From: Oscillospiraceae bacterium
GTDB lineage: Bacteria; Bacillota; Clostridia; Oscillospirales; Ruminococcaceae
Assembly (NCBI GenBank): GCA_030539275.1
Contig: JAUNSK010000003.1
Location: 157,082-221,081, forward strand
Length of the DNA: 64,000 bases
Direction: 5' to 3'
Shown: positions 1 through 64,000 of the stretch, in pieces
How positions within the stretch are numbered: the stretch's first letter is position 1
Layout: each line of letters starts with the position of its first letter
The notes under the pieces: generated by a model
Told to the model about the DNA's origin: nothing
Seen by the model: the letters and a program-made list of their open reading frames with translations, nothing else
Databases searched by the model: none
Program-made: the position numbers and the translations under genes

Positions 1-14
1 TTTAAGCGTGTCAG

Positions 15-443
15 TTAAATATATGTCGTACTGCTGCATGCATCACATATTCCGTAAAATACAGTCTGCTGAAGATCAACGCTGAAGTTATGTTTAGTCA
101 GAAGAAGATGAGAAATATCATTGAGCTCGTTGCTCTGTATATGAATAAGTCTTCCGCACAGCTTGCACTTGCAGTGAAAACAGTTGACTTCATGGCAGAC
201 CTTCTGTTCTCCGATATACTCATAGCATGCGCTGCTTGTTTCATCAATGATATATTTACGGACAATTCCTTCATCTGTCATTCTTTCGAGATGTCTGTAA
301 AGAGTAGCTGTTCCGATCGCTTTGCCGCTTCTTTCGAAATATTCTTTCAGATCATTTACTGTAACATGTACATGTGGTATAGTTTCAAGATATGTTATCA
401 GTTCTCTTAACTGTTTTGTTTTATACTGTCCTTTCGATTCCAA
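15..443 (-). CDS. Fur-family metal-dependent transcriptional repressor
   Basis: A 142-residue Fur-family repressor. The N-terminal half is the winged helix, with the recognition segment GTATLYRHLERM around residues 43-54. The C-terminal half is the metal-binding dimerisation domain, with HCKCKLCG near residue 90 and a second Cys pair (CDAC) at the end, the usual structural zinc site. The start is a TTG at 441-443, chosen because AGGAGG lies 8 bases before it on the minus strand. Two Fur-box-like palindromes lie just upstream, so it probably represses itself. Whether it senses iron (Fur) or zinc (Zur) cannot be read safely; the divergent, His-poor metal site differs from the PerR encoded at 12852. 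It is transcribed as a single gene and the 5' side of the window begins just past its stop. Confidence 0.85.
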   Translation of the reverse strand: MESKGQYKTKQLRELITYLETIPHVHVTVNDLKEYFERSGKAIGTATLYRHLERMTDEGIVRKYIIDETSSACYEYIGEQKVCHEVNCFHCKCKLCGRLIHIQSNELNDISHLLLTKHNFSVDLQQTVFYGICDACSSTTYI

Positions 444-460
444 GAATAATGCCTCCTGAT

Positions 461-477
461 TTGATAATCATTTTCAA
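461..477. promoter_or_regulatory. Fur-box-like operator, proximal copy
   Basis: The 17-base imperfect palindrome TTGATAATCATTTTCAA matches the 7-1-7 Fur-box layout (TGATAAT-n-ATTATCA). It lies 18 bases upstream of the TTG start of the Fur-family gene, next to its ribosome site. A repressor bound here would block its own transcription. Confidence 0.65.
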
Positions 478-516
478 TTTATTATACATTATGTTATCTA
501 TATTGTCAATATGAAT

Positions 517-533
517 TTGATTATCATTTTCAA
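517..533. promoter_or_regulatory. Fur-box-like operator, distal copy
   Basis: TTGATTATCATTTTCAA differs from the proximal box by one base. The centres are 56 bases apart. A near-identical pair in front of a Fur-family gene supports autoregulation. Confidence 0.65.
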
Positions 534-611
534 TTTTTAATGAAAGTTCAGTAAATATAATATCATTATTGACTGAGTTTGTAATAAATAACAAATAAAA
601 CGAAAATAAAT

Positions 612-639
612 AAAAAAAATGCAGCTGTTTTCAGCTGCA
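612..639 (-). terminator. Intrinsic terminator of the TSUP-gapN operon
   Basis: Perfect 8-base stem (TGCAGCTG / CAGCTGCA at 620-627 and 632-639) with a 4-base loop. On the minus strand it is followed by eight T residues. It lies directly downstream of the gapN stop. Confidence 0.85.
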
Positions 640-663
640 GAAGATTTTAGCAAAGGTATACGG

Positions 664-2127
664 TTACAGGTTAATATTTATGATCGTTGCCTTAGGTCTG
701 GTCATGGATTCTATTGAGTATTTGATTCCCTGGGTTCCCATTCCTGATGCCTTAACGCCGAGGAAAGGGAAGTGATCAGGTCCGCGTTCTGTTTTGTTGT
801 TTACCTGGACTGTTCCGACCTCAAGCTTGTCAGCAACATAAAAGGCATCATTAATATTGTTTGTAAAAACAGAGCTCTGAAGACCGTATTCTGATTCGTT
901 GGCTATTTTTATAGCTTCATCCTTGTCATGTACTCTTATCACCGGAACAACCGGTCCGAACGGTTCTTCCCACGCCAGACGCATATCTAAGGTAACGTAG
1001 TCAAAAAGGGTAGGCTCAACAAGATTTCCTGTCCTGCTTCCTCCGGCGATGAGCTTTGCTCCTTTTTGTTTTGCATCATCGATAAGTCCGCAGACAAAGT
1101 CTGCGGACTTTGTACTGATAAGAGGAACAACATCAAGTGCTTCATGTTCGAGGGGGTTTCCGACTTTGAGATCCAGTATCTTATTACGAAGGAGTTCAAC
1201 TAGCTTATCCGCAACTGTATCTATAACAATGATACGTTTTACGGCTGTACATCTCTGTCCGGAGTAAGAAAAAGCTCCGGCTACTATCTGACCTGCTGTC
1301 ATTTCAAGATCTGCATCGGCAAGTACAATAGCTGCATCCTTGCCCCCAAGCTCCATAAGTGCCGGTACCATTTCTGTGATCTTCGAAATATGCCTGCCTA
1401 TTTCTGTGCTACCTGTGAAGTTTATAAAGTCTACATCCTTATGCGTAGTAATATAATCACCTATTTCGCTGCCCTTACCCGTTACAGTGTTAAGAACACC
1501 GTCAGGAATTCCTGCGTGCTGAAATAGTCTTGCAAGATAGAGTCCTGAAAGGCTGCCCTGTGTTGCAGGTTTAAGAACGACAGTATTACCTGCTACAAGT
1601 GCCGGAGCTATTTTCGATACTGACAGATTTACCGGATAGTTAAACGGAGATATTGCAAGAACAACTCCGAGCGGTTCTCTTTTTACTACGGAGATCTTAT
1701 TGTTCTTAAAGCCCGGGAAGCTGTCACCAGGTAAGCTTTCACCGGTGATATTTTTGCCGCTGTCTGCTGTAAAACGAAGAAAATCAGCTGTTCTTACGAC
1801 TTCTGAACGTGCACTCTTATGATCTTTTCCTATTTCAAGGATCAGAAGATTTGCGATCTCTTCCTGATTTTCTATCAGCAGATCTGCTGCAGCATTGAGG
1901 ATTTCCGCACGTTCACTAACAGTTTTTATGCGCCATGCATCCTGTGCATTTCTTGCAGCTTCCATTGCTTCATCGACTTCTCCGGTTGTCATGGCAGGAA
2001 CACGCCCGACTATGCTGTCGTCGAGCGGTGAACGTATTTCTATAAATCTGCCGCTTGTACTGTCCTTCCATTCACCGTTTACAAGATTTCGGAATGATTT
2101 TTCTTCACTTCTTATTACACTGAACAT
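664..2127 (-). CDS. gapN: NADP-dependent glyceraldehyde-3-phosphate dehydrogenase (GapN, non-phosphorylating)
   Basis: A 487-residue aldehyde dehydrogenase, full length for GapN. GapN oxidises glyceraldehyde 3-phosphate directly to 3-phosphoglycerate, making NADPH and bypassing the ATP-yielding GAPDH/PGK step. Visible motifs are the general-base segment MELGGKDAAIVL (Glu in ELGGKD) and the catalytic cysteine in SGQRCTAVKR, a context typical of GapN rather than of general aldehyde dehydrogenases. FNYPVN and EEPFGPVVPV are further ALDH signatures. The ATG at 2125-2127 follows GGAGGC. The gene is last in an operon with two TSUP genes, and its start lies inside the 3' end of the preceding gene (23-base overlap), so translation may be coupled. 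A terminator follows. Confidence 0.9.
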   Translation of the reverse strand: MFSVIRSEEKSFRNLVNGEWKDSTSGRFIEIRSPLDDSIVGRVPAMTTGEVDEAMEAARNAQDAWRIKTVSERAEILNAAADLLIENQEEIANLLILEIGKDHKSARSEVVRTADFLRFTADSGKNITGESLPGDSFPGFKNNKISVVKREPLGVVLAISPFNYPVNLSVSKIAPALVAGNTVVLKPATQGSLSGLYLARLFQHAGIPDGVLNTVTGKGSEIGDYITTHKDVDFINFTGSTEIGRHISKITEMVPALMELGGKDAAIVLADADLEMTAGQIVAGAFSYSGQRCTAVKRIIVIDTVADKLVELLRNKILDLKVGNPLEHEALDVVPLISTKSADFVCGLIDDAKQKGAKLIAGGSRTGNLVEPTLFDYVTLDMRLAWEEPFGPVVPVIRVHDKDEAIKIANESEYGLQSSVFTNNINDAFYVADKLEVGTVQVNNKTERGPDHFPFLGVKASGMGTQGIKYSIESMTRPKATIININL

Positions 2128-2524
2128 TATTATTGCCTCCGGATAAATTAAGATTTTTATCAGATTTTTTTGACTTTGAAAAAATGTCCTTTAAACCTGC
2201 AAATATTATAAATACAGCGAATACCTTTCTCAGCCACTGGTTATCCAGTGCATGAGCCACATAAAATCCGGCTACGACCGCCACAGCCCCGATTGCAGAA
2301 CAGATAAGCGCAGTCTTTATATCTATCATTTTGTTTTTAATATGAAGTATCACTGCAAGGATAGTTATTGGTATGAAAAAAAGAAGGTTGATGCCCTGTG
2401 CGCCCTTCTGGGCAGTTTCAGTAAACAAAGCAAGGTATACTACCAGAACAAAACCTCCGCCAAGTCCCATTGAAGCAAGTATACCTGCTGCAAATCCTAC
2501 CAGAGACGAAAAAAAGAAATTCAT
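2105..2524 (-). CDS. TSUP (TauE/SafE) family permease, second half-size subunit
   Basis: A 139-residue hydrophobic protein with about four membrane segments and the TSUP signature near its N terminus (ASMGLGGGFVLVVYL). Full-length TSUP permeases have two such repeats in about 250 residues; this gene carries only one. Its ATG overlaps the stop of the preceding half-size TSUP gene in an ATGA arrangement (2521-2524), indicating translational coupling and a likely heterodimer. The family exports or imports sulfur-containing organic anions or other small anions; the substrate cannot be told from sequence. The last about 20 residues are polar and overlap the start of gapN. Confidence 0.8.
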   Translation of the reverse strand: MNFFFSSLVGFAAGILASMGLGGGFVLVVYLALFTETAQKGAQGINLLFFIPITILAVILHIKNKMIDIKTALICSAIGAVAVVAGFYVAHALDNQWLRKVFAVFIIFAGLKDIFSKSKKSDKNLNLSGGNNNVQCNKK

Positions 2525-2886
2525 GAGAACAACATCACCGTCCCTGATACAGCAAGTATCAGACCGAAGAGACGGTGAAGCTTGTCTGTTTTTATTTTTT
2601 TAAGGACAAACGTTCCGAGTACAGCACCGCATAATCCTCCGGGTACAAACATAAGTCCGTTTTTGTATTCAATATGTCCGTATACTGCATAAAAAGCAAA
2701 GCTTATTATACTCATGACCAGTATCATAAGAGTAGCGCTGGCGTGAGCTTTACGTTCATCTCCTATAAGATTTCTCAGAAACATTACTGCAACTACACCG
2801 CCGCCGCTTCCGAACAGACCATTGAGAAATCCGCTTATAACTCCTGCAGCTGTCAGCTTTACCGGCCGTTTATTATTTTCATCCAC
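2521..2886 (-). CDS. TSUP (TauE/SafE) family permease, first half-size subunit
   Basis: A 121-residue membrane protein carrying one TSUP repeat: GVISGFLNGLFGSGGGVVAVMFL near the N terminus, then three more hydrophobic segments. It probably pairs with the next gene to form one complete transporter, since neither has the two repeats of the usual single-chain protein. The start is a GTG at 2884-2886 with GGAG just upstream at unusually short spacing; no in-frame alternative with a better ribosome site is present. It is the first gene of the operon that ends with gapN. Confidence 0.8.
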   Translation of the reverse strand: MDENNKRPVKLTAAGVISGFLNGLFGSGGGVVAVMFLRNLIGDERKAHASATLMILVMSIISFAFYAVYGHIEYKNGLMFVPGGLCGAVLGTFVLKKIKTDKLHRLFGLILAVSGTVMLFS

Positions 2887-3127
2887 ATACTCCGCACCTT
2901 TCGTATTTTAATATCAGGTATTGTTTCACATTCATGTCCGGATTATGTGTTTTTAGTATTGCTGTCTTAAAAAAGAAAGAAATAAAATTTTAAAAAAAAC
3001 AGATAAAGGTATTTAATAATTATTTATTGTATATTACACCATATGGGATAAGATAATATATATGGAAAATATACCATTTTTGTAATAAAAAAATTATATG
3101 AAAATTGAAATAAATTCACAAAAAATA

Positions 3128-3156
3128 TTGAATATTGTTAATTAATATGGTATAAT
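3128..3156 (+). promoter_or_regulatory. Sigma-A promoter with extended -10
   Basis: TTGAAT at 3128-3133, a 17-base spacer and TATAAT at 3151-3156 preceded by TGG (extended -10). Transcription would start near 3163, leaving a leader of about 460 bases before the acetyltransferase start at 3625. Confidence 0.7.
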
Positions 3157-3162
3157 AACTTC

Positions 3163-3624
3163 AATAGGTCTCATATGAAAGTTTCTTATGGGACATGCTT
3201 ATAAGGGGGATGATAGTTTTTCAGTATTTTATGATTTCTGATCCGGCGTTTAATAATATGTGGATATCAACGACGACCGACAATATTTATCTTATTAACA
3301 TAACATACACAACCTCACCAATACTTTTTATCAATGATGTATGATGTTCTGCTTCATAAAAGTTCACAGCACCAAAAGCTTAACATAAACAAACACGATA
3401 AGATAAAAAGTAATTCATACTAAAACTTCAGAAATAATTTTTGTGAATACATAACATTGAAGTAATTATATCCACACAGATTCTTTGCGTAAATTATGCA
3501 TGATAGAAGAGTGATGAAAGAATTTAGTTTGAGGAAAACAGTCCTGTTTGGCATATCTGTTTTATGCCTTTTCTGCAATTTGTTATGAAAATCACATAAT
3601 TATTATTTTACGGGGGGTTTAGTT
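3163..3624 (+). other. Long gene-poor leader upstream of the GNAT gene
   Basis: No convincing gene lies here. There is a short stem-loop right after the presumed transcription start (GTCTCAT at about 3168-3174 pairing with ATGGGAC at 3188-3194, one G-T pair). A 44-codon reading frame at 3210-3344 follows a G-rich stretch that touches its ATG. A weak hairpin (GGCAT/ATGCC, 3550-3568) is followed by TTTTCT. I do not recognise a known riboswitch. It may be an unannotated small RNA, a regulated leader, or simply a long 5' untranslated region. The rest of the gap (2887-3127) is AT-rich, with no feature I can support. Confidence 0.3.
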
Positions 3625-4179
3625 ATGAAAGTTAAAACAACAAATACCAAAGTACAAGATAATACACAAGACAATAAAATAGTTCTCAGGAGGCTTGAGG
3701 ATTCGGATGTCAGGTTAGTAGAAAAATGGCTTCACGTTTCTCATGTAGCCCAGTGGTATCATGAGCCTTCCGAGTGGATCGATGAAATAAAGAAACGTAA
3801 AAGTGATTACAGATGGCTGCATCATTTTATTGCTGAGCATGATGGAGTTCCTATAGGTTTCTGTCAGTACTATGAATACCAGAAAAGCGGTGAGACATGG
3901 AATGGAGAAACTGATCCTGACGGAGCATACAGTATAGATTATATGATAGGGGATTCATATTATCTGAACAAAGGTTATGGAAAAGAAATGGTCAAGCAGC
4001 TGATGGAAAAAATAGAGAAGTTATCAGATTCAAAGCGAATCATCGTTCAGCCTGATGAAGAGAATATTGTATCCTGCAATACGCTTATATCCTGCGGATT
4101 TCAGTTTGACGGAACTGATGAGATCTATGTACTTAACTTTGAATCTGAAAATGACCAGATGGATGATTTTATTTTTTGA
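3625..4179 (+). CDS. GNAT N-acetyltransferase, AAC(6')-like fold
   Basis: A 184-residue GNAT acetyltransferase that would transfer an acetyl group from acetyl-CoA to an amine. The layout resembles the AAC(6')-I branch: an N-terminal R-R-L-x-x-x-D segment, the WLHVSHVAQWYHEP motif, GVPIGFCQYYEY, the ETDPDGAYSIDYMIG acidic segment, and NKGYGKEMV as the acetyl-CoA pyrophosphate loop (usual R/Q-x-x-G-x-G/A). The end NTLISCGFQFDG matches the usual C-terminal motif. That resemblance does not show aminoglycoside activity; many chromosomal relatives have unknown substrates. The ATG follows a G-rich ribosome site (GGGGGG) about 7 bases upstream. It is a single gene with its own leader and terminator. 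Confidence 0.8.
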   Translation: MKVKTTNTKVQDNTQDNKIVLRRLEDSDVRLVEKWLHVSHVAQWYHEPSEWIDEIKKRKSDYRWLHHFIAEHDGVPIGFCQYYEYQKSGETWNGETDPDGAYSIDYMIGDSYYLNKGYGKEMVKQLMEKIEKLSDSKRIIVQPDEENIVSCNTLISCGFQFDGTDEIYVLNFESENDQMDDFIF

Positions 4180-4270
4180 GAGAAAATAGAGAAAAGTATA
4201 AAAGTATAAAAAAATTTGGGTTAAGAGTTTACCGGACAGTATTAGAAAAAAGAATAATAATTGAATTTGT

Positions 4271-4311
4271 ACAAAAGCGCTGACGTCAGTATATGATGTC
4301 AGCGCTTTTGT
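4271..4311. terminator. Intrinsic terminator after the acetyltransferase gene
   Basis: Perfect 14-base stem (ACAAAAGCGCTGAC at 4271-4284 with its complement at 4298-4311) and a 13-base loop. The stem ends in A/T tracts on both sides. Between it and the next gene (4312-4493) the only signal is a TATAAT at 4431-4436 without a good -35 element, which could be an activator-dependent promoter for the importer operon. Confidence 0.8.
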
Positions 4312-4493
4312 ATGTATATATCATTTTTTAACAATTATTTTTTTGTATAAAAACATATCTTTCTCACACAATAAAATCATATTACATCATTTTGGCATTC
4401 TTTTTTCAGTCATATTTTTATCATTGTCTTTATAATGAAATCTGCAAGAAATATGAACTGGGCCAAGAAAGATATATTTGGAGGTTTATAAAT

Positions 4494-5891
4494 ATGAAAA
4501 TTAAAAAAATTGCTGCAGCAATGCTTTCTGCAGTATTGATGTCGGCAGTTGTGACTGGCTGCGGCAGCAACGGAAGTTCAGGATCATCAGGCGGACAGTC
4601 TGGTTCATCTGCTTCAGGATCTTCACAATCAGCTAATGTCAAATCCATCAGATATCTGAACTTCAAACCTGAAATTGCAGGAGCATACCAGAAGATCTCT
4701 GATGCTTATAAAGAAGAGACCGGAATAGAGGTCATAGTAGATACAGCTGCCAACAACACATATGAACAGACACTGGCAGCAAAGATGTCAACAAGTGAGG
4801 CACCGGCAATATTCCAGATAAACGGACCCAGAGGATATCTGAGCTGGAAGGACTACTGCGCTGATCTTACAGATACCGAACTTTACAAGCATCTGACAGA
4901 CAAGTCACTGGCTGTTATGGCAGATGATAAGGCATATGGTATTCCGTATGTTGTTGAAGGTTATGGAATCATCTATAACAACGCAATCATGGAAAAATAT
5001 TTTCAGTCGGATTTCAAAGGTGTAAACTACAATTCAATGGAAGAGGTCAGGAGCTTCTCAGCACTTAAGGAAGTGGCTGAGGATATGCAGAGTCATGCAT
5101 CTGAGCTTGGCATTACAGGTGTATTTGCAAATACTTCTCTGAAATCAGGCGAGGACTGGAGATGGCAGACACACCTTGCAAATATTCCGATTTACTATGA
5201 ATTTACCAAGAATCAGACAGACCTTACAAGTGATGCTGTAAAGCAGATAAAGTTTGAGTATGCTGATAATTACCGTAATATTTTTGATCTGTATACTGAT
5301 AATTCAACAGTTGACAAGAAGCTTCTCGGATCAAAGCTTGTTGATGAATCAATGGCTGAATTTGCTCTGGGACAGTGCGCTATGGTACAGAACGGAAACT
5401 GGGCATGGGGACAGATAAGTTCAGTTGCAGGAAATGTTGTCAGCGAAAATGATATAAAATATCTTCCGATATATACAGGTATCGAAGGTGAGGAAAATCA
5501 GGGACTGTGTATAGGAACTGAAAACTTCTACTGTGTAAATGCCAAAGCAAGTGAAGAAGTCCAGAAGGCAGCCGAAGACTTCCTTTACTGGCTCTACTCA
5601 TCAGACAAGGGCAAACAGTTTGTAATCAAGGATCTCGGATTTATTCCTCCGTTTGACACATTTACTGAGCAGGAATCACCTGATGATCCTCTTGCAAAAG
5701 AAATAATCAGATGGATGAAAAAAGATAAGATCAATACAATTCCGTGGAACTTCACACTGTTCCCGAGCCAGACTTTCAAGGATAATTTCGGATCAGCCCT
5801 CCTGCAGTATGCACAGGGAAAAATGACATGGGATCAGGTCAAGGAACTTGTAGTAAATGACTGGTCATCAGAATATGAAGCAATAGGTTAG
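4494..5891 (+). CDS. Sugar ABC transporter substrate-binding lipoprotein
   Basis: A 465-residue extracellular solute-binding protein (family 1, MalE/MsmE type). Residues 1-21 form a lipoprotein signal ending in VVTGC, with Cys as the lipidated residue, followed by a Gly/Ser-rich flexible linker to about residue 45. The mature domain has the usual hinge segments (for example PAIFQINGP and NGNWAWGQI). I chose the ATG at 4494 rather than the longer upstream frame because GGAGG precedes it by 9 bases and the lipoprotein signal begins there. It would capture an oligosaccharide and deliver it to the two permeases downstream. Co-transcription with a glucanotransferase/phosphorylase fusion points to malto-oligosaccharides. 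Confidence 0.9.
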   Translation: MKIKKIAAAMLSAVLMSAVVTGCGSNGSSGSSGGQSGSSASGSSQSANVKSIRYLNFKPEIAGAYQKISDAYKEETGIEVIVDTAANNTYEQTLAAKMSTSEAPAIFQINGPRGYLSWKDYCADLTDTELYKHLTDKSLAVMADDKAYGIPYVVEGYGIIYNNAIMEKYFQSDFKGVNYNSMEEVRSFSALKEVAEDMQSHASELGITGVFANTSLKSGEDWRWQTHLANIPIYYEFTKNQTDLTSDAVKQIKFEYADNYRNIFDLYTDNSTVDKKLLGSKLVDESMAEFALGQCAMVQNGNWAWGQISSVAGNVVSENDIKYLPIYTGIEGEENQGLCIGTENFYCVNAKASEEVQKAAEDFLYWLYSSDKGKQFVIKDLGFIPPFDTFTEQESPDDPLAKEIIRWMKKDKINTIPWNFTLFPSQTFKDNFGSALLQYAQGKMTWDQVKELVVNDWSSEYEAIG

Positions 5892-5909
5892 AGCGCTTAA
5901 TACAGACTG

Positions 5910-5936
5910 CAGTGCCTCACTTTATGCGGGGCACTG
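5910..5936 (+). other. Intercistronic stem-loop between binding protein and permease genes
   Basis: CAGTGCC (5910-5916) pairs with GGCACTG (5930-5936) around a 13-base loop, without a following T tract. Such hairpins after binding-protein genes commonly stabilise the upstream mRNA so that more binding protein than permease is made; that role is inferred here. Confidence 0.55.
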
Positions 5937-5954
5937 TGTTAAAGGGGAAGAGTT

Positions 5955-6800
5955 ATGAATAAAAGACTGAACAGATACATGCCTCTGTTTGTACTGCCTA
6001 CACTTATAGCTTTTATTATATTTTTTGTCATTCCTTTTATCATGGGTATTTATCTGTCATTTACAAAGTTTACGACAGTAACAAATACTCAGTGGGTTGG
6101 ATTCGGCAACTACGTAAGAGCATTTAAAACAAATAATGATTTCACACATGCATTATGGTTTACCGTAAGGTTTACAATTGTATCTGTAATTACTGTAAAT
6201 GTATTTGCTTTTCTCTTGGCACTTGCACTTACTAAATCACTCAAGGGGACAAACGTATTCCGTACAATATTTTTTATGCCTAATCTGATAGGCGGTATTG
6301 TGCTGGGTTATATATGGAATCTTATTATCAACGGTGTGCTTCATTATTTTGGTGTTGATATCACATTTGATGCAAGGTATGGTTTCTGGGGACTTGTCAT
6401 ACTGATGAACTGGCAGCTGATAGGTTATATGATGGTTATTTATATTGCCGGACTTCAGAATATTTCAGGCGATCTTCTGGAGGCAGCCTCGATAGACGGA
6501 GCATCATCTGCTACAAAACTGTTTAAGATCACTATTCCGATGGTTATGCCTTCGATAACGATCTGCATGTTTCTGACGCTTACAAATTCCTTCAAGCTTT
6601 TCGATCAGAACCTTGCACTTACGTCAGGTGCACCAGGCAGAGAAACTGCAATGCTTGCACTTGATATTTATGATACTTTTTACGGCAGAATAGGCTGGCA
6701 GGGTGTAGGACAGGCCAAGGCAGTTGTATTTTTTATTATTGTAGCGATAATTGCATTTATACAGCTGAGATTAACCAGAAGCAAGGAGATAGATAACTAG
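5955..6800 (+). CDS. Sugar ABC transporter permease (MalF/UgpA type)
   Basis: A 281-residue inner-membrane permease with about six membrane segments. The cytoplasmic EAA loop, which contacts the ATPase, is visible as EAASIDGASSATKLFKITIP near residue 180. It belongs to the carbohydrate uptake transporter-1 family and pairs with the next permease. GGGGAAGAG lies upstream of the ATG. No ATPase gene is present in the cluster, so it probably uses a shared multi-sugar ATPase (MsmX/MalK type) encoded elsewhere, as is common in Gram-positive bacteria. Confidence 0.9.
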   Translation: MNKRLNRYMPLFVLPTLIAFIIFFVIPFIMGIYLSFTKFTTVTNTQWVGFGNYVRAFKTNNDFTHALWFTVRFTIVSVITVNVFAFLLALALTKSLKGTNVFRTIFFMPNLIGGIVLGYIWNLIINGVLHYFGVDITFDARYGFWGLVILMNWQLIGYMMVIYIAGLQNISGDLLEAASIDGASSATKLFKITIPMVMPSITICMFLTLTNSFKLFDQNLALTSGAPGRETAMLALDIYDTFYGRIGWQGVGQAKAVVFFIIVAIIAFIQLRLTRSKEIDN

Positions 6801-6801
6801 T

Positions 6802-7647
6802 ATGAGTATTAACAGTAAAAATAAAGTATCTGCAGCGTGGCTGACAGCATTGCTTTGTCTGTTGTCTGTCATATTTCTGGCTCCTGTATTTATAATACTG
6901 ATAAATTCCTTCAAGTCAAAGCTGTATATAATGGGTACTCCGTTTACGTTGCCGAACCCGGATACATTTGTCGGATTTCAGAATTATGTAAACGGCGTAA
7001 AATCATCAGATCTTATACTTTCATTCGGCCGGTCAGTGTTCATTACTGTATTTTCAGTATTTGCGATAATTTTTCTGACATCAATGACTGCTTGGTTTAT
7101 TGTCAGGGTCAATAACGCATTTACAAAGATCATCTACTATGCTTTTGTATTCAGTATGATCGTCCCTTTCCAGATGGTCATGTTTACGATGACTTATACA
7201 GTTAATGTTCTGAGATTCAACAATCCTGTCGGTATAATTCCGGTCTATCTGGGATTCGGATCAGGGCTTTCAGTCTTTATGATGACAGGCTTTCTGCGAA
7301 GTGTACCTATGGATCTTGAAGAAGCCGCTATGATAGACGGTTGTACAGGACCTCAGATCTTCTTCAGAATAGTATTTCCGATAATGAAGCCGACCCTTAT
7401 AACAGTAGCGATCCTTAATGCGATGTGGATATGGAATGATTATCTGCTGCCTTATCTTATACTAGGCAGTACAAATAAAACGATGCCTGTAGCGATCCAG
7501 CTTGCAATGCAGGGCGCTTACGGTTCTGTTGACTGGGGTGGATTTATGGCTATGCTTGTGCTTGCGATCATACCTATTGTCATATTCTATCTGTTCGGAC
7601 AAAAGTATATTATCAAGGGTGTAATGGCCGGTGCTGTTAAGGGATGA
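6802..7647 (+). CDS. Sugar ABC transporter permease (MalG/UgpE type)
   Basis: A 281-residue second permease subunit, six membrane segments, starting one base after the stop of the first permease. The EAA loop is EEAAMIDGCTGPQIFFRIVFP around residue 175. With the preceding gene it forms the membrane channel of the importer. A 137-base gap with a possible stem-loop (7689-7698 pairing with 7722-7732) separates it from the glucan-processing gene, without an obvious terminator or promoter, so one operon is likely. Confidence 0.9.
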   Translation: MSINSKNKVSAAWLTALLCLLSVIFLAPVFIILINSFKSKLYIMGTPFTLPNPDTFVGFQNYVNGVKSSDLILSFGRSVFITVFSVFAIIFLTSMTAWFIVRVNNAFTKIIYYAFVFSMIVPFQMVMFTMTYTVNVLRFNNPVGIIPVYLGFGSGLSVFMMTGFLRSVPMDLEEAAMIDGCTGPQIFFRIVFPIMKPTLITVAILNAMWIWNDYLLPYLILGSTNKTMPVAIQLAMQGAYGSVDWGGFMAMLVLAIIPIVIFYLFGQKYIIKGVMAGAVKG

Positions 7648-7784
7648 CGTTTACAGCATATAAAAACACAGGATATGAAATACAGATTTTCAGGACTGAC
7701 GGCGATTATTTATAACCGCTGCAGTTCCTGAAGCGTTATGGTGTCTTATTTTAAGACTACATAAGGCTTAATTGGAGGTTTAAA

Positions 7785-10700
7785 ATGAGAGCAAGCGGAA
7801 TACTGATGCATATTTCTTCACTTCCGTCGGAGTACGGAATAGGTACACTTGGCAAAGAAGCGTACAGATTTGTAGATTTTCTTGTTGAGAGCGGCCAGAC
7901 ATACTGGCAGATACTTCCTGTATGTCCTACCGGTTACGGTGATTCGCCATACCAGAGTTTTTCTACATTTGCCGGTAATCCTTATTTTATTGATCTTGAT
8001 ATACTTAATAAGGAAGGCCTGCTTGACAAGTCTGATTATGCAGATCTTGACTGGGGCAGCAACATAAAACTTACTGACTATGAAATAATGTACTATACAA
8101 AATATCCTGTTCTGCGGAAAGCATTTATAAGGTTCAAGGAACAGATTCCTTATGATTTTGAAGTTTTCAGTCGTGATAATGCTTACTGGCTTGATGATTA
8201 TTGCGCGTATATGTCGCTCAAGGATTATCATGAAGGAAAAGCCTGGTCACAGTGGGATAAAAACTACCGGGATAAAGGATCAAGGGAAGTATCAGAGTTT
8301 ATAGAAATTCATAAAAATGATACCCTGTTTTATAAAATGCTTCAGTATCTGTTCTACAAACAGTGGAATGCACTGAAAAAATATGCAAACAAAAAAGGAA
8401 TATGGATAATAGGAGATATTCCGATCTATGTAGCAGCAGACAGTGCAGATACCTGGTCAGCACCTTCACAGTTTCAGCTGGACAGTGATTTTCTGCCGGT
8501 TCGTGTAGCCGGCTGCCCTCCTGACAGTTTTTCAGCAACCGGACAGCTGTGGGGAAATCCTCTCTATGACTGGGATAAAATGAAGCAGGACAGATACAGC
8601 TGGTGGATCACCAGGATGAAACATGCCTCTTGCGTGTATGATGTAATAAGAATAGATCATTTCAGAGGTTTTGATTCGTACTATTCGATACCATATGGAA
8701 ATACGACAGCTGAGAATGGTGAATGGGTAAAAGGACCGGGTATTGACTTTATAAATGAAATAAAAAGCAGACTTTCAGATGTTAGAATCATCGCAGAGGA
8801 TCTGGGATTTCTGACAGAGTCGGTAGTAAAGCTGCTTCATGATTCCGGCTTTCCGGGAATGAAGGTTCTGCAGTTTGCATTTGATTCACGGGAAGACAGT
8901 GATTATCTTCCGCACAATTATCCGCATAACTGTGTAGTATATACAGGAACCCATGACAATGATACAATACTAGGCTGGCTTGAAAATGTAGCGCCGGCTG
9001 ATCGTGAGCTTGCTGTAAAATATATGAGACTCAATAAAGAAGAGGGATACTGCTTCGGTATGATCTGTACAGCAATGGCAAGTGCCGGTGATACAGTAAT
9101 AATAACAATGCAGGATCTCCTTGAGCTCTCAAGTGAGGCACGTATGAATACTCCGTCAACATGTGGCGGAATAAACTGGAGATGGAGAGCCCGGCCGGAC
9201 TATATTACTAAAGAGCTTACAAGAAAACTATATACATGTACTGAGGTTTATAAAAGATTGCAGAGGAAAAGTGATATGAGTTTTGATTTAACGAACAGTA
9301 TAGAATTTTTAGCTAAAGCACAATACCGCAAACAGGTTCAGGAGCTTGATGTACATGAGCTTCATAACTGCCTGTCAAGATCAGTAATGGCAGATATTGC
9401 AGACAGCTGGGAGAAGAGTTCATACAGACATAAACAGGGAAGATGCGCATACTATTTCTCGGCAGAATTCCTTGTCGGACGTCTGATCTTCAATAATCTT
9501 CTGTGCCTTGGAAAAATTGAGGAGGCAAGGGAAGCTCTTGAGAAGTTCGGCTTCGATCTTTCATGTATGGAAGAAATAGAGGACGCTGCACTTGGCAACG
9601 GCGGTCTGGGAAGACTTGCAGCATGCTTTCTTGATTCGGCAGCAACGCTGTCTATTCCTCTTGACGGATACGGCATCAGATATAAGTACGGAATATTCAG
9701 ACAGAGTATAGAAAACTGTGAGCAGACTGAATATGCAGATGACTGGACTCATTTCGGAGATCCATGGTCTGTACGGCGGGAAGAGGATACCCAGATCGTT
9801 GAGTTTGCAGACTTCAGGGTCAAGGCTGTACCATATGACATGCCGGTTATAGGGTATATGACTGAGAATAAGGGTACGCTCAGACTATGGCAGTGCGAGC
9901 CTGTTGAAGAATTTAACTTCACGGCATTCAATAATCAGAAATATGATGTTTCTGTTGAGGATAAAAACAGGGCTGAAAATATTTCACGTGTACTGTATCC
10001 GAATGACTCAACAGATGACGGCAGAAAACTGCGCCTGAGTCAGCAGTATTTTTTCTGCAGTGCATCGCTTAAGGATATAATCAAAAGCTATAAGAAGTTT
10101 CACGGCGACGATTTCTCGCAGTTCAGTGATTATGTAACTATTCAGTTAAATGATACACATCCGGTCATTTCCGTCCCTGAACTTATACGTCTTCTTACGA
10201 CACAGGAAAAAATGTCATTTGAAAATGCACTTGCAGCAGCAATGAAAACATTTAACTATACAAATCACACAGTAATGCTTGAGGCACTTGAAAAATGGGA
10301 TCTGGAGCTGATGGAGAGCCTTCTGCCTGAAGTAACAGCCATAATCGTCAAAATAAATGCTGCAATGCAGGCTGAGTTTAAAAGCAGTGTCGATAAAAAA
10401 ATACTCGATAAGATAAAAATTATCAGTGACGGCAAAGTGAACATGGCATATCTTGCGATATACTGCAGCTCTTATGTAAATGGCGTTGCACAGATCCATA
10501 CTGATATTCTGAAAAATGATGTTCTCAAGGAATGGTATTCGATCTATCCTCAGCGATTCAGAAACAAAACAAACGGTATAACACAGAGAAGATGGCTTGC
10601 ACTGTGCAATGCACAGCTTTCGTCCCTGATCACAGAGCTGCTTGGAAATGATGAGTGGATCACAGATCTCACACAGCTTAAAAATCTTGAAAAGTATCAG

Positions 10701-11630
10701 GATGATGATGAGATCATCTCACGCTTTACGCTTATAAAGGCGCAAAAGAAGAGGGAGCTGTGCGAATATATATTAAAACAGGAAAAAACGTCTATAGATG
10801 AAAACAGTATATTTGATATACAGATCAAACGTCTGCATGAATACAAGAGACAGTTTTTAAATATTCTTGCGATCATTGAGCTTTATTTTGAGATCAAGGA
10901 GGGATCACTTACGGATTTTGCTCCTACAACATTTATCTTCGGTGCAAAATCAGCTCCGGGATATGAGAGAGCAAAGGGCATTATCAAGCTTATCAATACA
11001 GTAGCTGCGGTTATCGAAAATGATCCTGAGGTCAATAAAATTATAAAGGTAATATTTATTTCTAACTATAATGTTTCATATGCTGAAAAACTTGTTGCAG
11101 CTGCAGATGTTTCAGAGCAGATCTCAACTGCCGGAACAGAGGCGAGCGGAACCGGAAATATGAAGTTTATGTTAAACGGTGCAGTTACGCTCGGAACTCT
11201 TGACGGAGCAAACGTTGAGATAGTCAGAGAAGCCGGTGAGGAGAACAACTATATTTTCGGTGCAAAGGTCGGGGATATAGAAAGTATCCGTGATAAATAT
11301 GACCCGACACAGCTGTATGAAAATGATAAAAAAATCAAGAGAGTTCTTGATTCGCTTATTGACGGAACATTCAGTGATGACAGCGGAATATTCAAAGAAC
11401 TCAGAAACTCGATACTCAAGGGCGCTTCATGGCATAAACCTGACCAGTACTTCCTTCTTCTTGATTTTGAAAGCTATCTTGAAGAGAAGATACGCGTAAA
11501 CAGGGAATACAAGGACACAAAGAGCTTTATGAAAAAATGCTGGATCAATATGTGCAATGCAGGATTTTTCTCCTCAGACAGAACAATTGCAGAATATGCA
11601 AAGGATATATGGAAGATAGATAAAATTTAA
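7785..11630 (+). CDS. 4-alpha-glucanotransferase / alpha-glucan phosphorylase fusion
   Basis: One open frame of 1281 codons. Residues 1 to about 492 are a complete GH77 amylomaltase (MalQ): nucleophile Asp291 in RIDHFRGF, acid/base Glu338 in IIAEDLG, and Asp391 in GTHDND. Residues about 505-1281 are a complete GT35 phosphorylase: GNGGLGRLAACFLDS, LNDTHP, KRLHEYKRQ, and the PLP lysine Lys1127 in GTGNMKFM. MalQ rearranges malto-oligosaccharides and the phosphorylase releases glucose 1-phosphate, so the two activities are consecutive. The importer operon just upstream would supply the substrate. The join falls where MalQ normally ends, and an in-frame ATG with a ribosome site (9276) is kept, so a free 784-residue phosphorylase may also be made. 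The ATG at 7785 has GGAGG before it. Confidence 0.92.
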   Translation: MRASGILMHISSLPSEYGIGTLGKEAYRFVDFLVESGQTYWQILPVCPTGYGDSPYQSFSTFAGNPYFIDLDILNKEGLLDKSDYADLDWGSNIKLTDYEIMYYTKYPVLRKAFIRFKEQIPYDFEVFSRDNAYWLDDYCAYMSLKDYHEGKAWSQWDKNYRDKGSREVSEFIEIHKNDTLFYKMLQYLFYKQWNALKKYANKKGIWIIGDIPIYVAADSADTWSAPSQFQLDSDFLPVRVAGCPPDSFSATGQLWGNPLYDWDKMKQDRYSWWITRMKHASCVYDVIRIDHFRGFDSYYSIPYGNTTAENGEWVKGPGIDFINEIKSRLSDVRIIAEDLGFLTESVVKLLHDSGFPGMKVLQFAFDSREDSDYLPHNYPHNCVVYTGTHDNDTILGWLENVAPADRELAVKYMRLNKEEGYCFGMICTAMASAGDTVIITMQDLLELSSEARMNTPSTCGGINWRWRARPDYITKELTRKLYTCTEVYKRLQRKSDMSFDLTNSIEFLAKAQYRKQVQELDVHELHNCLSRSVMADIADSWEKSSYRHKQGRCAYYFSAEFLVGRLIFNNLLCLGKIEEAREALEKFGFDLSCMEEIEDAALGNGGLGRLAACFLDSAATLSIPLDGYGIRYKYGIFRQSIENCEQTEYADDWTHFGDPWSVRREEDTQIVEFADFRVKAVPYDMPVIGYMTENKGTLRLWQCEPVEEFNFTAFNNQKYDVSVEDKNRAENISRVLYPNDSTDDGRKLRLSQQYFFCSASLKDIIKSYKKFHGDDFSQFSDYVTIQLNDTHPVISVPELIRLLTTQEKMSFENALAAAMKTFNYTNHTVMLEALEKWDLELMESLLPEVTAIIVKINAAMQAEFKSSVDKKILDKIKIISDGKVNMAYLAIYCSSYVNGVAQIHTDILKNDVLKEWYSIYPQRFRNKTNGITQRRWLALCNAQLSSLITELLGNDEWITDLTQLKNLEKYQDDDEIISRFTLIKAQKKRELCEYILKQEKTSIDENSIFDIQIKRLHEYKRQFLNILAIIELYFEIKEGSLTDFAPTTFIFGAKSAPGYERAKGIIKLINTVAAVIENDPEVNKIIKVIFISNYNVSYAEKLVAAADVSEQISTAGTEASGTGNMKFMLNGAVTLGTLDGANVEIVREAGEENNYIFGAKVGDIESIRDKYDPTQLYENDKKIKRVLDSLIDGTFSDDSGIFKELRNSILKGASWHKPDQYFLLLDFESYLEEKIRVNREYKDTKSFMKKCWINMCNAGFFSSDRTIAEYAKDIWKIDKI
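9262..9278 (+). promoter_or_regulatory. Internal ribosome site and start codon within the fusion
   Basis: AGAGGA, then an 8-base gap and ATG at 9276-9278, in frame with the whole fusion (codon 498). This is the place where a stand-alone phosphorylase gene would begin. The codon AAA two codons before it is one substitution from TAA, consistent with loss of a former malQ stop. Confidence 0.6.
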
Positions 11631-11648
11631 TAAATTTTAAGCTGTACA

Positions 11649-11680
11649 AAAACTCCCCGGTCATCAGACCGGGGAGTTTT
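11649..11680. terminator. Bidirectional terminator between convergent operons
   Basis: Perfect 14-base GC-rich stem (AAAACTCCCCGGTC at 11649-11662 with its complement at 11667-11680) and a 4-base loop, with T runs in both directions. It serves the maltodextrin operon and the perR operon. Confidence 0.92.
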
Positions 11681-11695
11681 GTTTATATGAAATGA

Positions 11696-12859
11696 TCAGT
11701 AATTTTCTTTTCTTACTTCAAAGTAACTCTGCGGATGTTTGCAGACAGGACATACATCAGGAGCTTTTTTGCCCATAACGAGATGTCCGCAGTTGCGGCA
11801 TTCCCACATAGTCTCTTCGCTCTTTTCAAATACTGCCTTCATCTCAACATTGTTAAGAAGTGCACGGTAACGTTCCTCATGAGCCTTTTCAATCTGTCCT
11901 ACGGCACGGAACTGAGCAGCAAGTTCAGGAAAACCTTCTTCTTCAGCATCCTTTGCAAAGCTTTCGTACATATCGGTCCATTCGTAGTTTTCTCCATCAG
12001 CAGCAGCTTTGAGGTTATCAGCTGTTTTATTCAGTGCACCGAGAGCCTTGAACCAGAGTTTTGCGTGTTCTTTTTCATTTGCTGCAGTCTGTTCAAAAAT
12101 TGATGCAATCTGCTCATATCCCTCTTTCTTTGCCACACTTGCAAAGTAGGTATACTTGTTTCTTGCCTGTGATTCACCTGCGAATGCTGCTTCGAGATTT
12201 TTTTCAGTTTTAGTTCCTTTGATGTTCATATCAGTCTCTCCTTTGTCATCGTTGTTGTTGATTTTTATGAAATCAGATGCTCCGTGTTTGCACAGCGGGC
12301 ATATGAAGTCAGGCGGTAATTCTTCACCCTCATACACGTATCCGCATACTGCACATACCCAGCCGGTTTTCTTCTCAGGCTTAGGTGCTGGCTTGATTCG
12401 TGTCTGATAGTAGTTATATGTTAAACTCTCTTTTTCGCAGAGGCTTTCAGCTCCGGTTATCCTGGCATGAAACAGAGTATGAGTTCCGAAATCAGTTGAA
12501 CCTGTTACTTTGCATGTGATATAGCCATTTGTCTTTTCAGGCAGATACACAATACCGTTATCTGCTCTTGCACAGTTTGTATAGTCAGCAAACTTGTCTG
12601 TTTTTCGTCCTGACGCAAAACCAAAATGTTTTATAATATCAAAGTCAGAGTCAACTGTAAGAAATGATACATTGAAAACACCTGTGTTCATTATCATGTC
12701 ATGGGTAAGATTTTTTTTGTTTACTGCAGCCACACATGACGGTGGATTATCTGATACCTGCATAAGTGTATTGATAATACATCCGTTGTCTTTAGAGCCT
12801 TCCTTTGCTGTAATGACATACAGTCCATAGCCTATTTTGAAGAGAGTTTTTTTATCCAT
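11696..12859 (-). CDS. Flavin reductase-rubredoxin-rubrerythrin fusion
   Basis: A 387-residue three-part oxidative-stress protein. Residues 1-160 are a flavin reductase-like FMN-binding domain and 165-195 a rubredoxin (Cys169, Cys172, Cys187, Cys190); together these equal a high-molecular-weight rubredoxin (Hrb). From residue 211 follows a full rubrerythrin: a di-iron four-helix domain ([32 protein letters not shown]) and a C-terminal rubredoxin (CRNCG, CPVCK). Electrons would pass from NAD(P)H via FMN and rubredoxin to the di-iron peroxidase, removing hydrogen peroxide. The start is the ATG at 12857-12859, 6 bases after GGAGG, overlapping the end of perR by 8 bases. An internal ribosome site at 12229 could give free rubrerythrin. 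Confidence 0.88.
12227..12243 (-). promoter_or_regulatory. Internal ribosome site and start for stand-alone rubrerythrin
   Basis: On the minus strand AAGGAGA is followed by a 7-base gap and ATG at 12229, in frame with the fusion. A 177-residue protein starting there is exactly rubrerythrin-sized and begins with a typical rubrerythrin N terminus ([16 protein letters not shown]). Confidence 0.6.
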
Positions 12860-13235
12860 CATTATCCTCCTTGCAGTTAATACATCTGCCGGTGAAAATA
12901 AGCTCATAATCATCTGCTTTCAGGCCCGGATTAAGAGCATCATCGGCTTTTACAGGTTCTTTTATATTGTAATCAAATACTTTCCCGCACAAGCGGCATC
13001 TGAAATGAGCATGTGAAACCGTTGTATGATCAAAACGATCAGGTGCATTTGCAACAGCAACTCTGCGGACAGTTCCTTCCTGCGCCAGTGTGCCGAGATT
13101 TCTGTAGACTGTTCCCTTACTTATTCCCGGATACTTTAAAGTAAGTGCGTCGTATATCTGATCAGCAGTCGGGTGATCATCCATAGAACGTACACAGTCT
13201 GCAATAAGGATCTTCTGAATAGTGTTCCTTTTCAT
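12852..13235 (-). CDS. perR: Peroxide-sensing repressor PerR
   Basis: A 127-residue Fur-superfamily protein with PerR features. The winged helix ([23 protein letters not shown]) is followed by [18 protein letters not shown], giving the His and Asp ligands used for iron-catalysed peroxide sensing; VFDY supplies the Asp where Fur proteins usually have Glu. CRLC and CINC form the structural zinc site. The ATG at 13235 was chosen over a GTG four codons earlier because that GTG overlaps the AAGGAG ribosome site. The gene is co-transcribed with the rubrerythrin fusion, which it presumably represses until peroxide oxidises it. Confidence 0.88.
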
Positions 13236-13270
13236 AATGATAATCACTCCTTATTAGTAACTGTTCTTAT

Positions 13271-13299
13271 ATTATAGCAATATTACTTTAAAAAGTCAA
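13271..13299 (-). promoter_or_regulatory. Sigma-A promoter of the perR operon
   Basis: On the minus strand TTGACT (13294-13299), a 17-base spacer and TATAAT (13271-13276). The -10 region sits in an AT-rich, partly palindromic stretch that could include a Per box, but I cannot fit the consensus well. The rest of this gap (13300-13540) is very AT-rich and shows nothing else I can support. Confidence 0.75.
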
Positions 13300-13550
13300 T
13301 ATATTTTGAAAAAAATATATATTTTTTATGTTTCTGATTATATCATATATTATTAGCAGTTTCAATTGAAAAAAAATATATTCTGAATATTTTATATTGA
13401 ATATAAAATGCACCTATATGGTTGAAAATGTATAAATTTTATGATACAATAAACCATAAGAATTATCGTGCATCAATATACATACTTATTTATATTATGT
13501 GCAGATAAATCATATATAAGAAAACAAAAATTATTAATTTATGAGGTGCA

Positions 13551-14228
13551 GTGTTGGATAAGAATAACTTTTTTAATTTATATGGAACAGATCTCAGGCA
13601 GAAAAACAATATGACAGATGGCTTTAATCTGCAGATGACCCCGCAGATGAGACGGATGTTTTCAGGCGCTGAGCAGTCAATAAATCCTCTCGAAATGGAG
13701 GCTTCTCCGGCTTTGCTTTATAAATGCATAGGTCCGAAAGAGCTTAAGACACGTCCGATCACAAAAGAAGAGTACAGCAGACTGTCATCGTCACAGACTC
13801 ATATTTCAAGACGTCTGCAGTATGGTCAGCTTGCAGTCATTCTTGCACTTGCTGTGGTTCTGTTTATATGTATCTTTAAAAATCTTGGTGAATTTTCAGT
13901 AAAGGAGACATCATTAATATTGCTCTTTATTGCCGGATTGTTGTTTTTCTTTGGGTTAAAAATAAAAAATGCAGTTGACAGCGTAATAAAACCTGGTGAA
14001 CTTATCGCAGAAGGAACTGCAATATTTTTCAGTGTTGAGACAACTAACAGAGGAAATAAAAACTCGACGAACAGATATCTGGTTTCTGCAGCCTTTCATG
14101 ATCAGAAGTCTTTTATGAAAAAAATAATCTGCTGTAAGGATGATTTTTCAAAAATGAGTCTTGATTCAAAGGTATATGTCAAAGTTAAGGGATCCAAAGC
14201 GATGGCTTTTGCAGCTGAGCAGAACTGA
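13551..14228 (+). CDS. Hypothetical membrane protein with two transmembrane segments
   Basis: Not recognised. It has up to 225 residues: a polar N-terminal region of about 90 residues, two closely spaced hydrophobic helices (about 95-115 and 122-142), and a C-terminal cytoplasmic or external domain of about 80 residues containing two adjacent cysteines (KKIICCKDDF). The fold of two helices followed by a beta-rich tail recalls DUF3592-like membrane proteins, but the resemblance is weak. The start is uncertain: GTG at 13551 lies only 4 bases from GAGG, while an in-frame TTG at 13554 has better spacing. It stands alone; no promoter or partner makes its role clear. Confidence 0.6.
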   Translation: MLDKNNFFNLYGTDLRQKNNMTDGFNLQMTPQMRRMFSGAEQSINPLEMEASPALLYKCIGPKELKTRPITKEEYSRLSSSQTHISRRLQYGQLAVILALAVVLFICIFKNLGEFSVKETSLILLFIAGLLFFFGLKIKNAVDSVIKPGELIAEGTAIFFSVETTNRGNKNSTNRYLVSAAFHDQKSFMKKIICCKDDFSKMSLDSKVYVKVKGSKAMAFAAEQN

Positions 14229-14266
14229 TTTATTCACCAGTGCTCTATAATATTATTTATAAATAG

Positions 14267-14301
14267 TGTAGCTTTCAGGGTAGTTGTTTAGTATTAATAA
14301 T
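14267..14301 (+). promoter_or_regulatory. Conserved upstream element of dockerin/rSAM cassette 1
   Basis: TGTAGCTTTCAG, 11 bases, then AGTATTAATAAT. The same two blocks with exactly the same spacing occur before cassette 2 (16297-16331). A TATAAT follows at 14318-14323. Candidate promoter or operator shared by the two cassettes. Confidence 0.5.
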
Positions 14302-14383
14302 GATTTTTGTTTTGCAGTATAATGTGTATATTATGGATCTCAGGTACATTAGAAGGTCTGGGAAATTATAAAGGAGAGATAAT

Positions 14384-15010
14384 ATGAAAAAAACCAAAAG
14401 AACACTTATTACAGCAGCAGTACTTACTACAGCAGCACTTAATCCGAAATTATCCAGTCAGGCTGATGATAATGCTGAAGCTATGGCACCTGTGTATGGT
14501 CCGCCTTCATATTTTTATGAGAAAGGCGATGTGAATATGGACGGCAAAGTCAATATTCTTGACTGCTGTCTGATGCGAAGTGCAGCACTTGGTCAGAAAG
14601 GTTATACTGAGGATTCACTTACTGATATAAACACAGACGGCATAATAGATTCCAGGGATGTTCTTGCAATTCAGAACTTTATGCTTGCAAAAAGTCAGTC
14701 AGTACAATATCGTGAAGATGAGACTACACAGCCTGAATACGGAGTTGTGACTGCAACCGAAACAACGACCCAGCCAGTATACGGAACTATGCCGGCTACA
14801 GAAACAACGACCCAGGCAGTACCAGTATACGGAACAATGCCGGCTACCGAAATGTCTGAAGAGACAACAACGACCCAGCCGGTTTATGAATCCTTTCCTG
14901 TTACGGAAGAACCGATAGTTACATCACCTCAGCCAGTATATGGAACATGGCAGGCTGATGAAGAAACTGAGCCTGAATATGAAAATTCCAATAATGATGA
15001 GGTGAAATAA
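14384..15010 (+). CDS. Dockerin protein with x-Tyr-Gly repeats, putative radical SAM substrate (copy 1)
   Basis: 208 residues. A basic N terminus and hydrophobic stretch (residues 3-20) look like a Sec signal. Then comes PVYGPPSYFY (36-45), conserved in copy 2. Residues 47-103 form a type I dockerin with two calcium loops (DVNMDGKVNILD and DINTDGIIDSRD). The tail is a Thr-rich linker with six Pro-x-Tyr units at Tyr119, 133, 149, 168, 186 and 199; four are PxYG and two are PxYE. The spacing of about 14-18 residues and the recurring ATETTTQ give it the look of a repeated core. The stop overlaps the ATG of the radical SAM gene (TAATG), a coupling typical of a precursor and its modifying enzyme. 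Function as substrate is inference. The dockerin would attach the product to a cohesin-bearing scaffold. Confidence 0.75.
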   Translation: MKKTKRTLITAAVLTTAALNPKLSSQADDNAEAMAPVYGPPSYFYEKGDVNMDGKVNILDCCLMRSAALGQKGYTEDSLTDINTDGIIDSRDVLAIQNFMLAKSQSVQYREDETTQPEYGVVTATETTTQPVYGTMPATETTTQAVPVYGTMPATEMSEETTTTQPVYESFPVTEEPIVTSPQPVYGTWQADEETEPEYENSNNDEVK

Positions 15011-16062
15011 TGCTTAACATAATTCAAAAAAAGAAGCGCATGCGTGAACTGACCGCCGCTGAAAAAGTTACATTAAAATATCTTTTTCTTGAACTCACAG
15101 TACGCTGCAATGAGCATTGTCTTCATTGCGGAAGCAGGTGCGGAGATGTCAGCGCCGAAGAACTTACCCCAACACAATATCACGATTTTCTCAAACAAAC
15201 AGCAGAGGACTTTGACACAAAGAAGTTTACTCTTTGTGTAACCGGCGGTGAGCCGCTGGTACGCAGTGATTTTTTTGATATTATGTCTGATGCCAATGAT
15301 CTCGGCTATCTCTGGGGTATGACTTCAAACGGAATACTTATTACACCTGAAGTAGCCAAAGACCTGAAACGCTGCGGAATGAAGACGATCTCTATAAGTA
15401 TTGATGGTACTGAGGCCACTCACGATGCTTTCCGTTCAACTCCGGGCGGATGGAAAAAAGCTATGGATGGAATAGAGAACCTTATAAAAACGGGCGGATT
15501 CAAGCATATTCAGGTTACAACAGTGGTAACTCATCAGAATATCACTCAGCTCGATGAGCTTTATAATATATTCAGGGATATGGATATCGACTCGTGGAGA
15601 ATAATTAACATCGATCCTATAGGAAGGGCAAAGCTGCACCCCGAGCTTCTGATGACTCAAGAGGACTATGTAACTATGTTTGAGTACATCCGTAATAAAC
15701 GTATGGCTGCTGAGCCTGTGACATACGGATGTGAACATTATCTTGGTATGGACTACGAACGTGAGGTACGTGACTGGTACTTTCACTGCGTAGCAGGCAA
15801 GGAGATCGCAAGCATAATGAGCAACGGTGATATCACAGCCTGCCTTGATATAGAACGCAGACCTGAGTTTATAATGGGCAATATTTTTAAGGACCGTCTT
15901 ATTGATGTCTGGGAAAATGGTTTTCAGATATTCAGAAAAGGACTCAGCTGTGAAAACTGCCAGAAGTGCGGAGATTTCGAGTTCTGCAAGGGCGGAGCTT
16001 ATCATACATGGAATTTTGATGAGAACAGACCTAATGTATGTTTTAAGGACGTGCTGTTCTGA
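15010..16062 (+). CDS. Radical SAM/SPASM peptide-modifying enzyme (copy 1)
   Basis: 350 residues. The radical SAM cluster motif is CNEHCLHC (Cys33, Cys37, Cys40), with TGGEPL as the SAM-binding GGE segment. The C-terminal third is a SPASM domain for auxiliary Fe-S clusters: HC-x13-NGDITAC, then CENCQKCGDFEFC and a final Cys in RPNVCF. SPASM enzymes of this size usually modify ribosomal peptides or proteins. No separate leader-recognition (RRE) domain is visible. The ATG overlaps the stop of the preceding dockerin gene by one base, with GAGGTG as ribosome site inside that gene, so the two are translationally coupled. The chemistry is not known; a PlpX-like splicease or a cyclophane-forming enzyme are both possible given the xYG motifs in the partner. 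Confidence 0.85.
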   Translation: MLNIIQKKKRMRELTAAEKVTLKYLFLELTVRCNEHCLHCGSRCGDVSAEELTPTQYHDFLKQTAEDFDTKKFTLCVTGGEPLVRSDFFDIMSDANDLGYLWGMTSNGILITPEVAKDLKRCGMKTISISIDGTEATHDAFRSTPGGWKKAMDGIENLIKTGGFKHIQVTTVVTHQNITQLDELYNIFRDMDIDSWRIINIDPIGRAKLHPELLMTQEDYVTMFEYIRNKRMAAEPVTYGCEHYLGMDYEREVRDWYFHCVAGKEIASIMSNGDITACLDIERRPEFIMGNIFKDRLIDVWENGFQIFRKGLSCENCQKCGDFEFCKGGAYHTWNFDENRPNVCFKDVLF

Positions 16063-16080
16063 TCACTTAATACATACTGA

Positions 16081-16114
16081 AAACAGCGGATCTCAGAATA
16101 GAGATTCGCTGTTT
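16081..16114 (+). terminator. Terminator of cassette 1
   Basis: 14-base stem (AAACAGCGGATCTC with GAGATTCGCTGTTT, one G-T pair), 6-base loop. No long T run follows directly (the next bases are CTTAAAC), so termination may be leaky. Cassette 2 has a related hairpin at 18043-18070. Confidence 0.65.
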
Positions 16115-16296
16115 CTTAAACTTCGCAGATTTTTTTATCTCAGTTACTATTCAGATCAAAAAAATCAATATTTCTATGAAGGGATCATAGGAAAAGGTTT
16201 TTGACCGCATATAAGTACTGTATGACTATACTCTATTGATACCGCTCCTATAAAACATAATGTTTGATTATCAGATAGCATATTATTGAAAATAAT

Positions 16297-16331
16297 TGTA
16301 GCTTTCAGCATTTATACAAAGTATTACTAAT
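16297..16331 (+). promoter_or_regulatory. Conserved upstream element of dockerin/rSAM cassette 2
   Basis: TGTAGCTTTCAG, 11 bases, then AGTATTACTAAT. It matches the cassette 1 element (14267-14301) in both blocks except for one base and has identical spacing, while the sequence between and around the blocks differs. The rest of the 16115-16405 gap shows nothing else I can support. Confidence 0.5.
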
Positions 16332-16405
16332 ACAGTATGCATTATATCAGATGCTTTGTTACATCCAGTAGCAATAAAAAGTAAAGTATGTGAAGGAGAA
16401 TTGTA

Positions 16406-16966
16406 ATGAAAAAAACCAGCAGAACAATAATGACTGCAGCTGTTCTTACAGCAGCGGCAACTCTTAATCCTGCGGCATCAGTTAATTCAGGAGAGAACGT
16501 TGATGCTATGGCTCCTGTATACGGCCCGCCGTCATATTTTTATGATAAAGGCGATGTCAATACGGACGGAAAAATCAACATTCTTGATTACTGTCTTATG
16601 AGAAATATTGCCCTTGGCGGCAACGGATATTATGAGAGCAGTCTGACTGATGTTAATCAAGACGGTATAGTTGACTCCAGGGATGTTTTAGCTCTCCAGA
16701 ATTTCATGCTTACAAAAGCAGGTGAAGTTGTTTTTCCTGAAGAGACTACCATGCCGGTAACTCAGCCTGCTTATGGAACATATCCTGTGACATCATCGGT
16801 GGTACAGACTAAATACGGAGTGTTTCCTGCAACAGTTCCGAACACTGAAATTACCGGGACAAATCCTGAAGAAACCGAACCCCCTGTAACGACAATACCT
16901 GATAAATGGGGTACTCAGTCAATTCCGGGTGAGACCGATGAGGGCGGACATCAGATAACGAGGTGA
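16406..16966 (+). CDS. Dockerin protein with x-Tyr-Gly repeats, putative radical SAM substrate (copy 2)
   Basis: 186 residues, same plan as copy 1: Sec-like N terminus (residues 4-20), AMAPVYGPPSYFY (35-46), a two-loop type I dockerin (48-104; DVNTDGKINILD and DVNQDGIVDSRD), then a Pro/Thr-rich tail. The tail has fewer aromatic-Gly units: PAYG (Tyr123), TKYG (Tyr137) and DKWG (Trp168). The tail has diverged from copy 1 much more than the dockerin and the PVYGPP segment have, as expected if the tail is the variable product and the front part is held by recognition or docking. The ribosome site is GAAGGAG upstream of the ATG. The stop is 4 bases before the next radical SAM gene. Confidence 0.75.
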   Translation: MKKTSRTIMTAAVLTAAATLNPAASVNSGENVDAMAPVYGPPSYFYDKGDVNTDGKINILDYCLMRNIALGGNGYYESSLTDVNQDGIVDSRDVLALQNFMLTKAGEVVFPEETTMPVTQPAYGTYPVTSSVVQTKYGVFPATVPNTEITGTNPEETEPPVTTIPDKWGTQSIPGETDEGGHQITR

Positions 16967-16970
16967 CATA

Positions 16971-18023
16971 ATGCTTAATATAATGCAAAAAAAGAAACAT
17001 ATGAGAGAGTTGGCAGCGACTCAGAAATATAAACTGAATCATCTTTTTCTTGAACTGACTGTACGATGCAATGAGCGCTGTCTGCATTGCGGTAGTAAAT
17101 GCGGTGATGTTAAAGCCGAAGAAATGACGCCTTTGCAGTATCATGAGTTTCTTAAACAGACAGCAGAGGATCTTGATACCAGAAGCTTCACTCTGAATAT
17201 AACAGGCGGTGAACCTCTGGTACGAAGTGATTTTTTTGATATTGTGTCTGATGCCAGTGATCAGGGATATCTCTGGGGAATGACTTCAAACGGAACTCTT
17301 ATTACTCCTGATGTAGCAAAAGATCTTAAACGCTGCGGCATGAAGACTATATCAATAAGTATTGACGGCAATGAAGCAACACATGATGCATTCAGAAGAA
17401 CGCCCGGAGGCTGGAAGAAGGCAATGGACGGAATTGAGAATCTTATCAGAACAGGCGGATTTCAGCATATTCAGGTCACAACAGTAGTTACCCATCAGAA
17501 CATTGGACAGCTTGATGAACTATACAGTATTTTCAAGGAAATGGATATAGATTCATGGAGAATAATTGAAATGGATCCGATAGGCAGAGCGACTCAGCAT
17601 CCGGAGCTTCTGATGACCAATGAGGATACTGTCACAATGATGGAGTATATCAGGAATAAACGAATGGCGGCTGAACCGGTTTCTTACGGTTGTTCACATT
17701 ATGTTGGCATGGATTACGAACGTGAGATACGTGACTGGTATTTTCACTGTGTAGCTGGCAAGGAAATTGCCAGCATCATGTGTAACGGCGATATTACTGC
17801 CTGTCTCGATATTGAACGCAGGCCTGAGTTTATTATGGGTAATATTTTTAAAGACCGTTTCAGAGACGTCTGGGAAAATGGTTTTCAGATATTCAGAAAA
17901 GGAGTCACATGTGAAAACTGTGAGAAGTGCAGCGATTATGAATTCTGCAGGGGCGGTTCATATCACACGTGGAATTTTGATGAGAACAGACCTAATGTAT
18001 GCTTTAAAGACGTTCTGTTCTGA
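16971..18023 (+). CDS. Radical SAM/SPASM peptide-modifying enzyme (copy 2)
   Basis: 350 residues, colinear with copy 1 without gaps. Cluster motif CNERCLHC (Cys33, Cys37, Cys40), TGGEPL, and a SPASM domain with the same cysteine layout (HC...GDITAC...CENCEKCSDYEFC...VCF). Differences are scattered along the whole length, so this is an old duplication with both copies kept functional, not an assembly artefact. Differences cluster to some extent at residues 8-27 and in the 180-240 region, which might tune substrate choice. GAGGTG lies 5 bases upstream of the ATG, overlapping the end of the partner gene. It presumably acts on the dockerin protein encoded just before it; cross-activity on copy 1 is possible. 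Confidence 0.85.
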   Translation: MLNIMQKKKHMRELAATQKYKLNHLFLELTVRCNERCLHCGSKCGDVKAEEMTPLQYHEFLKQTAEDLDTRSFTLNITGGEPLVRSDFFDIVSDASDQGYLWGMTSNGTLITPDVAKDLKRCGMKTISISIDGNEATHDAFRRTPGGWKKAMDGIENLIRTGGFQHIQVTTVVTHQNIGQLDELYSIFKEMDIDSWRIIEMDPIGRATQHPELLMTNEDTVTMMEYIRNKRMAAEPVSYGCSHYVGMDYEREIRDWYFHCVAGKEIASIMCNGDITACLDIERRPEFIMGNIFKDRFRDVWENGFQIFRKGVTCENCEKCSDYEFCRGGSYHTWNFDENRPNVCFKDVLF

Positions 18024-18042
18024 TATTTTATACATACTAAAG

Positions 18043-18070
18043 CAGCGTATCTCAAAAATGAGATACGCTG
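18043..18070 (+). terminator. Terminator of cassette 2
   Basis: CAGCGTATCTC (18043-18053) pairs perfectly with GAGATACGCTG (18060-18070) around AAAAAT, followed by TTATTTATT. It is similar in sequence to the cassette 1 hairpin. Confidence 0.75.
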
Positions 18071-18165
18071 TTATTTATTGATGGGTGCACAATTATGTAA
18101 AAATGAAAATGAATATTTGGTTTCAGACTGTAAAATGTTCAAGTGAGGGCTGCGCCTTTATGCTT

Positions 18166-18927
18166 TCAAGGGTTAGAGGGACTGAAAATTTCATCAGGTC
18201 TGTCACCGTTCTTTATTTTTTCAAGAAGTTCACAGATACTCTGACTATCATAATCAGATAGGATTTTCTTAACTTCTTCTTTGCTGTCAAGATAGTTATA
18301 GTATCTCTGTGTGTCATCTGATGCATAAAAGTATTCAGATTTTGCTAACTTATTAAGATCAGTTGAGGATATCATTTCTTCCGGGAACTCATCTATATGG
18401 CTTAAGTAATCATATCTCTCCCTGTAGTCATTTTGCAGGGCAAGGCCTTCGTCGAACCAGACAGGAAGTTCTGACCTTGAAAGAAATTTTCCTGAGTCAG
18501 TTCTTTCGTGCGTTTCAGCATGAGTCAATTCATGGGCAATGATATCTGTTGTCAGCCATTTTGAAGAAATAGATGTATAACACTTAACACCACCTAACAT
18601 GACAATCATTGTATCATGATCTCCTCCGAGTCTGATGATCTTCTTCTGGTTATCAGTGATTATTATTACAGGTGAACTTTTGGTCACTCCGAAGTAATCA
18701 GAAACTCTGCTGTGTGCTTCATCTATTATGTCAAGAGCTTCCTGTTTGTCTCCGGTATAATCCTTATCAAACCATACATTATCTGCTGCCTGTTCAAAAC
18801 CGTGAAATTTTACGGACAGTCTGTATCCGACCGTGTTGAAATTAAAATATATGAGACTTGCAGCTATTAAAATCATGATCACTGATATAAATAATACTGA
18901 TGCTATTTTCGCTTTTTTGCTTTTCAT
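18166..18927 (-). CDS. Membrane-anchored zinc metallopeptidase (HExxH, gluzincin-like)
   Basis: 253 residues. One N-terminal membrane segment (about 8-30) places the catalytic domain outside the cell. The zinc motif is HELTH (132-136), and a downstream WFDEGLA with Glu160 is the likely third ligand, the pattern of the peptidase MA group. It is the last gene of an operon with an ECF sigma factor and an anti-sigma/signal-peptidase fusion, 33 bases after the latter. That setting suggests a part in sensing or in proteolytic release of the sigma factor, or an effector made on activation; the sequence does not decide. A ribosome site (AAAGGTGAAATAAA) precedes the ATG. Confidence 0.75.
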   Translation of the reverse strand: MKSKKAKIASVLFISVIMILIAASLIYFNFNTVGYRLSVKFHGFEQAADNVWFDKDYTGDKQEALDIIDEAHSRVSDYFGVTKSSPVIIITDNQKKIIRLGGDHDTMIVMLGGVKCYTSISSKWLTTDIIAHELTHAETHERTDSGKFLSRSELPVWFDEGLALQNDYRERYDYLSHIDEFPEEMISSTDLNKLAKSEYFYASDDTQRYYNYLDSKEEVKKILSDYDSQSICELLEKIKNGDRPDEIFSPSNP

Positions 18928-18960
18928 ATTTTATTTCACCTTTCATTTTGTCAGTAAAAG

Positions 18961-19638
18961 TTATAAAGAAAATAAAACTTTCAGATAAATGTCTTTTCTG
19001 GATATAGATCCGAAACGTATAAACCTGCTGTCATTTGAACAATCAGGGTTGTCACCGATAAGAAAGTATTGATCCTCGCAAAGCGTTACTGGATATGTAA
19101 TATCACCGGATTTAAGTTCATCCGGCAGATACGGCTCACTGCAAAGCTCACTGTTAATATAAAGCTTTCCGTCACTGATCTCCACTTTGTCTCCGGGTAT
19201 GCCTATAACACGCTTGATAACAGTTGAGTTTTCTGTATTTGCTATTACTATGTCACCGCGTTCAGGGGAAGAAATAAGGTAACTCAGTTTGCTTGATACT
19301 ATATAGTCACGGTCATTGAATGTCGGACTCATGCTGCTGCCGGAAGTCAGCAGTACAGGAAACGCAGCACTTGCAAAGATGCATGCTGCAAGACAAAAAA
19401 AGATCACTGATATAATTATGATCCTTCTTCTTTTTTTCAGCCGTTTAGCAAGGTTCCCATAGGCTATGTCCTGAGATTCATCTGACTTTATTGATATGCT
19501 GTCATAGTATTTAGCACACTCGCTGCAGATATTCAGGTGCGACTTTATTACACGGGCTGCTTCTTCACTCGTTTTGTCTGTTTTATAGTCAGTCATAAGT
19601 TCTTTTACAAGAATACAGATCATATCCTCATGCTCCAT
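18961..19638 (-). CDS. Anti-sigma factor fused to signal peptidase I
   Basis: 225 residues. Residues 1-45 look like a zinc-binding anti-sigma domain (His34, Cys38, Cys41 in HLNICSEC). A basic stretch and one membrane helix (72-97) follow. The rest is a type I signal peptidase: SGSSMSPTF with catalytic Ser102, the lysine segment VIKRVIGIPGD with Lys142, and LIGDNPDCSNDSR. The sigma-binding part would be cytoplasmic and the peptidase outside. The start lies inside the sigma gene (11-base overlap). A sigma/anti-sigma pair in this order is common; an anti-sigma domain joined to an active-looking signal peptidase is not one I know as a characterised arrangement. The peptidase could process the anti-sigma protein itself or the client proteins of the regulon. 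Confidence 0.8.
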   Translation of the reverse strand: MEHEDMICILVKELMTDYKTDKTSEEAARVIKSHLNICSECAKYYDSISIKSDESQDIAYGNLAKRLKKRRRIIIISVIFFCLAACIFASAAFPVLLTSGSSMSPTFNDRDYIVSSKLSYLISSPERGDIVIANTENSTVIKRVIGIPGDKVEISDGKLYINSELCSEPYLPDELKSGDITYPVTLCEDQYFLIGDNPDCSNDSRFIRFGSISRKDIYLKVLFSL

Positions 19639-20134
19639 AGTCGATTACCTCCATTTGTTCTTTCAGCTTCTTTCTTGCTCTGCAGTAAATTATTCGTGCA
19701 TTCTCTTCACTCATTCTCATTATTTTTGATATCTCAGAGAACTGCATGTCATGATATAGTCTGTATATGAGTATATCACGATATTTTTTTTTCTGTTTTA
19801 AAATGCACTTAAGTATATCGGCACCAGTCTGGGAATTTTCAGCTATGTATGAAGGATCCTGAACGCTGTCGGGAGTAATATCAGGTTTATTATCCTCAAG
19901 AAATATCTCATGTCGGTTTTTTCTGTAGTGTCGGAAACTCACGTTTTTTGCAATTCTGCACAGCCATGTACTTACCTGACAATCGCCGCGGAACTTATGA
20001 AAGGATACAAAAGCCTGATAAAACGTCTCTTCGCACAGATCTTCAGCAACTGATGCGTCTGAATTATTAAGCAGGAACAAAAACTTATATACCTGCAGAT
20101 AATACCTCTTGTAAACAGATTCAAAATCCTCCAA
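19628..20134 (-). CDS. ECF-type RNA polymerase sigma factor
   Basis: 168 residues with region 2 (DLCEETFYQAFVSFHKFRG, then CQVSTWLCRIAKN) and region 4 (YRDILIYRLYHDMQFSEIS, then a helix-turn-helix with ENARIIYCRARKKL). No regions 1 or 3, as expected for an extracytoplasmic-function sigma factor. The start is a TTG at 20132-20134, supported by a strong ribosome site GGAGGTGAT 4-7 bases upstream; an ATG overlapping that site is out of frame. It heads an operon with its likely anti-sigma factor and a membrane peptidase. A TGTAAC at 20198-20203 on the minus strand might be an autoregulatory -35 element. Confidence 0.9.
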   Translation of the reverse strand: MEDFESVYKRYYLQVYKFLFLLNNSDASVAEDLCEETFYQAFVSFHKFRGDCQVSTWLCRIAKNVSFRHYRKNRHEIFLEDNKPDITPDSVQDPSYIAENSQTGADILKCILKQKKKYRDILIYRLYHDMQFSEISKIMRMSEENARIIYCRARKKLKEQMEVIDYGA

Positions 20135-20295
20135 CTCATCACCTCCGTATGTTTATTTTCAGATATCTGTATATTAGAGTCACTACGTTCTCATTTCGTT
20201 ACACTTTTCTGAAAATATTTATACATAAAAATTATACTATTGTGGAACTTATTTATCAATGAGTCTTAAGAGAAAATGATGTGCAGACATTGATA

Positions 20296-20324
20296 TTGAT
20301 AAAATGTCCGTGTTGTTGTATAAT
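20296..20324 (+). promoter_or_regulatory. Sigma-A promoter of the TetM-like gene
   Basis: TTGATA (20296-20301), a 17-base spacer and TATAAT (20319-20324), 80 bases before the start codon. Confidence 0.8.
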
Positions 20325-20403
20325 TAAAAACAGCAGCCTGTTATTTTACTGTAACAGAGCCGTTTTTAGTATAAATACTGTGCCTTAGAGAGGATTAATA
20401 TAA

Positions 20404-22989
20404 ATGAAACGACTGGTTATCGGAGTTCTGGCTCATGTTGACTCAGGAAAAACTACTCTTTCAGAGGGTATGCTTTACTGCTGCGGTGCAATAAGAAAGC
20501 TTGGACGTGTAGACCATAAAAATGCATTTCTTGATAATTATGAGCTTGAGAGGGAAAGAGGCATCACTATATTTTCGAAACAAGCTGTAATAAACTATGG
20601 AGATACAGAAATAACACTGCTTGACACACCGGGGCACGTAGACTTTTCTACAGAAATGGAACGTACACTCCAGGTACTTGATTATGCAGTTCTCGTAATA
20701 AGCGGGAGTGACGGAGTCCAGAGCCATACAAGGACGCTGTGGAAACTGCTTGCGCACTATAATATTCCTGTTTTCATATTTGTTAATAAGATGGATATCG
20801 CGGGTTCTGACAGACAGGTTCTGATGGACGAACTAAAAAGCAAGCTGTCTGAGCAATGCTGTTTCTTTGATGATGATGACAAGTCAGAGCAGTTTTATGA
20901 AGATATAGCACTTGGCAGTGAGGAGCTGATGCAGGAGTTTCTGGATAAAGGTGTTGTGCCTGAAGATCAGATAGTAAGCAGCATAAAAAAACGTGAGATC
21001 ATTCCATGCTGTTTTGGCTGTGCACTGAAGCTGCAGGGGGTTGAGAAATTTCTTGAGCTTCTTGACAGATATACAATAGCTCAGGATGATAAGTCTGAAT
21101 TTGCCGCAAAGATATTCAAGATCTCCGAGGATGATCAGGGCAACAGACTTACATTTATGAAAATAACCGGCGGTTCGCTCAGGGCAAGAACAATGCTGTC
21201 ACATCAGGATAAATGGACTGAGAAGATCAATCACATCCGTATATACAACGGGGCAAAGTTTTCGCAGACAGCCGAAGCTTTTCAGGGAATGGTATGTGCA
21301 GTAACAGGACTTACTCAGTCATATCCGGGTGAAGGTCTGGGAGCTGAGGCTGACAGTGAATCATCTATGCTTGAACCTGTTCTGACATATATGGCAGTAA
21401 TAAATGATGATACAGATATAAATACTGCACTCAAGGCATTCAGAAGGCTTGAGGATGAGGATCCGGCTCTTCATATCATATGGAATGAACAGTTAAGGGA
21501 AATACATGTTCAGGTCATGGGGGAGATTCAGCTTGAAATACTCAGGAGTGTTCTGAAGCAGAGATTTTCAATGGATGCTGATTTTGTTCATGGAGGAATT
21601 GCATATAAGGAGACGATTGCATCACCGGTGGAGGGGGTAGGTCATTATGAACCTCTTCGTCATTATGCTGAGGTCCATCTGCTTCTCGAACCGGGTGAGC
21701 AGGGCAGCGGTCTTCAGTTTTTCTCTGACTGCAGGGAAGATGATCTTGATAAGAACTGGCAGAGACTGATAATGACACATCTCAGGGAAAAAACTCATTT
21801 AGGTGTTCTTACAGGTTCACCGGCAACAGATATAAAGATCACACTCAAAGCAGGACGTGCCCATCTCAAGCATACTGAGGGCGGAGACTTCAGGCAGGCT
21901 ACCTACAGGGCTGTAAGACAGGGCCTTAGATCTGCTGAGAGTATACTGCTTGAACCCTGGTATAATTTTATACTTGAAATTCCTTCAGAGTATATCGGTC
22001 GTGCAATGGCTGATCTGACAAGAATGGAATGTGAATTTACCCCGCATCAGATAAATCCTGATAATACCGCTGTTATAACCGGAAATGCTCCTGTAGCATC
22101 GATACGTGACTATCAGACTGAGATAACCGGATATACAAAAGGAAAAGGGAAACTTATGTGTTCTCTCAGAGGATATGCCAGATGCCATAATGAAGAAGAG
22201 GTAATTGAAAAAATAAATTATAACTGTGACAGTGATACCGATAACTCATGTGACAGTATCTTCTGTTCGCACGGAGCCGGGTTTGTAGTAAAGTGGGATC
22301 ATGTACCGGAATATATGCATATTGCCAGTGTTCTGAAAACGCAGGAAAATGAACAGCCTGAACCCAGGACACAAAAGACGCAGACAGCAGTGAATGAGTA
22401 CCGCAGGCAGTCTGATCAGGATAAGGAACTGATGGACATTTTTGAAAAGACATATGGAAAAGTCAATCAGGAAAAAAAGAAAAATGCCTTCAGGACAAAA
22501 AAAGACAAGGAGCTGACCGACGTTTCATACCGTGGTAAACCTCTGCCGGAGGGACCAGAGTATCTGCTCGTTGACGGATATAATATAATCTTTTCGTGGG
22601 ATGAACTAAAAAAAGAAGCTGCGGTTAATCTTGATCTTGCCAGAAGCATGCTGATAAATATAATGAGCAATTATCAGGGGATAAAACAGTGTGAGGTCAT
22701 AGTCGTGTTTGATGCGTATAAGGTGAAAGGTGCATCCCGTGAAATAGAAAGATTTCATAATATCAATGTTGTTTATACAAAGGAAGCAGAAACTGCTGAC
22801 ATGTATATAGAAAAGGTTACTCATCAGCTCAGTCATCAGCACCGTGTAAGAGTTGCAACATCTGACGGACTCGAGCAGATAATAATCCTCGGAAACGGAG
22901 CTTTCAGGATTTCATCAGCTGAACTGTACGACGAGGTAAGACTTATGCAGAAGACTATAGATGATTTTATTAAATTCAATACAAAATAA
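20404..22989 (+). CDS. TetM-like translational GTPase with C-terminal NYN nuclease domain
   Basis: 861 residues. The first about 650 are an EF-G-like ribosomal-protection fold: AHVDSGKTT (P loop, residues 10-18), DTPGHVDF and VNKMD, then domains II-V. The rest holds a charged linker and a NYN/YacP-like domain (YLLVDGYNIIFSWDEL; VVFDAYKVKG; ATSDGLEQ) with the acidic residues of a PIN-like RNase. Ribosomal-protection relatives with this added tail occur in the chromosomes of related Clostridia as I recall, so this is probably a housekeeping ribosome-rescue or mRNA-cleaving factor, not an acquired tetracycline resistance gene. The joint presence suggests it binds stalled ribosomes and cuts RNA. 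The ATG is preceded by AGAGAGGA. The next gene starts 23 bases later. Confidence 0.85.
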   Translation: MKRLVIGVLAHVDSGKTTLSEGMLYCCGAIRKLGRVDHKNAFLDNYELERERGITIFSKQAVINYGDTEITLLDTPGHVDFSTEMERTLQVLDYAVLVISGSDGVQSHTRTLWKLLAHYNIPVFIFVNKMDIAGSDRQVLMDELKSKLSEQCCFFDDDDKSEQFYEDIALGSEELMQEFLDKGVVPEDQIVSSIKKREIIPCCFGCALKLQGVEKFLELLDRYTIAQDDKSEFAAKIFKISEDDQGNRLTFMKITGGSLRARTMLSHQDKWTEKINHIRIYNGAKFSQTAEAFQGMVCAVTGLTQSYPGEGLGAEADSESSMLEPVLTYMAVINDDTDINTALKAFRRLEDEDPALHIIWNEQLREIHVQVMGEIQLEILRSVLKQRFSMDADFVHGGIAYKETIASPVEGVGHYEPLRHYAEVHLLLEPGEQGSGLQFFSDCREDDLDKNWQRLIMTHLREKTHLGVLTGSPATDIKITLKAGRAHLKHTEGGDFRQATYRAVRQGLRSAESILLEPWYNFILEIPSEYIGRAMADLTRMECEFTPHQINPDNTAVITGNAPVASIRDYQTEITGYTKGKGKLMCSLRGYARCHNEEEVIEKINYNCDSDTDNSCDSIFCSHGAGFVVKWDHVPEYMHIASVLKTQENEQPEPRTQKTQTAVNEYRRQSDQDKELMDIFEKTYGKVNQEKKKNAFRTKKDKELTDVSYRGKPLPEGPEYLLVDGYNIIFSWDELKKEAAVNLDLARSMLINIMSNYQGIKQCEVIVVFDAYKVKGASREIERFHNINVVYTKEAETADMYIEKVTHQLSHQHRVRVATSDGLEQIIILGNGAFRISSAELYDEVRLMQKTIDDFIKFNTK

Positions 22990-23012
22990 ACTATCGGAAA
23001 GAAGAATACAGT

Positions 23013-23495
23013 ATGACAGATTACGTAAAAAAAGCCGGAGATTTGTTTTCAGAGGGATATAACTGTGCACAGTCAGTATTTCTGGCTTTTGCTGAAGATT
23101 TTGATATGGATACTCAGACAGCACTTATGCTGTCATCCTCATTCGGAGGAGGAATGGGAAGACTCAGGGAAGTATGCGGTGCTGTAAGCGGTATGTTTAT
23201 GGCAGCCGGTTTGTATTATGGTTATGATTCGCCATCTGATATACAGGCAAAAACCGATCATTACAAACTGATTCAGGAACTTGCCGCACGTTTTAAAGAA
23301 AAAAACTCCAGTATCATATGCCGGGAACTGCTCGGACTCAGTTCATCCGGACCGGACTCATATGTTCCTGAAAAAAGGACAAATGAGTATTACAAAAAAC
23401 GTCCGTGCAGGGAACTGGTCATGATTGCAGCGCAGATCCTTACTGATTATCTCAGGGAGCATGCTCCGCAAACGAAAGTGAAGACAAAGATTTAA
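23013..23495 (+). CDS. C-GCAxxG-C-C family redox protein
   Basis: 160 residues with the family pattern: NCAQSVFLAF near the N terminus, CGAVSGMF (about 58-65), CRELLG and CREL near the C terminus, giving four spaced cysteines. Members are small proteins thought to be redox-active or metal-binding, often annotated as putative redox-active; biochemical function is unknown. It follows the TetM-like gene by 23 bases and shares its transcript and terminator. The ATG is preceded by GGAAAGAAG. Confidence 0.8.
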   Translation: MTDYVKKAGDLFSEGYNCAQSVFLAFAEDFDMDTQTALMLSSSFGGGMGRLREVCGAVSGMFMAAGLYYGYDSPSDIQAKTDHYKLIQELAARFKEKNSSIICRELLGLSSSGPDSYVPEKRTNEYYKKRPCRELVMIAAQILTDYLREHAPQTKVKTKI

Positions 23496-23551
23496 AAGAA
23501 TCTGATAAGTATGATAATCAGTTTTAAGTATCGATGATTAAATTGCAGTAC

Positions 23552-23604
23552 AAAAACATCAAAACGGCTCACAGTCTGATAATGTGAGCCGTTTTGATGT
23601 TTTT
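23552..23604. terminator. Bidirectional terminator between convergent genes
   Basis: Perfect 22-base stem (23552-23573 with 23583-23604) ending in A5/T5 on each side, 9-base loop. It serves the plus-strand C-GCAxxG gene and the minus-strand YhaN-like gene. Confidence 0.93.
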
Positions 23605-23608
23605 GTGA

Positions 23609-26224
23609 TTAATGCTGCTGTGTCAGAGTCTTGTCGGAACTGGAAATAAGAACCTGAGTTTTTTCTGAATATGATCTGAAAAAGTCAAGTTTTGCTTTTG
23701 ATATGCTGTCATCTGACTGTCTTATAAATGCATCATCAATGATGAACGGCATTGATGTATTGTTGTCAGAAATAAGTTCAACAAATGCCATGCGCATTGC
23801 AAGATACAGTGAATTAAGAGTTTTGTCAGCTGACTGTGTGCTGTCAGCCGGCATTTTCATAATGTTGTCTGCTGCCATTTTCAGATCATCCTCAGATGCG
23901 ATCTCAGGAACAGGTTTTCCTGGATTAAGCTTTTTGAAAATATCTGAGATCCTTGTTATCAGTACTTCTTTATGATCTTTTTTAAAGCTTCTGAGTGATT
24001 CATCAAGTGTTTCCGATACTATTGTTTTTATATTCTGCTTGTTTTCGAGTACAACCAGAGCATTCTGAAGGGCGGTCAGTCTCTTGTCAGTACATGCAAC
24101 ATTAAGACTGTCCTTGTACTGTAGTTTAAGATTTGTAACAGCATTTATGTATTCATCTTTGGTACGAAGTGATTCGTTAAGAGTTTTATTTGCCTTGTCC
24201 TGAAGTTTGATAAACTGTTCAGGTGTAAGCTTAACGGCATTTTTCTTTGAGTTGAGTTTAAAGATCTTTTCTTCAAGTGCTTTGATCTTAATCTTTAACT
24301 TAAAGCTCTCAGAATCAGATTTATCCTTGTTGTTATATGCTAATAGCTTGCTGTTGAGCTCATTGATCGAGTTTTCAAGAGCTACAGCCTTTTCCATATA
24401 ATCAAGAGCTTCACTGATTGATGATATCTGTGAAAGACTCTTGACAGATGAAAACAGTTTATCACACATTGTCTTATTTTCATTATCACAGTTGACGATG
24501 CTGTCTTCAATTTTTTTCAGCTGATCCTTAAAAGCAAAGAAGCGTGGGTCAGGAGGCGTGATCTTTGCTTCCTCAAGGCTTTTCTGTTTCTGATAAAAGT
24601 TGAGGTTTTCCTTGGTCTGAAGGATCCTCTTGCCAAGCTTTTCAATCTCTTCCTTAAGGGATTTTTCTGTATCGAGAAGTTTCTTGTACTTATCTTTTTC
24701 AGATTCAACTTTATATCTGTGGCCGTCTTTTTCTGTGCTGTATTTATTTTTTATGCCTCGCATTTCACGCTCGGCGTCTCTGAGATTGTTCTCATTTACA
24801 CGTGCAAGCTTGTTCTTCTTGGATTTTGTCAGCCTGTCGCAGATTGCATAGACTACAGAGGCGATAACTGCACAGATTATTACAACCATTACGATGTTGT
24901 TAAGAAAAACTATAAGCAGAAGTGCAAGCGCAATAGTAAGAAACAGTGAAAGGATAAAGTTTGAACTTAGTTTAGGAGGTTCTGTATTGACAAGTTCACT
25001 TGCATTATGGAGTTTTTCTTCTGCAAGAAGTATACGGTGCTGAGAGATCTCTTCAAAATGTGAGTACTCATTTTCAGCTGTTTTGAGTCTGTACTTGGCG
25101 TCAGTTATCTTCTCGTGAAGTTTGATAAGTTCCTGCTGCTTTTCGTTTGACAGGTTCTGGAGCTGACGGACAGAATAGGATATATCTGATATCTGACTCT
25201 TGGCTTCACAGATAGTATCAAGTATTTCTGCATTGTCCTGCGGAATATACTTGTTTACCTCGGCACTGACACTCGCTCTGGAAGCATCAAGACTTTTGCG
25301 TATTTCGATGTTCTCATTTATAGCACTATAGATGCTTTTGCATTCGTTGAACACTTCTTTGTTTCTGTCAGCCCTCATGTTATGAAATTCAGAAGATTTT
25401 TTTTCATATGAATCTGAAATATCAAGGAAATTATCATGAGAAATTTCTGATTTTTTAAGCTGTTCAAGTTCTGCAAGCAGTTCCTGTACTTTAATATCAG
25501 TATTTAACTTTTCACACTGTTCATTGATCTTGTCAAATTTTTTCTTCAGTGCTATGCAGTCATGCTGCTCTTTTAATTTTGTGGTTTCCTCAATACGTGC
25601 CTGATTGAGTTCACTTCTCAGTGAAGAGATCTGAAGATTCTTTTCACGTATTCTGGAACTGAGCATTTCATATTTGCCGGACAGTTCATTTGAATCAAGC
25701 CGCGAGCATATTTTTTTATACGAAGTTTTCTCATCACCTGAAGAAACAAAATTTATAAGCATCTCTGTAAGAAGATCTGAAACGGACAGCTTTGAATCAG
25801 TTGGTATGATCAGCGGCAAAATATATATACAGCGCTCAAAATCATACTGTGTAATTGAGAGAAGCAAAGATCCCGGTGTTTCATTTTCAGGTACTGAAAT
25901 TTCTTTATCTGAAGAAAGATCTGTGATCTTTATAGTATCCTCGGCTACTGTTGAAGAAAAGGTTCGTTCTATAGAATATGAAACATTGTTGATTTCAAGT
26001 GTAAGACATCCGGCCATTGCCATGCCGTTGGTCGGTTCATATCTGAATCGTATGCTGTTTTTATCAGCCTGTGAAGCTCCGAACAGCATTATAGTCAGAA
26101 AATTGACAAGAGCGATCTGATCAATGTCACTGTCTTTTCTGATAATACTGAAACTGTTTTCCGGTTCTATGCTGAAGTCACTGATATTTCCGAAATTTTT
26201 AATGTATATTCTTTTAATCTTCAT
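23609..26224 (-). CDS. YhaN-like SMC-type ATPase homologue lacking Walker A
   Basis: 871 residues. The N-terminal IKRIYIKNFGNISDF and the C-terminal MPFIIDDAFIRQSDD (Walker B) fit the YhaN/SbcC-type ATPases. Between them lie two long coiled coils, interrupted by two membrane helices (about 414-458), a feature of the YhaN group. The phosphate-binding loop is missing: where relatives have G-x-N-E-A-G-K-S-T this protein reads RKDSDIDQIA, followed by the expected FLTIMLFG helix. The ABC-type signature before the Walker B (usual SGGT-x-QLYLALRL) is also altered to STQSADKTLNSLYLAMRM. It may therefore be a structural partner that no longer hydrolyses ATP normally. It overlaps the phosphoesterase gene upstream by 11 bases. 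Confidence 0.8.
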   Translation of the reverse strand: MKIKRIYIKNFGNISDFSIEPENSFSIIRKDSDIDQIALVNFLTIMLFGASQADKNSIRFRYEPTNGMAMAGCLTLEINNVSYSIERTFSSTVAEDTIKITDLSSDKEISVPENETPGSLLLSITQYDFERCIYILPLIIPTDSKLSVSDLLTEMLINFVSSGDEKTSYKKICSRLDSNELSGKYEMLSSRIREKNLQISSLRSELNQARIEETTKLKEQHDCIALKKKFDKINEQCEKLNTDIKVQELLAELEQLKKSEISHDNFLDISDSYEKKSSEFHNMRADRNKEVFNECKSIYSAINENIEIRKSLDASRASVSAEVNKYIPQDNAEILDTICEAKSQISDISYSVRQLQNLSNEKQQELIKLHEKITDAKYRLKTAENEYSHFEEISQHRILLAEEKLHNASELVNTEPPKLSSNFILSLFLTIALALLLIVFLNNIVMVVIICAVIASVVYAICDRLTKSKKNKLARVNENNLRDAEREMRGIKNKYSTEKDGHRYKVESEKDKYKKLLDTEKSLKEEIEKLGKRILQTKENLNFYQKQKSLEEAKITPPDPRFFAFKDQLKKIEDSIVNCDNENKTMCDKLFSSVKSLSQISSISEALDYMEKAVALENSINELNSKLLAYNNKDKSDSESFKLKIKIKALEEKIFKLNSKKNAVKLTPEQFIKLQDKANKTLNESLRTKDEYINAVTNLKLQYKDSLNVACTDKRLTALQNALVVLENKQNIKTIVSETLDESLRSFKKDHKEVLITRISDIFKKLNPGKPVPEIASEDDLKMAADNIMKMPADSTQSADKTLNSLYLAMRMAFVELISDNNTSMPFIIDDAFIRQSDDSISKAKLDFFRSYSEKTQVLISSSDKTLTQQH

Positions 26225-27353
26225 TGAATCCTACCTCACCGTCAAAAGCTTTTAATCCGAGATAAAGAGCATTTTCATAGGTTGCCTTATCAGATTCATT
26301 TGTGCACAGCTGCATTTTCTTGAGCATTTTCTGAACAAAAATACCTTTCAGTGAAAAATCTGATGCAAGTGCGCTGATATTTATATCAGGGCGTGAATTG
26401 TTCTCTACTGTAACGTAATACAGTGAATCGGAGAGATCAAGAGCTATTGATTTTGAATCAGGTAAAAAACCTTCGGGGTATTTTCCGGTAAGAGTTATTT
26501 TATATAAGTTTTCTGCAAAATTTTCAGGATAGAGATGCTCAAGTTTTTTAATAATAGCGTTTTTAATCTGATTGTTTGAAGTAAGTGAAGTAATATCAAA
26601 GCTTACATCCGCAAAAATTCTGCTGCTTGTATTGATAAAGTTAAGTTTAACATTTCCTTTGGATACCTCACCGATATAAACGCCTTTTTTTCCGGTTTCA
26701 TCAAAGCCGTTTCCGTCAGGTGTTCCGGAGTATGCATAGTATGTATTGCCGGCTTTCTGGATTTCGGAAGCTTTATGAATATGACCCAGGGCCACATAGT
26801 CAAAGCCGGACGAGCTCAGCTGTTTTACAGTTATAGGATTATACATGCTGGTCTGATTATCTGTAACAATGTCACCATGATAGATCAGAATATTTATCAT
26901 GTCGTCATCCGGAACAGAAAAACTGTTGTTATTTTTATTCTGATAGCTGCTGATAAATGAAGAGCCGTAAAGACGAAGATTTTTTTCCGGAATCTCTATC
27001 ATCGAATAGCTGCTGAAAAAAATGATAACATTCCTTGACCAGTCCTCATCACTGTACGGTGAATCAACAGCATAATAATCATGATTTCCGGCTACAATTG
27101 CAACAGTAAGTGCCGGGACAGCTGCAAACATTTTCTTGACTGCTGATACTATATTAATATCTGCATGATTGCTGTCAAAAAGGTCGCCGGCTATAATAAG
27201 AAGATCTGTCATGTTGGTACTGCATAAATTAACGATACGCTGAAGTGTATTCAGAACTTCAAGTTTCCTGTTTTTAGCCTTGCTTTTCAGAAATGATAAC
27301 TCAGCGCACAGGTGAAGGTCAGAACAATGCAGAATCTTTATTTTGTCGGACAT
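26214..27353 (-). CDS. YhaO/SbcD-like metallophosphoesterase (DNA nuclease subunit)
   Basis: 379 residues. The calcineurin-like nuclease motifs are complete: DLHL (residues 11-14), GDLFD, GNHD, an isolated His in IYHGDIV, and GHIH. These bind two metal ions in SbcD/Mre11-type nucleases. The C-terminal about 150 residues are a capping domain. It is co-transcribed with a YhaN-like partner, which normally supplies the ATPase arms of the complex. In this pair the nuclease looks intact while the ATPase site does not. The ATG follows AAGGAGG, and the gene has its own promoter in the divergent region with the Ter operon. Confidence 0.85.
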   Translation of the reverse strand: MSDKIKILHCSDLHLCAELSFLKSKAKNRKLEVLNTLQRIVNLCSTNMTDLLIIAGDLFDSNHADINIVSAVKKMFAAVPALTVAIVAGNHDYYAVDSPYSDEDWSRNVIIFFSSYSMIEIPEKNLRLYGSSFISSYQNKNNNSFSVPDDDMINILIYHGDIVTDNQTSMYNPITVKQLSSSGFDYVALGHIHKASEIQKAGNTYYAYSGTPDGNGFDETGKKGVYIGEVSKGNVKLNFINTSSRIFADVSFDITSLTSNNQIKNAIIKKLEHLYPENFAENLYKITLTGKYPEGFLPDSKSIALDLSDSLYYVTVENNSRPDINISALASDFSLKGIFVQKMLKKMQLCTNESDKATYENALYLGLKAFDGEVGFNED

Positions 27354-27410
27354 ATAAATCCTCCTTGATGTTATGTTTAACTAAGAGTTTTTCTCATTTC
27401 TTACCGTATT

Positions 27411-27439
27411 ATTATATCACATATTTATTTTCAAGTAAA
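27411..27439 (-). promoter_or_regulatory. Promoter of the yhaO-yhaN-like pair
   Basis: On the minus strand TTTACT (27434-27439), a 17-base spacer and an extended TGA-TATAAT (-10 at 27411-27416). Confidence 0.65.
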
Positions 27440-27520
27440 GATGTTTTTAAATTACAAAATACTTACAAATTACTGACTTTTTTTATGATATATAACCGTT
27501 TCAAGTATTTGACTTATTTA

Positions 27521-27549
27521 TTGACAAAGACTAAATAATGTTATATAAT
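27521..27549 (+). promoter_or_regulatory. Consensus sigma-A promoter of the Ter operon
   Basis: TTGACA (27521-27526), a 17-base spacer and TATAAT (27544-27549): a perfect match to the housekeeping consensus. The leader before the first gene is about 140 bases. Confidence 0.88.
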
Positions 27550-27603
27550 AAATAAAATCTATGTATTATGTATATGCAATATATATAATCAGCTCACATG
27601 AAC

Positions 27604-27660
27604 CTAAAATCTGTATATATTTTTTGTACAATAAGGTTTATGACGGTAAATAGATTTTAG
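27604..27660 (+). other. Stem-loop in the leader of the Ter operon
   Basis: CTAAAATCT (27604-27612) pairs perfectly with AGATTTTAG (27652-27660), enclosing 39 bases. It ends about 37 bases before the first start codon. It could regulate translation or stability; no known riboswitch is recognised. Confidence 0.4.
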
Positions 27661-27697
27661 TTAAATAAACAACAACATGGATGGAGATGGATGAAAA

Positions 27698-28339
27698 ATG
27701 TCAGACTTTACAAGGAGACTGCCTGTATACCTGCTTCTCGATACTTCAGGTTCTATGAATGGTGAACCTATCGAGGCGGTAAGACAAGGCGTAAAGGCAT
27801 TATTAATGGAACTCAGAAGTGATCCGCAGGCACTTGAAACTGCTTATCTGTCAGTTATAACTTTTGACAGCATAGCAAGACAGGTATGCCCTCTGACGGA
27901 ACTTATGGAATTTAAGGAACCGGACCTGAACGCTAACGGTATCACATCACTTGGTGCAGCTCTGAGACTGCTGAGTGAATGCATTGATGCTGAAGTTCGT
28001 AAGTCAAGTCCTCAGCAGAAGGGCGACTGGAAGCCTCTGGTTTTCATTCTTACAGACGGCGCACCGACAGATGAATGGGAGTCAGCTGTAACAGAACTCA
28101 GGGCAGCAAAACCTGCAAATATTATTGCATGTGCTGCAGGAGCTCAGGCAGATACTTCAGTACTCAAGAAGATAACTGACAACGTTCTTATGATGAACAG
28201 TCTTTCAGCAGGAGACCTTGCACAGTTCTTTGCATGGGTATCCGGTTCTATAAAAATGTCATCAGGCAGTATAGATGCAATGCCGGGTGAGGCAATCCAG
28301 CTTCCGGCACCTCCTCAGGGATTCGTTATAGTACCGTAA
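27698..28339 (+). CDS. TerY-type von Willebrand factor A protein
   Basis: 213 residues, essentially one vWA domain. The metal-ion-dependent adhesion site is complete: DTSGSM (residues 15-20), a Thr in NGITSLG, and TDGAP (about 116). TerY proteins form a conserved triad with a PP2C phosphatase and a protein kinase in tellurite-resistance-type stress systems, and exactly these two genes follow. It probably acts as a cytoplasmic, metal-dependent scaffold. It is the first gene of the operon. Confidence 0.88.
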   Translation: MSDFTRRLPVYLLLDTSGSMNGEPIEAVRQGVKALLMELRSDPQALETAYLSVITFDSIARQVCPLTELMEFKEPDLNANGITSLGAALRLLSECIDAEVRKSSPQQKGDWKPLVFILTDGAPTDEWESAVTELRAAKPANIIACAAGAQADTSVLKKITDNVLMMNSLSAGDLAQFFAWVSGSIKMSSGSIDAMPGEAIQLPAPPQGFVIVP

Positions 28340-28379
28340 GCCGCATCTAAATTGATTATAGGCTGGTGATGATTTGAAT

Positions 28380-29936
28380 ATGATTGACAATCTTCTGAAT
28401 GCACTCAGAAAAATCGGGGTGACCGATATCCCGCTTGATATGCTGAGTATATCAGAAAACGTACAGCAGGCACAGGAATTACTTGATAAAATAAATAATT
28501 CAGAAATATGCAATGTTACAGATCTGGTATCCTATTTCGGAAAGATACCGGATAAAAAATATGAAAAGATGTTCAGCAATTCTATTACAGTTGTTGACGT
28601 CGATCCCAGTGAACTCAGGAGCATCAGTGATGAAAAGGAAAACGTCATTGATGAACCTGCTGTTTCAGATCATGAAGATCTGAAACAGCAGGAAACGATC
28701 CGGGATGATGAAAAGAAACCTGAAGCTTCATCAGAAGCGGCACCGAAGAACGTTATGGACAAAACTTCTGTGCTGTGGAAATACAAGCCTGTTCCGGAGG
28801 ATGATCCTGAACCATACCCTGAGTACGTAAAAAAATATGAAAAAATGCAGGGAAGCTGTGTAACAGCAGCAAGGGTAAGAGGCAGAAAACATAAGCATGA
28901 AGGAACAAACTGTGATGACTGGTTTGAAACTTCATCATCCGGAAACTGGACGATTGCAGCTGTTTCAGATGGTGCTGGTTCCAGAAAGTTTTCACGTATC
29001 GGTGCGAAGGAATCCTGCACCAGTGCGGTTGCGTATATCAAAGAAACACTCGCAGGCAGTGCAGCCAAAGCCCTTGAACATAACCTCAGCCTCCCTATGA
29101 ATGATCCTGAATTTATGGCAGGGTGCAGCTTTTTTGCTCAGCTTATTCAGGATTCGGTGCAGAAAGCATTTGAGTCTCTTGAAAATGCATATAATGACCG
29201 TCAGGCAAAGTTTGAATATTTAAAGCTGCTTGGAAGGGATATGGATATTAAGGATTTAGCTTGTACGCTCCTTATATGTATGATACTTCCTGTTAAGGTA
29301 AATAATAAACAGGAGCATTTTGTACTGTCATGCCAGATAGGGGACGGAATGATATGTTCTGTAAACTCCAGGGCCGGCTCAGACAGTGCTCTGAAACTTC
29401 TTGGTGAAGCTGACAGCGGAGAATATTCAGGCGAAACAGATTTTATCACTTCTGAAGCTGCAAGACGCAGAGAATCGCTTATGGGCAAGACAAAGATCAT
29501 GCGCGGCGCAGTTACGGACATATTACTTATGACTGACGGAGTTGCAGACGACTATTTTCCGAATGATCCTCAGCTGCTGAGATTTGAAATTGATCTGATG
29601 CTCAACGGAATCATCAGACCGCGTGATACCGAGAATACCGTTGATAAGGAAACAGCAGAGAAAATACCTCAGCCGGTTTGTTATCCATGGGTAAATGACA
29701 ACGAAGTAAAGGTTGCTTCAGCTTATGCATCAAGAGTAGCCGGAAGCTTGTCCATATCAGTAAAGGAACTCTGGGATAAACCGGAGATCATAAAAGCTGC
29801 AGGTCTGGAGGCAGCCGGATGTGATCTGCCTGTAAGTCCGGATGAGAGACTGCAGAGATGGCTTGATAATTACTCAGAGAGAGGATCATTTGATGACCGT
29901 ACTGCTGTAGTAATCTCTCTTAACTGCGATAAGTGA
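28380..29936 (+). CDS. PP2C-family protein phosphatase of the TerY triad
   Basis: 518 residues. The first about 150 are a helical and acidic, low-complexity region. The phosphatase begins at about residue 158 (GRKHKHEGTNCDDWFE), with the metal-binding Asp of PP2C in AVSDGAGS and later DILLMTDGVADDY and SFDDRTAVVISL near the C terminus. It would remove phosphate from Ser/Thr residues, presumably those placed by the kinase encoded next. I chose ATG 28380 over the TTG two codons earlier because GGTGAT is 9 bases before it. It sits between TerY and the kinase, the usual triad order. Confidence 0.85.
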   Translation: MIDNLLNALRKIGVTDIPLDMLSISENVQQAQELLDKINNSEICNVTDLVSYFGKIPDKKYEKMFSNSITVVDVDPSELRSISDEKENVIDEPAVSDHEDLKQQETIRDDEKKPEASSEAAPKNVMDKTSVLWKYKPVPEDDPEPYPEYVKKYEKMQGSCVTAARVRGRKHKHEGTNCDDWFETSSSGNWTIAAVSDGAGSRKFSRIGAKESCTSAVAYIKETLAGSAAKALEHNLSLPMNDPEFMAGCSFFAQLIQDSVQKAFESLENAYNDRQAKFEYLKLLGRDMDIKDLACTLLICMILPVKVNNKQEHFVLSCQIGDGMICSVNSRAGSDSALKLLGEADSGEYSGETDFITSEAARRRESLMGKTKIMRGAVTDILLMTDGVADDYFPNDPQLLRFEIDLMLNGIIRPRDTENTVDKETAEKIPQPVCYPWVNDNEVKVASAYASRVAGSLSISVKELWDKPEIIKAAGLEAAGCDLPVSPDERLQRWLDNYSERGSFDDRTAVVISLNCDK

Positions 29937-29947
29937 GGTTATAATAT

Positions 29948-31426
29948 ATGAGCAGACTTGGCAGGGCTCTTCTTTCAGACGGAAATGAAATTGAATATGT
30001 TATAACAGATAATCCGCCCCGCGGAGGAATGAAATACACATATTTTACACCAGACAAATCATACGTAATCCAGTTTTTCAACAACAGGGAGGATGCTGAG
30101 GACCCTCAGCTCCAGGAACGAATCAAGGCTATAATCGGCAAATACAATCCAACCCTGTCAGAAGCACACGGCGGTGCAAACGGAAACGATGAACTTACAG
30201 CAGCATATTTTGCAAAACGGTTCTGCTGGCCTGTAGCTATAGTAGTCAGGCCTGAATTCGGCATTGTATGCCCCGCGTATCCTCCGAACTTTTTCTTTGA
30301 TGCAAATGCTTCTCAGATACTTAAGCTTCAGGGGAAGGATAAGAAAAGCAACTGGTTTACAAACAAAAACAGAAAGTATCTCAACAGTCAGGAACTCGGA
30401 AATTTCAGATCGATGCTGCAGATGTCACTGCTGCTTGCAAGATCCCTGAGACGTATGCATCAGGCGGGACTTGCACATTCAGATCTGTCATTCAACAATG
30501 TGCTTATAGACCCGAAGTCAGGAACATGTGTAATAATTGATATCGATTCACTGGTTGTTCCCGGACTGTTTCCTCCTGAAGTTATAGGAACAAGGGGTTA
30601 TGTAGCACCGGAAGTACTTGAAACACTCGGACTGCCTAATGATAAAAGAAATTTTCCGGGACTGTATACGGATCTTCATTCAATGGCAGTTCTGATATAT
30701 GAGTATATTTTTTTAAGACATCCTCTTATGGGGCCGAAAATATATTCACAGGACGCCGAACAGGATGATTATCTCGGACTTGGAAAACTGGCAACATTTA
30801 TAGAAGACCCCGATGATACATCAAACCGTCCGGATTCTCTTGATGTGAAAATCAGCGACATGGGTCCTTACCTTGAGCAGCTGTTTATCAGATCTCTGTC
30901 AAAGGGGCTTCATTCACCTGATCTGAGACCGACAGCCATGGAATGGGAAAACGGTCTTGTCAAGACGTGGAACATGCTTCACAGCTGTTCAAATCCTAAC
31001 TGCGAAAAAAAATATTTTATTATGCATGACATGAAAAATCCTGTATGTCCGTTCTGCAGAACAAGGGTGAAGGACAAAACGCTTCTGAGACTGTCATTTA
31101 TGACACAGAGAAGAGGCAGCAGCGGAAGATGGTTCAAGACAGCAGATCTTGTCGCTGAAAATAATACACCGATCTGTCTGTGGGATCTGTATGCAAATGT
31201 GTTTCCTGATGAGAAAACATCTGACCGCAGTGTTAAGGCATATATAAGATATTGCGACGGCCAGTATTATCTTGTTAATCTGGGACAGAACAACCTGTTG
31301 TCGCCGCGTGGAAATCTTGTACCGATAGGGTATTCGGTTCAGCTCCAGGATGGAATGATATTCCGTCTGGTACGGGATGAAAACAGTCACCTGATAAAGG
31401 TGGATATGTTTGAAAATAATAAATAA
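29948..31426 (+). CDS. Protein kinase of the TerY triad with zinc ribbon and FHA-like tail
   Basis: 492 residues. Residues about 10-330 are a Ser/Thr-kinase-like domain: a Gly-rich GGMKYTYF, the catalytic loop HSDLSFNNVLID with the catalytic Asp, IDIDSL in place of DFG, and GTRGYVAPE as activation segment/APE motif. The place of the usual VAIK lysine reads YVIQFF, so ATP binding may differ. Next is a zinc ribbon (CSNPNCEKKYF ... CPFCRTRV) and an FHA-like beta-rich tail that could bind phosphothreonine. It completes the TerY-phosphatase-kinase triad. Its end overlaps the frame leading into the P-ATPase gene, whose start is 14 bases downstream. Confidence 0.83.
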   Translation: MSRLGRALLSDGNEIEYVITDNPPRGGMKYTYFTPDKSYVIQFFNNREDAEDPQLQERIKAIIGKYNPTLSEAHGGANGNDELTAAYFAKRFCWPVAIVVRPEFGIVCPAYPPNFFFDANASQILKLQGKDKKSNWFTNKNRKYLNSQELGNFRSMLQMSLLLARSLRRMHQAGLAHSDLSFNNVLIDPKSGTCVIIDIDSLVVPGLFPPEVIGTRGYVAPEVLETLGLPNDKRNFPGLYTDLHSMAVLIYEYIFLRHPLMGPKIYSQDAEQDDYLGLGKLATFIEDPDDTSNRPDSLDVKISDMGPYLEQLFIRSLSKGLHSPDLRPTAMEWENGLVKTWNMLHSCSNPNCEKKYFIMHDMKNPVCPFCRTRVKDKTLLRLSFMTQRRGSSGRWFKTADLVAENNTPICLWDLYANVFPDEKTSDRSVKAYIRYCDGQYYLVNLGQNNLLSPRGNLVPIGYSVQLQDGMIFRLVRDENSHLIKVDMFENNK

Positions 31427-31439
31427 CAAGGAGATTGTA

Positions 31440-34160
31440 ATGGAAGATTCGAATAAAAAGCACTTTGGTCTTACTGACAAGCAGGTCGAAGAGTCAAAGG
31501 CCAGGTATGGCTCAAATGCGTTGAGCGAGGTAAAGGGTGAGACATTCTGGGATAAGCTCAAGGGTAATCTCGCGGATCCGATGATCAAAATACTCTGCGT
31601 AGCTCTCGGAGTAAATGTACTGATCTATCTTCTCGGCGCCTTTAAAATACTCTCAAATGTTGATGTTGAGTGGTATGAGCCGGTAGGTATTGCTATTGCT
31701 ATTGCACTGGCAACTCTTGTTTCAACTTTTTCGGAATTCAGAAACGAGAATGCTTTCCAGAAGCTTCAGGAAGAGGCTTCAAAGATCACATGTAAGATAT
31801 ACAGAAACAATACAATTAAAGAGGTTCCGATCGATGACATAGTTGTCGGTGACTGCATACTTCTTCAGTCCGGAGACAAGATACCGGCAGACGGTAAAAT
31901 AGTTGACGGTGATATAAAGGTTGACCAGTCGGTTCTCAACGGCGAATCCAAGGAAGCAAAGAAAATTGTAACTCCTGAAAACTATTCAGATGAAGGAGAG
32001 GCAATGGACTTTCTCAATCCTTACAAGGTTTTCAGAGGCTCTGTAGTCTGCACAGGAAACGCTGTTATGGAAGTTACAGTAGTCGGCGATAAGTCAGTTT
32101 ACGGACAGATTGCAAAGGAACTTCAGCAGGATGATGACCGTGACAGCCCGCTTAAGGTCAAGCTTGCAAATCTTGCCGGCGGAATCAGCAAGTTCGGTTA
32201 TATCGGCGGTATTGCAATAGCAGTAGCACTTATGATCCAGAGAATGCTCGCAGTTGACGGAGGAATCGGTGCATATTTCACACAGGGCTTTGCTCCGGTA
32301 TTAGCTGATGTGCTTGATGCAGTTATCCTTGCAGTTATTATCATAGTTATGGCAGTTCCTGAAGGACTTCCGCTTATGATAGCTCTTGTTTCCGCAATGA
32401 ATATGGGTAAGATGCTTAAGGACAACGTCCTTGTAAGAAAGATATCCGGTATTGAAACAGCCGGAAGTCTTAATATACTTTTCAGTGATAAGACAGGTAC
32501 TATAACAAAGGGCAAACTTGAAGTTGTAACGTTTGTAAACGGTGATATAAAGGATTATTCAAAAGCTTCCGAAGTTACCGGAGAGCTTGGAAAGATAATG
32601 ACGGCTGCGATCCAGCACAATACAACTTCACTTATTACAAAAGAAGGCAATGAAGTTAAGGTAGTAGGCGGAAATGCTACTGAAAAAGCAGTTCTCGGTT
32701 TTGTTGCAGATGCTGCTGATGATAATCTCAGACTTGAAAAAGTATCTTCAATTCCGTTCAACAGTACCAACAAGTATTCAGCTACACAGGTCAGGGGTGA
32801 TTACAACTATACATTTATCAAGGGTGCTCCTGAAAAGATCCTTTCAAGATGTAAATATTACTTTGATGAGAACGGAGAGAAAAAGCCGTTTACAAATGCA
32901 AAGAGCCTTGATGACAAGATAAATGAGCTTGCAAACCGTGCTATCCGTGTTCTTGGTCTTGCAGCAGCAGATGAGAACCTCGGTGAGGATTCACTTCCTG
33001 ACGGAGACTGGACACTTATCGGTGTTCTTGGAATCCGTGATGAAGTACGTCCTGAATCAGTAACAGCTATTCATGAGGTTCAGCAGGCAGGTGTACAGGT
33101 CGTTATGATAACTGGTGACCGTAAGGACACAGCAGTTGCGATCGCAAAGGAAGCTAACCTTCTTCAGAAGGAAACAGATGTCGTTCTTACTTCAGATGAG
33201 CTTCAGGGAATGTCAGACGAGGATATCAAAAAGGTACTTCCTGATATCAGAGTTATTGCACGTGCACTTCCTACAGATAAGAGCCGTCTTGTAAGACTTG
33301 CTCAGGAGCTTGAGCTTGTTGTAGGTATGACAGGTGACGGTGTTAATGACTCACCGGCTCTTAAGAAAGCAGATGTCGGCTTTGCAATGGGCGGCGGTAC
33401 AGAAGTTGCCAAGGAAGCCAGTGATATAGTTATCCTTGATGATAACTTCAATTCAATAGACAAAGCTATTCTGTACGGACGTACAATATTCAACAGCATC
33501 AGAAAGTTCGTTGTTTTCCAGCTGACGATCAATGTTGCAGCTGTTCTTGTTTCTTTCGTTTGCCCTCTTCTTCATATAGATGAACCGCTTACAGTTATTC
33601 AGATCCTCTGGGTAAATCTCGTAATGGATACACTCGCAGCTCTGGCATTCGGCGGAGAACCGGCTCTCAAGAGATACATGAAGGAAAAACCGAAAAAGCG
33701 TTCAGAGAGCATTGTCAGCAAATATATGTGGAGCAGTATTATTACAGGCAGTATCTGGGTATTCATTCTGAGCCTTATTATGCTTATATTCGGACCTCTT
33801 CAGAGAGTATTTGTTGAAGGAGCAGAGATAACAAAGAACTTCAATCCTGCTGACATGGACAATCCTGCTTACCTTGAGCTTGGAACAGCATATTTTGCTT
33901 TCTTTATATTCGCATCAGTATTTAATGCATTCAATGCACGTACAGACAAGACAAACCTGTTTGAGAATATAGGCGGCAACAAGGGATTTCTTAAGGTTCT
34001 TGCACTTATCACAATAGTTCAGATAGTTATGACATATGTCGGCGGAAGTGTTCTCAGATGTCACGGCCTCGATTTTGTTGAATGGCTTGTAGTATTAGTT
34101 ATGGCAATTTCAATTATACCAGTTGATCTTATAAGAAAAACAATAGTAAAATCCAGATAA
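31440..34160 (+). CDS. Calcium-type P-type ATPase (P2)
   Basis: 906 residues. The phosphorylation motif is SDKTGTITKG with the aspartyl-phosphate Asp; other P-ATPase motifs are NGESKEAKK (actuator loop, variant of TGES), KGAPE (nucleotide domain) and MTGDGVNDSPALKKADVG (hinge). The fourth membrane helix reads VPEGLP, the form found in plasma-membrane-type calcium pumps. Ten membrane helices are likely. It would export Ca2+ (or a related divalent cation). It lies between the TerY triad and two TerD genes, which bind Ca2+, so calcium handling seems to be part of this stress system. The ATG at 31440 has AAGGAG 7 bases before it; the longer frame from 31410 overlaps the kinase gene. Confidence 0.92.
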   Translation: MEDSNKKHFGLTDKQVEESKARYGSNALSEVKGETFWDKLKGNLADPMIKILCVALGVNVLIYLLGAFKILSNVDVEWYEPVGIAIAIALATLVSTFSEFRNENAFQKLQEEASKITCKIYRNNTIKEVPIDDIVVGDCILLQSGDKIPADGKIVDGDIKVDQSVLNGESKEAKKIVTPENYSDEGEAMDFLNPYKVFRGSVVCTGNAVMEVTVVGDKSVYGQIAKELQQDDDRDSPLKVKLANLAGGISKFGYIGGIAIAVALMIQRMLAVDGGIGAYFTQGFAPVLADVLDAVILAVIIIVMAVPEGLPLMIALVSAMNMGKMLKDNVLVRKISGIETAGSLNILFSDKTGTITKGKLEVVTFVNGDIKDYSKASEVTGELGKIMTAAIQHNTTSLITKEGNEVKVVGGNATEKAVLGFVADAADDNLRLEKVSSIPFNSTNKYSATQVRGDYNYTFIKGAPEKILSRCKYYFDENGEKKPFTNAKSLDDKINELANRAIRVLGLAAADENLGEDSLPDGDWTLIGVLGIRDEVRPESVTAIHEVQQAGVQVVMITGDRKDTAVAIAKEANLLQKETDVVLTSDELQGMSDEDIKKVLPDIRVIARALPTDKSRLVRLAQELELVVGMTGDGVNDSPALKKADVGFAMGGGTEVAKEASDIVILDDNFNSIDKAILYGRTIFNSIRKFVVFQLTINVAAVLVSFVCPLLHIDEPLTVIQILWVNLVMDTLAALAFGGEPALKRYMKEKPKKRSESIVSKYMWSSIITGSIWVFILSLIMLIFGPLQRVFVEGAEITKNFNPADMDNPAYLELGTAYFAFFIFASVFNAFNARTDKTNLFENIGGNKGFLKVLALITIVQIVMTYVGGSVLRCHGLDFVEWLVVLVMAISIIPVDLIRKTIVKSR

Positions 34161-34165
34161 AAAAA

Positions 34166-34192
34166 TATAACCCGTATTTATTACGGGTTATA
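34166..34192 (+). other. Intercistronic hairpin before the terD genes
   Basis: Perfect 11-base stem (TATAACCCGTA at 34166-34176, complement at 34182-34192) with a 5-base loop. The downstream sequence is A-rich, not T-rich, so it is not a clear terminator on this strand. It may protect or separate the terD messages from the ATPase message. Confidence 0.5.
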
Positions 34193-34222
34193 AAAATAAA
34201 TAAAAAACGGAGGTTTGAAAAG

Positions 34223-34804
34223 ATGGCTGTAAACTTACAAAAAGGTCAGAAGGTAGATCTGACCAAAGGAAATGCGGGACTTAAAAAAGTTGTAGTAGGA
34301 CTTGGATGGGATGAAGCCCAGAAGAGAGGATTTTTCAGCAGGGGCGCTGATTTTGACTGTGATGCAGAAGCTATTCTGCTTACTGATGACAAGCTCACAG
34401 ATAAAAGCGATGTAGTATTCTATAATAACCTCAGACACAAATCAGGATGCGTTATTCATCAGGGAGATAATCTCACAGGCGGCGGAGATGGTGATGACGA
34501 ACAGATCGTAGTATTCCTCAATGACCTTCCGCAGTCATATAACAGAATAGTATTTACCGTTACAATATACCAGGCTTATGAAAGAAAACAGCACTTCGGA
34601 ATGATTAAAAATGCATTTATCAGAATAGTTAATGCAGATAATAATCAGGAACTGTGCAGATTCAATCTTACAGATAATTATGATCAGAAGACATCAATGG
34701 TATTTGGTGAGCTTTACAGAAGAAACGGCGAGTGGAAGTTCAATGCAGTTGGAGACGGTACTCAGGATGACGGCATTTCTCAGGTTATTAAAAGATATAT
34801 CTGA
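34223..34804 (+). CDS. TerD-family calcium-binding stress protein (first copy)
   Basis: 193 residues, one TerD domain. The family signature is present: FYNNLRHKSGCVIHQGDNLTGGGDGDDEQI, where the acidic residues around GDNLTG and GDGDDE bind calcium, and WKFNAVGDG near the end. TerD proteins are implicated in tellurite, phage and chemical stress resistance; the direct activity is not settled. The N-terminal loop (residues 30-45) contains a short Phe/Arg-rich insertion relative to the next copy. The ATG follows GGAGG. It is expressed with the TerY triad and the P-ATPase. Confidence 0.9.
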   Translation: MAVNLQKGQKVDLTKGNAGLKKVVVGLGWDEAQKRGFFSRGADFDCDAEAILLTDDKLTDKSDVVFYNNLRHKSGCVIHQGDNLTGGGDGDDEQIVVFLNDLPQSYNRIVFTVTIYQAYERKQHFGMIKNAFIRIVNADNNQELCRFNLTDNYDQKTSMVFGELYRRNGEWKFNAVGDGTQDDGISQVIKRYI

Positions 34805-34845
34805 TATAAAATAAAAATATAAATACAGATGGAGGTAAAAAAATT

Positions 34846-35430
34846 ATGGCAGTAAATCTTTCAAAAGGACAGAGAGTAAGTCTTGACAAGGGAATTGTAA
34901 AGGCTCTTATAGGACTTGGATGGGACACAAATCAGTATGACGGCGGATATGATTTTGACCTTGATGCAGCCGCTTTTTTACTGGGCGAAAACGGAAAAGT
35001 AACTTCAGATGAGGATTTTATTTTCTATAATAATCTCAAGAGCAAGACTGAAGCTGTAGTTCATACAGGTGATAATCTTACAGGTGCCGGAGACGGTGAT
35101 GATGAAGTTATTCTTATCGACTTCGCTAAAATGCCTCAGGAAGTCAAGAAAATAGCAATCACTGTTACTATACACGATGCAATAAACAGAAAACAGAATT
35201 TCGGCCAGGTAAGCAATGCATATGTACATGTAGCAAAAATGGCAAGTGATGCTGATACTACAGGTGAAGAAGTACTTAGATTTGACCTCGTTGAAGACTT
35301 TTCTATTGAAACAGCTATCGTAGTATGTGAAATATACAGAAACGGCAATGACTGGAAGTTCAATGCAGTAGCAGCCGGCTATCAGGGCGGACTTGAAGCT
35401 CTCTGCAGAAGCTTCGGTGTAAATGTCTGA
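34846..35430 (+). CDS. TerD-family calcium-binding stress protein (second copy)
   Basis: 194 residues, one TerD domain: [30 protein letters not shown] and [23 protein letters not shown] at the end, closer than the first copy to the classical TerD/TerE sequences ([12 protein letters not shown]). It is paralogous to the previous gene. GGAGG lies 11 bases before the ATG. No clear terminator follows; the 257 bases after it carry no other feature I can support. Confidence 0.92.
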
Positions 35431-35687
35431 TCAATAAATTGCAGCATAGTAAATGCAGTATGACCTGATTCGGTTATACTGCATTATTTATCAAAATGTA
35501 TAGGGATATGTTGGCTTGATTGCCTGAAAAAAGATTTCATAGTATATTACATACAATTCTTAAGTATTATATGTTTAGTTTACGAAACAGTATTTTATTT
35601 AATATTTGTAGTCGGATATATGATTGTCTGCAGTATAATGTACTGATAGTTTTAATAAAAAAATCAGGAGGTGAGCCCCAACTGAAT

Positions 35688-36828
35688 ATGGTTAATTTAC
35701 AAACTATAGTTGCTCTTAACAGCTCAGCTATTCTGCTGCTGCTGATAGTATTTCTGAATTTACGCGTAACAATTCATTATAACTCACCGGATAACAAATT
35801 GTTCTATATTATGTCTGCAACAACTATTGCCCAGGCTGTTATTGAAACTATTGCATTTTTTATCGAAGGGGTATCATTTACAGGGGCATACTGGTTAAAC
35901 GTAGTCGTCAACGACCTGCTGTTTATAAATAATGCAGTGTTTGCATATATGTGGGTTCTCTATGTTGACTCTAAGCTGTTTGATGATTTCAAACAAAAGA
36001 AAAAGCGACACATTATCATGGGAATTCCTGCTGGAATTATTATCACAGCAAGCATTGCAAATCTGTTTATACCGGTATTTTTCAGTGTTGATAAAGTCAC
36101 ACTGCGTTACTCACGCACTGATATATATTTCATTCCGATGCTGTCAATTACCTTTTATTTATTGTACGGATTGTTTCTTACACTCAGATACAGATCCCGC
36201 AATGAAAGATTTCTTTTTTTTTCCTGCATTGATCTTTCTGGTTCCTATTGTTGCAGCGACAGTAACTGAATTTTTATTCTATGGTTTGAATGTAATATGG
36301 ATCGGCTCAGCCATTTCATTGACCTCCATATATATAAATCTTCAGAATCAGACTTCATATATTGATTCGCTGTCAGGATTGTTCAACAGACAATACCTGA
36401 TATATTATCTCCGCTCAGAAATGAGAAAAAATCTGACCGATAAGAAGCTTGCCGGAATTATGCTTGACATCGACAAGTTCAAATCAATAAATGATACATA
36501 TGGTCATCTTGCAGGAGATGAGGCTATACGTGATGCAGGCAGAATACTGCAGGCTTCACTCCCGTCAGGTACACATGCATTCCGATACGGCGGAGATGAA
36601 TTTATGGTGCTTCAAAGGGTGAAAAGTGAGAAAGAAATTCTGGATACTGTAGGCCGGATAAGAAGCGAGTCCGAAAAATTCAATCAGCGTCACGGCAGTT
36701 CCTATCATATTAACTTTTCAATAGGCTCTGCTTTGTGCAATAAAGGTGATACACTCGATGAATTTCTTGAGAAGCTTGATATGACGATGTATGAAGAGAA
36801 AAAAAGAAAAAAGAGTCTTGCAAGATAG
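35688..36828 (+). pseudogene. GGDEF (diguanylate cyclase) membrane protein, frameshifted in a T9 run
   Basis: The first frame (35688 to about 36213) gives about six membrane helices; the second frame (from about 36200 to 36828) continues without loss into the last helix and a GGDEF domain with FRYGGDEFMVL and IDKFKSINDTYGH. The frames switch at nine consecutive T residues (36214-36222), so one base more or less restores a single protein of about 380 residues. The GGDEF active site is intact and would make c-di-GMP from GTP; no RxxD inhibitory site is visible. Possible reasons are a sequencing error, a true mutation, phase variation or slippage. The start is uncertain: ATG 35688 is 16 bases from AGGAGG, and a CTG at 35682 is better spaced. 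Confidence 0.75.
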
Positions 36829-36900
36829 CTGAGAATTTATGACGATCAGCTGCAATAAATATTCATTATACTTATTATAATAAAATTGAATAATAAATGA

Positions 36901-36939
36901 AAATGGTGCAGCTTCTTTACGAAGCTGCACCATTTTTTG
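36901..36939. terminator. Bidirectional terminator between the GGDEF gene and the peptidase gene
   Basis: AATGGTGCAGCTTC pairs perfectly with GAAGCTGCACCATT (stem within 36901-36936), 5-base loop, T6 on the plus strand and T4 on the minus strand. Confidence 0.9.
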
Positions 36940-36969
36940 AAATAAATATTTTGTTGTATATTGTGTCTG

Positions 36970-38736
36970 TTATGAAAAATACCAGAGCTGAGAAGCGGAG
37001 CCGGTGTAAGCTGAAACAAATACATTTCCTTCTGAGTTGTAGTCAGCGGCAGTAGAATAACCGTTATTCATGCCGCAGACTGTAAGGGCAAGATCAGGAT
37101 GAGATCTGAGTACTATTTTATAGGCACTGCCGTTTACACGGACTATCTGCCACTTCTGTGATGCATCATCTGTCTGTGAATAAATGTGAACATTTGCAAG
37201 ATGGGAAGGAGCACCGGCGCTGACCATCTTATCGTATCCGGAAGAACTGCACATAGCATAGATCCTGTAAGTATCGTCGCCGGAGTAGTACTGAAGCCTG
37301 AACCTCTGTTCTGTGCTCCCGTCTTTTGTCCACTGATATACATTTGTTCCGTTGACATCGTGTCCGTAGTCAACGTTTAAGTATTTTGAACTCATGGCAT
37401 TTCTGATGTTATATATTCCGTTTGCAATAGAACCGCTGGGCTGTGAGGTATATGTAGGAAGGTTTACTGTTAATGCATCTGCATCTACCCATCCTATATT
37501 GCCAAGACATACAGGATACGGTGACGAGTTGCCAAGGATCTGAGTTACTGTATAAACCTCAGAAACATATCTTCCTCCGCCGCCGTTTGATGATGTATAC
37601 ATATAACCTGAGTATTTTATGTTTTCACCAACACCTGCTCTGGCTGTTTTGACGCTTGCCGGGTCAGCATCAAGGATCATTGCGTTTTTGCCCTTGAGAT
37701 TGTAAATGTTTCTGAACTGGGACATATCGTACTCAACTATTCCTTTTCGCATCATCGGGTCAGCACAGTATACCTTGTTGTTCGGTATATCGTAACCCAT
37801 AAGTACCATACAGTGATGTCCGCGCTGCCACGTAACATAGCGTCCGTCAGGAGTCCACCATGAATCACCTGTTCGCGGTGTTGCAAGTTCAGGTGTCATA
37901 ATTACGACTACTGGTTTTCTCATAGCAACATACTTGAAAAGGTCGTTAAGCTCAGTGCCTTTGAGGCTTACACTTCTGTAAGGACTGCCGACACTTGAAA
38001 GGTATGAATCAGCAGTTTTCTGCAGACATGGAATATAGCAGCCATATCCTGTTGACTTAGAAGGGTCTCCGGCAAATGTCGTTATGAAGTCTGCACCAAT
38101 ATAGCGCCCGTTTTCCCATCTGAAGTCCATTCTCGGCATGTATTTCATAGCTATAGTCACTTTGTCAACGTCATAGCCGTACCAGTTAAGGAAAATAGTA
38201 AGTCCGACTGCTTCACATCCGGTCGGAAGCTCAGGTGACTGAAGCATACTCTTCATGTTTGAAATGATCTTCATCTGAGGCATCGTTGTTACGACTGGCT
38301 TTGTAGTTGTTACCGGAGGCTTGGTCGTTGTCGGAGGAGGGGTAGTGGTTACGGGAGGCGCTGTAGTAGTAGTAACTGGTTTAGTCGTTGTTGTAGTGAC
38401 AGTGGTTGTAACTGTTGTTGTCACAGTAGTAGTTGTTGTTGTCTCAGTAGGATATGTCTGAGGAACGTAGGATGTGGTGGTTTGCGATTCATAAAGGTCG
38501 GATTGCTTCTGATGCATATAATCAAAAACATCGACAGTTCCGTTATCATTGATATCAAAATATCCGGTATCATCACACGGCTGGGCTAAAAGCAGAACAT
38601 TTTTGATTTCCTGTCCGGAAGCTTTTGCATTGCTTGCATCGACTGGCAGACCTGTCTTCAGCCTTGAGTGGGCAAGTGCTGCAAATGTGAGTGCTGCGAA
38701 TACAGCGGCACTTCTGGATAATAAATTTCTTTTCAT
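36970..38736 (-). CDS. Secreted C39-like cysteine peptidase with dockerin half-module, Thr-rich linker and ricin-type lectin
   Basis: 588 residues. Signal peptide (1 to about 22), then a single dockerin-type calcium loop (DINDNGTVDVFDYM, about 62-75), then a linker of about 70 residues made mostly of Thr, Pro and Val. The peptidase domain (about 158-345) has the catalytic Cys in LPTGCEAVGL, the His in RGHHCMVLMGYD and an Asp in YCADPM, the pattern of peptidase C39-like proteins. A short SH3-like segment (about 370-425) and a ricin-B-type lectin (about 435-588, with QxW-like repeats such as QKWQIV and QLWYFS) follow. It is secreted and would bind sugars and cleave peptides or proteins at the cell surface. 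One calcium loop instead of two makes a normal dockerin-cohesin contact doubtful. Confidence 0.82.
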   Translation of the reverse strand: MKRNLLSRSAAVFAALTFAALAHSRLKTGLPVDASNAKASGQEIKNVLLLAQPCDDTGYFDINDNGTVDVFDYMHQKQSDLYESQTTTSYVPQTYPTETTTTTTVTTTVTTTVTTTTTKPVTTTTAPPVTTTPPPTTTKPPVTTTKPVVTTMPQMKIISNMKSMLQSPELPTGCEAVGLTIFLNWYGYDVDKVTIAMKYMPRMDFRWENGRYIGADFITTFAGDPSKSTGYGCYIPCLQKTADSYLSSVGSPYRSVSLKGTELNDLFKYVAMRKPVVVIMTPELATPRTGDSWWTPDGRYVTWQRGHHCMVLMGYDIPNNKVYCADPMMRKGIVEYDMSQFRNIYNLKGKNAMILDADPASVKTARAGVGENIKYSGYMYTSSNGGGGRYVSEVYTVTQILGNSSPYPVCLGNIGWVDADALTVNLPTYTSQPSGSIANGIYNIRNAMSSKYLNVDYGHDVNGTNVYQWTKDGSTEQRFRLQYYSGDDTYRIYAMCSSSGYDKMVSAGAPSHLANVHIYSQTDDASQKWQIVRVNGSAYKIVLRSHPDLALTVCGMNNGYSTAADYNSEGNVFVSAYTGSASQLWYFS

Positions 38737-38870
38737 TTGTTATACTCCTTATGTCATTTTAAATTAATTATAAACCCAGCCGTACCTTATGTCAAGAAAA
38801 TGAAATATAAACAACATTTAACGTTTATAATGTAAGTTATATAGAAAGATATAACTAAATAATAGTACAT

Positions 38871-38883
38871 TATGACTAAAATG
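38871..38883 (+). repeat. Direct repeat TATGACTAAAATG, copy 1
   Basis: A 13-base exact repeat lies 5' of the tetR promoter; the second copy is at 38956-38968, just downstream of the -10 element. The pair brackets the promoter. Confidence 0.5.
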
Positions 38884-38914
38884 ATTGCTGTTGTAACAGA
38901 AAAAACAAAAATGC

Positions 38915-38943
38915 TTGACTTATCATATTAATAATGATATACT
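38915..38943 (+). promoter_or_regulatory. tetR promoter with an embedded palindrome
   Basis: TTGACT (38915-38920), a 17-base spacer and TATACT (38938-38943). The spacer and the start of the -10 form a dyad (TATCAT at 38921-38926, ATGATA at 38934-38939), a likely operator for self-repression by the TetR protein. Confidence 0.7.
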
Positions 38944-38955
38944 TAAAACATAATC

Positions 38956-38968
38956 TATGACTAAAATG
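38956..38968 (+). repeat. Direct repeat TATGACTAAAATG, copy 2
   Basis: Exact copy of 38871-38883, lying in the early transcribed region of tetR. Confidence 0.5.
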
Positions 38969-39042
38969 TCGAAAAAAGTCACAGATATACTAACTCACTT
39001 TTATTCACAATACTGATTACTGTTTAGGTGAAAGGACATTTT

Positions 39043-39684
39043 ATGGGCAGGGCGTTCACAGAACAAGAAAACATCAACAATATTGAGCTGCTGATGCTTA
39101 CCGGTAGAAAGCTCGCAGCGCAGCGTGGCTTTAAAAAAAGCTCTGTTGATGAGATAGTCAGACTGTGCAGTATTTCTAAAGGTCAGTTTTACAGATATTT
39201 CAACAGTAAAGAAGAATTTTATTTTAAGGTAAGGATGAGAGTAAAGCGCGAGCTTGAAGAAATGACATTGCGCGAACTTGATTCAGTACAGCCGGTTACT
39301 CAGGAATTTCTTGCACAATGTTTTTACAATCATTTATGCGAATGCCTGACAAAGGAAAACAAGATATTCTTCGATTATATTGAATTAAAGTATCTGTTTG
39401 AAAAAGTACCTGATGAATTAAAAAAGGAGAGCCTGGACAATGAGATAAATGAAGTTGTTCATATTGTCAGTTACATTGACAATTCGGTTATCCTTACTGA
39501 AAAACAGTACAGACTGATCGTCAGTATCCTGAAATCTGTTGCTGTCATTGCAGGAAATGCACAGATTGTAGCTTCTGAAAATGCAGACGTTCTGTTAAAA
39601 TTTCACTCGCGTGCTGTTGCAGAACTCTTTTTTGAGTATGTTGAGAACGCTAAGAACAGCAGTAGTCAAATCGGTTCAAATTGA
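39043..39684 (+). CDS. TetR-family transcriptional regulator
   Basis: 213 residues. The N-terminal helix-turn-helix is clear: GFKKSSVDEIVRLCSISKGQFYRYFNSKEEFYFKV (about residues 28-62). The rest is a helical ligand-binding and dimer domain with no recognisable ligand. The ATG at 39043 was chosen over an upstream GTG because AAAGGA lies 6 bases before it. The gene is convergent with glnN and divergent from the secreted peptidase gene, so its targets are not obvious; the palindrome in its own promoter suggests autoregulation, and the divergent peptidase gene could be a second target. Confidence 0.85.
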   Translation: MGRAFTEQENINNIELLMLTGRKLAAQRGFKKSSVDEIVRLCSISKGQFYRYFNSKEEFYFKVRMRVKRELEEMTLRELDSVQPVTQEFLAQCFYNHLCECLTKENKIFFDYIELKYLFEKVPDELKKESLDNEINEVVHIVSYIDNSVILTEKQYRLIVSILKSVAVIAGNAQIVASENADVLLKFHSRAVAELFFEYVENAKNSSSQIGSN

Positions 39685-39700
39685 TTTCGTTAAAATAGAA

Positions 39701-39743
39701 AAAAGCCCCTTTGTGTAGAACGTAGATGCACAAAGGGGCTTTT
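39701..39743. terminator. Terminator 1 between tetR and glnN
   Basis: Perfect 15-base stem (AAAAGCCCCTTTGTG and its complement), 13-base loop, T4 following on the plus strand and T-rich on the minus strand. Confidence 0.9.
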
Positions 39744-39756
39744 CGTAATATAACTT

Positions 39757-39790
39757 AAATGCGGCACTGTCAGTATGCAGTGCCGCATTT
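39757..39790. terminator. Terminator 2 between tetR and glnN
   Basis: Perfect 13-base stem (AAATGCGGCACTG and its complement), 8-base loop. Two hairpins in tandem between convergent genes; this one probably serves glnN. Confidence 0.8.
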
Positions 39791-39841
39791 AATATGTTTA
39801 CAGGTACTTTATATAAGAGAAAGAAAGTTATTTTAATGTAA

Positions 39842-41947
39842 TCAGATCTTGAAAAGAAGGTCAGAATATACAGGGAACGGCCAGTATTTTTCTGAAACAT
39901 TTGTCTCAAGTTCATCTGCTATTGCACGCAGAAGCTGCATTTTTGCAAATACATCGTTTCTGTAATAGCGTGCAAGTTCGAGAACTCCTTCAACATTTTT
40001 GGAATCAAGAAGTGACTGTTCAAGGGCAGTAATTGCTTCATCAAGACTGTTTGCAAGGCTTGAAAGCTTGTTTGCGAGCTTTTCAGCAGCAGCATTTTCA
40101 ATGCCGACTGATTTGAGTGAAGAGAGATTCTGACATACTTCCTTTGTGTAGTTCATAACTGCAGGATAGATCTGTTTCTTCGCCATATCTATCATGGTAA
40201 GAGCTTCGATGTTGATAACCTTTGAGTAATTTTCAAGAAGAATTTCTGTCCTTGAAGCAATTTCAGTCTTGGAATATATTCTGAACTTTTCAAACATTTT
40301 TACGTTCTTGTCAGCAAGATATGTCGGCAGACAGTCAACAGTTGAAACAAGGTTAGGAAGGTGACGTTCTTCAGTAGCCTCTTTGATCCACTCGTCTGAA
40401 TAACCGTTTCCGTTAAAGACGATTCTCTTGTGTTCCTTGATAGTTTTAACAAGAAGTGCTTTAAGAGCGCTGCTGAAATCATCTGCTTTTTCAAGTTCAT
40501 CTGCAAAAATTGAAAGCTGCTGTGCTACTACTGTATTCATGATTACGTTTGTACATGAAATAGAATCAGCACTTCCGAGCATCCTGAATTCAAACTTATT
40601 ACCTGTGAAAGCCATAGGAGATGTTCTGTTTCTGTCTGTTGAGTCTTTAGTGAAGCTTGAAATTGCATCAACTCCGAGCTTGAACTTAACAGAGGAGCTG
40701 CCTGTAACAGTTGTGTCGTTTTCAAGGGCATCAAGTACTGACTGGAGTTCATCGCCGATGAACATAGATACTATAGCAGGAGGTGCTTCATTTGCTCCGA
40801 GACGGTGATCATTGCCTGCGCTTGCAGCTGAAAGTCTGATAAGATCCGAATATTCGTCAACACCCTTTATAATTGCGCAGAGGAAAGTAAGAAACTGCAT
40901 ATTTTCCATCGGAGTATCGCCCGGGTCAAGAAGATTCTGACCGTCATTTGAACTCATAGACCAGTTGTTATGCTTACCTGAACCATTAACTCCTGCAAAT
41001 GGTTTTTCATGAAGGAGACAAACAAGATTATGCTTGAGTGCGATCTTCTTCATAAGTTCCATCATAAGCTGGTTGTGGTCAGCAGCAATATTTGTTGTTG
41101 TGAAAATAGGAGCAAGTTCGTGCTGAGCAGGAGCAACTTCGTTATGCTCAGTTTTTGCGAGAATTCCGAGTTTCCAGAGTTCTTCATCAAGGTCCTTCAT
41201 AAAGTCGGATACTCTGTCCTTAATGTTTCCGAAATAGTGATCCTCAAGTTCCTGGCCCTTAGGCGGCTTTGCACCGAAAAGTGTTCTTCCTGTAAGGATC
41301 AGGTCTTCACGCTGGTCATAAAGTGCCTTGTCGACAAGGAAATATTCCTGTTCTGCACCAGCAGTTGTCATTACTCTTGTAGCTGTTGTATTTCCAAAAA
41401 GCTTTAATATTCTGAGTGCCTGTTCATTTACTACTTCCATTGAACGAAGAAGAGGAGTTTTCTTGTCAAGTACTTCTCCTGTGTAGGAACAGAATGCTGT
41501 AGGAATATAAAGTGTATTATCTTTTATAAATGCATCAGAGGTAGGATCCCATGCAGTATATCCTCTTGCTTCAAATGTGGCTCTGAGTCCGCCGGAAGGG
41601 AATGAAGAAGCATCAGGTTCGCCCTTTACAAGTTCTTTTCCGGAAAATTCGAGAATTACCATACCATCTGACGTAGGGGAAATAAATGAATCATGCTTTT
41701 CAGCTGTAATTCCTGTCATAGGCTGGAACCAATGTGTAAAATGTGTTGCACCCTTTTCAATTGCCCAATCCTTCATGGCATTTGCTACAACATCAGCAAT
41801 AGAGCTGTTAAGAGCTGTTCCAAATGTCTTTGTCTGCATAACTGCCTTGAATACGTTTTTCGGCAGTCTTTCTCTCATTACAGTCTGATTGAATACATTA
41901 CACGCAAAAAAATCTGTGATAGTCTGATTTTTAGTTGATTCTGACAT
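39842..41947 (-). CDS. glnN: Glutamine synthetase type III
   Basis: 701 residues, the size of GSIII (types I and II are much shorter). It joins ammonia to glutamate using ATP in the cytoplasm. Characteristic segments are [10 protein letters not shown] near the N terminus, the glutamate/ATP-site blocks [13 protein letters not shown] and [13 protein letters not shown], and [20 protein letters not shown] is typical of Bacteroides, cyanobacteria and Ruminococcus-like Clostridia. The start is the ATG at 41945-41947, 9 bases after AAGGAGG; the frame extends 14 codons further but without a ribosome site. The leader contains a long hairpin next to the ribosome site, so translation or transcription may respond to nitrogen supply. 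Confidence 0.95.
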
Positions 41948-41974
41948 AGGTAAAAACCTCCTTGAATTAATAAA

Positions 41975-42044
41975 GCGTTCCAATTTCAATATGCTTTTTG
42001 CAGTCTATACTGGCTGTAAAAAACAAATACTGAAATTGAAACGC
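41975..42044 (-). promoter_or_regulatory. Long leader hairpin of glnN
   Basis: A 14-base stem with one mismatch (41975-41988 with 42031-42044) encloses 42 bases that can form a further small stem. On the minus strand it is followed by CTTTATT and then the ribosome site. Candidate attenuator or antiterminator-controlled leader; no known riboswitch is recognised. Confidence 0.55.
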
Positions 42045-42078
42045 CTTTGTATCAATTTAATATTCATTTGACTTCTTC

Positions 42079-42107
42079 ATGATACATTAAAATATTTCAT
42101 TTGTCAA
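42079..42107 (-). promoter_or_regulatory. Sigma-A promoter of glnN
   Basis: On the minus strand TTGACA (42102-42107), a 17-base spacer and TATCAT (42079-42084). Transcription would begin near 42072, about 125 bases before the start codon. Confidence 0.8.
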
Positions 42108-42218
42108 TAGTCAGCATGTATTTTGTTGCTTTTGTACAAACTGTTGCATTTTAGAGTTCTTGGTTAGGCACTATGACCTACTGAATCGTTCTGACAGGAT
42201 TTACAACAGGAAATCTCC

Positions 42219-42247
42219 TTGATTTTCACTGTTAATTATGCTAAAAT
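42219..42247 (+). promoter_or_regulatory. Sigma-A promoter of pepF
   Basis: TTGATT (42219-42224), a 17-base spacer and TAAAAT (42242-42247), 57 bases before the start codon. Confidence 0.7.
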
Positions 42248-42303
42248 GGGGTACACTACTTATTCATGAAAATCAAATTAACTATATAAACAGGAGGACT
42301 CTT

Positions 42304-44118
42304 ATGGACGAAAAAGAAACTATTGCAGAGCGCAGTGAGGCCAGAAAAGAATATACCTGGAGTATTGATGATATTTATAAAGATGATTCTCTTTGGAAGA
42401 AGGATTATGACGAGGTAAAAAAACTGATACCGGTCGTAAAATCTTACTGCGGCAGACTTTCGGAATCTGCAGATACACTGTTTGAGTATCTCAGACTTAA
42501 TGACTCAATTGCAGTTTACTATGATAAGCTTGTAAATTATGCTCACAGAAAGCGTGATGAGGATACAAGAAATTCTGTTTATCAGCAGATGTGCGGTCAG
42601 CTGTCAGCACTTATTACAGAGATGGGAGACGCCTCTTCATTTGAAATTCCTGAAATGGTTTCAATAGATCCGGAGGTTCTGATCAGGTTCTATGACCAGA
42701 AGCCGGAGCTCAGGGAATATGAAGTATTTCTGGCACGGCTGGCGCAAAAGAAAAAGCATATTCTTTCTGAGTCAGAAGAAAGAATAATGGCACTCGCAGG
42801 AGAAATGCAGGATTCACCTGATACGATCTATTCTATTTTTTCTGATGCTGATATGACATTTGAGGATGCATGTGATTCAGACGGCAAAAAGTATCCTGTA
42901 ACTCATTCGACCTATATTCCGCTGATGCAGTCAGGTGACAGGGAACTCAGAAAATCTGCATTCGGTTCGATGTACTCGTCATATGGCAAGTATAAAAATT
43001 CCATTGCAGCAATGCTTGCAGCACAGACGAAACAGCTTGCATTCAACGCAAGGGTACGAAAATATGATTCAACTCTTCAGGCTTCGCTTGACGGCAATGA
43101 AGTTCCGGTATGTGTATATCATAATCTGATAGAAACAGTACATGCAAATATGTCAAGTATGCATAAGTACATGAAACTCAGAAAGAAGCTTATGAAGGTC
43201 GATGAGCTTCACATGTATGACCTGTATACTCCTGTTATAGATGATTTTGAAATGAAAATTCCGTTTGAGGAAGCAAAAGAGGAAGTTCTCAGAGCACTTG
43301 CTTCTCTTGGTGAGGATTATACAGCAATTCTCAGGGAAGGCTTCGCAGACAGATGGATCGATGTTTATGAAAATGCCGGAAAGGCAAGCGGCGCATATTC
43401 AGCAGGAGCACGTGTCCATCCGTTTGTTCTGCTCAATCATAAGGATACACTTAACTGTGAGTTTACACTTGCTCATGAAATGGGTCATGCTGTACACTCA
43501 TATCTTTCAAATAAAAATCAGCCGGTGATATACTCAGATTATGTTATTTTTGTTGCAGAGGTAGCATCGACCTGCAACGAGGCTCTTCTTATGCAGTATA
43601 TGCTTAAAAATACAACTGATCCGAAGAAAAAGGCATATCTTATAAATTATTACCTTGAACAGTTCAGAACAACTCTGTACAGACAGACTATGTTTGCAGA
43701 GTTTGAACTGAAGATAAATGAGATAACAGAAAACGGGGACGGAATCACAGCAGAAAATATTTCACAGATATATGGCGACCTCAATCGACTTTACTTCGGC
43801 GATGACGTGGTAATAGATGATGAGATCAGGGTAGAGTGGGCACGTATTCCTCATTTCTACTACAACTATTATGTATATCAGTACGCTACAGGTTATGCGG
43901 CTGCTGTTGCTCTGTCGGGCAATATCCTGCAAAACGGAAAACCTGCAGCTGATGCATACAAGAAGTTTCTTTCCGGCGGCTGTTCACAGCCACCTATTGA
44001 GCTGCTGAAAATCGCAGGAGTTGATATGACAACACCGCAGCCTGTTGACAGTGCTCTTAAGCTGTTTGATTCTCTTATTGATGAGCTTGATTCGTTGCTA
44101 AAAAGTGCAGAAGTTTAA
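42304..44118 (+). CDS. pepF: Oligoendopeptidase F
   Basis: 604 residues, full length for this M3-family cytoplasmic zinc peptidase, which cleaves peptides of about 7-17 residues. The zinc motif HEMGH is seen in LAHEMGHAVHSYL, and a downstream EVASTCNEALLM supplies the third ligand Glu. The ATG at 42304 follows CAGGAGG; the frame continues 22 codons upstream but without a ribosome site. It is transcribed alone from its own promoter. Confidence 0.93.
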   Translation: MDEKETIAERSEARKEYTWSIDDIYKDDSLWKKDYDEVKKLIPVVKSYCGRLSESADTLFEYLRLNDSIAVYYDKLVNYAHRKRDEDTRNSVYQQMCGQLSALITEMGDASSFEIPEMVSIDPEVLIRFYDQKPELREYEVFLARLAQKKKHILSESEERIMALAGEMQDSPDTIYSIFSDADMTFEDACDSDGKKYPVTHSTYIPLMQSGDRELRKSAFGSMYSSYGKYKNSIAAMLAAQTKQLAFNARVRKYDSTLQASLDGNEVPVCVYHNLIETVHANMSSMHKYMKLRKKLMKVDELHMYDLYTPVIDDFEMKIPFEEAKEEVLRALASLGEDYTAILREGFADRWIDVYENAGKASGAYSAGARVHPFVLLNHKDTLNCEFTLAHEMGHAVHSYLSNKNQPVIYSDYVIFVAEVASTCNEALLMQYMLKNTTDPKKKAYLINYYLEQFRTTLYRQTMFAEFELKINEITENGDGITAENISQIYGDLNRLYFGDDVVIDDEIRVEWARIPHFYYNYYVYQYATGYAAAVALSGNILQNGKPAADAYKKFLSGGCSQPPIELLKIAGVDMTTPQPVDSALKLFDSLIDELDSLLKSAEV

Positions 44119-44167
44119 GAAATTTTGCGTGGTCAAAGAACATAATCTACAAAGTTTCGATAATAAC

Positions 44168-44196
44168 TTGTACTTGCCGTAAAAATATGTTATAAT
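44168..44196 (+). promoter_or_regulatory. Sigma-A promoter of the lipoprotein gene
   Basis: TTGTAC (44168-44173), a 17-base spacer and TATAAT (44191-44196). Confidence 0.75.
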
Positions 44197-44241
44197 CATA
44201 AACGCTCAGCACACACGATAAATGACGCGTAATAAATAAGA

Positions 44242-44268
44242 ATGCCTGATTTTTCAGGCATCTTTTCT
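44242..44268 (+). terminator. Terminator-like hairpin in the leader of the lipoprotein gene
   Basis: ATGCCTGA (44242-44249) and TCAGGCAT (44254-44261) form a perfect stem with a T4 loop, followed by CTTTTCT. It lies between the promoter and the GGAGG ribosome site, so it could act as an attenuator rather than only as the pepF terminator. Confidence 0.6.
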
Positions 44269-44280
44269 GGAGGTATAATA

Positions 44281-45102
44281 ATGAGAAAAATAATAGCTGC
44301 TTTAATGGCGCTGACAATGGCTGCAGCCATAACTTCATGCGGAGCTGATAAAAAAGCGGACAGTTCATCAGCACCTGAAGAGACAACTACTGCAGAAACA
44401 ACAACTGAGGCCGGATCTGAGGAAGAAACAACTGCAGTTACAACACCAGCAATAAATCCTGAAGATCTCACATTCGATTTTACAGGACTTGCCAGCGAAA
44501 AGTATATCAATATACTTTCCACATCAGATAAATATCATCTTAAGTACAATATGCAGGATGGTCAGCTTATATCCGAAACATACATTGACGGTGAGAACAT
44601 ATTTGCTAAGCAGATCACAGAAAGTCTTCCGTTTACGATCAGCATGCTCTCAAAAGACGGCAATCTGTCTATGATCTGTGATGAATACAAGGCATACTGC
44701 ACATCAACAAACGATGCTGTTACTGAAACACTTACCCAGTTCAAGAATCTCGGACTTGTAGGAAGCGGAGAGACAGAAGTTGACGGTGTGAAGTACAAGT
44801 ACGATGAGTTTACAAAAAAAGACGACACATCTGATACAATTAAACTCCTTATAGATGATAAGGGCGAGCTTTTTGCATTTGAAAACAACAGCATCATCAT
44901 TTATATAGATGAAATAAGTGAAGAATTTGATTCTGATAAAATCTTTAATATTCCTTCAGATTATAAGGAAATGAGTGAGGATGAACTGTATGCACAGCTG
45001 ACAGCAGCAATGCAGGAGGCTTACAGTCAGGAGACAGGATCTGAAACTGGTGACAGTGCTGCTGATGACAGCGCTGATCAGACAACAACAAGTGCTAACT
45101 GA
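44281..45102 (+). CDS. Hypothetical secreted lipoprotein
   Basis: 273 residues. Residues 1-20 are a lipoprotein signal ending in AAITSC, with Cys20 as the lipidated residue. A low-complexity Glu/Thr-rich linker runs to about residue 58, then a domain of about 180 residues without recognised motifs, rich in beta-strand-like alternation, and a second Thr/Asp-rich tail. The general plan (lipid anchor, linker, beta-rich domain with repeated acidic residues) resembles LolA/LppX-like lipoproteins, but I cannot confirm this. The ATG follows GGAGG by 7 bases. Confidence 0.7.
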   Translation: MRKIIAALMALTMAAAITSCGADKKADSSSAPEETTTAETTTEAGSEEETTAVTTPAINPEDLTFDFTGLASEKYINILSTSDKYHLKYNMQDGQLISETYIDGENIFAKQITESLPFTISMLSKDGNLSMICDEYKAYCTSTNDAVTETLTQFKNLGLVGSGETEVDGVKYKYDEFTKKDDTSDTIKLLIDDKGELFAFENNSIIIYIDEISEEFDSDKIFNIPSDYKEMSEDELYAQLTAAMQEAYSQETGSETGDSAADDSADQTTTSAN

Positions 45103-45122
45103 TAAGAATTAAATGATGCAGC

Positions 45123-45155
45123 CTGACAGAAGTTCAGGCTGCATTTTATGTATAT
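45123..45155 (+). terminator. Terminator of the lipoprotein gene
   Basis: ATGCAGCCTGA (45123-45133) and TCAGGCTGCAT (45141-45151) form a perfect 11-base stem with a 7-base loop, followed by TTTT. Confidence 0.88.
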
Positions 45156-45251
45156 CAGGTATTTTTTATTAATGCCATGATCTATGCTGCAGATATATTT
45201 GCAGATCATTCTTAAAAATTAAAATTTGTTCGTCAAATTAAGCCCGGATAC

Positions 45252-45280
45252 TTGACAAATTTATAAAAATATGATAAAGT
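45252..45280 (+). promoter_or_regulatory. Promoter of the rplU operon
   Basis: TTGACA (45252-45257), a 17-base spacer and TAAAGT (45275-45280). Confidence 0.7.
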
Positions 45281-45286
45281 TAATTT

Positions 45287-45367
45287 GCCGCATGTGCAGG
45301 GTTGTGAAGTTGCAGCATATAGCTGTACACCTTAAACAGCGAGTTTTTTGGAAAGGAAGTAACCAAA
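45287..45367 (+). ncRNA. L21 leader-like regulatory RNA
   Basis: The about 80-base leader between the promoter and rplU is the position of the L21 leader of Firmicutes, a structured mRNA element thought to bind L21 for feedback control. The called identity rests on position and on several short self-complementary segments (for example TTGCAGCATATAGCTGTA); it was not checked against a covariance model. Confidence 0.45.
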
Positions 45368-45682
45368 ATGTACGCAATTATTGAAACTGGCGGTAAGCAA
45401 TATCAAGTAAAAGAGGGCGACGTTCTCTTTATTGAAAAGCTTGCTGTAGAAGCTGATGCTGCTATAGACTTTGATAAGGTTGTTGCAGTAAGTGCCGATG
45501 ACGGTATGAAGATAGGAGCTCCTTATGTTGACGGAGCTGTTGTTTCTGCTAAGGTTCTCAAGAATGGCAAGGGAAAGAAGATTAACATTCTTACTTACAA
45601 GCCTAAGAAGGGTTCTACAATGAAGAGACAGGGCCACAGACAGCCTTACACACAGGTTCAGATCGAAGCAATCAAGGCTTAA
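45368..45682 (+). CDS. rplU: 50S ribosomal protein L21
   Basis: 104 residues, usual length. [18 protein letters not shown] is the diagnostic L21 start and [20 protein letters not shown] the conserved C terminus that contacts 23S rRNA. It leads the conserved rplU-prp-rpmA operon; the ATG follows GGAAAGGAAG. Confidence 0.98.
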
Positions 45683-45685
45683 TCT

Positions 45686-46006
45686 ATGCTCACCGTAAAT
45701 TTCTACGAAAAAAACGGGAAGTACGTTGGCTTTAAGGTTGATGGTCATGCAGACTACGCTGAGTCAGGGCAGGACATTGTCTGTGCCAGTGTTTCATCCG
45801 CAGTTCAGCTGACATCAAATCTCATTACTCAGAACTTCGGGATCAATGCCAGAGTTGGTGTTGACAAGAAGACAAATGCAGTAACTCTGAGAGTTGCAGA
45901 GATCCGCGATGAGGCGGACAAGATACTGAGAGGTTTCAAACAGCATCTTGAGCTTGTATCGCACGAATTTGAAAATACAATTAATATTTATATTTCGGAG
46001 GTGTAA
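45686..46006 (+). CDS. prp: Ribosomal-processing cysteine protease Prp
   Basis: 106 residues. The catalytic pair is visible in GHADYAESGQDIVCASVSSAV (His of GHADYA and Cys of DIVCAS). Prp removes the N-terminal extension of L27 in Firmicutes; the L27 encoded next has such an extension, which supports the call. Three bases separate it from rplU and three from rpmA, so the three genes are a tight operon. Confidence 0.95.
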   Translation: MLTVNFYEKNGKYVGFKVDGHADYAESGQDIVCASVSSAVQLTSNLITQNFGINARVGVDKKTNAVTLRVAEIRDEADKILRGFKQHLELVSHEFENTINIYISEV

Positions 46007-46009
46007 GTT

Positions 46010-46291
46010 ATGTTAATACTTTCAATGCAGTTTTTTGCTCATAAAAAAGGAAGCGGTTCTTCAAAGAACGGCCGTGATTCTGAATCCAAGAGATTAGGCG
46101 TTAAGAGAGGCGACGGTCAGTTCGTTCTGGCTGGAAACATTCTCGTTCGTCAGCGCGGTACACACATTCATCCAGGTAATGGTGTAGGCATCGGTTCAGA
46201 TGATACATTATTTGCAAAGGTAAACGGTACTGTTAAATTTGAGCGCCTTGGCCGTGACCGTAAAAAGGTTTCAGTTTACGCTGCTCAGTAA
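46010..46291 (+). CDS. rpmA: 50S ribosomal protein L27 with Prp-cleaved extension
   Basis: 93 residues. The mature L27 starts at [15 protein letters not shown]; before it is MLILSMQFF, the Firmicutes extension ending in the Q-F-F Prp cleavage site. The mature N terminus reaches into the peptidyl-transferase centre, which explains why removal of the extension is essential. The conserved GNVLVRQRGT-type block is present as [15 protein letters not shown]. Confidence 0.98.
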
Positions 46292-46320
46292 TAGGGTGAC
46301 GATTAATTTGTTGCATAAAA

Positions 46321-46350
46321 AATCCCGAGCTTTTGCTTGGGATTTTGCTG
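46321..46350 (+). terminator. Hairpin between rpmA and obgE
   Basis: AATCCCGAGC and GCTTGGGATT form a 10-base stem with one G-T pair around TTTT, followed by TTGCTG. Weak T tract, so partial read-through into obgE is likely. Confidence 0.6.
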
Positions 46351-46412
46351 TATTTATCGCATATTGATGCCTGAGTCATGTGCGTGAAGCACACATGAAA
46401 GGATGATTATAG

Positions 46413-47690
46413 ATGTTTGTAGATAAAGCCAGAATTAAAGTCAAAGCCGGTAACGGCGGAGACGGCGCAGTTTCATTTTATCGTGAAAAGTATGTAGCAG
46501 CAGGAGGTCCGGACGGCGGAGACGGCGGCAAGGGCGGCGATATAGTTTTTGTTATAGATGACAACTTTTCAACACTTATAGATTTCAGATATAAGAAAAA
46601 GTATGTTGCACCAAACGGTGAAAACGGTGGTGCAAAGCACTGCACAGGCAAAAATGCCGAGGACCTTATCATAAAGGTTCCGAGAGGAACTCTGGTCCGT
46701 GATGCTGATACAGGCAGGATCATAGCTGATTTGTCGGATGAGCCAAGAGTAATTATTGCGAAAGGCGGCCGTGGCGGCAAGGGAAATGATAACTTCAAAA
46801 CATCTACAAGACAGATACCTCGTTTTGCAAAACCCGGTTATCAGGGAGAAGAGTATAATCTTTCGCTTGAACTGAAGCTTCTTGCTGATGTGGGGCTTGT
46901 AGGATTTCCCAATGTCGGAAAGTCCACACTCATATCTGTAGTAAGCGAGGCCAAGCCTAAAATAGCAAATTATCATTTTACAACTTTGGTTCCTGTACTT
47001 GGAGTTGTCAAGGTCGATGCAGGAAAGTCATTTGTTATGGCTGATATCCCAGGTCTTATCGAGGGTGCAAGTGACGGAATCGGACTCGGTCATGAGTTTC
47101 TGCGCCATGTTGAGAGATGCAGACTGATCCTTCATATTCTTGATGTATCAGGTTCTGAAGGCAGAGATCCAAAGGAAGATTTTGAAATAATAAATGCTGA
47201 ACTTAAAAAGTTCAGTGAAGAGCTGTCTGAGTGTCCTCAGATAGTAGCGGCAAATAAAACAGATATGGCAGCACCGGAGCAGATCGAAGAACTCAGAGGT
47301 TATATCGAAGGACTCGGATATAAGTTTTTTGAGATCTCAGCTGCAACGACACAGGGAACCAGGGAGCTTATATCATATGTTTCAGCCGAGCTTGACAAGC
47401 TTCCTCCTATAAAGGTGTATGAAGCTGAGGAACTTCCGGAAGAAACGATCAAAGAACAGCAGGATGAAAAGAGCAGGATTACAGTACGAATTGAAGACGG
47501 AATTTACTACGTAGAAGCTTCATGGCTTGAGCCTATCATGAGAACTGTAGATATGGATGACTACTCATCACTTCAGTATCTCCAGCATGTACTCCAGTCT
47601 AACAACGTTTTTGCAAGACTTGAGGAAATGGGAATAAAAGAAGGCGACACTGTAGATATTCTCGGATTCCAGTTTGACTATGTCAGCTAG
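46413..47690 (+). CDS. obgE: GTPase ObgE/CgtA
   Basis: 425 residues with three domains: the Gly-rich Obg fold (1-158; VDKARIKVKAGNGGDGAVSFYREKY), the GTPase (about 159-330; GFPNVGKSTL as P loop, DIPGLIEGA, NKTD) and the C-terminal OCT domain (about 350-425), found in Gram-positive Obg proteins. It acts in 50S ribosome assembly and the stringent and sporulation controls. It follows rpmA in a common gene order. Confidence 0.97.
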   Translation: MFVDKARIKVKAGNGGDGAVSFYREKYVAAGGPDGGDGGKGGDIVFVIDDNFSTLIDFRYKKKYVAPNGENGGAKHCTGKNAEDLIIKVPRGTLVRDADTGRIIADLSDEPRVIIAKGGRGGKGNDNFKTSTRQIPRFAKPGYQGEEYNLSLELKLLADVGLVGFPNVGKSTLISVVSEAKPKIANYHFTTLVPVLGVVKVDAGKSFVMADIPGLIEGASDGIGLGHEFLRHVERCRLILHILDVSGSEGRDPKEDFEIINAELKKFSEELSECPQIVAANKTDMAAPEQIEELRGYIEGLGYKFFEISAATTQGTRELISYVSAELDKLPPIKVYEAEELPEETIKEQQDEKSRITVRIEDGIYYVEASWLEPIMRTVDMDDYSSLQYLQHVLQSNNVFARLEEMGIKEGDTVDILGFQFDYVS

Positions 47691-47698
47691 AGGTGATA

Positions 47699-48109
47699 AT
47701 GACGGAACTTAGATTATCGCAGCGTGATGCAATGCAGTACAGCCCGCTTACACTTGCTTTTCTCGGAGACAGCGTATATGAGCAGCTTGTGAGGGAGCGT
47801 ATAGTGCTTCACGGAAATACATCTGTTGCAAATCTTCACACAGCTACTACAAAAAAGGTTTGCGCGGTCTTTCAGTCAAAAGCATATGACATTATTCTTC
47901 CGCTTCTTGACGAAACTGAGGTCTCAGTTTTAAAACGCGGCAGGAATGCATCGGGCTGCTCAGCACCGAAACATGCCAATATTATTGATTACAGAAGAGC
48001 AACAGCAGTAGAATGTCTGTTTGGTTTTCTTCATTTGACAGGTTCAAGGCAAAGACTTGAAGAATTAATTAATATAATTTTGTCATCAGACAACACGGAG
48101 GTTATGTAA
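47699..48109 (+). CDS. mrnC: Mini-ribonuclease III (23S rRNA maturation)
   Basis: 136 residues, one RNase III catalytic domain without a dsRNA-binding domain. The signature LAFLGDSVYEQLVRERI carries the conserved acidic residues, and YRRATAVECLFGFL the second acidic set. It trims 23S rRNA precursors. ATG 47699 has AGAGG 5-8 bases before it; a GTG two codons earlier overlaps that site. It starts 8 bases after obgE, in one transcript. Confidence 0.92.
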   Translation: MTELRLSQRDAMQYSPLTLAFLGDSVYEQLVRERIVLHGNTSVANLHTATTKKVCAVFQSKAYDIILPLLDETEVSVLKRGRNASGCSAPKHANIIDYRRATAVECLFGFLHLTGSRQRLEELINIILSSDNTEVM

Positions 48110-48110
48110 A

Positions 48111-48842
48111 ATGTCAGGACATTCAAAATGGAGTACGATCAAGAGAAAAAAAGAAGCAACTGACTCCGCAAGAGCAAAGATATTCACAAAAATAGGAAGA
48201 GAGATCACAGTATGCGTTAAGGAAGGCGGTCCGGATCCTTCAACTAACTCAAAGCTTAGAGATCTTATTGCAAAGGCTAAGTCCAACAATGTTCCTAACG
48301 ATAATATAGACCGAGTAATCAAGAAGGCTACCGGAGACGGCGACAAGAATGATTACATCTCTATCGTATATGAGGGATATGGTCCGAACGGTGTTGCAGT
48401 TATTGTTGAGACACTTACTGACAACAAGAACAGAACTGCTGCTGATGTAAGACACTACTTTGATAAGTTCGGCGGAAACCTCGGAACAAGCGGCTGTGTT
48501 TCATTTATGTTCAGCAGCAAGGGAATTATCGTTGCTGCAAACAATTCATATGACGAGGATAAGGTAATGGAGGACTGTGTTGAATCAGGAGCTGATGATT
48601 TCAGCATCGACGGTGATACAGTTGAGTTTGTATGCTCTCCTTCAGATCTTAATTCAGTAAAGGACGCACTTGCTGGTCTTAAATATGATATCGTATCATA
48701 CGAGGTTGAAAAGGTTCCGGATAACTACATCAAGCTTACAGATGAAGAAGCTGTAAAGAAGATGGAGCTTCTGCTTGAACATCTTGAGGATAATGATGAT
48801 ATCCAGAATGTATGGCATAACTGGGAATGTGAAGAAGATTAA
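48111..48842 (+). CDS. YebC/PmpR-family translation or transcription factor
   Basis: 243 residues, full length. MSGHSKWSTIKRKKEATDSARAKIFTKIGREI is the diagnostic N terminus. The family was long annotated as transcriptional regulators; more recent work links YebC proteins to relief of ribosome stalling at prolines, so the regulator label is uncertain. The ATG starts one base after the stop of mrnC, with GGAGG inside that gene. Confidence 0.92.
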   Translation: MSGHSKWSTIKRKKEATDSARAKIFTKIGREITVCVKEGGPDPSTNSKLRDLIAKAKSNNVPNDNIDRVIKKATGDGDKNDYISIVYEGYGPNGVAVIVETLTDNKNRTAADVRHYFDKFGGNLGTSGCVSFMFSSKGIIVAANNSYDEDKVMEDCVESGADDFSIDGDTVEFVCSPSDLNSVKDALAGLKYDIVSYEVEKVPDNYIKLTDEEAVKKMELLLEHLEDNDDIQNVWHNWECEED

Positions 48843-48863
48843 GAATTAGTATGTATTTATTTC

Positions 48864-48900
48864 AAAAAGGTGTTATCATATATATGGGTAGCACCTTTTT
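48864..48900 (+). terminator. Terminator after the YebC-family gene
   Basis: AAAAAGGTG (48864-48872) and CACCTTTTT (48892-48900) pair perfectly, with further partial pairing inside the 19-base loop. Confidence 0.75.
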
Positions 48901-48929
48901 GTATTATAGAGTTTTATGGAGGAACCTGG

Positions 48930-50741
48930 ATGAATTTACAGGATTTTTATGATGGCAGGGCATTTGATGCATACGAATTTTTCGGGGCTCATATTGAAAA
49001 CAAAAAAGTAGTATTCAGAACATATGCTCCCCAGGCCAGAGAGATTTTTGTAATAGGCGAATTCAATGACTGGCGCGGAGATAAAATGATACAGGAGCAG
49101 AGCAGCGGAGTCTGGACGTTTATTTCCGATAAAGCAAAAGAAGGAATGATGTATAAGTACTGTATTCACGGTGCAGACGGCAGTGTTGTTGATCACTGTG
49201 ATCCGTACGGATACAGGATGGAGCTCAGACCTGCCAGTGCATCAATAATTACTGATCTGAAAAAATACAAGTTCTCAGACAGCAAGTGGATGCAAACACG
49301 TGATAAAAATTATAACAAGCCTTTAAATATATATGAAGTACATTTCGGGTCATGGCATACAAATGCCAAAGACGAAAACGGCTGGTATACTTATGATGAA
49401 ATGGCTGACAGTCTTATAAAATATGTTAAAGAGAACAACTTCACGCATATTGAGTTCATGCCATTGTCAGAACATCCTGCGGACTGTTCATGGGGATATC
49501 AGAACACAGGCTTTTACAGTCCTACTTCAAGATATGGTACGCCGCTCCAGCTCATGAAGCTGATAGACAAATGTCACCAGGCTGATATAGGAGTTATCCT
49601 TGACTTTGTAATGGTGCATTTCGCTGTTGACAGCTATGGTCTTGCATCATACGACGGCACCTTTCTCTATGATCTTCCGAGAAATGATACAGGTGTGAGC
49701 GAATGGGGAACGATAAACTTTAATCATTCCAGACGTGAAACAGCATGCTTTATCCAGTCATGCGCCATGTACTGGCTCAAGGAGTATCATTTTGACGGTA
49801 TAAGAATGGATGCTATAAGCCGTGCGATCTACTGGATGGGAGATCCGGCAAGAGGAGTAAATGACAGAGCAGTAGAATTTATCAAAACGATGAATGAAGG
49901 TCTGCAGAAAAGAATGCCTTCTGCTATGCTTATTGCCGAGGATTCAACATCTTATCCAAAGGTAACGGCACCTGTAGAATATGACGGACTCGGATTTGAC
50001 TACAAGTGGGATCTCGGATGGATGAATGATACTCTGGAATTTTTCAAGGTTCCGCCTGAGTATCGTCCTGATCATTATTATGAGCTCGTATTTTCCATGC
50101 AGTATTTCTTCAGTGAGCATTTTATTCTTCCGTTTTCACATGATGAGGTAGTCCATTCAAAGGCTACGATCATTCAGAAAATGTGGGGAGATTATGAAGT
50201 TAAGTTTCCTCAGGCAAGAGCGCTGTTCCTGTACATGTTCGCACACCCGGGAAAGAAGCTCAATTTCATGGGTAACGAGCTTGCACAGTTCAGGGAATGG
50301 GATGAAAAGCGTGAGCAGGACTGGGATATACTTAAGTATCCGCTGCATGACAGCTTCCATAAATATTTTGCAGAGCTGTCAAGGCTGTATGTGACGCAAA
50401 AGGCACTGCACCAGGAAGAGTACAGCAACTATAACTTCAAGTGGCTTGTTTCAGAGGATCCGAACAGGACTGTTTATATTTTTGAAGTCGGACAGGGTGA
50501 TGAAAAGATTATTGCAGCGTTTAATCTGTCAGCTAATGATTATAAGGAGTATGAGTTTTTTGCAGATTCAGACTGCAGCCTAAGTGAACTTATAAGCAGT
50601 GACTATGATATCTACAGCGGAACAACTCAGAAGGGTACTCAGATCATAAAAAGAAAGTATGATGAGAGTACTGACTTAACTTCACTGAGCATTCATCTTC
50701 CTGCGTTTACAGGTATTTTGTATAAAAAGATTAAGGCATAA
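48930..50741 (+). CDS. glgB: 1,4-alpha-glucan branching enzyme
   Basis: 603 residues, GH13 branching enzyme with an N-terminal CBM48-like domain (about 15-110; VVFRTYAPQAREIFVIGEFNDW). Catalytic residues are visible as the nucleophile Asp in GIRMDAISR, the acid/base Glu in LIAEDSTSYP, and SHDEVVHSK with the third acidic residue. It forms alpha-1,6 branches in glycogen. Shorter than the E. coli enzyme because the extra N-terminal module is absent. ATG 48930 follows GGAGG; 20 codons of open frame upstream lack a ribosome site. It may act with the glucanotransferase/phosphorylase encoded at 7785 in storage-glucan turnover. Confidence 0.95.
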   Translation: MNLQDFYDGRAFDAYEFFGAHIENKKVVFRTYAPQAREIFVIGEFNDWRGDKMIQEQSSGVWTFISDKAKEGMMYKYCIHGADGSVVDHCDPYGYRMELRPASASIITDLKKYKFSDSKWMQTRDKNYNKPLNIYEVHFGSWHTNAKDENGWYTYDEMADSLIKYVKENNFTHIEFMPLSEHPADCSWGYQNTGFYSPTSRYGTPLQLMKLIDKCHQADIGVILDFVMVHFAVDSYGLASYDGTFLYDLPRNDTGVSEWGTINFNHSRRETACFIQSCAMYWLKEYHFDGIRMDAISRAIYWMGDPARGVNDRAVEFIKTMNEGLQKRMPSAMLIAEDSTSYPKVTAPVEYDGLGFDYKWDLGWMNDTLEFFKVPPEYRPDHYYELVFSMQYFFSEHFILPFSHDEVVHSKATIIQKMWGDYEVKFPQARALFLYMFAHPGKKLNFMGNELAQFREWDEKREQDWDILKYPLHDSFHKYFAELSRLYVTQKALHQEEYSNYNFKWLVSEDPNRTVYIFEVGQGDEKIIAAFNLSANDYKEYEFFADSDCSLSELISSDYDIYSGTTQKGTQIIKRKYDESTDLTSLSIHLPAFTGILYKKIKA

Positions 50742-50764
50742 AAATTACGAAAAGGGTTGTTTAA

Positions 50765-51478
50765 ATGGAAAGTCAGTTTCAGAGACTGGAGCTTCTCATC
50801 GGTAAAGAGAATGTAGAAGATCTTTCACAAAAGCACGTAATTATTTTCGGGGTCGGCGGAGTCGGCGGCTATACAGCTGAAGCACTTGCAAGAAGCGGAG
50901 TAGGAAAGCTTACACTTGTTGACAATGATACAGTAAACTTCACAAATCTGAACCGTCAGATCATAGCCCTTCATTCAACTATAGGAAGATACAAAACAGA
51001 GGTCATGAAGGAACGAATAGCAGATATAAACCCGGATGCTCAGATCACAGTACTGAACACTTTCTTTACTCCGGAAAATTCGGATGAATTTGATTTCTCA
51101 CAGTATGATTACGTGGTAGATGCTATTGATACTGTTACCGGAAAAATAGAGATCATTATGAAAGCACAGCAAAATAATGTCCCGGTGATCAGCAGCATGG
51201 GGGCCGGCAATAAGCTCAGCCCTGCTATGTTTGAGGTAGCTGATATCTATAAAACATCAGTCTGCCCGCTTGCCAGAGTAATGAGATATGAACTTAAACG
51301 CAGGGGTGTAAAGCATCTGAAGGTCGTTTATTCAAAAGAAGAGCCGCGCAAGCCGCTGTATAATCTCACATCAGATCTTCCGGGAAAGACACTTCCGGGC
51401 AGCTCAGCGTTTGTCCCGTCAGCTGCAGGACTTATTATCGCTTCTGAGATAGTAAAGGATCTGACGGGGATCAGGTAA
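50765..51478 (+). CDS. tcdA: tRNA threonylcarbamoyladenosine dehydratase
   Basis: 237 residues of the ThiF/E1-like family. The ATP-binding loop is IIFGVGGVGGYTAEAL (about 27-42), followed by NFTNLNRQ and the YDYVVDAID segment. It forms the cyclic form of the t6A modification at position 37 of ANN-reading tRNAs. AAAGGG precedes the ATG. It starts 23 bases after glgB, and a strong terminator follows. Confidence 0.9.
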   Translation: MESQFQRLELLIGKENVEDLSQKHVIIFGVGGVGGYTAEALARSGVGKLTLVDNDTVNFTNLNRQIIALHSTIGRYKTEVMKERIADINPDAQITVLNTFFTPENSDEFDFSQYDYVVDAIDTVTGKIEIIMKAQQNNVPVISSMGAGNKLSPAMFEVADIYKTSVCPLARVMRYELKRRGVKHLKVVYSKEEPRKPLYNLTSDLPGKTLPGSSAFVPSAAGLIIASEIVKDLTGIR

Positions 51479-51519
51479 ACGTGTGACAGACTGAAGTAAT
51501 GTAAAACAGCAATAAATAT

Positions 51520-51561
51520 AAAGACTCTGCAGTCACAATATTCCGTGACTGCAGAGTCTTT
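51520..51561. terminator. Bidirectional terminator between tcdA and rsmH
   Basis: Perfect 17-base stem (AAAGACTCTGCAGTCAC and its complement) with an 8-base loop, T-rich in both directions. Confidence 0.92.
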
Positions 51562-51578
51562 TATTATTTCAGTTTCAG

Positions 51579-52616
51579 TTAAGCCTTTACAGCCCATCTG
51601 AGCTTTGTTGAGTGTGCACGTGGGTTTTTGTAGCATTCCTCGCTTGTCGGACGAATGACACCATCGCTTATTGCACTGTATATTCCTTCTTTGTAATAAC
51701 TCTTGAAAGCTTGTTTTACAAGGCGGTCTTCGCCGGAATGAAAGGTAAGTACCGCAGCACGTCCGCCGCTTTTCAGCACACCCGGAAGTTTTTCAAGAAA
51801 TGAATACAATACCTCAAACTCACTGTTTACATCGATTCGCAGTGCCTGAAATGTTCGCTGACAGGATTTCTTTACTTCCTGTTTACGGTCCTTTGCCGGA
51901 AGAAAACAAAGGGCATTTTCAATAACCGCTGACAGCTGCTGAGTTGTTTCTAAAGAACCAACACTTCTTTGCTGACGTACTATTGCCTTTGCAATCCTGT
52001 CAGCATACGGTTCATCCGAATTTTCAACCAGCATAGAAGCGATCTCTTCCTTGCTCAGCTGTCTTAAGCGTTTTGCTGCCGTAATGCCTGATGTAGGATC
52101 GAGCCTCAGATCAAGAGGTCCTTCCTGCTTAAAGGAAAAACCGCGTTCCGGGTTGTCTATCTGCATAGACGAAACTCCCAGGTCTGCAAGAACGAAATCA
52201 AACTTTTCACCCGGGGCAACCTTGTCAATATCTGCAAAGTTCATACGTCTCAATGTAAAAATATCATCTCCATAACCCTGTGACTGCAGACGTTTTACGG
52301 TTTTCTCAGATTCAATAGGATCAACATCCGTAGCATAAAGATGTCCTTTTCCTTCAAGTTTTTCAAGCATACGTGATGTATGACCGCCGTAACCGAGTGT
52401 AGCATCATAGCCGATCTCACCGGGCTGAATGTTAAGAACTTCAAGTATCTCGTTTACCATTATCGGAATATGCATACCGGCAGGAGTTTTACCCTGTTCA
52501 ATTATCTTCTGGACATCTTCCTTATAATTTTCCGGATTAAGCTCCTTGTATTTATCCTGAAAACGACGCGGATGTGTGCCATTGTACCTTACGCGGCGTT
52601 TATGTTCCTGTTCCAT
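51579..52616 (-). CDS. rsmH: 16S rRNA (cytosine-1402 N4)-methyltransferase RsmH
   Basis: 345 residues. The methyltransferase core starts at about residue 48 (HIPIMVNEILEVLN) and contains the SAM loop ATLGYGGHTSRML, the DLGVSSMQID motif and, near the end, TFHSGEDRLVK. The basic N-terminal extension of about 45 residues is longer than in E. coli but seen in related Clostridia. Interestingly it stands alone here, outside the usual mraZ-rsmH-ftsL cluster. The ATG follows GGAGG. Confidence 0.95.
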   Translation of the reverse strand: MEQEHKRRVRYNGTHPRRFQDKYKELNPENYKEDVQKIIEQGKTPAGMHIPIMVNEILEVLNIQPGEIGYDATLGYGGHTSRMLEKLEGKGHLYATDVDPIESEKTVKRLQSQGYGDDIFTLRRMNFADIDKVAPGEKFDFVLADLGVSSMQIDNPERGFSFKQEGPLDLRLDPTSGITAAKRLRQLSKEEIASMLVENSDEPYADRIAKAIVRQQRSVGSLETTQQLSAVIENALCFLPAKDRKQEVKKSCQRTFQALRIDVNSEFEVLYSFLEKLPGVLKSGGRAAVLTFHSGEDRLVKQAFKSYYKEGIYSAISDGVIRPTSEECYKNPRAHSTKLRWAVKA

Positions 52617-52812
52617 AGCTGATCCTCCATAGCTTTATTTAAATCTTTTTCACAGTATATCATGAAATTATTTTTTATGCAAGTTGTACAGGTGATCAGG
52701 CATGATAATATATTCTGATTTTTAATTGTTTTACGGTACTTTTATCCGTATATAACATGAATTTATTATCAGTGAATAAAATATAACTATGTGAAAAATT
52801 TGCTTATTTATG

Positions 52813-52842
52813 TTGCACTCTCAGCCAGTGGTATGATATAAT
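52813..52842 (+). promoter_or_regulatory. Promoter of the VanZ-like gene
   Basis: TTGCAC (52813-52818), an 18-base spacer and TATAAT (52837-52842). Confidence 0.65.
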
Positions 52843-52873
52843 TATTAGATAGAAATACAGGAGAGATGACAAA

Positions 52874-53371
52874 TTGAAAAAAAATAAAAAGTGGATATTA
52901 TACATTGCAGCTGCAGCTGTTCTTGTGTTTATCTGGACTAATTCCATGCAGGATCAGGCGCACTCAGTGGCTGCCAGTAACTCGCTCAAGGAGTTTATTT
53001 TAGCGAAGCTTTCTTTTTTTGTTGATGACAACAGCAGACTTATGACATTTATCCAGACATATATCAGGAAATGCGCACATTTTATTGAGTTTACGCTGCT
53101 TGGTGCTGTTCTCATGACGATTCTGACGATAAATAAGAAAACGAGTGTTCAGAATATTTACAATATCTTTTCATTTTCAGTTATCGTCGCAGTTATCGAT
53201 GAGTTTGTACAGAGGTATACGGGAAGAGGACCAAATGTAAAGGATGTAGTAATAGACTCGGTAGGAAGCCTTTTCGGAATTTTTCTGGTGTTTGATATTT
53301 ACTGGATATCTGTGTTTATCAGGTACATGTCGAAGAAAAGAAAAAGTCAGCAGAAGATCCTGAAGCAGTGA
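52874..53371 (+). CDS. VanZ-family membrane protein
   Basis: 165 residues with four membrane helices. The family signature is present: WTNSMQDQ near the first helix, KCAHFIEFTLLG, and DEFVQRYTGRGPNVKDVVIDSVGSLFGI. VanZ gives low-level teicoplanin resistance in enterococci, but most relatives are chromosomal membrane proteins of unknown role. The start is a TTG at 52874, following GGAGAGAT by about 9 bases; no in-frame ATG is better placed. No van genes are nearby, so a resistance role is not supported. Confidence 0.85.
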   Translation: MKKNKKWILYIAAAAVLVFIWTNSMQDQAHSVAASNSLKEFILAKLSFFVDDNSRLMTFIQTYIRKCAHFIEFTLLGAVLMTILTINKKTSVQNIYNIFSFSVIVAVIDEFVQRYTGRGPNVKDVVIDSVGSLFGIFLVFDIYWISVFIRYMSKKRKSQQKILKQ

Positions 53372-53441
53372 CATGGAGGCATTGTCATAATTTCAGAATA
53401 ATTGTGAGAAATTTGTGGATACAATGACGATGTAAATAATA

Positions 53442-53470
53442 TTGACTTTTTATAGATGCTATGGTATCAT
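53442..53470 (+). promoter_or_regulatory. Promoter and palindromic operator of the histidine operon
   Basis: TTGACT (53442-53447), a 17-base spacer and TATCAT (53465-53470). A dyad CTATG-GTAT-CATAG (53459-53472) covers the -10 element, a likely repressor site. The leader is only about 55 bases, too short for a T-box, so control is more probably by a DNA-binding repressor. Confidence 0.65.
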
Positions 53471-53531
53471 AGTAATATGCTACTACACTAAAGTGTTTAA
53501 TTCAAAATCAAGAAATGAGGATTTAAATTTA

Positions 53532-54704
53532 ATGAAAAACTATGATTTGATTACGCCGGAGGGCACAAATGATATCTTATTCAAAGAATGTATCGTAAGA
53601 AGAAATCTTGAAAAATCTGTTTCGGAGTTATTTTATATGAGAGGCTATAATGAAATAATTACTCCGGCCCTGGAATTTTTCGATTTATTTAATTTAAATT
53701 CCCGACATTTCCCTCAGGAAGATCTTTATAAGATGGTAGACAGAAAGGGCAGACTTCTGGTTCTGAGACCTGATTCAACAATGCCGATCGCACGAGTAAC
53801 AGCAACAAGACTCAGAGAGGCATCTCTTCCGCTCAGACTGTGCTACAACCAGTATGCATACAATATCAGTCCTGTAATGAGAGGCAGAAGCGATCAGATT
53901 GAGCAGGCAGGAATCGAGCTTATCGGTTCATCTGAAAAGACAGCAGATCTTGAGGTTATCGAAACAGCAGTAAGTGTTCTTCAGGAATGCAGCTGCGGAG
54001 AATTTTCACTTGAAATAGGTGATATCGGATTCTTCAGGGAGCTAATGAATCAGCTTGACGTTGATGATGCCATGAAGGAGACGATAAGAGACCTTATTGA
54101 ATCCAAAAACTATCCTTCACTCAATGATGTTCTTGACAGCATTGGTGATAATAATATAACAAAAGCTCTTAAAATGCTTCCGAGACTTTTCGGTACAGAA
54201 GAAGTATTTGAAAAGGCTTCAAAGCTGTTTTCGGATGAGAAGACGGACAGGATCCTTGAAAATCTCAAACAGCTTTATAAGGACCTTTCAAGACTTGATC
54301 ACAACGGCCGCATAACAGTGGATCTGGGAATGGTAAACAGAACAGATTACTATACAGGCGTTATAATAAAGGGATATATTGAAGGGTCAGGCGATCCGGT
54401 TCTTGCTGGCGGAAGATATGACAAGCTCATTTCCGAGTTCGGATATGATGTTCCTGCAACAGGCTTTGCTGTTGACATTGATGCAGTTGCAAAGATCAAG
54501 ATCAAAAAGGAAAATGTCAGAATGAGAAAGACTGACACTATCGTATATGCCTGTGAAGGCTGTGAAATGTCAGCTGTTCTCAAAGCAAGAGAGCTCAGAA
54601 ACCGCGGCAAGATCGTTGAGATGGCAGTTTCATATGATCTGGCTGAGGTAAGAAAATATGCTCAGGAGTTCGGAATAAGCGAAATAGTTACTGTAAATGA
54701 ATAA
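53532..54704 (+). CDS. hisZ: ATP phosphoribosyltransferase regulatory subunit HisZ
   Basis: 390 residues, a class II histidyl-tRNA-synthetase-like fold without tRNA activity. Residues TPEGTNDILFKECIVRRNLE at the start, LRPDSTMPIARV, and VDLGMVNRTDYYTGVIIKGY are typical; HisZ is needed with the short HisG to form the active, histidine-sensitive enzyme. The next gene is exactly a short HisG. ATG 53532 follows GAGG by 11 bases; the open frame before it overlaps the promoter. First gene of the histidine operon. Confidence 0.93.
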   Translation: MKNYDLITPEGTNDILFKECIVRRNLEKSVSELFYMRGYNEIITPALEFFDLFNLNSRHFPQEDLYKMVDRKGRLLVLRPDSTMPIARVTATRLREASLPLRLCYNQYAYNISPVMRGRSDQIEQAGIELIGSSEKTADLEVIETAVSVLQECSCGEFSLEIGDIGFFRELMNQLDVDDAMKETIRDLIESKNYPSLNDVLDSIGDNNITKALKMLPRLFGTEEVFEKASKLFSDEKTDRILENLKQLYKDLSRLDHNGRITVDLGMVNRTDYYTGVIIKGYIEGSGDPVLAGGRYDKLISEFGYDVPATGFAVDIDAVAKIKIKKENVRMRKTDTIVYACEGCEMSAVLKARELRNRGKIVEMAVSYDLAEVRKYAQEFGISEIVTVNE

Positions 54705-54740
54705 AATTGCAGCTGCAATCGAAAGGAATGTTTTAATATT

Positions 54741-55373
54741 ATGTCTAAGCCATTAAGAATTGCCCTGACTAAGGGCAGACTCGAAAAGGATACTGTAGGA
54801 TTACTTGAAAGCCTTGGTTTTGATTGTACTGCAGTACATGAAAAGGGAAGAAAACTGATTCTTTCCATACCTGATGCAAATCTTGAGGTGGTACTTGCAA
54901 AGGCCGCTGATGTAATTACATATGTTGACAGAGGCGTATGTGATATGGGTGTTGTCGGCAAGGATACTATCATGGAAATGCCGGGCAAGTTTTTTGAAAT
55001 TGTAAATCTCGGATTCGGCAGATGCAAGTTTGCTCTTGCAGCGAAAAAGGGAACAGATTTTTATGCCGGTTTCGGTGTAAAGACTATCGCCACAAAATAT
55101 CCATGTGTAGCAAGAACATTTTTTGAAGCAAAGGGTATGGATGTTGAGATAGTCAAGATCGAAGGTTCTGTTGAGCTTGCACCGCTTCTTGAACTCTCTG
55201 ACGGTATCGTTGATATAGTTGAGACCGGTACTACTCTTAAGGAGAACGGACTCGAAGTAATAGAAGACATTGCACCTGTTTCTGCAAGACTGATAGTTAA
55301 TACTGTCAGCATGAAGATGAGACAGCATGAAATAGAAGATCTGATTGAAAAAATCGAAAGCAGAATTTCTTAA
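54741..55373 (+). CDS. hisG: ATP phosphoribosyltransferase catalytic subunit, short form
   Basis: 210 residues, the short HisG form that lacks the C-terminal regulatory domain and depends on HisZ. It catalyses the first step of histidine synthesis, joining ATP and PRPP. Seen: IALTKGRLEKDTVGLLE, the DMGVVGKDTIME block, and the PRPP loop DGIVDIVETGTTLKENGL. Confidence 0.96.
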   Translation: MSKPLRIALTKGRLEKDTVGLLESLGFDCTAVHEKGRKLILSIPDANLEVVLAKAADVITYVDRGVCDMGVVGKDTIMEMPGKFFEIVNLGFGRCKFALAAKKGTDFYAGFGVKTIATKYPCVARTFFEAKGMDVEIVKIEGSVELAPLLELSDGIVDIVETGTTLKENGLEVIEDIAPVSARLIVNTVSMKMRQHEIEDLIEKIESRIS

Positions 55374-55395
55374 TATATTGAAAGAGGAAAGAAAA

Positions 55396-56685
55396 ATGAT
55401 TAGAAAGATAATAGCTGACGGCAAGAGTGAAGTTGCTTTTCTGAAGAAACTCAGGGAAAGAAGTATTGAAACAGATAAGAAAGTTACTGAAATAGTATCT
55501 GACATAATTGAAAATGTAAGAAAAAACGGAGATCAGGCCGTTAGGGACTACACACTGAAGTTTGACGGAAATCTTCCGAAGTATTATGAAGTACCGAGAG
55601 ATGTCATTAACGACGCACTTGAAGCTGCAGATGAAGAGTTTGTAAATGCACTTCTTGATGCTATTGAAAATATCTCTGACTTCCACAACAGACAGAAAAC
55701 ACAGAGCTTTATTGATCCGAAGGACAACGGTGTAATACTTGGTCAGAGAGTACGCGGCCTTGAACGTGTAGGCCTTTATGTTCCCGGAGGTACAGCTGCT
55801 TACCCGTCAAGCGTGCTGATGAATGCGATCCCGGCCAAGATAGCAGGAGTATCAGAAATAATCATGGTTACTCCTCCTCTTAAGGATGGTACACCGAATA
55901 ATGATATTCTTGTTGCTGCAGCCCTTTGCGGAGTAGACAGAATATTTATGGCAGGCGGCGCACAGGCTATTGCAGCACTTGCTTACGGAACAGATGAAAT
56001 CCCTAAGGTTGACAAGATCGTAGGACCTGGAAACATATTTGTTGCAACAGCAAAGAAGATGCTTTATGGTACAGTTGATATTGATATGGTAGCAGGACCA
56101 AGCGAAATACTCGTTCTTGCAGACAATACTGCAAATCCGGCATTTGTAGCTGCTGACCTTATGTCACAGGCTGAGCATGACAAGCTTGCATCAGCGATCC
56201 TCATCACCACCAGTGAAGAGCTTGCCGACAAGACAATGGCAGAAATCGAAACACAGATAAAGGAACTTTCACGTAAGGATATAATAGAAAAATCTCTTGC
56301 TGATTTTGGTGTTGCTATAGTCTGCAAAACCAGGGACTATGCTGTAGAGCTTGCAAATGAAATTGCTCCTGAACACCTTGAAGTCCTTATGGAAAATCCT
56401 CTTGAATATATCGGAAAGCTTGATAATGCAGGCTCTGTTTTCCTGGGACAGTATGCATCAGAACCTCTCGGTGACTATTTTGCAGGTCCTAACCACGTTC
56501 TTCCGACAAGCGGCACAGCAAGATTCTTCTCACCTCTGGGCGTAGCAAGCTTTACAAAGAGATCAAGCTTTATATACTACACAAAGGAAGCGCTTGAAGA
56601 GGCAAAGGATGACATTGTTCTTATAGCTGAAAAAGAAGGACTTACCGCACATGCAAATGCAATTAAAGTAAGATTCAAAAAATAG
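55396..56685 (+). CDS. hisD: Histidinol dehydrogenase
   Basis: 429 residues. It oxidises histidinol to histidine in two NAD-dependent steps. Typical blocks are GLYVPGGTAAYPSSVLMNAIPAKIAGV, DKIVGPGNIFVATAKK, DMVAGPSEILVLAD, QAEHDKLASAIL (zinc-ligand region, Gln and His) and the C-terminal GPNHVLPTSGTARF. ATG 55396 follows AAAGAGGAAAG. The open frame before it is the end of hisG in another frame. Confidence 0.97.
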   Translation: MIRKIIADGKSEVAFLKKLRERSIETDKKVTEIVSDIIENVRKNGDQAVRDYTLKFDGNLPKYYEVPRDVINDALEAADEEFVNALLDAIENISDFHNRQKTQSFIDPKDNGVILGQRVRGLERVGLYVPGGTAAYPSSVLMNAIPAKIAGVSEIIMVTPPLKDGTPNNDILVAAALCGVDRIFMAGGAQAIAALAYGTDEIPKVDKIVGPGNIFVATAKKMLYGTVDIDMVAGPSEILVLADNTANPAFVAADLMSQAEHDKLASAILITTSEELADKTMAEIETQIKELSRKDIIEKSLADFGVAIVCKTRDYAVELANEIAPEHLEVLMENPLEYIGKLDNAGSVFLGQYASEPLGDYFAGPNHVLPTSGTARFFSPLGVASFTKRSSFIYYTKEALEEAKDDIVLIAEKEGLTAHANAIKVRFKK

Positions 56686-56708
56686 GACAACAATGAAAGG
56701 GTTTATAT

Positions 56709-57770
56709 ATGAGTTACAAATTAAATAATAAACTGATTAATCTGGTTCCGTATGATCCGATTACCGGACATTATGATATCCGTCTTGATGCAAATGAGAG
56801 CTTCTTCAATCTGAGCTCTGAGATGCAGGATAAAATAACAGAAGAAATCAGAAAAATTGATTTTAACAGATATCCTGACTGTCTTGCAGCTAAACCTATC
56901 AGGGCATTTTCAGAGCTTTATGGCATTGAGGAGAAATATATAGCTGCCGGAAACGGATCTGATGAACTTATAAGCATTATTACTAGCTGTTTTCTTCAGA
57001 CAGGCGATACAATTGTAAATGTGTCAAATGACTTTTCAATGTATCAGTTCTATAGTCAGCTTTATGAGGTAAAGTGTGAGACATATCAGAAAAATGATGA
57101 TCTGACTATTGATCCTGCCGGACTTATAAGCTTCTGTCGTGAGAAAAATGCGAGAGCACTCATATTTTCAAATCCATGCAATCCGACTTCAGTAGGTCTT
57201 GACCGCGAGTCAGTACTGAAGATCGCTTCTTCACTGCCGGATACACTTATTATTGCAGATGAAGCGTATATGGATTTCTGGGATCAGTCAGTACTTAATT
57301 ATGCAGGAGACTGTGAAAATCTGCTTGTACTCAAGACCTGCTCAAAAGCGATCGGTCTTGCAGCTGTCAGATTCGGATTTGCGGTATCAAATGAGAAAAT
57401 AATCAATGCTCTGCGTGCAGCAAAGTCACCATACAATAACGATACTGTGGCACAGACTATAGTCTCTGTTATTCTTGAAGAAAAAGAATATTTAAAAGAA
57501 AGAGCATTGAAAATTATAGATAACACACAGGCACTCTATAAAAATGTTCTTGAGCTTAATAAAAAGACAGGATTGTTTGATAAGATATATCCTACCTGTA
57601 CAAATTTCTTATTTATCGAAACTTCAAAGAATGAACAGATATATTCATTCCTGCTTGAAAATTCTATAGCAGTCAGAAAATTTCCAGGTCATCTGAGAAT
57701 CACATCCGGTTCGCAAGAGGAAAACAAAGTATTGCTGGAGGTACTCGAAAAATGCGCACAGCAACTGTAG
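56709..57770 (+). CDS. hisC: Histidinol-phosphate aminotransferase
   Basis: 353 residues, a class I/II PLP enzyme. Visible motifs: LDANES, NGSDELI, SNPCNPTS, IADEAYMDF, and TCSKAIGLAAVRFGF with the PLP lysine. It makes histidinol phosphate. Its last 19 bases overlap hisB, whose ribosome site lies in this gene. Confidence 0.95.
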   Translation: MSYKLNNKLINLVPYDPITGHYDIRLDANESFFNLSSEMQDKITEEIRKIDFNRYPDCLAAKPIRAFSELYGIEEKYIAAGNGSDELISIITSCFLQTGDTIVNVSNDFSMYQFYSQLYEVKCETYQKNDDLTIDPAGLISFCREKNARALIFSNPCNPTSVGLDRESVLKIASSLPDTLIIADEAYMDFWDQSVLNYAGDCENLLVLKTCSKAIGLAAVRFGFAVSNEKIINALRAAKSPYNNDTVAQTIVSVILEEKEYLKERALKIIDNTQALYKNVLELNKKTGLFDKIYPTCTNFLFIETSKNEQIYSFLLENSIAVRKFPGHLRITSGSQEENKVLLEVLEKCAQQL

Positions 57771-58333
57771 AAAGAAATACAAGGGAAACAGCTGTAAAGG
57801 TTACTGTATCACTTGATTCAAGAACTAAAACAGAAATAGATACGGGAATAGGTTTTTTTGATCACATGCTTACTGCACTCAGTGTTCACAGCGGCATCAG
57901 CATGAATATCAAGACAACTGGTGATCTTTATGTTGACGGGCATCATACAGTTGAGGATACCGGTATAGTTCTCGGACAGGCACTTGGTGCAGCACTCGGT
58001 GACAAAAGCGGGATAACAAGATACGGTTTTGCGTCAATACCGATGGACGAAGCACTCGCACAGTGCTCACTTGACTTAAGCAACAGACCTTTTCTGGTAT
58101 TTAACGGTGAATTTACAAATCAGAGCATAGGACAGTATGATGCATGTCTTACTGAGGAATTTTTCAGGGCATTTGCTTTTAATGCCGGAATTACACTTCA
58201 CATCTCAATTCCTTACGGCACTAATGATCACCATAAGTGTGAGGCTGCTTTCAAGGCAGTTGCACACGCACTGAAAACAGCGGTAAAACAGGATACTAGC
58301 GGAGTATCGCTTTCAACTAAGGGGGTACTTTAA
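57752..58333 (+). CDS. hisB: Imidazoleglycerol-phosphate dehydratase
   Basis: 193 residues, the monofunctional HisB without the phosphatase domain of E. coli HisB. Metal-binding HHxxE motifs are seen in DGHHTVEDTGI and TNDHHKCEAAFKA, along with GFFDHML. The stop overlaps the hisH ATG (TAATG). No histidinol-phosphate phosphatase is present in the operon, so that step must be encoded elsewhere. Confidence 0.97.
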   Translation: MRTATVERNTRETAVKVTVSLDSRTKTEIDTGIGFFDHMLTALSVHSGISMNIKTTGDLYVDGHHTVEDTGIVLGQALGAALGDKSGITRYGFASIPMDEALAQCSLDLSNRPFLVFNGEFTNQSIGQYDACLTEEFFRAFAFNAGITLHISIPYGTNDHHKCEAAFKAVAHALKTAVKQDTSGVSLSTKGVL

Positions 58334-58938
58334 TGATTTCAATAATTGACTATGGCGCAGGCAATATATTCAGTGTGAAAAATGCACTTGATTATCTGGG
58401 CTTTGACAACAAACTTACAAAAGACAAGGCTGAAATAGAAAATTCAGATGCAATAATTCTTCCAGGCGTAGGTGCATTTCCAAGTGCAATGAATATGCTT
58501 AATGAAACCGGACTTACAGATACCATTAAAGCTCAGGCAAAAGTTAAACCGTTCTTAGGTATCTGTCTTGGAATGCAGATGCTGTTTGATAAGAGCTACG
58601 AGTTTGAAGAATGTGATGGTCTGGGTCTTATTAACGGAAAGGTCGACAATGTTATTGCCGAAGGAATGAACATTCCTCATATGGGCTGGAACAAGCTTGA
58701 GAAGCTCAATGACTGTCCGCTTCTGGATAACCTCAATGACGACGAATACGTTTATTTTGTTCATTCATATCAGGCATACTGTGATGATAAAAATATTGCT
58801 GCATACTGTGAGTATGCAAACAGAATTCCTGCACTGGTGTTTGACGGAAACAATGTATACGGAGCACAGTTCCATCCGGAAAAGAGCGGGGAGACAGGTC
58901 TTAAAATCCTTAGAAATTTTGGAGGACTTATCAGATGA
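58333..58938 (+). CDS. hisH: Imidazole glycerol phosphate synthase glutaminase subunit
   Basis: 201 residues, class I glutamine amidotransferase. The catalytic Cys is in PFLGICLGMQMLF; the His/Glu pair is in GAQFHPEKSGETG. It channels ammonia to HisF. ATGA overlap with hisA. Confidence 0.97.
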   Translation: MISIIDYGAGNIFSVKNALDYLGFDNKLTKDKAEIENSDAIILPGVGAFPSAMNMLNETGLTDTIKAQAKVKPFLGICLGMQMLFDKSYEFEECDGLGLINGKVDNVIAEGMNIPHMGWNKLEKLNDCPLLDNLNDDEYVYFVHSYQAYCDDKNIAAYCEYANRIPALVFDGNNVYGAQFHPEKSGETGLKILRNFGGLIR

Positions 58939-59657
58939 TCATATTACCGGCTATTGATATAAAGGACGGAAACTGTGTCAGACTGTTCAAGGGCGACTTC
59001 AGTACTGTAGAAAAGGTTGCCGCAGACTATATGGAAACAGCAAAAAGCTTTGAAAAAGCAGGAGCACAGTGGATACATACTGTGGACCTTGACGGTGCAA
59101 AAGAGGGAAAACCGGTAAATACTCAGATCTTCACCGATATTGCAAAGAACACAAATCTGAAAGTGGAGCTCGGCGGAGGAATTAGAACACTTGAAACAGT
59201 AGAAAGCTACATTTCAAGCGGTATTTCAAGAGTTATCCTTGGTTCCATAGCACTTAAAGATCCTCAGATCGTAAAAGATGCTGTTAAGGAATACGGTGAC
59301 AGGATAGCAGTAGGCATAGATGCTATGAACGAAATGGTTGCCGTTGAAGGATGGCTGGATTCATCAAGTGTTAATTACATTGATCTTGCAAAGGAAATGG
59401 AACAGATCGGTGTAAAGTATATTATCTTTACAGACATTTCAAAGGATGGAACACTCTCCGGAGTTAATCTCGATCAGCTCGGAAAACTTAGCAAAGCTGT
59501 CAGCTGTAATGTTATAGCAAGCGGCGGAGTTCATACGATCGAAGATATTAAAGGATGTAAAGCTTTAAACCTTTACGGCACTATCTGCGGCAAATCTCTT
59601 TATAAGGGAACACTTGATCTTGCAGAAGCTGTCGAGACTGCACATAAGGGGGAGTGA
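58935..59657 (+). CDS. hisA: Phosphoribosylformimino-5-aminoimidazole carboxamide ribotide isomerase
   Basis: 240 residues, TIM barrel of the HisA/HisF family. [20 protein letters not shown] with the catalytic Asp, VELGGGIRT and [11 protein letters not shown] phosphate loops. The start overlaps hisH in ATGA, and its ribosome site (GGAGG) lies in hisH. Confidence 0.97.
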
Positions 59658-59660
59658 TTG

Positions 59661-60419
59661 ATGCTTGCTAAGAGAATAATACCTTGTCTGGATGTCAGAA
59701 ACGGCAAGGTTGTAAAAGGGGTAAATTTTCTGGGTGTAAAAGATGTCGGGGATCCTGTGGAATATGCACAGGAATACAACAGGCAGGGTGCTGATGAACT
59801 TGTATTTTACGATATAACAGCTTCCCATGAAGGAAGAGGAGTAATGCTTGATGTTGTCAGAAGGACAGCACAGAAGGTTTTCGTTCCTCTTACTGTAGGA
59901 GGCGGAATTTCTACGATCGACGATTTTCGTGATACTCTGCGTGCAGGTGCAGACAAGGTTTCAATAAACTCCTCTGCTGTAAAAAATCCGCAGCTTATAT
60001 CACAGGCAGCTGACATATTCGGCAGTCAGTGTGTTGTTGTCGGAATTGATGCGAAACGTGATCTGAATGGCGGCTATACTGTTTTCGTAAACGGCGGCCG
60101 TATCGATATGAAGCTTGATCTGCTTGAGTGGGTCAAAAAAATCGAAGAGCTTGGTGCCGGTGAGATCTGTCTTAACTCCATTGATACTGACGGAACAAAG
60201 GCAGGATTTGATCTTGAGATGCTCAATGCTGTATGTGAACGTGTTTCAATTCCTGTAATTGCAAGCGGCGGATGCGGAAAGCTTTCAGATTTTTCTGAAG
60301 TGTTTGAAAAAACAAATTCATCTGCAGCTCTTGTAGCTTCACTGTTTCATTTTAAGGAGCTGACTGTTTCACAGGTTAAGGATCATCTGCGTGATAAGCA
60401 GATCTCAGTCAGAAGATAA
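59661..60419 (+). CDS. hisF: Imidazole glycerol phosphate synthase cyclase subunit
   Basis: 252 residues, TIM barrel. [22 protein letters not shown] holds the catalytic Asp; VGGGIST and [11 protein letters not shown] bind phosphate. The ATG at 59661 was chosen over the TTG just before it because GGGGGAG lies 6-7 bases upstream. It works with HisH to form the imidazole ring. Confidence 0.97.
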
Positions 60420-60430
60420 GGAGTACATTA

Positions 60431-60754
60431 ATGGATAAACTTGATCTTGACAAATACTTTAAAAAAGGCGAACTGATTCCTGCAGTTGTACAGGACGTTA
60501 AGACTAAGCAGGTTCTGATGCTTGCATATATGAACAGGGAAAGTCTTCAGAAAACAATTGAAACAGGTTATACATGGTTCTGGAGCCGTTCAAGACAGGA
60601 GCTCTGGAACAAGGGTGCAACTTCAGGACATCTTCAGAAGGTTATCAGCATGTATGGTGACTGTGATGATGACACACTGCTTGTAAATGTTGAGCAGACA
60701 GGTGCTGCATGTCATACAGGAAACTACAGCTGTTTCTTTGATCAGATACTGTAA
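60431..60754 (+). CDS. hisI: Phosphoribosyl-AMP cyclohydrolase
   Basis: 107 residues, the stand-alone HisI domain. Zinc and magnesium ligands are seen in [10 protein letters not shown] and [29 protein letters not shown] is conserved. The HisE activity is a separate gene here, unlike the fused E. coli enzyme. Confidence 0.97.
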
Positions 60755-60781
60755 TAAATTTTATAAAAAGGATAGGTTATT

Positions 60782-61138
60782 ATGAACACACTTGAAGAAT
60801 TATATAATGTTGTTATGAGCCGTAAGGCAGACTATGAAAGCTGTGCAGATCTTTCTGCAGACGAAATGAAGAAAAAATCCTATACATGCTACCTGTTCTC
60901 ACAGGGTGTGGACAAGATCCTCAAAAAATGCGGTGAGGAATGTTCAGAGACTATTATCGCTGCTAAAAACAACGACAATAACGAACTCAAAAATGAGATT
61001 GCTGACCTTATGTATCACATCATGGTTCTCTGTGCTCAGCAGAACCTTCCTTTCTCAGAAGTTGAGGAAGTACTTAAGGAAAGAAGCAAAAAAATCGGAA
61101 ATCTCAAACAGTTCAAGGTAACAGACAAGAATACCTGA
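60782..61138 (+). CDS. hisE: Phosphoribosyl-ATP pyrophosphatase
   Basis: 118 residues of the MazG-like all-alpha fold. SYTCYLFSQGVDKILKKCGEECSETIIAAK and NEIADLMYHIMVL carry the magnesium-binding acidic residues (EExxE and ExxD patterns). It is the last gene of hisZGDCBHAFIE. The ATG is preceded by AAAAAGGATAGG. Confidence 0.96.
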   Translation: MNTLEELYNVVMSRKADYESCADLSADEMKKKSYTCYLFSQGVDKILKKCGEECSETIIAAKNNDNNELKNEIADLMYHIMVLCAQQNLPFSEVEEVLKERSKKIGNLKQFKVTDKNT

Positions 61139-61174
61139 TTAATGACACAATATAGTAATTAAATGCGGAACTAA

Positions 61175-61215
61175 ATAAGCCTCACCTGAATAGACTAGTA
61201 TAGCAGGTGAGGCTT

Positions 61216-61217
<2 letters not shown>
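61175..61217 (+). terminator. Hairpin ending the his operon and covering the yunB start
   Basis: Perfect 14-base stem (ATAAGCCTCACCTG at 61175-61188, complement at 61204-61217), 15-base loop, followed by GAGATTTTAC. The right arm holds the ribosome site (AGGTGAGG) and most of the ATG of yunB at 61216, so pairing would hide the start. Confidence 0.65.
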
Positions 61218-63871
<2,654 letters not shown>

Positions 63872-63950
63872 AAGCTGCAGTTGATGAAGATATATAAGTA
63901 TGGTTAAATAAAAAAATAATGATATAATAAAAAGGTTTGCAGCTATGATA

Positions 63951-64000
63951 TGTACCCAGAATTCTGGACACATTGATTTATGAATTAGACACAACACATG
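63951..64000. other. Possible edge of a mobile element at the window end
   Basis: TGTACCCAGAATTCTGGACA begins 80 bases after ligA and contains the perfect palindrome CCAGAATTCTGG (63956-63967). It looks like a terminal inverted repeat of some IS3-type elements, but only 50 bases are available. The short gap before it (63872-63950) is AT-rich with a TATAAT-like hexamer and no gene. Confidence 0.2.

Follow-up and report, generated by a model that had tools for sequence, protein, structure and literature searches.

Tandem pairs of a Tyr-Gly-tagged dockerin protein and a radical SAM/SPASM enzyme: candidate leaderless spliceases in a ruminococcal genome

Introduction

What might a radical SAM/SPASM enzyme be doing beside an exported dockerin protein that carries several x-Tyr-Gly (xYG) motifs? 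The question is raised by Oscillospiraceae bacterium GCA_030539275.1, in which two such pairs lie in tandem on the + strand of contig JAUNSK010000003.1, at 14267..18072 of the window (the whole 64,000-nucleotide stretch of DNA analysed here). Most of what is known of spliceases concerns RiPP precursor peptides, and PlpX works together with PlpY. Given a Tyr-Gly-tagged dockerin protein and a neighbour from a tyrosine-excising enzyme group, the result may be a cellulose-digesting machine that displays reactive amino acids of non-standard type.

Two tandem cassettes of two genes each

Open reading frames, Pfam matches, a repeated element and folding bear out the layout of a preliminary description, in which each cassette runs from an ECF-type promoter-like element through a dockerin protein with xYG sites and a radical SAM/SPASM enzyme to a strong hairpin; each contains only these two genes. 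Partner A (14384..15010, 208 aa) is followed by enzyme A (15010..16062, 350 aa) and a terminator-like hairpin (16081..16114), and partner B (16406..16966, 186 aa) by enzyme B (16971..18023, 350 aa) and a second hairpin (18041..18072). The coordinates agree with the close gene spacing noted earlier: the stop of partner A and the start of enzyme A share one base (TAATG), and 4 bases separate partner B from enzyme B. The two enzymes are 85% identical, which points to a tandem duplication of the cassette. The hairpins have fold energies of -21.1 kcal/mol (z -6.5) after enzyme A and -21.9 kcal/mol (z -6.0) after enzyme B; a simple terminator scan lists the latter (+ strand), and the former is absent from its list.

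The element (TGTAGCTTT-N15-GTATTANTAAT; ECF-type, TGTAGC-N18-GTATTA) occurs as exact copies at 14267-14301 and 16297-16331 and nowhere else in the window even when 3 mismatches are allowed (0.02 matches expected in shuffles). It matches 19 places in the organism's own genome, counting the two in the window, whereas the reversed pattern matches 2; among the genes downstream of these copies are a sigma factor of the sigma-70 family and several that encode dockerin proteins. The element of the preliminary description is thus real and shared by both cassettes; it is recast here as what looks like an ECF sigma promoter, common to other dockerin genes of the genome. The element is not a general feature: among 17 partner genes of relatives, a strict match lies within 260 bases in two loci (L056 and L051).

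Both partners have a signal peptide (by eye), a VYGPP site, a type I dockerin with two DxNxDG loops (Dockerin_1, 49.1 bits for partner A and 46.1 for partner B; cut-off 22.9) and a tail with further YG sites; no other Pfam domain exceeds its cut-off in either protein. In partner A the YG codons of the VYGPP site (14495..14500) stand just 5' of the dockerin, and four further sites (14738, 14780, 14828 and 14939) are spread over 14738..14944, with a Thr-rich tail, giving YG at residues 38, 119, 133, 149 and 186, with YE at 167 and 198 as well. In partner B the VYGPP codons lie at 16520..16525 and there are two further sites (16772 and 16814, within 16772..16819), giving YG at residues 39, 123 and 137, plus WG at 167. 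Tail sites read VYGTMPATE, VYGTWQADE and KYGVFPATV, and degenerate repeats VYES, EYEN and KWGT. The genome holds 144 dockerin matches, and the dockerin domain predicts that both partners can plug into a cellulosome via cohesin. A plain xYGPP DNA pattern (x = F, L, I, M or V) is not enriched in this genome (7 matches, against 10 for the reversed control), its matches falling in the two partners, in one RuvB-like protein and in four small reading frames (40-77 codons).

The motif stays beside the enzyme while its carriers change

A frame with YGPP adjoins the enzyme in 45 of 50 related loci. Among the other frames of at least 80 residues at these loci, YGPP occurs in 5 of 1249, each an additional partner gene, and hence in 0 of the 1244 non-partner frames. 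Two further loci (L094 and L096) encode, next to the enzyme, small membrane proteins that each contain a single xYG, in some cases as MYGVP or LYGVP, bringing the loci with an adjacent xYG protein to 47; for another two (L053 and L054, which match genomes G096 and G292) YGPP dockerin proteins are encoded elsewhere in the genome; and L071, with no xYG protein, stops at a contig edge. The earlier expectation that homologous enzymes would keep an xYG and dockerin partner therefore holds for xYG in 49 of 50 loci, and does not hold for the dockerin, which is not general.

When the longest ORF adjoining the enzyme is chosen by adjacency alone, YGPP is present in 56 of the 66 loci that have such an ORF (70 were examined, some loci among them being represented twice). 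In a non-redundant partner set YGPP is present in 56/56 proteins, against 0.22 expected from residue shuffles (X letters were removed from the L050 protein before k-mer counts); this figure is partly circular, since ORFs lacking YGPP had been excluded despite their adjacency and the motif itself had served to select 10 of the 67 proteins present before redundancy removal, so that the 45 of 50 loci and the 1249 other frames form the fairer control. A YGPPxxF DNA scan, which ignores reading frame and is weak evidence, returned 38 matches in 20 enzyme-bearing genomes and 11 in 20 without the enzyme (14/20 against 7/20 by genome), with reversed-pattern controls of 16 and 25. In a phage collection, only distant radical SAM matches appeared among the matches listed (10 of 23 records).

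The family's partner proteins range from about 60 to 320 residues in length and contain as many as 8 sites, and their scaffolds include dockerins, lipoproteins, DUF805 membrane proteins and others (by Pfam: Dockerin_1, DUF805 or no match). On a 48-row enzyme tree the scaffold, assigned by eye for most rows, switches at least seven times while the motif stays; the dockerin being one of several scaffolds, dockerin display would be special to part of the family. Over 197 YG sites, and with all percentages conditional on YG, residue x is V in 65, L in 10, I in 6, E in 6 and K in 4%, W stands at +5 in 25% and F at +6 in 39%, and Cys at -2 in 9%, in part as lipobox Cys.

The coupling of the two genes, the motif, its conservation, the swapping of carriers and the clade membership described below can be read from the sequences themselves. 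Pro/Thr-rich linkers are frequent in cellulosomal proteins, and the enzyme could in principle ignore its neighbour, the pair being merely co-transcribed and the YGPP repeats serving as Pro-rich linkers or binding motifs. Three congeneric enzymes (those of L053, L054 and G300) have no adjacent partner, as such an arrangement would allow; yet those same genomes carry YGPP dockerin proteins elsewhere, the motif is kept beside the enzyme across unrelated scaffolds, none of the 1244 non-partner frames contains it, and related families also pair with xYGxP proteins, making this account improbable. A second alternative starts from the fact that SPASM enzymes beside a small protein often make thioethers: the repeats would be substrates of cysteine-based RiPP chemistry of the sactipeptide or ranthipeptide kind, and PapB and StsB models do match enzyme A weakly (72 and 80 bits). 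Partners A and B, however, contain 2 and 1 Cys in all; the Cys-free YG sites of the window speak against this reading, and with so little Cys at -2 across the family we give it next to no chance. The xYG protein is, on the sequence evidence, very probably the substrate of the adjoining enzyme, in agreement with the preliminary description.

A supported clade with a PlpX-type enzyme

That description had also drawn a comparison with PlpX-type spliceases, the family of which we take to be TIGR04103. Both enzymes match Radical_SAM and SPASM (Pfam) above cut-off and have the CxxxCxxC cysteines and seven further cysteines that are invariant across 39 aligned enzymes. Their nearest curated family is TIGR04133, not PlpX (273.5 bits for enzyme A and 272.4 for enzyme B, below its cut-off of 425), and their TIGR04103 scores (129 and 122.5) fall far below the cut-off of 725, in the range of AhbD (139.8 and 136.8) and MftC (138.8 and 149.9). 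Because these profile scores fail to separate the candidate families, we built trees.

In a 39-row tree, which holds one certified TIGR04103 row and samples part of the SPASM families, 26 enzymes form one clade (support 99/97) apart from 13 other radical SAM rows (AhbD/NirJ-like, MftC, PqqE, TIGR04053 and TIGR04347). Its members are 17 YGPP-family enzymes, three of TIGR04133, those of L094 and L096, a PlpX-type Nostoc enzyme (853 bits against the TIGR04103 cut-off of 725), a related Agathobacter enzyme and two GDL maturases. The window family, TIGR04133 and L094/L096 make up a 22-row group (100/99), the branch order within which is not settled by the tree. The xYG clade returns in a 36-row tree (98/96) and, with no star, in a quick 61-row tree without AhbD/NirJ rows (94). 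The 36- and 39-row trees include 17 of 43 YGPP-family enzymes, leaving out L095 and L192 and, for their long branches or doubtful kinship, L164, L100, L101, L160 and L163_Paeni2. Residues G246, E250 and R254 occur in 98-100% of the 43 YGPP enzymes, in every other clade row except Agathobacter and in 0 of 13 outside rows, while S42, W196 and A207 are also shared by 15-31% of those outside rows. Four signature residues are missing from the Agathobacter enzyme, and an unannotated ORF adjoining it contains GPVMYGTGVRM.

Common ancestry of the window enzymes with the PlpX-type enzyme, apart from the sampled SPASM families, is therefore supported, and this part of the comparison with PlpX stands. 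Every sampled group of the clade has xYG partners, although in the GDL group this is true of only some. With one certified PlpX-type row, whose nearest rows are the GDL maturases, and YG in 2 of the 5 GDL peptides examined, the chemistry may differ within the clade.

Proposed reaction and its consequences

A PlpX-like reaction on the xYG sites is our best guess, and we consider it likely that the pairs are leaderless xYG spliceases that excise tyramine and leave alpha-keto-beta-amino acids on exported proteins. Each cassette would supply one exported dockerin protein and one dedicated enzyme, which would act on the partner's xYG sites in the cytoplasm ahead of export, the residues left by splicing deriving mostly from Val. 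Recognition would rest on the short motif (V-Y-G-P-P and its relatives), with no need for a leader peptide or a linked RRE partner, and one enzyme family could therefore decorate quite different carriers. Nif11/NHLP leader families and the TIGR04134 profile gave no match for the window partners or 8 other partner proteins, and no PqqD-like domain was detected at E 0.01 in six neighbouring genes. On a dockerin-bearing carrier the resulting electrophilic ketoamides would be presented at the cell surface or on the cellulosome, where they could plausibly serve as warheads that inhibit proteases. From these pairs we infer the reaction, the sequence of steps, the display and the biological function.

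A different reaction on the same xYG(PP) sites, such as MftC-like oxidative decarboxylation or C-C bond formation on Tyr, oxidation of an alpha or beta carbon, or a crosslink from Tyr to a later residue, is less likely, though it retains an appreciable chance. TIGR04103, MftC and AhbD score alike for enzyme A, MftC is clearly ahead of TIGR04103 for enzyme B, and the W at +5 or F at +6 of many family sites could join a crosslink. Against this, neither the window's tail sites nor, as a set, the TIGR04134 and PlpX-type sites follow the W/F pattern. A mycofactocin-like reaction is not our first choice, even though profile scores do not separate it: the two MftC precursors examined end in VY at the C terminus, whereas the window sites are internal, and MftC rows fall outside the xYG clade.

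If the splicease reading is correct, and the family splices exported proteins via a short mobile tag, backbone beta-amino acids would be a regular decoration in gut and rumen bacteria and not a natural-product oddity, the tag moving between unrelated carriers. A dockerin carrier of Ruminococcus flavefaciens FD-1, a model cellulosome organism, would gain an electrophilic function; the enzyme and its V-Y-G-P-P tag would form a set for protein labelling; and the TIGR04133/TIGR04134 pair would acquire a concrete hypothesis. More speculatively, and with rather less conviction, we envisage a large and so far unrecognised class of leaderless, motif-directed backbone splicing that extends from Bacteroidota lipoproteins (TIGR04133/TIGR04134) through code-25 candidate-phylum bacteria to rumen Clostridia, placing up to eight alpha-ketoamide warheads on exported lipoproteins, membrane proteins and cellulosomal dockerin proteins as polyvalent surface protease inhibitors or covalent capture sites, and forming in this Ruminococcus part of an ECF-sigma-controlled dockerin gene set.

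Comparison with known systems

The window enzymes resemble PlpX in being radical SAM/SPASM proteins of the same supported clade with shared residues, and Pro follows xYG both in the VYGPP sites of the window partners and in the Nif11 precursor of the Nostoc enzyme (RGSIALYGLPPELF, ending LYGLPPELF). They differ in the distance of enzyme A from the TIGR04103 cut-off, in the absence of a Nif11/NHLP leader match from the partners and of a PlpY-like gene from the cassettes, and in their presumed substrates, exported proteins with several sites. PlpXY tags tabled in PMC10533398 likewise have Pro after xYG (e.g. LYGLPI); according to that source PlpXY acts on MYG and LYG and accepts GYG, and it is described there as leader-independent and as functional with a splice tag of ten residues. 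Its table for FtsZ gives 2 of 16 tag placements as modified, so that even PlpXY sometimes requires more than the motif. The PlpX family is given as IPR026482 in PMC11002830. Scott et al. 2022 (10.1016/j.chempr.2022.09.017), cited in PMC10533398 for 939 predicted splicease systems, may already list the window family, and novelty is uncertain.

The TIGR04133/TIGR04134 pairs of Bacteroidota and Treponema share the 22-row group, the two-gene cassette and an exported partner whose mature N-terminal region carries xYGxP; all three TIGR04134 lipoproteins examined contain YG (CEYGSPHANF, CEYGTPSADY and CYGMPENYY). The differences lie in the sub-cut-off scores of the window enzymes (~273 bits against 425), in partners without a TIGR04134 match, and in the many sites and the dockerin or DUF805 domains often seen in the window family. 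Among the papers covered by a literature search, none names TIGR04133/TIGR04134. GDL motif peptide maturases (TIGR03913), paired with DUF1843, fall in the same clade, and 2 of 5 examined peptides have PYG near the N terminus, with LYA or MYA in 2 more; these, however, are short peptides without an obvious signal peptide, with longer enzymes and a weaker motif.

A search for dockerins with SPASM or radical SAM returned no such pairing in titles or abstract starts. In having Dockerin_1, a signal peptide (by eye) and a pair of DxNxDG loops, the window partners resemble the type I dockerin proteins of Ruminococcus cellulosomes, from which they are set apart by the xYG repeats and by a radical SAM enzyme dedicated to them.

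The dockerin–enzyme cassettes and a candidate regulon

Two head-to-tail cassettes are present at 14267-18072, as the preliminary description had claimed, each running from a promoter-like element through a dockerin protein and a radical SAM/SPASM enzyme to a hairpin (partner A 14384-15010, enzyme A 15010-16062; partner B 16406-16966, enzyme B 16971-18023; all plus strand). The tight spacing claimed for these genes is likewise borne out: the start of enzyme A is the last base of the partner A stop codon, a one-base overlap, and 4 bases separate partner B from the start of enzyme B. Enzymes A and B are 85% identical, and the partners 61% identical over their matched part. Both partners open with a signal-peptide-like stretch (judged by eye) and keep two DxNxDG loops in their dockerins; the first YG site, APVYGPPSYFY, is placed after the signal peptide and before the dockerin, with all remaining YG sites within a Thr-rich tail. 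The genome (3.68 Mb in 49 contigs) holds 144 type I dockerin matches, and its closest relatives, judged by enzyme identity, are Ruminococcus MAGs.

Common to both cassettes is the element TGTAGC-N18-GTATTA, which we take to have the shape of an ECF-type promoter. Allowing up to 3 mismatches, it occurs at 19 places in the whole genome, compared with 2 for the reversed pattern. Ten of the 17 places outside the window (L195-L211) have an ORF with an RBS-like site within 450 bases; no such ORF was found at the other seven, all of them 3-mismatch places. At one of the ten (L195, G000:C3:214659) the element precedes the gene of a sigma-70 family factor with Pfam regions 2 and 4, and the other nine ORFs encode secreted-looking proteins, each with an in-frame dockerin match (9/9). 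The position of the element before a sigma factor and nine dockerin genes suggests a candidate regulon, in which an ECF factor would drive its own gene and a dockerin gene set including both cassettes. In relatives, the strict element was found in only 2 of the 17 partner genes checked.

Also in the window, an ECF-like sigma factor is followed by a single gene in which a region resembling a zinc-finger anti-sigma factor (Pfam zf-HC2, 19.1 bits, under the cut-off of 22.2) is joined to a type I signal peptidase (18961-20134, minus strand), and 20404-22989 encodes a fusion of an EF-G-like GTPase, presumably of the ribosome-protection type, with a YacP-like NYN domain at the C terminus.

Pairing of the enzyme with YGPP proteins

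A scan of genome contigs for the enzyme returned 52 loci, from which the distant outliers L100 and L101 (24 and 21% identity) were removed, leaving n = 50. The preliminary description would have been contradicted by homologues often lacking an xYG/dockerin partner; a YGPP frame adjoins the enzyme at 45 of the 50 loci, but the dockerin is only one carrier among several. The same loci hold 1249 other frames with a length of 80 residues or more; YGPP occurs in 5 of them, and all five are further partner genes (one at L056, three at L058, one at L068). Chosen by adjacency alone, the longest ORF adjoining the enzyme has YGPP at 56 of the 66 loci with such an ORF, in a count that took in 70 loci (L032-L102 minus L096), some of them duplicate copies of one locus. 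The partners at L094 and L096 are small membrane proteins with a single xYG apiece (one and five proteins, respectively), and the L071 locus is cut by a contig end. Our literature search, which did not include the main splicease survey (Scott et al. 2022), found no paper pairing a dockerin with a radical SAM enzyme in this sense.

No adjoining partner was found at L053 and L054, two of the 50 loci, or beside the enzyme of genome G300; G300 and the genomes corresponding to L053 and L054 (G292 and G096) encode YGPP dockerin proteins elsewhere. At L053 and L054 a papain-like protease bearing a dockerin comes after the enzyme (Pfam for L053), which as a clue to role is suggestive only. The L053 protein (5133-7022), directly downstream of the enzyme, combines a papain-family protease, a lectin-like domain and a dockerin; its L054 counterpart is likewise downstream.

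The enzyme is present in 10 of 11 genomes of the window's genus (6/6 of those of good quality), in 20 of 297 genomes of the family and in 2 of 398 of a phylum sample, one of the two being the window's own genome. On these counts it belongs chiefly to Clostridia of gut and rumen; L089, from Eggerthellaceae, is an outlier.

A constant motif on changing carriers

The YGPP motif, not the carrier scaffold, is the constant of the partner proteins. It occurs in 56/56 non-redundant partners (0.22 expected by shuffling) and is their commonest 4-mer, in a set that is partly circular because adjoining ORFs that lack YGPP were left out and the motif itself served to pick 10 of the 67 proteins behind it. 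Across 197 of the 212 YG sites (those near an end left out), the residue preceding Y is V in 65%, and the successive positions after G are P (86%), P (86%), P or E (51%), W (25%) and F (39%).

Dockerin partners are found in the window, at L063 (R. flavefaciens FD-1) and at L057, and DUF805 membrane-protein partners at L075, L069 and L045; lipoprotein partners also occur, some with YGPP immediately following the lipobox (lipoboxes recognised by eye). Further partner types exist besides these three, and a Pfam search of the partners at L098, L089 and L092 gave no match. Over a 48-row enzyme tree the scaffold changes at least 7 times among five states, mostly assigned by eye. Partner genes have also multiplied (five in a row at L043, four at L058), and one second partner, in two close relatives, has 4 or 5 YGPP.

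Placement among radical SAM/SPASM families

The best curated family for the enzyme is TIGR04133, at 273 bits (under the cut-off of 425); TIGR04103, taken as the PlpX-type splicease family, scores 129 and 122.5 bits against a cut-off of 725, which does not place it ahead of AhbD and MftC. True members of related families were taken from plasmid records. Those of Parabacteroides, Phocaeicola and Treponema hold pairs of a TIGR04133 enzyme and a TIGR04134 lipoprotein, the lipoproteins beginning CEYGSP, CEYGTP and CYGMP past the signal. Judged by its sequences, this pair, too, resembles a splicease system; our literature search found no paper naming TIGR04133/TIGR04134. At L122, L123 and L124, xYGxP coincides with the likely lipobox Cys or follows it closely in 3/3 TIGR04134 "radical SAM-associated putative lipoproteins".

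A Nostoc enzyme that scores 853 bits to TIGR04103 adjoins a Nif11 precursor ending in RGSIALYGLPPELF, and a 71-residue ORF occupies the place of PlpY. The Nostoc plasmid cluster (L126) also carries, near the PlpX-type enzyme, an NHLP precursor and a second Nif11 precursor without xYG (5448-5945 and 6228-6524). In Agathobacter rectalis, a related enzyme that scores 235 bits to TIGR04103 adjoins an unannotated ORF ending in GPVMYGTGVRM.

In a 39-row tree with a single certified TIGR04103 enzyme and part of the SPASM families sampled, one clade (support 99/97) unites 17 window-family enzymes, 3 TIGR04133 enzymes, L094/L096, the PlpX-like rows of Nostoc and Agathobacter and two GDL maturases, apart from 13 rows (AhbD/NirJ-like, MftC, PqqE, TIGR04053, TIGR04347 and one Paenibacillus enzyme). 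The window family, TIGR04133 and L094/L096 form one group (100/99), inside which the branching order is without support. G41, S42 and W196 are common to every clade group, and A207, G246, E250 and R254 are in all listed clade rows except Agathobacter; G41, G246, E250 and R254 occur in 0/13 outside rows, and S42, W196 and A207 in 15-31% of them.

The GDL maturases (TIGR03913) cluster with the PlpX-type enzyme. Their DUF1843 "GDL" peptides (L158, 1153-1866; L159, 1287-1742) have, near the N terminus, PYG in 2/5 and LYA or MYA in 2/5. The L096 contig (CAMKSF010000026.1, 378-6043), labelled uncultured Clostridia, carries a radical SAM enzyme of the xYG clade with its five single-xYG membrane proteins and is readable only with TGA as Gly, presumably code 25, as used by Absconditabacteria/Gracilibacteria. 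Going by this contig, the xYG system may reach candidate-phylum bacteria.

Proposed reaction and role

Because it lies in the PlpX-containing clade and meets V-Y-G-P-P in arrays, the window enzyme is best read as a putative leaderless protein splicease, which would excise tyramine from xYG and leave a ketoamide at x; spliced partner sites would then be mostly Val-derived ketoamides. On the cellulosome, such a partner might shield the complex as a polyvalent inhibitor, or offer a covalent capture site. PMC11117315 cites protease inhibition by the products of spliceotides. For the known splicease pair PlpXY, PMC10533398 reports activity without a leader requirement and acceptance of a ten-residue tag, and, on FtsZ, modification at 2 of the 16 tag placements tabled there.
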